Source of the DNA: Nanobdellota archaeon
GTDB taxonomy: Archaea > Nanobdellota > Nanobdellia > Woesearchaeales > JAGLGH01
Assembly: GCA_023144115.1 (NCBI GenBank)
Contig: JAGLGH010000085.1
Coordinates: forward strand, 1-12,019
Direction of reading: 5' to 3'
Length of the DNA stretch: 12,019 bases
Part shown: piece by piece, positions 1 through 12,019 of the stretch
Numbering within the stretch: position 1 is the first letter of the stretch
How the letters are laid out: each line of letters starts with the position of its first letter
Translations under genes and position numbers: made by a program
Notes under the pieces: generated by a model
Told to the model about the DNA's origin: nothing
Database searches by the model: none
The model's input: the letters and a program-made list of their open reading frames with translations, nothing else

Positions 1-969
1 GAAGGAGAAAGGAAACATTATGATTGCTGTCTCAATTGCAGCGAAAAAAATAATTGCTCAGGAATATATGAAAGATATGCAGATGCTTTTGGTATAGATG
101 AATTCACGCCAATGATTCATCCTATTGCGAATTCTTTTAATTATTTTAAAATTGATGAATCTGACAACTTTGAATGGCAAGAACAAACGTCAAAATACCC
201 GAATTGCAGAGACATATGCTTAATCAATGATAATGGCTGCAAAATATTCCATACAGGAACAAAAGATTTTAATGACACAACAATCAAAAAAATAAAGGAT
301 TTGCAGCAAATCTATATTAACATCTCTCCTAAGAAGCAATCACAAGATTTCAGCAAAAGTTACAGGAAGCTTGTTCTCAGTGAGAATCAGGAGAACTGTT
401 ATAATATCCTGCATGAAGATATTTTTGCAAGAGATGATAAAATACTGCTTAACATATTAGCAGATATAAATGGCAATGTACTTGATATAGGATGCAATGA
501 TTTGAAATATACTGATTTGATACGCGAAAAAATAAAAAAAGAAGCAATTAGATATGAAGGTATTGACCCTGATGAACTTGCAATAAAAAAAGCGAAGCAA
601 AAACTGCCAGGTGTTAATTTTGAATGCATAAGTTTTGAAGAATTTAATAGCGATAAGAAATATGATTATGTACTACTTTTGAGGTCATTGAATCATTTCA
701 GAGATGTTCCTGCAGTAATCAGGAAATGCACCTCAATATTAAAGGATGGAGGAAAATTGATTATCTGTGATAATGCTCCATTTGGTGTAGTCCAGCAAGA
801 AATAGAAGAAGAAAAAGGATGTGAAACAGAAAGTCGAGAGCATTACCACAATCTGTTTTCTGATGATCTTGCGCAAATTGTAAAAAGAGAGCCATTCAAA
901 ATTATATTGCAAAAAAAGATTGATGAAAAATCATCAAATCAATGGCTAATGGTATTGGAAAAGATTTAA
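1..969 (+). CDS. Radical SAM C-terminal tail fused to class I methyltransferase (5' partial)
   Basis: The frame is open from base 1, so the gene starts left of the window; 322 codons are visible. The first ~38 residues are the end of a radical SAM module: C10, C13 and C19 form Cx2Cx5C, followed by SGIYERYADAFGIDEF, almost the same wording as the tails of the minus-strand genes. The ATG at 112 falls just after this tail and is an internal methionine. A linker of ~110 residues follows, then a Rossmann-type SAM methyltransferase: motif I VLDIGCND at about 160-167, acidic residue D189 in YEGIDPD, a DYVLLLRSLNHF strand, and LKDGGKLIICDN. It resembles the Methyltransf_11/25 group. The acceptor is unknown. 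The stop is followed after one base by the next ATG, so it is probably co-transcribed with gene 2. The fusion of an rSAM module to a conventional methyltransferase suggests two consecutive steps on one substrate (inference). Confidence 0.9.
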   Translation, partial: EGERKHYDCCLNCSEKNNCSGIYERYADAFGIDEFTPMIHPIANSFNYFKIDESDNFEWQEQTSKYPNCRDICLINDNGCKIFHTGTKDFNDTTIKKIKDLQQIYINISPKKQSQDFSKSYRKLVLSENQENCYNILHEDIFARDDKILLNILADINGNVLDIGCNDLKYTDLIREKIKKEAIRYEGIDPDELAIKKAKQKLPGVNFECISFEEFNSDKKYDYVLLLRSLNHFRDVPAVIRKCTSILKDGGKLIICDNAPFGVVQQEIEEEKGCETESREHYHNLFSDDLAQIVKREPFKIILQKKIDEKSSNQWLMVLEKI

Positions 970-970
970 A

Positions 971-3166
971 ATGGCAAAAATACTGCTCATAAATCCATGT
1001 TTAAGAATTGATAATGATTTTATAGATTATCCTTACTTTGTTAATCAGGGGCTGTATCTTATCAGGGAACTATTGATTAATCTGGGTCATGATGCGATGC
1101 TTTTTGATTCATTTTGCAATCCTCTTGTCAGGAAAACAGAAGAGGGTTATATTCTTGGTTCCAATGATGGCCTTTTTGAAAATATCAAAAAGTTCAAACC
1201 TGATTTTTCAATAATACTCAACAGCCCATTCTTAAAATTATTTAACAAAAAAGAGAATGATGATATTCTCAATTTGATTGCTTGTCTGAAGCAAAACAAC
1301 AGCAAAGTAATATTGGCTGATTGCTTTACAACTGGAATGCATTATTATGATTATGATGCAGAAGAAATAAGGAAGAATTATGGATTTGATGCTGTCTGCA
1401 AACATGAATCTGAGCAAGCTCTTTTAAATGCAATTGATCATTTAAGTAAGTCTTTAAAATCCTGCAGCAAACCAATATTTGCAGATAATCTTGATGATTT
1501 GCCATTGCCAGCATTTTCAGAAAAGGAACTGGATAATTATAACCAATTTTTGTTGGAATGCGAAAAAAATGGATTGACTGATTTGCTTAATTTTGAAAAA
1601 AAGACTTTGCCATTGATTACAAGCAGGGGCTGCATGTATAACTGCATATTCTGTTCAAGCAGAATTTATGATAGAAAATACAGGCAGCATAGTATAGAGT
1701 ATCTGGATAAGCAGCTGGAATATGCTGTGAATCAACATGAAATCCAGAAAGTAGTATTCCTTGATGACCTATTAAATCCAAGTAAAGAAAGATTAATCCA
1801 GATTCTTGACCTGCTTGAGAAATATGGGCTTGCCTGTGAAATACCCAATGGGCTGCGGGCTGACAATCTAGATGAAAATATATTAGCAAGACTTAAGGAG
1901 TTCACAGATTGGATAAAAATATCAGCAGAGAGTGGAATCCAAAAAACAATGGATAAGATTGGCAAAGGATTAGATCTTGATTCTGTGACAAGAACAGCTA
2001 AGATATGCAAAGAATTGAAACTTCCGCTATTAGTACACTTCATGATTGGTTTTCCTTTTGAAACAATAAAAGATATGAACAAGACACTAAAGTTTGCGCT
2101 TGAACTGCATGAAAAATATGAAGCAAAACCTTTGCTGCAATTTGCAGCCCCTATTAAAGGAAGCAAGCTATATGGCATGTACGAAGATGCACCTGAGAAT
2201 TATATGGGATATTTGAATGGAGAACTGCAAAAAAACAAAGAGTCTCTTAAAAAATTAAAGACATCATTTAAATTGAGAATGGATAAAGATAAACTTGAAA
2301 AGATAATCATAAATGTAACTTACGAATGCAACAATAACTGTGTCTTCTGCGCAATAGGGGACAGAAGAAGCCTAAGCGGGGATTACAAATACCAGAGGGA
2401 TTCTATGATTAAAGCAAGAAAAAAAGGAGTATCCTGTATTGATTTTGATGGCGGCGAGCCAACACTTTCGCCAAATCTTATCAGACTTATCCACTATGCA
2501 AAAAAGTTAGGATATTCACAGATAAACTTGACGACAAATGGCAGGATTCTATCAGATATGAGGAATGCCAAAAAAATATGCAATTCAGGCATAACTTCAA
2601 TCCTTTTTTCACTTCATGGTCCAAATGCTGAAATACATGAGAGGATTACAAGAACTAAAGGCAGTTTTATCGAGGCTGTCCAAGGTATCAATAATGTTCT
2701 TAAACTAAAAAACAAGAAGCTTGATGTGGGAATCAATATTACGTTGGCTGATAAGAATATTCAGCATTTAGAAGATTTTGTTGAGTTCATAAGACTGCTA
2801 GGAATAAAAAAATTGAATATCCAGATGCTGACGCCATTTGGAGTAGCGCGAAAAGATCTCTTGCCTGATGAGAATATTCTCAGGAAAAAGATTAATGAAG
2901 TGATGCTAAAACATGACAAAGACTTTAAGATAAATCTTATTAATTTCATATCCTGTTTTTTTGAAGATAACAAAAAGCTTGAAGAGGAATTGATATCTGA
3001 TTTTGGAAAAAACCAAAGAAATATGCTTTTTATAGATAGAGAAGAACAAAACCTGGCAGACTTTTTAAGTAAGAAAAGATTCAAGACAGAAAAATGTAAG
3101 TTTTGTGCGTATGATATAATATGCAAAGGATTTTGGGATTTTGGTAAAAATGAAAAAAAAGAATAA
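971..3166 (+). CDS. B12-binding-type radical SAM fused to a second radical SAM enzyme
   Basis: The 731-residue protein holds two enzymes in series. Residues 1 to ~195 start MAKILLINP and look like the N-terminal fold of cobalamin-binding rSAM proteins, but I see no DxHxxG cobalamin-ligand motif; this is common in class B rSAM enzymes. The first rSAM core has C221, C225, C228 (CMYNCIFC), then FLDDLLNP, an ESG motif and HFMIGFPFET, all typical of the B12-rSAM/Elp3-like group. It breaks off near residue 420 and a second core begins: C453, C457, C460 (CNNNCVFC), GGEP at 494-497, and SLHGPNAEIHERITR. C662 and C709/C712/C718 (Cx2Cx5C) are likely auxiliary-cluster ligands. The tail is short, with no GxxEF. 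The ATG at 971 lies one base after the upstream stop, with a weak GGAAAAG upstream. Class B enzymes often methylate unactivated carbons; here the substrate is unknown. Confidence 0.93.
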   Translation: MAKILLINPCLRIDNDFIDYPYFVNQGLYLIRELLINLGHDAMLFDSFCNPLVRKTEEGYILGSNDGLFENIKKFKPDFSIILNSPFLKLFNKKENDDILNLIACLKQNNSKVILADCFTTGMHYYDYDAEEIRKNYGFDAVCKHESEQALLNAIDHLSKSLKSCSKPIFADNLDDLPLPAFSEKELDNYNQFLLECEKNGLTDLLNFEKKTLPLITSRGCMYNCIFCSSRIYDRKYRQHSIEYLDKQLEYAVNQHEIQKVVFLDDLLNPSKERLIQILDLLEKYGLACEIPNGLRADNLDENILARLKEFTDWIKISAESGIQKTMDKIGKGLDLDSVTRTAKICKELKLPLLVHFMIGFPFETIKDMNKTLKFALELHEKYEAKPLLQFAAPIKGSKLYGMYEDAPENYMGYLNGELQKNKESLKKLKTSFKLRMDKDKLEKIIINVTYECNNNCVFCAIGDRRSLSGDYKYQRDSMIKARKKGVSCIDFDGGEPTLSPNLIRLIHYAKKLGYSQINLTTNGRILSDMRNAKKICNSGITSILFSLHGPNAEIHERITRTKGSFIEAVQGINNVLKLKNKKLDVGINITLADKNIQHLEDFVEFIRLLGIKKLNIQMLTPFGVARKDLLPDENILRKKINEVMLKHDKDFKINLINFISCFFEDNKKLEEELISDFGKNQRNMLFIDREEQNLADFLSKKRFKTEKCKFCAYDIICKGFWDFGKNEKKE

Positions 3167-4031
3167 TTTTCATCAATTTGCGATAAGCGCCAAATGCAAT
3201 AATAATTGCATTTTTTGCAGTGATAAGAATATGCCAATCCCTAAAAAACCATATACACTTGATAACATAAAAAAATCAATAGATTCCCTGATTGAGGTAA
3301 ATAAGATTAAAGGAATTTTTTTGACTTCAAATGAACCCACATTAAACAAAGACTTATTCAGGATATTGCAATACATGCGCAGCAAAAAGCTTGAAATAAA
3401 ACTTAATACGAATGCAAGGATTTTTTCAATCAAGAAAAATGTTGAGAGAATCAAAAAATTAGGCATCACTGAGTTAAGAATCTCAATCCATGGACATAAT
3501 GCAAGAATCCATGATGCAATCACTAGGTCACCTAATAGTTTTGAGCAAACAGCAGCAGGAATCAAAAATCTCAAGTCTGTTGGCGCATATGTGAGTACAA
3601 ATACTGTGATATGCAAGATGAACTATCAATACTTATCCAAGATCTTATTATTCTTGTCTGGTCTCAAGGTTGACAAGATAGACTTTTTTGGTGTAAAACC
3701 TACAGGCAATGGCAAAAAGAATTTTGAACTTGTTATGCCAAGATTTAGTGCTATTGTTCCCTATATTGATGAATTGTACAAGAGTGGCAAACAGGATAAT
3801 ATCACATTTAGTCTTTCAAACATACCTTTTTGCTTCCTCGAACATGAAAAGTTTAAAGTAGGACAAAAGATAACTCCGTTCTATTATCAGCATGATAAAT
3901 TAAGGCTTAACTTAGATACATTCACAAATAAGATTAAGATGGATAAATGCAAATCTTGTGATGATTATGAGGAATGCGGAGGGGTCTACAAAATTTATTT
4001 AGAAAAATATGGCTCAGAGGAATTTAAATGA
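3150..4031 (+). CDS. Single-module radical SAM protein with degenerate GGEP
   Basis: I place the start at ATG 3150 (293 residues). An in-frame TTG at 3141 would add only MVK. The gene overlaps the end of gene 2 by 17 bases in another frame, which suggests translational coupling. The core motif is C16, C20, C23 (CNNNCIFC). The usual GGEP is replaced by SNEP at 60-63, although the flanking PTLNKDL is kept. SIHGHNARIHDAITR follows near 112-126, then the KPTGNG step, NIPFCFL with C228, and the terminal C267, C270, C276 triad followed by GGVYKIYLEKYGSEEF. Together C228 and the triad could hold one auxiliary [4Fe-4S] cluster. The reaction and substrate are unknown. The module most resembles the one in gene 8 (shared IHxH, ITR/LTR and KPxGN features), although the two lie on opposite strands. 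Confidence 0.9.
   Translation: MKKKNNFHQFAISAKCNNNCIFCSDKNMPIPKKPYTLDNIKKSIDSLIEVNKIKGIFLTSNEPTLNKDLFRILQYMRSKKLEIKLNTNARIFSIKKNVERIKKLGITELRISIHGHNARIHDAITRSPNSFEQTAAGIKNLKSVGAYVSTNTVICKMNYQYLSKILLFLSGLKVDKIDFFGVKPTGNGKKNFELVMPRFSAIVPYIDELYKSGKQDNITFSLSNIPFCFLEHEKFKVGQKITPFYYQHDKLRLNLDTFTNKIKMDKCKSCDDYEECGGVYKIYLEKYGSEEFK
4014..4030 (+). promoter_or_regulatory. Shine-Dalgarno site for gene 4 inside the end of gene 3
   Basis: GAGG at 4017-4020 lies seven bases before the ATG at 4028. It is the clearest Shine-Dalgarno match in the window. The same bases encode the conserved terminal EEF residues of gene 3, so the protein motif and the ribosome-binding site coincide. Confidence 0.6.
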
Positions 4032-4891
4032 ATAAAAGGATTGATTTAGTGCTCAGCATGGAATGCAACCAGAGATGCACATTCTGCTTTAATCATGCAA
4101 TCAAAAAAAGATATGACAAAGAAAAATTCTCTCTAAATAATCTTAAGATGACATTAGAAAAGGGAGTTAAAGAAGGCATAACCAGCGTTTCAATCTCTGG
4201 CGGCGAGCCAACAATTTCAAAAGATTTTTTTCAAGTCCTTAATCTGGCTTCAAGACTTGGCTACAAAGACATAAGAGTCATTACCAATGGAATGATGTTT
4301 TATTATGATGCTTTTGCAAAAAAGGCAAGCAAGATGGGGATAAATCAAATCTGTGTTTCCTTGCACGGAAATTCGCCTGAGATTCACGATAAGTTTACTA
4401 AAGTGAAAGGCTCATTTGAAAAGGTGATAAAAGGAATAAAAAACATAAAAAAATATTTTAAAAATATCCAGCTCACTGCCCATGTGGTCCTGACTAAAGA
4501 GACAACATCAATTCTTGAAGAGCATACAAGATTTCTGATAGATTTAGGTTTTGATGCAGTCAATTTCCTTTATCTTATGGCCAATTCTGAACTGAATTCA
4601 AAGCTTGCTCCTAATTCAACCCTGGTAAAAGAAAAATTAGAAAAAGTGATTGAGCAATATAAAGACGACATATATATCCACATAGGTTATCTGGAACCTT
4701 GCTTGCTGCCAGGATATGAAAAGTATTTTGATACAAATGACTTTGACATGGAATTTATCAGCAACTGCAATGAGTTATTTGAAGATTGGAAACAGACCTT
4801 GCTTGATAATAAATCAATGACTGAAGAATGCCATAATTGTAAATTTTCAAATATCTGCATGGGGCATTGGATTAAGAATATTAATTCTTGA
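4028..4891 (+). CDS. Single-module radical SAM protein
   Basis: This 287-residue protein shares an ATGA overlap with the stop of gene 3. It has a clear Shine-Dalgarno site, so the start is well supported. The core motif is C13, C17, C20 (CNQRCTFC), followed by an intact SGGEPT (GGEP 58-61) and SLHGNSPEIHD. The family's mid-protein Cys lies in LEPCLLPGYEKYF (C225). The terminal triad C268, C271, C277 is followed by only ten residues (MGHWIKNINS), so the aromatic/GxxEF tail of its relatives is missing. It is the last gene of the rightward group and ends three bases from the stop of the convergent minus-strand gene. Its reaction is unknown; the motifs support SAM cleavage and one auxiliary Fe-S cluster. 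Confidence 0.93.
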   Translation: MNKRIDLVLSMECNQRCTFCFNHAIKKRYDKEKFSLNNLKMTLEKGVKEGITSVSISGGEPTISKDFFQVLNLASRLGYKDIRVITNGMMFYYDAFAKKASKMGINQICVSLHGNSPEIHDKFTKVKGSFEKVIKGIKNIKKYFKNIQLTAHVVLTKETTSILEEHTRFLIDLGFDAVNFLYLMANSELNSKLAPNSTLVKEKLEKVIEQYKDDIYIHIGYLEPCLLPGYEKYFDTNDFDMEFISNCNELFEDWKQTLLDNKSMTEECHNCKFSNICMGHWIKNINS

Positions 4892-4904
4892 TTATTATTG
4901 TTTT
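4874..4904. terminator. Weak hairpin at the convergent gene junction
   Basis: AAGAAT (4874-4879), loop ATTA, then ATTCTT (4884-4889) form a 6-bp, mostly A/T stem overlapping the last codons of gene 4. A T-rich run through about 4904 follows. It sits where the two gene groups converge, so it may help stop transcription, but the stem is weak and could be chance in A/T-rich DNA. Confidence 0.2.
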
Positions 4905-5746
4905 CCGGAGATTATTTTGAGATAATCAGATCTATATCCCATGCAATATTTCTTTATGCTGCAATTTGCGCATTTTTCAATAAATATCCTTCCAGAAAGA
5001 TTTTTCATCTCATGTGTTTTCATGTAATATTCTATGGCACTGTTGAAATTATCGCCTAAATAACAAAGAGGGATGCCGTTTGTCTGGATTTTTAGCCCAT
5101 ATTTCTTTGCCAACAATATTGCTTCATTAAGTTCTTTAGCAAATTCCTCAATTGAAGGAAACAGACTTATGTTTGCTTCAGCATTTCCTAAGCTCTGGAT
5201 TAACTTGAATTCTATTGATCCTATGCCTTTAAAATTTTGATTTATGAATCTTACAAAATTTAGGATATCATGCTGATTATGCTTATTTATTAAATACACG
5301 AGCCTTACTTTATGCGCTTGATTCAATCCGATTATATTTTTTAACGCCTGAACCTTATTATCAAAAGAACTATTGTGGCTGGAGAGAAAATCATTCAATT
5401 TGTCATTTGGCGCATGGAATGCAAAGAAAACCTGATCCAAGCCAGCATTAAAAAGTGATTCTGTGTATTTTAGATATGATAATCTTAATCCATTTGTCAC
5501 TAAAGTTACTTTTTTTCCCTTTTGCTTGGCATATCTTATCAAATTGACAAGTTCGGGCTGGAGAGTAGGTTCTCCGCCCTGGAAAAATACTTCTTTTTCT
5601 GCTGCATCAACTAATGATTTTACCTTGCTTATATCAATCTCTGTTTCAGGATAACCTGAGCAAAAAATACACTTTTGATTGCAAGCGGCAGCTACATTTA
5701 TGACGTTCTTTTGTCTTTTCTCTGTATCTGATTTGTCCAATTTCAT
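4895..5746 (-). CDS. Single-module radical SAM protein
   Basis: This 283-residue protein is the last gene of the leftward group. Its core motif is C22, C26, C29 (CNQKCIFC), with an intact GGEP at 57-60. The SxH motif has become FAFHAPND, and the following HDxxTR segment is not conserved. A SLGNAEANISLFP stretch matches the family's xxGNA step. GIPLCYL holds C228, but no GYExF follows. The terminal triad is C259, C262, C268 (CANCSIKKYCMG), followed by a short tail without GxxEF. The ATG at 5746 has no Shine-Dalgarno site; a stop codon in the 26-bp upstream gap rules out a longer start. The reaction is unknown; motifs predict a SAM-cleaving cluster plus one auxiliary cluster. Confidence 0.92.
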   Translation of the reverse strand: MKLDKSDTEKRQKNVINVAAACNQKCIFCSGYPETEIDISKVKSLVDAAEKEVFFQGGEPTLQPELVNLIRYAKQKGKKVTLVTNGLRLSYLKYTESLFNAGLDQVFFAFHAPNDKLNDFLSSHNSSFDNKVQALKNIIGLNQAHKVRLVYLINKHNQHDILNFVRFINQNFKGIGSIEFKLIQSLGNAEANISLFPSIEEFAKELNEAILLAKKYGLKIQTNGIPLCYLGDNFNSAIEYYMKTHEMKNLSGRIFIEKCANCSIKKYCMGYRSDYLKIISGKQ

Positions 5747-5772
5747 TTTATTGTATCTATTGCCAACCCATA

Positions 5773-6672
5773 TTACCTGTCAATCTGTTTGAGTTTTGGC
5801 ATACCATGTATTTTTATGTACTCTTTATCTATGCCAGGACATGAATTTAAATGTTTACAGTTTTCACAATTTGGAATTTTGATATGCGTATTTTTAAAGC
5901 TTTCATTGAATTCAAAACTGTGTTCTCCTTCTATTATAGTCAATCTGGTATTTTCCAGGTCAAGCATAAATTCCTCATAACCCTCTAATAAGCAATAAGG
6001 CATATACTGGACAGTACATTCTAAGTCTGGGTCTTCTTTACAAATATCAAGGCATTTTTTTAGTTGCGGGCATATGTCATCAATTTTGGGGATCACAGTT
6101 TTGGCATTTATTTTTGAATTCCCTGCAATTCCTGGAAACTTAAAATTGAATTTCTTTATTCCGTAATATCTCAAGAAATCAAAAATATTTTTAAGATCAT
6201 TGAAGTTGAGTTTAGTGATAACTATATCAATCTCGGTTGTTATTTGCATTTTTTTTATGTTTTCAAGAGCTCTTAATATCAAATCAAAACAACCGCCCAG
6301 GCTTGTCATCTTTTCATATTTTGCTTTTTCGACGCTGCAAATAGTGATGCCTATTGAACTTATGCCTGCTTCTAACAGTTTCTTCAGGTAATCCTCTCTT
6401 GCCAGCATAATCCCGTTAGTCTGTAATTTAATTTCTTCAAAACCAATATATCCTGCAAACTTAATCATATCAATCAAAGATTGCCTGATAGTAGGTTCGC
6501 CCCCATTAAAACATAATGAGCCATATCCTTCTTTTTTCAATTTGATTATAGAAGATCTTATAGATGAAAATGAATAATTCTTATCCCTGCGACTGGAACA
6601 GCCCATACAAAAATCACAATTCATATTACATGAATATCCTGTTATTATGTCAACATATTTTTTTGTTTCCAT
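5773..6672 (-). CDS. Divergent single-module radical SAM protein, Cys-rich
   Basis: The protein has 299 residues. The core motif is C15, C19, C22 (CNMNCDFC), with an additional C25 close by. NGGEPT has GGEP at 57-60 and is followed by LQTNG. At the place where every other complete GGEP-type module in the window has SxH, this one has GITICSVEKAKYEK, so the His motif is lost. Other family marks remain: a GIAGNSKINAKTVIP step, MPYCLLEGYEEF with C227, and C269, C272, C278 followed by PGIDKEYIKIHG. Extra Cys residues at 201, 207, 211 and 219 are unusual for the family. The ATG lies two bases after the stop of gene 7, suggesting co-translation. It is probably a paralogue with a different substrate or reaction (inference). 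Confidence 0.92.
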   Translation of the reverse strand: METKKYVDIITGYSCNMNCDFCMGCSSRRDKNYSFSSIRSSIIKLKKEGYGSLCFNGGEPTIRQSLIDMIKFAGYIGFEEIKLQTNGIMLAREDYLKKLLEAGISSIGITICSVEKAKYEKMTSLGGCFDLILRALENIKKMQITTEIDIVITKLNFNDLKNIFDFLRYYGIKKFNFKFPGIAGNSKINAKTVIPKIDDICPQLKKCLDICKEDPDLECTVQYMPYCLLEGYEEFMLDLENTRLTIIEGEHSFEFNESFKNTHIKIPNCENCKHLNSCPGIDKEYIKIHGMPKLKQIDR

Positions 6673-6674
6673 TT

Positions 6675-7655
6675 TTAAACTATCTTTTTCTTAATATTTT
6701 CAGGTTTATCAAAAGAAGGAGAAAGCTCGTCAATCCCATGAATTTGGGCATATTCTTTTTGAAGACCTGCACAAATGCTATTTAATCTGCATTGGCTGCA
6801 GCATTCGCTTTTAACTCTCCTTATATTTGGTGGAACTGTTCTCACATCATATCCCTTATCTGGCCTGAGAAATGCGCATGTGTATGTTTCATTCTTGACT
6901 ATCTTTCTGGTTTCTGTTGAAAACTCTTCAAATCCGCGCATATAACAAAGCGGAACCCGTTCAATCCTGAATGTTTTATTGTTTTGCTTAAGCAATCTTG
7001 CTGCTTTTGCAAGCCCTAACTCAAAATCCACTAATCTTGCGATTATTTCAGGATGTTCTCCTGCTCTGCTCTTATTAACACCATCTGCATTTCCAGGATC
7101 AAGATTATTAAATACATAGTGCTTCACTTCAGGAAATCTTCTGATCAAAAATGAGATAAATTCATATAAGCACTTTGCATTTTGAGAGTTTATTGTAGTA
7201 TTAATATTTATTGTCATGCCTGCAGCAAGCGCGTTTTCTATGCCTTTTATCGTCTTTCTCCAATGCCCTTTTTTTTGCGCCATTGAATCTGCAATATCCT
7301 CTTTATAATGGTGTATTGAAATATTTATATCTTTAAGTCCTGCCCCTTTAAGCTCTTTTACAAGAGATTTATTGGAGAGTTCGACACCATTGGATATCAT
7401 TCTTACATTCAATCTGTTTTCTTTTATGAACCTTATAAGGCTTGATAGATTCTCTGAAATAGTTGGTTCGCCGCCTGAGAGAAGAATTTCAGTAATTCCT
7501 TCTGAATTGAATTTCAAAACTTCTTTTTTTAGGTCATCAAGTGAAGACTCCTGTTCAAACTGAGGATTTGAGCAGAATATGCATCTATTATTGCATTTCC
7601 TTGTGACCTGCAGGTAAGCTGCTGTTCTCTTCTTCTGGTCCATTTTTCTTCTCAT
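6675..7655 (-). CDS. Single-module radical SAM protein
   Basis: I keep the ATG at 7655 (326 residues) because AGGA lies just upstream; M5 at 7643 is an alternative. The core motif is C21, C25, C28 (CNNRCIFC), with SGGEPT (GGEP 61-64) and SIHHYKEDIADSM in place of the usual SIHxHxxxIHD. A NLDPGNADG step follows, then VPLCYMRGFEEF with C237. The terminal triad C286, C289, C295 continues into AGLQKEYAQIHGIDEL, the family tail, plus a basic extension. Additional C260 and C285 lie in a segment longer than in its neighbours. A 60-bp gap, the largest in the window, separates it from gene 8. The substrate is unknown. Confidence 0.93.
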   Translation of the reverse strand: MRRKMDQKKRTAAYLQVTRKCNNRCIFCSNPQFEQESSLDDLKKEVLKFNSEGITEILLSGGEPTISENLSSLIRFIKENRLNVRMISNGVELSNKSLVKELKGAGLKDINISIHHYKEDIADSMAQKKGHWRKTIKGIENALAAGMTININTTINSQNAKCLYEFISFLIRRFPEVKHYVFNNLDPGNADGVNKSRAGEHPEIIARLVDFELGLAKAARLLKQNNKTFRIERVPLCYMRGFEEFSTETRKIVKNETYTCAFLRPDKGYDVRTVPPNIRRVKSECCSQCRLNSICAGLQKEYAQIHGIDELSPSFDKPENIKKKIV

Positions 7656-7715
7656 CAGTTCCTGATTGCTGCTTAATATATCCTCATATTTTTACTATCA
7701 TTATTCCTGATTTCT
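7656..7715 (-). promoter_or_regulatory. 60-bp gap with A/T-rich boxes; possible internal promoter
   Basis: This is the longest non-coding stretch. On the minus strand it contains TATATTAA (7673-7680) and a second A/T box around 7686-7694, then AGGA next to the gene 7 ATG. One of these could be an archaeal TATA box giving genes 7, 6 and 5 their own promoter. Spacing is not decisive and the whole window is A/T-rich, so this is weak. No open reading frame of useful length is present. Confidence 0.2.
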
Positions 7716-9560
7716 TTATTCATTCCGAAAGTCAAATAAGCACCAAGTATCTTTAAGTTTTAATTCGCCAATAAGGTCGGTTCCTTTGAACACTCTGGCC
7801 TGTGTTACTTGATCATGGCAGTCAAAGCATATCTTATTTCCTTTTTTTAATATATCAGCCAATAAATATAAATCCTCGCTTCCGGGCTCCATAAAATCTG
7901 CGGCAAATTGAGTGGATGCAATAAATGAATTGTAGACAATTCCTGAATTAGTTGATTCAGTTGATTTATCATTAACTGATTCACCATCGAAAACTATATA
8001 GTTATTGAAGTTTTGATACAGCACATGGCTCTTTAATATCTTTTTTATTTTCTCTCTTGAATCCCTTTTCTGTCCTGCATCCCCTTTGCCATTTGCTGCT
8101 AAGTCCAGCATCTTATCTGCATAAGAAGCAGCATTCCTGCAATTATATGAGCATGGAAAAAATTCAATCAGCCTGTAAGGGTTTATTAGATTATTTAGTT
8201 TCCAATTCAGTTTCCCTATTGTATTCTTTTTCAGCGCAAGATTTGCTGTCTTATCATCTACATATTCCTCAATTCCAGCAAATCTTTCAACACAACATAG
8301 AGGATATCCTAACAGCCTGCCTGTTTTGATATTAGCTGCTGCAGAATCTTTGCCTGATTCATGCTCCAGTTCTGTCGCTTCTGCCAGTTCATCTAACAGC
8401 TCTTTATCCTTTGATATGAATATTGACGTATAATTATCTTCACTCTCAAATTTTGCCTGCGAAAATTTCATATTTTTGGCATCAAGGACAAATTGTTTAG
8501 CCATAAGCTTATAGTGCAATTCATATTTTATTATCAATGAGATTATTTTTTGCAACTCACTTATTTTGACAAGCTCTATCCTTGCGCAGGGCTTGATTCC
8601 CTGTTTGACTGCAGCAATTGGCATGAGGTAAAGAGGGTCTTCCCATAACTCTTTTTTCAGTATAATAATTGGCTTAAACTCATCAACCCCGTAAATCCGG
8701 GCATATTCTTGCCAGATGCCTGCGCAATTTTTGTTTATTGAGCATTTCCTGCAGGAATCAGGCTTAATCTTATTTTCAAACTCTTCATTATCATGATATT
8801 CCCCTTTATAATAAATCTGCATTTTTTCATATTCCCTGCCTTCTTTATTGATACATGAGGGTATGCCTGAAAGGGTGACAGGAATCTTTAGGTCATAATG
8901 CTTATTTTTAAAATCATTGAATTCTTTGACAATCTCTGAATAATACGGAAGCAGGATATGTGAATTTTTGAAAGCATTTCCCTGCGGCTTTACAACATTA
9001 AGATTTATGCTCTGCACGCTGTATTTGGATAAAAAAGAATAAAAACCATGAAAATCATGATTGGCTTTTGTTATGGTAGCATTAATCTTAAATTTCACTG
9101 GATATCTTTTTTTAATTAGTGAAATATTTTTCAGCGCTTTTTTTGTTTGATTGAAGCTTATTGTCCTTGTGAGGGCATTGTGTATCTTAGGGTCATGCGA
9201 GTGTATTGAAATTGTGATCTCGTTCAGCCCTGAACTTAAAATCTTTTTTGCATAACCATAATAAGCAAGCATCCTGCCATTAGTAACCAGGTTAATCTTC
9301 TCATATCCCTTATTTTTTGCTGTTCTTATCCAGCTAATCAAATCCTTATTAAGTGTTGGCTCTCCGCAGGAAAAAGTTAATTTTCCTAAATGCCTGTGTT
9401 CCTCCAGGACTTTTACAACTTCCTCCTGCTTCATCTTTTGCCTTTCTGAATCACAGCAGAAGATGCAGTTATTATTGCATCTGTCTGAGACATCTATCCT
9501 TAAGCTTTCAAAATCCTCATCTCTTAATGATTTATCTGATGCCAAACTCTTCTTCACCAT
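7716..9560 (-). CDS. Radical SAM module fused to a DUF483-like domain
   Basis: The protein has 614 residues. Residues 1 to ~300 are a full rSAM module: C28, C32, C35 (CNNNCIFC), a CGEP at 65-68 in place of GGEP, SIHSHDPKIHNALTR, VVKPQGNAF, GIPSC with C236, and C270, C273, C279 followed by AGIWQEYARIYGVDEF. The remaining ~300 residues are a different domain. It carries TGRLLGYPLCCVERF (C422, C423) and, 47 residues later, FFPCSYNC (C470, C474). This pairing of LGYPxCC with PCSxxC is what I remember of the archaeal DUF483 family, whose function is not known to me. The four Cys could bind a metal. Another Cys pair, CFDC, lies at 578-581. The ATG at 9560 overlaps the end of gene 9 by 29 bases, and no convincing later start precedes the core. 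Confidence 0.93.
   Translation of the reverse strand: MVKKSLASDKSLRDEDFESLRIDVSDRCNNNCIFCCDSERQKMKQEEVVKVLEEHRHLGKLTFSCGEPTLNKDLISWIRTAKNKGYEKINLVTNGRMLAYYGYAKKILSSGLNEITISIHSHDPKIHNALTRTISFNQTKKALKNISLIKKRYPVKFKINATITKANHDFHGFYSFLSKYSVQSINLNVVKPQGNAFKNSHILLPYYSEIVKEFNDFKNKHYDLKIPVTLSGIPSCINKEGREYEKMQIYYKGEYHDNEEFENKIKPDSCRKCSINKNCAGIWQEYARIYGVDEFKPIIILKKELWEDPLYLMPIAAVKQGIKPCARIELVKISELQKIISLIIKYELHYKLMAKQFVLDAKNMKFSQAKFESEDNYTSIFISKDKELLDELAEATELEHESGKDSAAANIKTGRLLGYPLCCVERFAGIEEYVDDKTANLALKKNTIGKLNWKLNNLINPYRLIEFFPCSYNCRNAASYADKMLDLAANGKGDAGQKRDSREKIKKILKSHVLYQNFNNYIVFDGESVNDKSTESTNSGIVYNSFIASTQFAADFMEPGSEDLYLLADILKKGNKICFDCHDQVTQARVFKGTDLIGELKLKDTWCLFDFRNE
8106..8528 (-). other. DUF483-like domain within gene 8
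   Basis: Residues ~345-485 of gene 8. Key marks are GRLLGYPLCC at 414-423, ERF directly after it, and PCSYNC at 469-474. The assignment is from memory of the family pattern, not from a search. A further ~130 residues after it match nothing I recognise. Confidence 0.6.
9466..9482. repeat. 17-bp identical match shared with 10418-10434
   Basis: The sequence cagttattattgcatct occurs here (gene 8 core) and at 10418-10434 (gene 9 module d core). On the minus strand it encodes the CNNNC region in both. It is a trace of common origin or a codon-level coincidence over a conserved motif, not a mobile or regulatory repeat. Confidence 0.5.
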
Positions 9561-12019
9561 ATTTTTTTAGATAATTCTTCCAGATCCCCTCGCAATCACA
9601 GGCATATCTGCATCTGCTGCAAATATCTAGCTTGGATTTAAGATTATCTTTCCTATCCTGCACCCATAGGATTTCCTGTTTTAGTGAAGAATCACTAAAA
9701 GAGCAAACAGAATCAATATGATCCTCTTTTCCTGATGCAAATTTTTTAAGAGCTGGAATCTTATTTATGATGCAAAGCGGAATGTCTCCAAAAGACAAGT
9801 GAACATCTCCTTGCTCTTGAGCAAGCGAAACAATCTCTTTAAGAGCATTTGGAATCTCCACAAACTTTGGAACAACACTATTAAAGTTCTCTAATGCATT
9901 TCCAGCAGGATTGATTGAATTAATCCTAAAGTCATTAAATCCCAGCTTCATAAAAAAATCAACTGAGCTGGCTAATGAATCAATATTAAGTCTTGAAATA
10001 ATAAATGTCAATGCAGCGCTAAAAGAATGTTTTCTGCTTTTTTGCATATTAACAACATTCAGTATCCCTTTCATCTTTTGCCTATGGCTGCCTGCGATGC
10101 CGGATAACCTGTCCCCAATCGTCTCAATATGGGAATGGGCAGAGATTACAATCCTATTAAGGCCTGCTTCAAGAAGGGATTTGAGAAAATTTTTATCTGA
10201 AAACTTTTTGCAGTTTGTTACTATATTAATTTCCTTATATCCTAAGCTCTTTGCATAACTTATTATTTCTACTATGTTAGGATATATTGTAGGTTCTCCA
10301 CCTACAAACCCAATAGAATTATAGCCATCTTCAAAATATTTTTTGATCTCTTTTTTTATCTTTTCGCAATCCGCAAATTCCCTGAATAATGACTCCTGCG
10401 GCACCATGCAGAAAATACAGTTATTATTGCATCTTTTTCCCAGATTCACTTCAATATGCTTCTTTCCTGCAGCCTTAATAACCTGATTTTTGAATTCATC
10501 CTCACCATGGATATTGATGTATTCTTGCCAGATTCCATTGCAAATATTATCCAATATGCACCCTTGGCACGAGCTGAGCTTTATTTTATCTTCACAATCC
10601 CTCCATCTCTCTGGCTCGTTGTATTCATCACAGAAATTTTCATATCCCTGCAAAAAACAGAGGGGAATGCCGCATCTGCCTGGGATACAAAAAGATATAT
10701 CTTTCTTAATCAAATAATCCATAGCAGTCTTAAGGTAAGGGATTACATCAGAGATCTTTGGGATTATTGAAGGATTTTTAAGCGCGCTGCAAACAGGCGA
10801 GGCAAAAGAGAACACAATCTTTGTCACACCCAGATCCTCTACTATAAATCTGGCATGTTCAGGAAGGATTTTATAATTAATTGAATTTATCACAATGTTG
10901 ATTGACAGACCTATATCATTGAGCGCAAGATTCCTTATTCCTTCTATTGTTTTTTCAAATGTTCCGGGTGCGCATGTAATTCTATCTGATATTCCAGATT
11001 CATGAGCATGCAAAGAAACAAATGCATCAGTAAGCCCTGCATCTGACAGATCCTTTACAAAAGATGCAGCAGCGCATTTTACTGCATTTGTCTGAATCTC
11101 TATCTTATGGCATCCCTCTTCTTTTGCGAGCTTTATGTATTTCAGAATATTTTTATTTAATGTCGGCTCCTTTCCTGAAATAATAAGATATAATGACTTG
11201 TTCTCTTTGATGGCCTTTAAAATCTTGTCATGATCTAAAATCAAATCATTTGCATTTTCATCAGTATTGCAAAATGAGCATCTCTGGTTGCATTCAAGGT
11301 TGATTCTTATTTCCCTTGGTTTAAGTATTCCAGTCTCAATGTTGGCAGGGTCAAATTCGCTAAAGCCAAAGATTCTTGCATAATTCTGAAAAAATCCCTC
11401 GCACTCTTCATTTAATGGGCAGACTGCGCATATCTCTCTTTTGATTTTTGTCTTGCAGCAAATATCTTTAGCAATATTCACATAATCTAATTTGCCATCT
11501 TTAACATATTCCTTCTTCAACAGATAAGTTTGCTTTTCTATATTTCTGGTCAGGAAAATGCATGGAGGAATATTCTTTGTCTTCCAAAGCCTTACATTTT
11601 TCACTGCTTCAGCCAGGTATGACTTAATTTCAGTAAATTGAGGGACTTTTGACTTATACTCATTAAGGGAATAGCCTGGCGCTTCAAATTCAAAAATTAT
11701 TTTATTTTTCCCTTTTGTCATCTCAGGGAGTTTTTCATAATTTTGCCTTGTTATTGTTATCTTTTCAAAGCCAGCTGCATTCTTGCCCTGCTCTTCAGCA
11801 TTGCAATTATCCTGAATATTCCTAATATCTCCACTCTCCTTAATATTCATAAAACTCTCATTTAGTGCCTGGATTGTGGGGCATATTGAATTGATTCCGC
11901 AATATTTGCACTTTCCGCCAAGGCATTCTGGAATCTGCTTGTTCAGGAATACGTCGTTGCAGCATCCCCTTACATCATCCACCATCTTATAAGGATCCTC
12001 AATAAACTCTTCATAACCT
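9532..12019 (-). CDS. Multi-module radical SAM chain (5' partial, open at right edge)
   Basis: Reading leftwards, the frame is open from the window edge. Eleven codons before the ATG at 11985 encode GYEEFIEDPYK, which matches the GYExF motif of sister modules, so that ATG is internal. Numbering from it, residues 1-41 end one module (C26, C29, C35). Residues 72-213 are a half-module with C142 and C186, C189, C195 but no rSAM core. Residues 222-500 are a full module: C232/C236/C239, GKEP 271-274, SLHAHES, C443 in IPLCFLQGYENF, and C473/C476/C482. Residues 508-817 are another: C519/C523/C526, GGEP 562-565, SAHSHIE, C738, C789/C792/C798. At least 828 residues are visible. Such chaining is rare for rSAM enzymes. 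It heads the leftward group in this window. Consecutive reactions, or alternate subunits of one assembly, are possible (inference). Confidence 0.92.
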   Translation of the reverse strand, partial: GYEEFIEDPYKMVDDVRGCCNDVFLNKQIPECLGGKCKYCGINSICPTIQALNESFMNIKESGDIRNIQDNCNAEEQGKNAAGFEKITITRQNYEKLPEMTKGKNKIIFEFEAPGYSLNEYKSKVPQFTEIKSYLAEAVKNVRLWKTKNIPPCIFLTRNIEKQTYLLKKEYVKDGKLDYVNIAKDICCKTKIKREICAVCPLNEECEGFFQNYARIFGFSEFDPANIETGILKPREIRINLECNQRCSFCNTDENANDLILDHDKILKAIKENKSLYLIISGKEPTLNKNILKYIKLAKEEGCHKIEIQTNAVKCAAASFVKDLSDAGLTDAFVSLHAHESGISDRITCAPGTFEKTIEGIRNLALNDIGLSINIVINSINYKILPEHARFIVEDLGVTKIVFSFASPVCSALKNPSIIPKISDVIPYLKTAMDYLIKKDISFCIPGRCGIPLCFLQGYENFCDEYNEPERWRDCEDKIKLSSCQGCILDNICNGIWQEYINIHGEDEFKNQVIKAAGKKHIEVNLGKRCNNNCIFCMVPQESLFREFADCEKIKKEIKKYFEDGYNSIGFVGGEPTIYPNIVEIISYAKSLGYKEINIVTNCKKFSDKNFLKSLLEAGLNRIVISAHSHIETIGDRLSGIAGSHRQKMKGILNVVNMQKSRKHSFSAALTFIISRLNIDSLASSVDFFMKLGFNDFRINSINPAGNALENFNSVVPKFVEIPNALKEIVSLAQEQGDVHLSFGDIPLCIINKIPALKKFASGKEDHIDSVCSFSDSSLKQEILWVQDRKDNLKSKLDICSRCRYACDCEGIWKNYLKKYGEEEFGIR
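9535..10464 (-). other. Gene 9 module d: complete radical SAM module
   Basis: C519, C523, C526 (CNNNCIFC), VGGEPT, SAHSHIETIGDRLS, INPAGNALENF, GDIPLCII with C738, and the C789/C792/C798 triad with an extra C796, ending in EGIWKNYLKKYGEEEF. It carries the canonical GGEP that module c lacks. Confidence 0.88.
10486..11322 (-). other. Gene 9 module c: complete radical SAM module
   Basis: C232, C236, C239 (CNQRCSFC), SGKEPT in place of SGGEPT, IQTNA in place of the usual TNG, SLHAHES with ISDRIT, ASPVCSALKN, IPLCFLQGYENF, and the C473/C476/C482 triad followed by NGIWQEYINIHGEDEF. The changed GGEP and TNG suggest altered SAM binding. Confidence 0.85.
11347..11772 (-). other. Gene 9 module b: half-module lacking the radical SAM core
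   Basis: It starts at a segment matching the late strands of other modules (ITITRQNY, FEFEAPGYSL, VPQFTEI). It then has NIPPCIFL (C142) and C186, C189, C195 followed by EGFFQNYARIFGFSEF. There is no CxxxCxxC or GGEP between it and module a, so it cannot cleave SAM by itself but could still hold an auxiliary cluster. Confidence 0.75.
11863..12019 (-). other. Gene 9 module a: C-terminal tail only
   Basis: GYEEF precedes a Cys-rich stretch (CC at 8-9, C21) and Cx2Cx5C at C26, C29, C35, ending in PTIQ without GxxEF. Its core must lie to the right of the window. Confidence 0.75.

Follow-up and report, generated by a model that had tools for sequence, protein, structure and literature searches.

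What is a small archaeal genome doing with more than 12 kb of contiguous radical SAM genes, an outlay that in itself suggests an important product? The window, by which we mean the whole stretch of DNA analysed (12,019 nucleotides, contig C393 of a Nanobdellota archaeon), had been described in an initial annotation as a tandem array of radical SAM modules, possibly a pathway of its own. Here we ask whether the array is real, what its modules are, which genes accompany them and on what substrate they may act.

The nine open reading frames of the window take up 11,926 of its 12,019 bases (99%), and we found in it no stand-alone gene of another kind than radical SAM and, using ARAGORN, no tRNA or tmRNA; the near-absence of non-coding DNA and of other stand-alone genes was thus described correctly. 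The count of ten CxxxCxxC cores also stands, shuffled proteins containing 0.148 such cores on average and never more than two (2000 shuffles), and this contig accounts for 10 of the 51 PF04055 matches in the genome at E 0.001. An assembly artefact is unlikely because the database proteins P0001, P0032 and P0117 stand for clusters at 90% identity that have 7, 6 and 8 members respectively and whose longest source contigs (23,276, 40,021 and 4,312 bp) are unlike C393 and C288, the neighbouring contig, in size. Similar arrays are present on other contigs too. The array itself is real.

Composition of the array

Table 1. Open reading frames of the 12,019-nucleotide window; all positions are those of the window unless a locus is named.
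ORF	Position	Strand	Content	Remarks
ORF1	1..969	+	C-terminal part of HxsC-like module (CLNCSEKNNCSG, about 1-117); class I SAM methyltransferase (about 463-906)	5' end cut by contig; complete protein 574 aa
ORF2	971..3166	+	B12-type radical SAM domain (core match 1616-2098) fused to HxsC-like module (about 2273-3163)	
ORF3	3141..4031	+	HxsC-like module	No supported partner in tree
ORF4	4028..4891	+	HxsC-like module	Sister is same-genome module on C288 (L062:2508-3359)
ORF5	4895..5746	-	HxsC-like module	3' end of convergent minus-strand set
ORF6	5773..6672	-	HxsC-like module	AlphaFold2 model, mean pLDDT 95.6
ORF7	6675..7655	-	HxsC-like module	
ORF8	7716..9560	-	HxsC-like module (about 8649-9533) fused to DUF483 (PF04467, 8127-8339)	
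ORF9	9532..12018	-	Module end (about 11854-12018); core-less half-module (about 11344-11811); module (about 10471-11343); module (about 9535-10482)	5' end cut by contig; complete protein P0001, 1070 aa

Nine complete HxsC-like modules lie in the window (Table 1) and twelve in the genome, where scoring of all 23 candidates returned the same twelve and a next match of 57 bits. All nine keep the SAM-cluster motif, a C-terminal single Cys and CxxCx5CxG, the four C-terminal Cys being invariant. Annotated HxsC proteins of three loci (L216, L217 and L219) have a single Cys after a Leu-rich stretch and then CxxCx5CxGF, a Cys pattern that the window modules share. The HxsC models are the nearest to the modules, though no module attains their cut-offs: TIGR03977 (HxsC) gives a best single match of 113.7 bits against a cut-off of 267.9, a value that none of the 22 matches in the genome exceeds, and HxsC4 (NF038332), which ranks first among the models for six of the window's eight radical SAM proteins, gives at most 181 bits for single-module proteins against a cut-off of 500. 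MoaA models (TIGR02668, TIGR02666, NF001199) reach at most 112 bits per whole protein against cut-offs of 231 to 325, and none of the nine proteins has a Pfam match to SPASM (PF13186) at E 0.001.

The earlier picture of about thirteen modules of one family, including three C-terminal remnants, needs correcting. The middle remnant, the half-module of ORF9, is genuinely without a radical SAM core, while the other two belong to complete modules that the ends of the contig truncate: that of ORF1 runs on into contig C288 to form a module-methyltransferase protein corresponding to database entry P0117 (99% identity), and that of ORF9 is completed by P0001, which is 100% identical over the shared part and has the core CNNNCQFC. 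Nor does a single family extend throughout, since the domain around the first core of ORF2 (CMYNCIFC, residue 221) is best fitted by the B12-type radical SAM families HpnJ, Sden_1168 and TIGR04013; ORF2 has no match to a B12-binding Pfam domain at E 0.01, and its sister (L052:5407-7557 of genome G024) likewise has two cores. What stands is an array of ten cores with nine complete HxsC-like modules, some of them fused to further domains. Besides the methyltransferase of ORF1, these include the C-terminal DUF483 domain of ORF8 (29.0 against a Pfam cut-off of 25); a search for related loci with ORF8 alone returned 20 stretches and no relative. A HAD hydrolase in the complete ORF9 was considered and rejected, the PF00702 match being below cut-off and inside a module.

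Genomic context and history of the modules

Extension of the window beyond its contig, one of the checks proposed with the initial annotation, places the array in an hxs locus. Contig overlaps (51 bp exact, and 150 bp with two mismatches) give the order C173-C288-C393, the C288-C393 join being supported by P0117 and the C173-C288 join by overlap alone. Read across them, the locus starts with the last part of a gene for a membrane protein, to whose family A24 prepilin peptidases belong; hxsD, an hxsD-like gene, hxsB and the repeat-peptide gene hxsA follow in this order, and the modules lie downstream of them. These products exceed their cut-offs: HxsA4 (NF038313, at C173:2947-3231) with 59.4 bits against 55, HxsB with 474.2 against 370, HxsD with 51.0 against 50 and the HxsD-like protein with 67.3 against 41. 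Elsewhere, array and other hxs genes share one contig in G024 (L052), and an array lies near hxsB on a single contig in G024, G072, G138 and G150.

The association recurs across the order. Among 193 genomes, HxsB occurs in 26 of the 28 with strong module matches (200 bits) and in 22 of the 165 others, and HxsA4 matches occur in 14 of the 16 genomes with three or more modules (140 bits) and in 1 of the 12 with fewer, where both limits were picked after the module scores had been seen, genomes were sorted into groups by hand and module counts are lower bounds (at most 12 candidates scored per genome). HxsA4 matches were found in 17 genomes in all. For G112 and G152 the frames that hold them measure 479 and 555 aa, and these two genomes were placed with the 165 others; G043 and G138 were scored as lacking HxsA4, yet locus L120 of G138 holds a repeat peptide. 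At a looser limit of E 1e-20, 78 of the 193 genomes match. A comparison of repeat number with module number led nowhere. Among the best 80 of 390 confirmed loci, in which the HxsB, HxsD and peptidase assignments rest on home-made profiles, 16 named loci have three to six modules per stretch beside HxsB, and their records include Diapherotrites, Altiarchaeota, Omnitrophota, Elusimicrobia, Desulfobacterales and others. The proposed search of related archaeal genomes has revealed similar arrays. Among the papers retrieved on His-Xaa-Ser, HxsB/HxsC, DUF483 and radical SAM in DPANN/Woesearchaeota, no title or abstract opening mentions them. Such radical SAM genes currently carry no more specific database names than 'radical SAM protein' and 'cyclic pyranopterin phosphate synthase'.

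An old duplication followed by divergence, as had been suggested, agrees with a module-level phylogeny of 93 rows (from 127 hits of at least 60 bits, filtered by 140 bits, 250 residues and locus). Window modules pair with modules from other families; genome labels change 77 times on the tree against a shuffled mean of 75.1, and the only supported same-genome sisters are ORF4 and a module on C288. We accordingly reject recent tandem duplication within the genome; the modules are old paralogs common to several families. Canonical HxsC proteins form a clade of 17 rows (support 100/100) apart from the array modules, and that of this genome is encoded on another contig, C195.

Proposed function and alternatives

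The locus is most likely an expanded, uncharacterised variant of the His-Xaa-Ser system, its substrate and chemistry being inferred. We think it rather probable that the array in the window lies downstream in an expanded Hxs locus and that its HxsC-like paralogs modify HxsA. The presumed substrate, a short peptide, would be secreted, carry a prepilin-like leader and end in a His-Xaa-Ser tail, and it would be handed to the enzymes by HxsD and the HxsD-like protein. HxsB would modify it first, and the HxsC-like paralogs, every one with its own specialisation, would add further radical modifications; the fused B12-type and class I methyltransferase domains may contribute methylation, and the DUF483 fusion a step of unknown kind. 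The prepilin peptidase would then cut off the leader, and the modified, His-rich product would be exposed on the cell surface, where it plausibly forms a metal-binding or structural polymer. A bolder version, which we rate as rather unlikely, is an assembly line for an exceptionally heavily radical-modified peptide polymer. A dozen non-redundant HxsC-like enzymes, assisted by B12-type radical SAM and methyltransferase domains, would convert a pilin-like His-Xaa-Ser peptide into a surface filament that has new cross-links or cofactors and may handle metals or electrons; systems of this type would be common to ultrasmall archaea and several bacterial phyla.

HxsA need not be the target of every module. 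One canonical HxsC might act with HxsB on HxsA and the others on different secreted proteins, such as the large, secreted-looking proteins that adjoin canonical hxsC at several loci, L063 and L051 among them; the separateness of the canonical clade and its location on C195 in this genome would suit such a division. The contiguity of the array with hxsB and hxsA by overlaps, and its nearness to hxsB in the four genomes named above, make this unlikely, as does the fact that no conserved second substrate family was noticed inside the arrays in an unsystematic look at one protein clustering. Quite unlikely, in our estimate, is a BlsE-like role in which the array acts on glycans or nucleotide sugars and yields an unusual surface polysaccharide, with the hxs neighbourhood as a shared surface-assembly island; we observed a module fused to HxsB, HxsA4 accompanies module expansion, and annotated hxsC on three plasmids adjoins hxsA or hxsB.

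That the array is a relic of duplicated, functionless and decaying modules appears highly improbable. The core-less half-module might be read as decay, and in G001, a neighbour from the same genus, three modules score at least 140 bits, against twelve here; the half-module, however, recurs with its Cys residues in six of the seven homologs read (P0001, P0002, P0004, P0006, P0008 and P0011, but not P0014), all nine complete modules keep their SAM-cluster and C-terminal Cys in open frames, and sister modules persist in other families.

Comparison with known systems

The His-Xaa-Ser system of HxsA, HxsB, HxsC and HxsD was reportedly described by Haft and Basu. What is known of it, to our knowledge, comes solely from bioinformatics and involves an HxsB-HxsC pair; as far as we found it is named but biochemically uncharacterised. 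The suggestion of a dedicated multi-step pathway not yet described consequently holds for the multi-enzyme locus and not fully for its novelty, because the array accompanies this named system. HxsA-type peptides putatively depend on HxsB and HxsC, according to a published account (PMC9062424).

The predicted module fold aligns with the peptide-modifying radical SAM enzymes SuiB, anSME, SkfB and 5why, which carry auxiliary clusters, and for SuiB, 5why and anSMEcpe the alignment extends through the C-terminal region; we take 5why to be CteB. The modules differ from this group in having no SPASM match and a shorter C-terminal region with the single Cys and CxxCx5CxG. DUF483, labelled by Pfam as a protein of unknown function, is here fused to an HxsC-like module. 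The likeness to the Hxs system itself lies in the nearness of the modules to the HxsC models and in HxsA4, HxsB, HxsD and the HxsD-like protein, which pass NCBIfam cut-offs in the same genome; of the pair HxsA4 and HxsC4, the former passes here, whereas the latter is the best model but falls far under its cut-off. With HxsA as a specific candidate substrate and a set of enzymes that can be tested, the present locus also gives a context to vaguely named radical SAM genes. It differs from the three plasmid stretches read, each with one annotated hxsC, in having 12 modules, which fall below HxsC cut-offs; new here is an Hxs-type locus that combines many diverged HxsC-like enzymes with fused tailoring domains and an A24-type peptidase family.

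Radical SAM modules of the window

The window is one entire contig (C393) of a genome assembled to 1.72 Mb in 408 contigs (87% complete), and 11,926 of its 12,019 bases lie within nine ORFs, four on the + strand followed by five on the - strand, arranged convergently, with neighbours either overlapping at their ends or a short distance apart. The window has ten CxxxCxxC cores against 0.148 expected from shuffled proteins, together with 11 CxxCx5CxG motifs against 0.0065, and 10 of the 51 PF04055 matches in the genome fall on this contig. The array of related radical SAM modules described in the initial annotation is both real and unusual.

The top NCBIfam model for the eight radical SAM proteins was HxsC4 in six cases and HxsC in two, all below the curated cut-off; because TIGR03977 below its cut-off also matches 14 of 14 control genomes, assignment of the modules as HxsC-like rests jointly on rank, motif pattern and genomic context. 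When nine window modules were aligned with three relatives, the invariant residues included the three SAM-cluster cysteines and the next asparagine, and the glutamate and threonine of the GGEPT region; two further asparagines, a single cysteine (C237) and the three cysteines of CxxCx5C with its glycine were also invariant. The four C-terminal cysteines could hold an auxiliary iron-sulfur cluster. Annotated HxsC proteins from three bacterial plasmids end in the pattern seen in the window modules. A quick 38-row tree places them among the modules, with eleven other radical SAM rows together on one side (96); its deepest forks are weak (79).

Additional domains are fused to the modules in ORF1 (methyltransferase) and ORF8 (DUF483). 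The ORF2 core at residue 221 lies, by the best models, within a B12-type radical SAM domain, and no B12-binding Pfam match was found in that ORF. Across the order and the named loci, 56 of 282 module proteins (some loci being counted twice) contain over 120 residues that fall in no recognised module. When 36 selected fusions were scanned against Pfam (E 1e-4), DUF364 was matched in three, DUF362 and methyltransferase in two each, and a glycosyltransferase, a redoxin-like domain and DUF483 in one each. One further protein (L053:2463-4508) combines a module with an HxsB domain at residues 310-681, whose score of 277 bits falls short of the HxsB cut-off (370). Hxs arrays of both archaea and bacteria contain DUF483 domains with a GYPxCC...PCSxxC pattern, either joined to modules or standing alone; of the order's 193 genomes, 57 have a DUF483 match, array-free genomes among them.

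ORF9 is completed by the database protein P0001 (1070 aa; a cluster of seven member sequences), which is 100% identical over the shared part and adds a full first module, the remainder of which was on no contig of the genome's own assembly. The second unit of P0001 has no radical SAM core; cysteines included, it is kept in P0002, P0004, P0006, P0008 and P0011 and absent from P0014, and may represent a conserved non-catalytic or docking domain.

Module history and linkage to hxs genes

A tree built from 93 modules of 27 genomes showed no grouping by genome, and window modules have supported partners in other families of the order; ORF3 was without placement. One canonical HxsC clade (17 rows, 100/100) takes in a module of the window's genome on contig C195. 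G001, the sole same-genus genome searched (93% complete), has three modules of at least 140 bits. Given these cross-family partners and the few modules in G001, the paralogs are either old and patchily kept, or have been exchanged between families.

Features of the window and of other loci, their positions, and partners in the 93-module tree
Feature	Position	Partner genome (support)
ORF2, two-core architecture in both	971..3166	G024 (100/99)
ORF5	4895..5746	G050 and G072 (99/96)
ORF6	5773..6672	G024 (100/94)
ORF7	6675..7655	trio with G024 and G171 (100/99)
ORF8	7716..9560	G171 (100/97)
ORF9, third unit	within 9532..12018	G171 (100/100)
ORF9, last unit	within 9532..12018	G024 (98/94)
DUF483 with GYPxCC...PCSxxC	window 8127-8339; L205:194-1135; L160:7016-7897; L215:10292-11197	
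Large secreted-looking proteins	L063:1601-5194; L051:3366-6575; L120:15662-18001; L128:1-1160	

Relatives' HxsC-like modules neighbour HxsD, HxsD-like, HxsB and proteins in which His-Xaa-Ser triplets are repeated in tandem. Contig C173 of the window's genome encodes HxsD, HxsD-like, HxsB and HxsA4, each above its NCBIfam cut-off. Its end overlaps one end of contig C288 by 150 bp with two mismatches, which gives a putative join; at its other end, C288 shares an exact 51-bp overlap with the window start, producing a single 574-aa module-methyltransferase frame that is 99% identical to a database protein of 574 aa (P0117). The joined 21.8 kb starts in the last part of a membrane-protein gene grouping with A24-type peptidases, followed by hxsD, a 136-aa ORF, hxsD-like, hxsB, hxsA and a 255-aa ORF. 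Next come three ORFs on the - strand, one module and a radical SAM gene clustering with a B12-binding one, and last the module-methyltransferase and window ORF2 to ORF9. A second hxsA copy in this genome is possible. In G024, from a different family of the order, one contig (L052) carries hxsD, hxsD-like, hxsB and two hxsA with sisters of ORF2, ORF6 and the last ORF9 module, and a close relative of ORF7. That array also encodes a protein of 594 aa (L052:7564-9345) that has PPDK_N and PEP-utilizers domains.

Co-occurrence, repeat peptides and overall reading

Among 193 genomes of the order, HxsB was detected in 48 at E 1e-40 (39 above cut-off), HxsD in 50 (24) and HxsA4 in 17 (four; also matching one of 14 controls), while the module alignment matched 78 at E 1e-20. 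HxsB was present in 26 of the 28 genomes in which a module reached 200 bits versus 22 of 165 others, falling to 38 of 78 at the looser threshold because that set includes other radical SAM proteins. HxsA4 matched in 14 of 16 genomes with at least three modules of 140 bits versus one of the 12 that have one or two such modules (Fisher p 5e-5, with thresholds set after the data were seen and genome relatedness uncorrected). The 80 named loci, the best of 390 from a search with the canonical HxsC alignment, included 73 with a module of 140 bits and 35 with at least three; in 19 of these 35, home-made profiles placed HxsB, HxsD or HxsA on that stretch too, and 16 had HxsB.

The repeat peptides of these loci share an N-terminus resembling FLxxEEGKISKE ahead of a hydrophobic stretch, and a loose EEG-like motif occurs in 19 of 33 sequences (at least one entered twice). 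In the accompanying membrane family, one member (L127) matches Peptidase A24 (33.5 bits; cut-off 26.5) and another (L101) its archaeal C-terminal domain (24.8; cut-off 23.4); the copy in the window's genome is an end fragment grouped with the others by BLAST. Together these suggest prepilin-like processing of the repeat peptides. In G023, a genome where no HxsB was recognised, an HxsA-like protein of 212 aa carries His-Xaa-Thr repeats (HSTHSTHGTH; L059:3200-3838). Large secreted-looking proteins (386 to 1198 aa, some truncated where the stretch ends) neighbour the canonical HxsC gene and are possible further substrates.

Our searches of open-licence papers turned up none on such arrays. HxsA would be the substrate of the array enzymes, with every module performing a different step and the product displayed at the surface. 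An annotated MauG-like protein in the Hxs cluster of a Thioclava plasmid (L219:5747-6994) hints at oxidative chemistry there. On the sequence evidence of similarity, linkage by overlaps, co-occurrence and paralog age, the most likely interpretation of the window array is an expanded locus for His-Xaa-Ser maturation.
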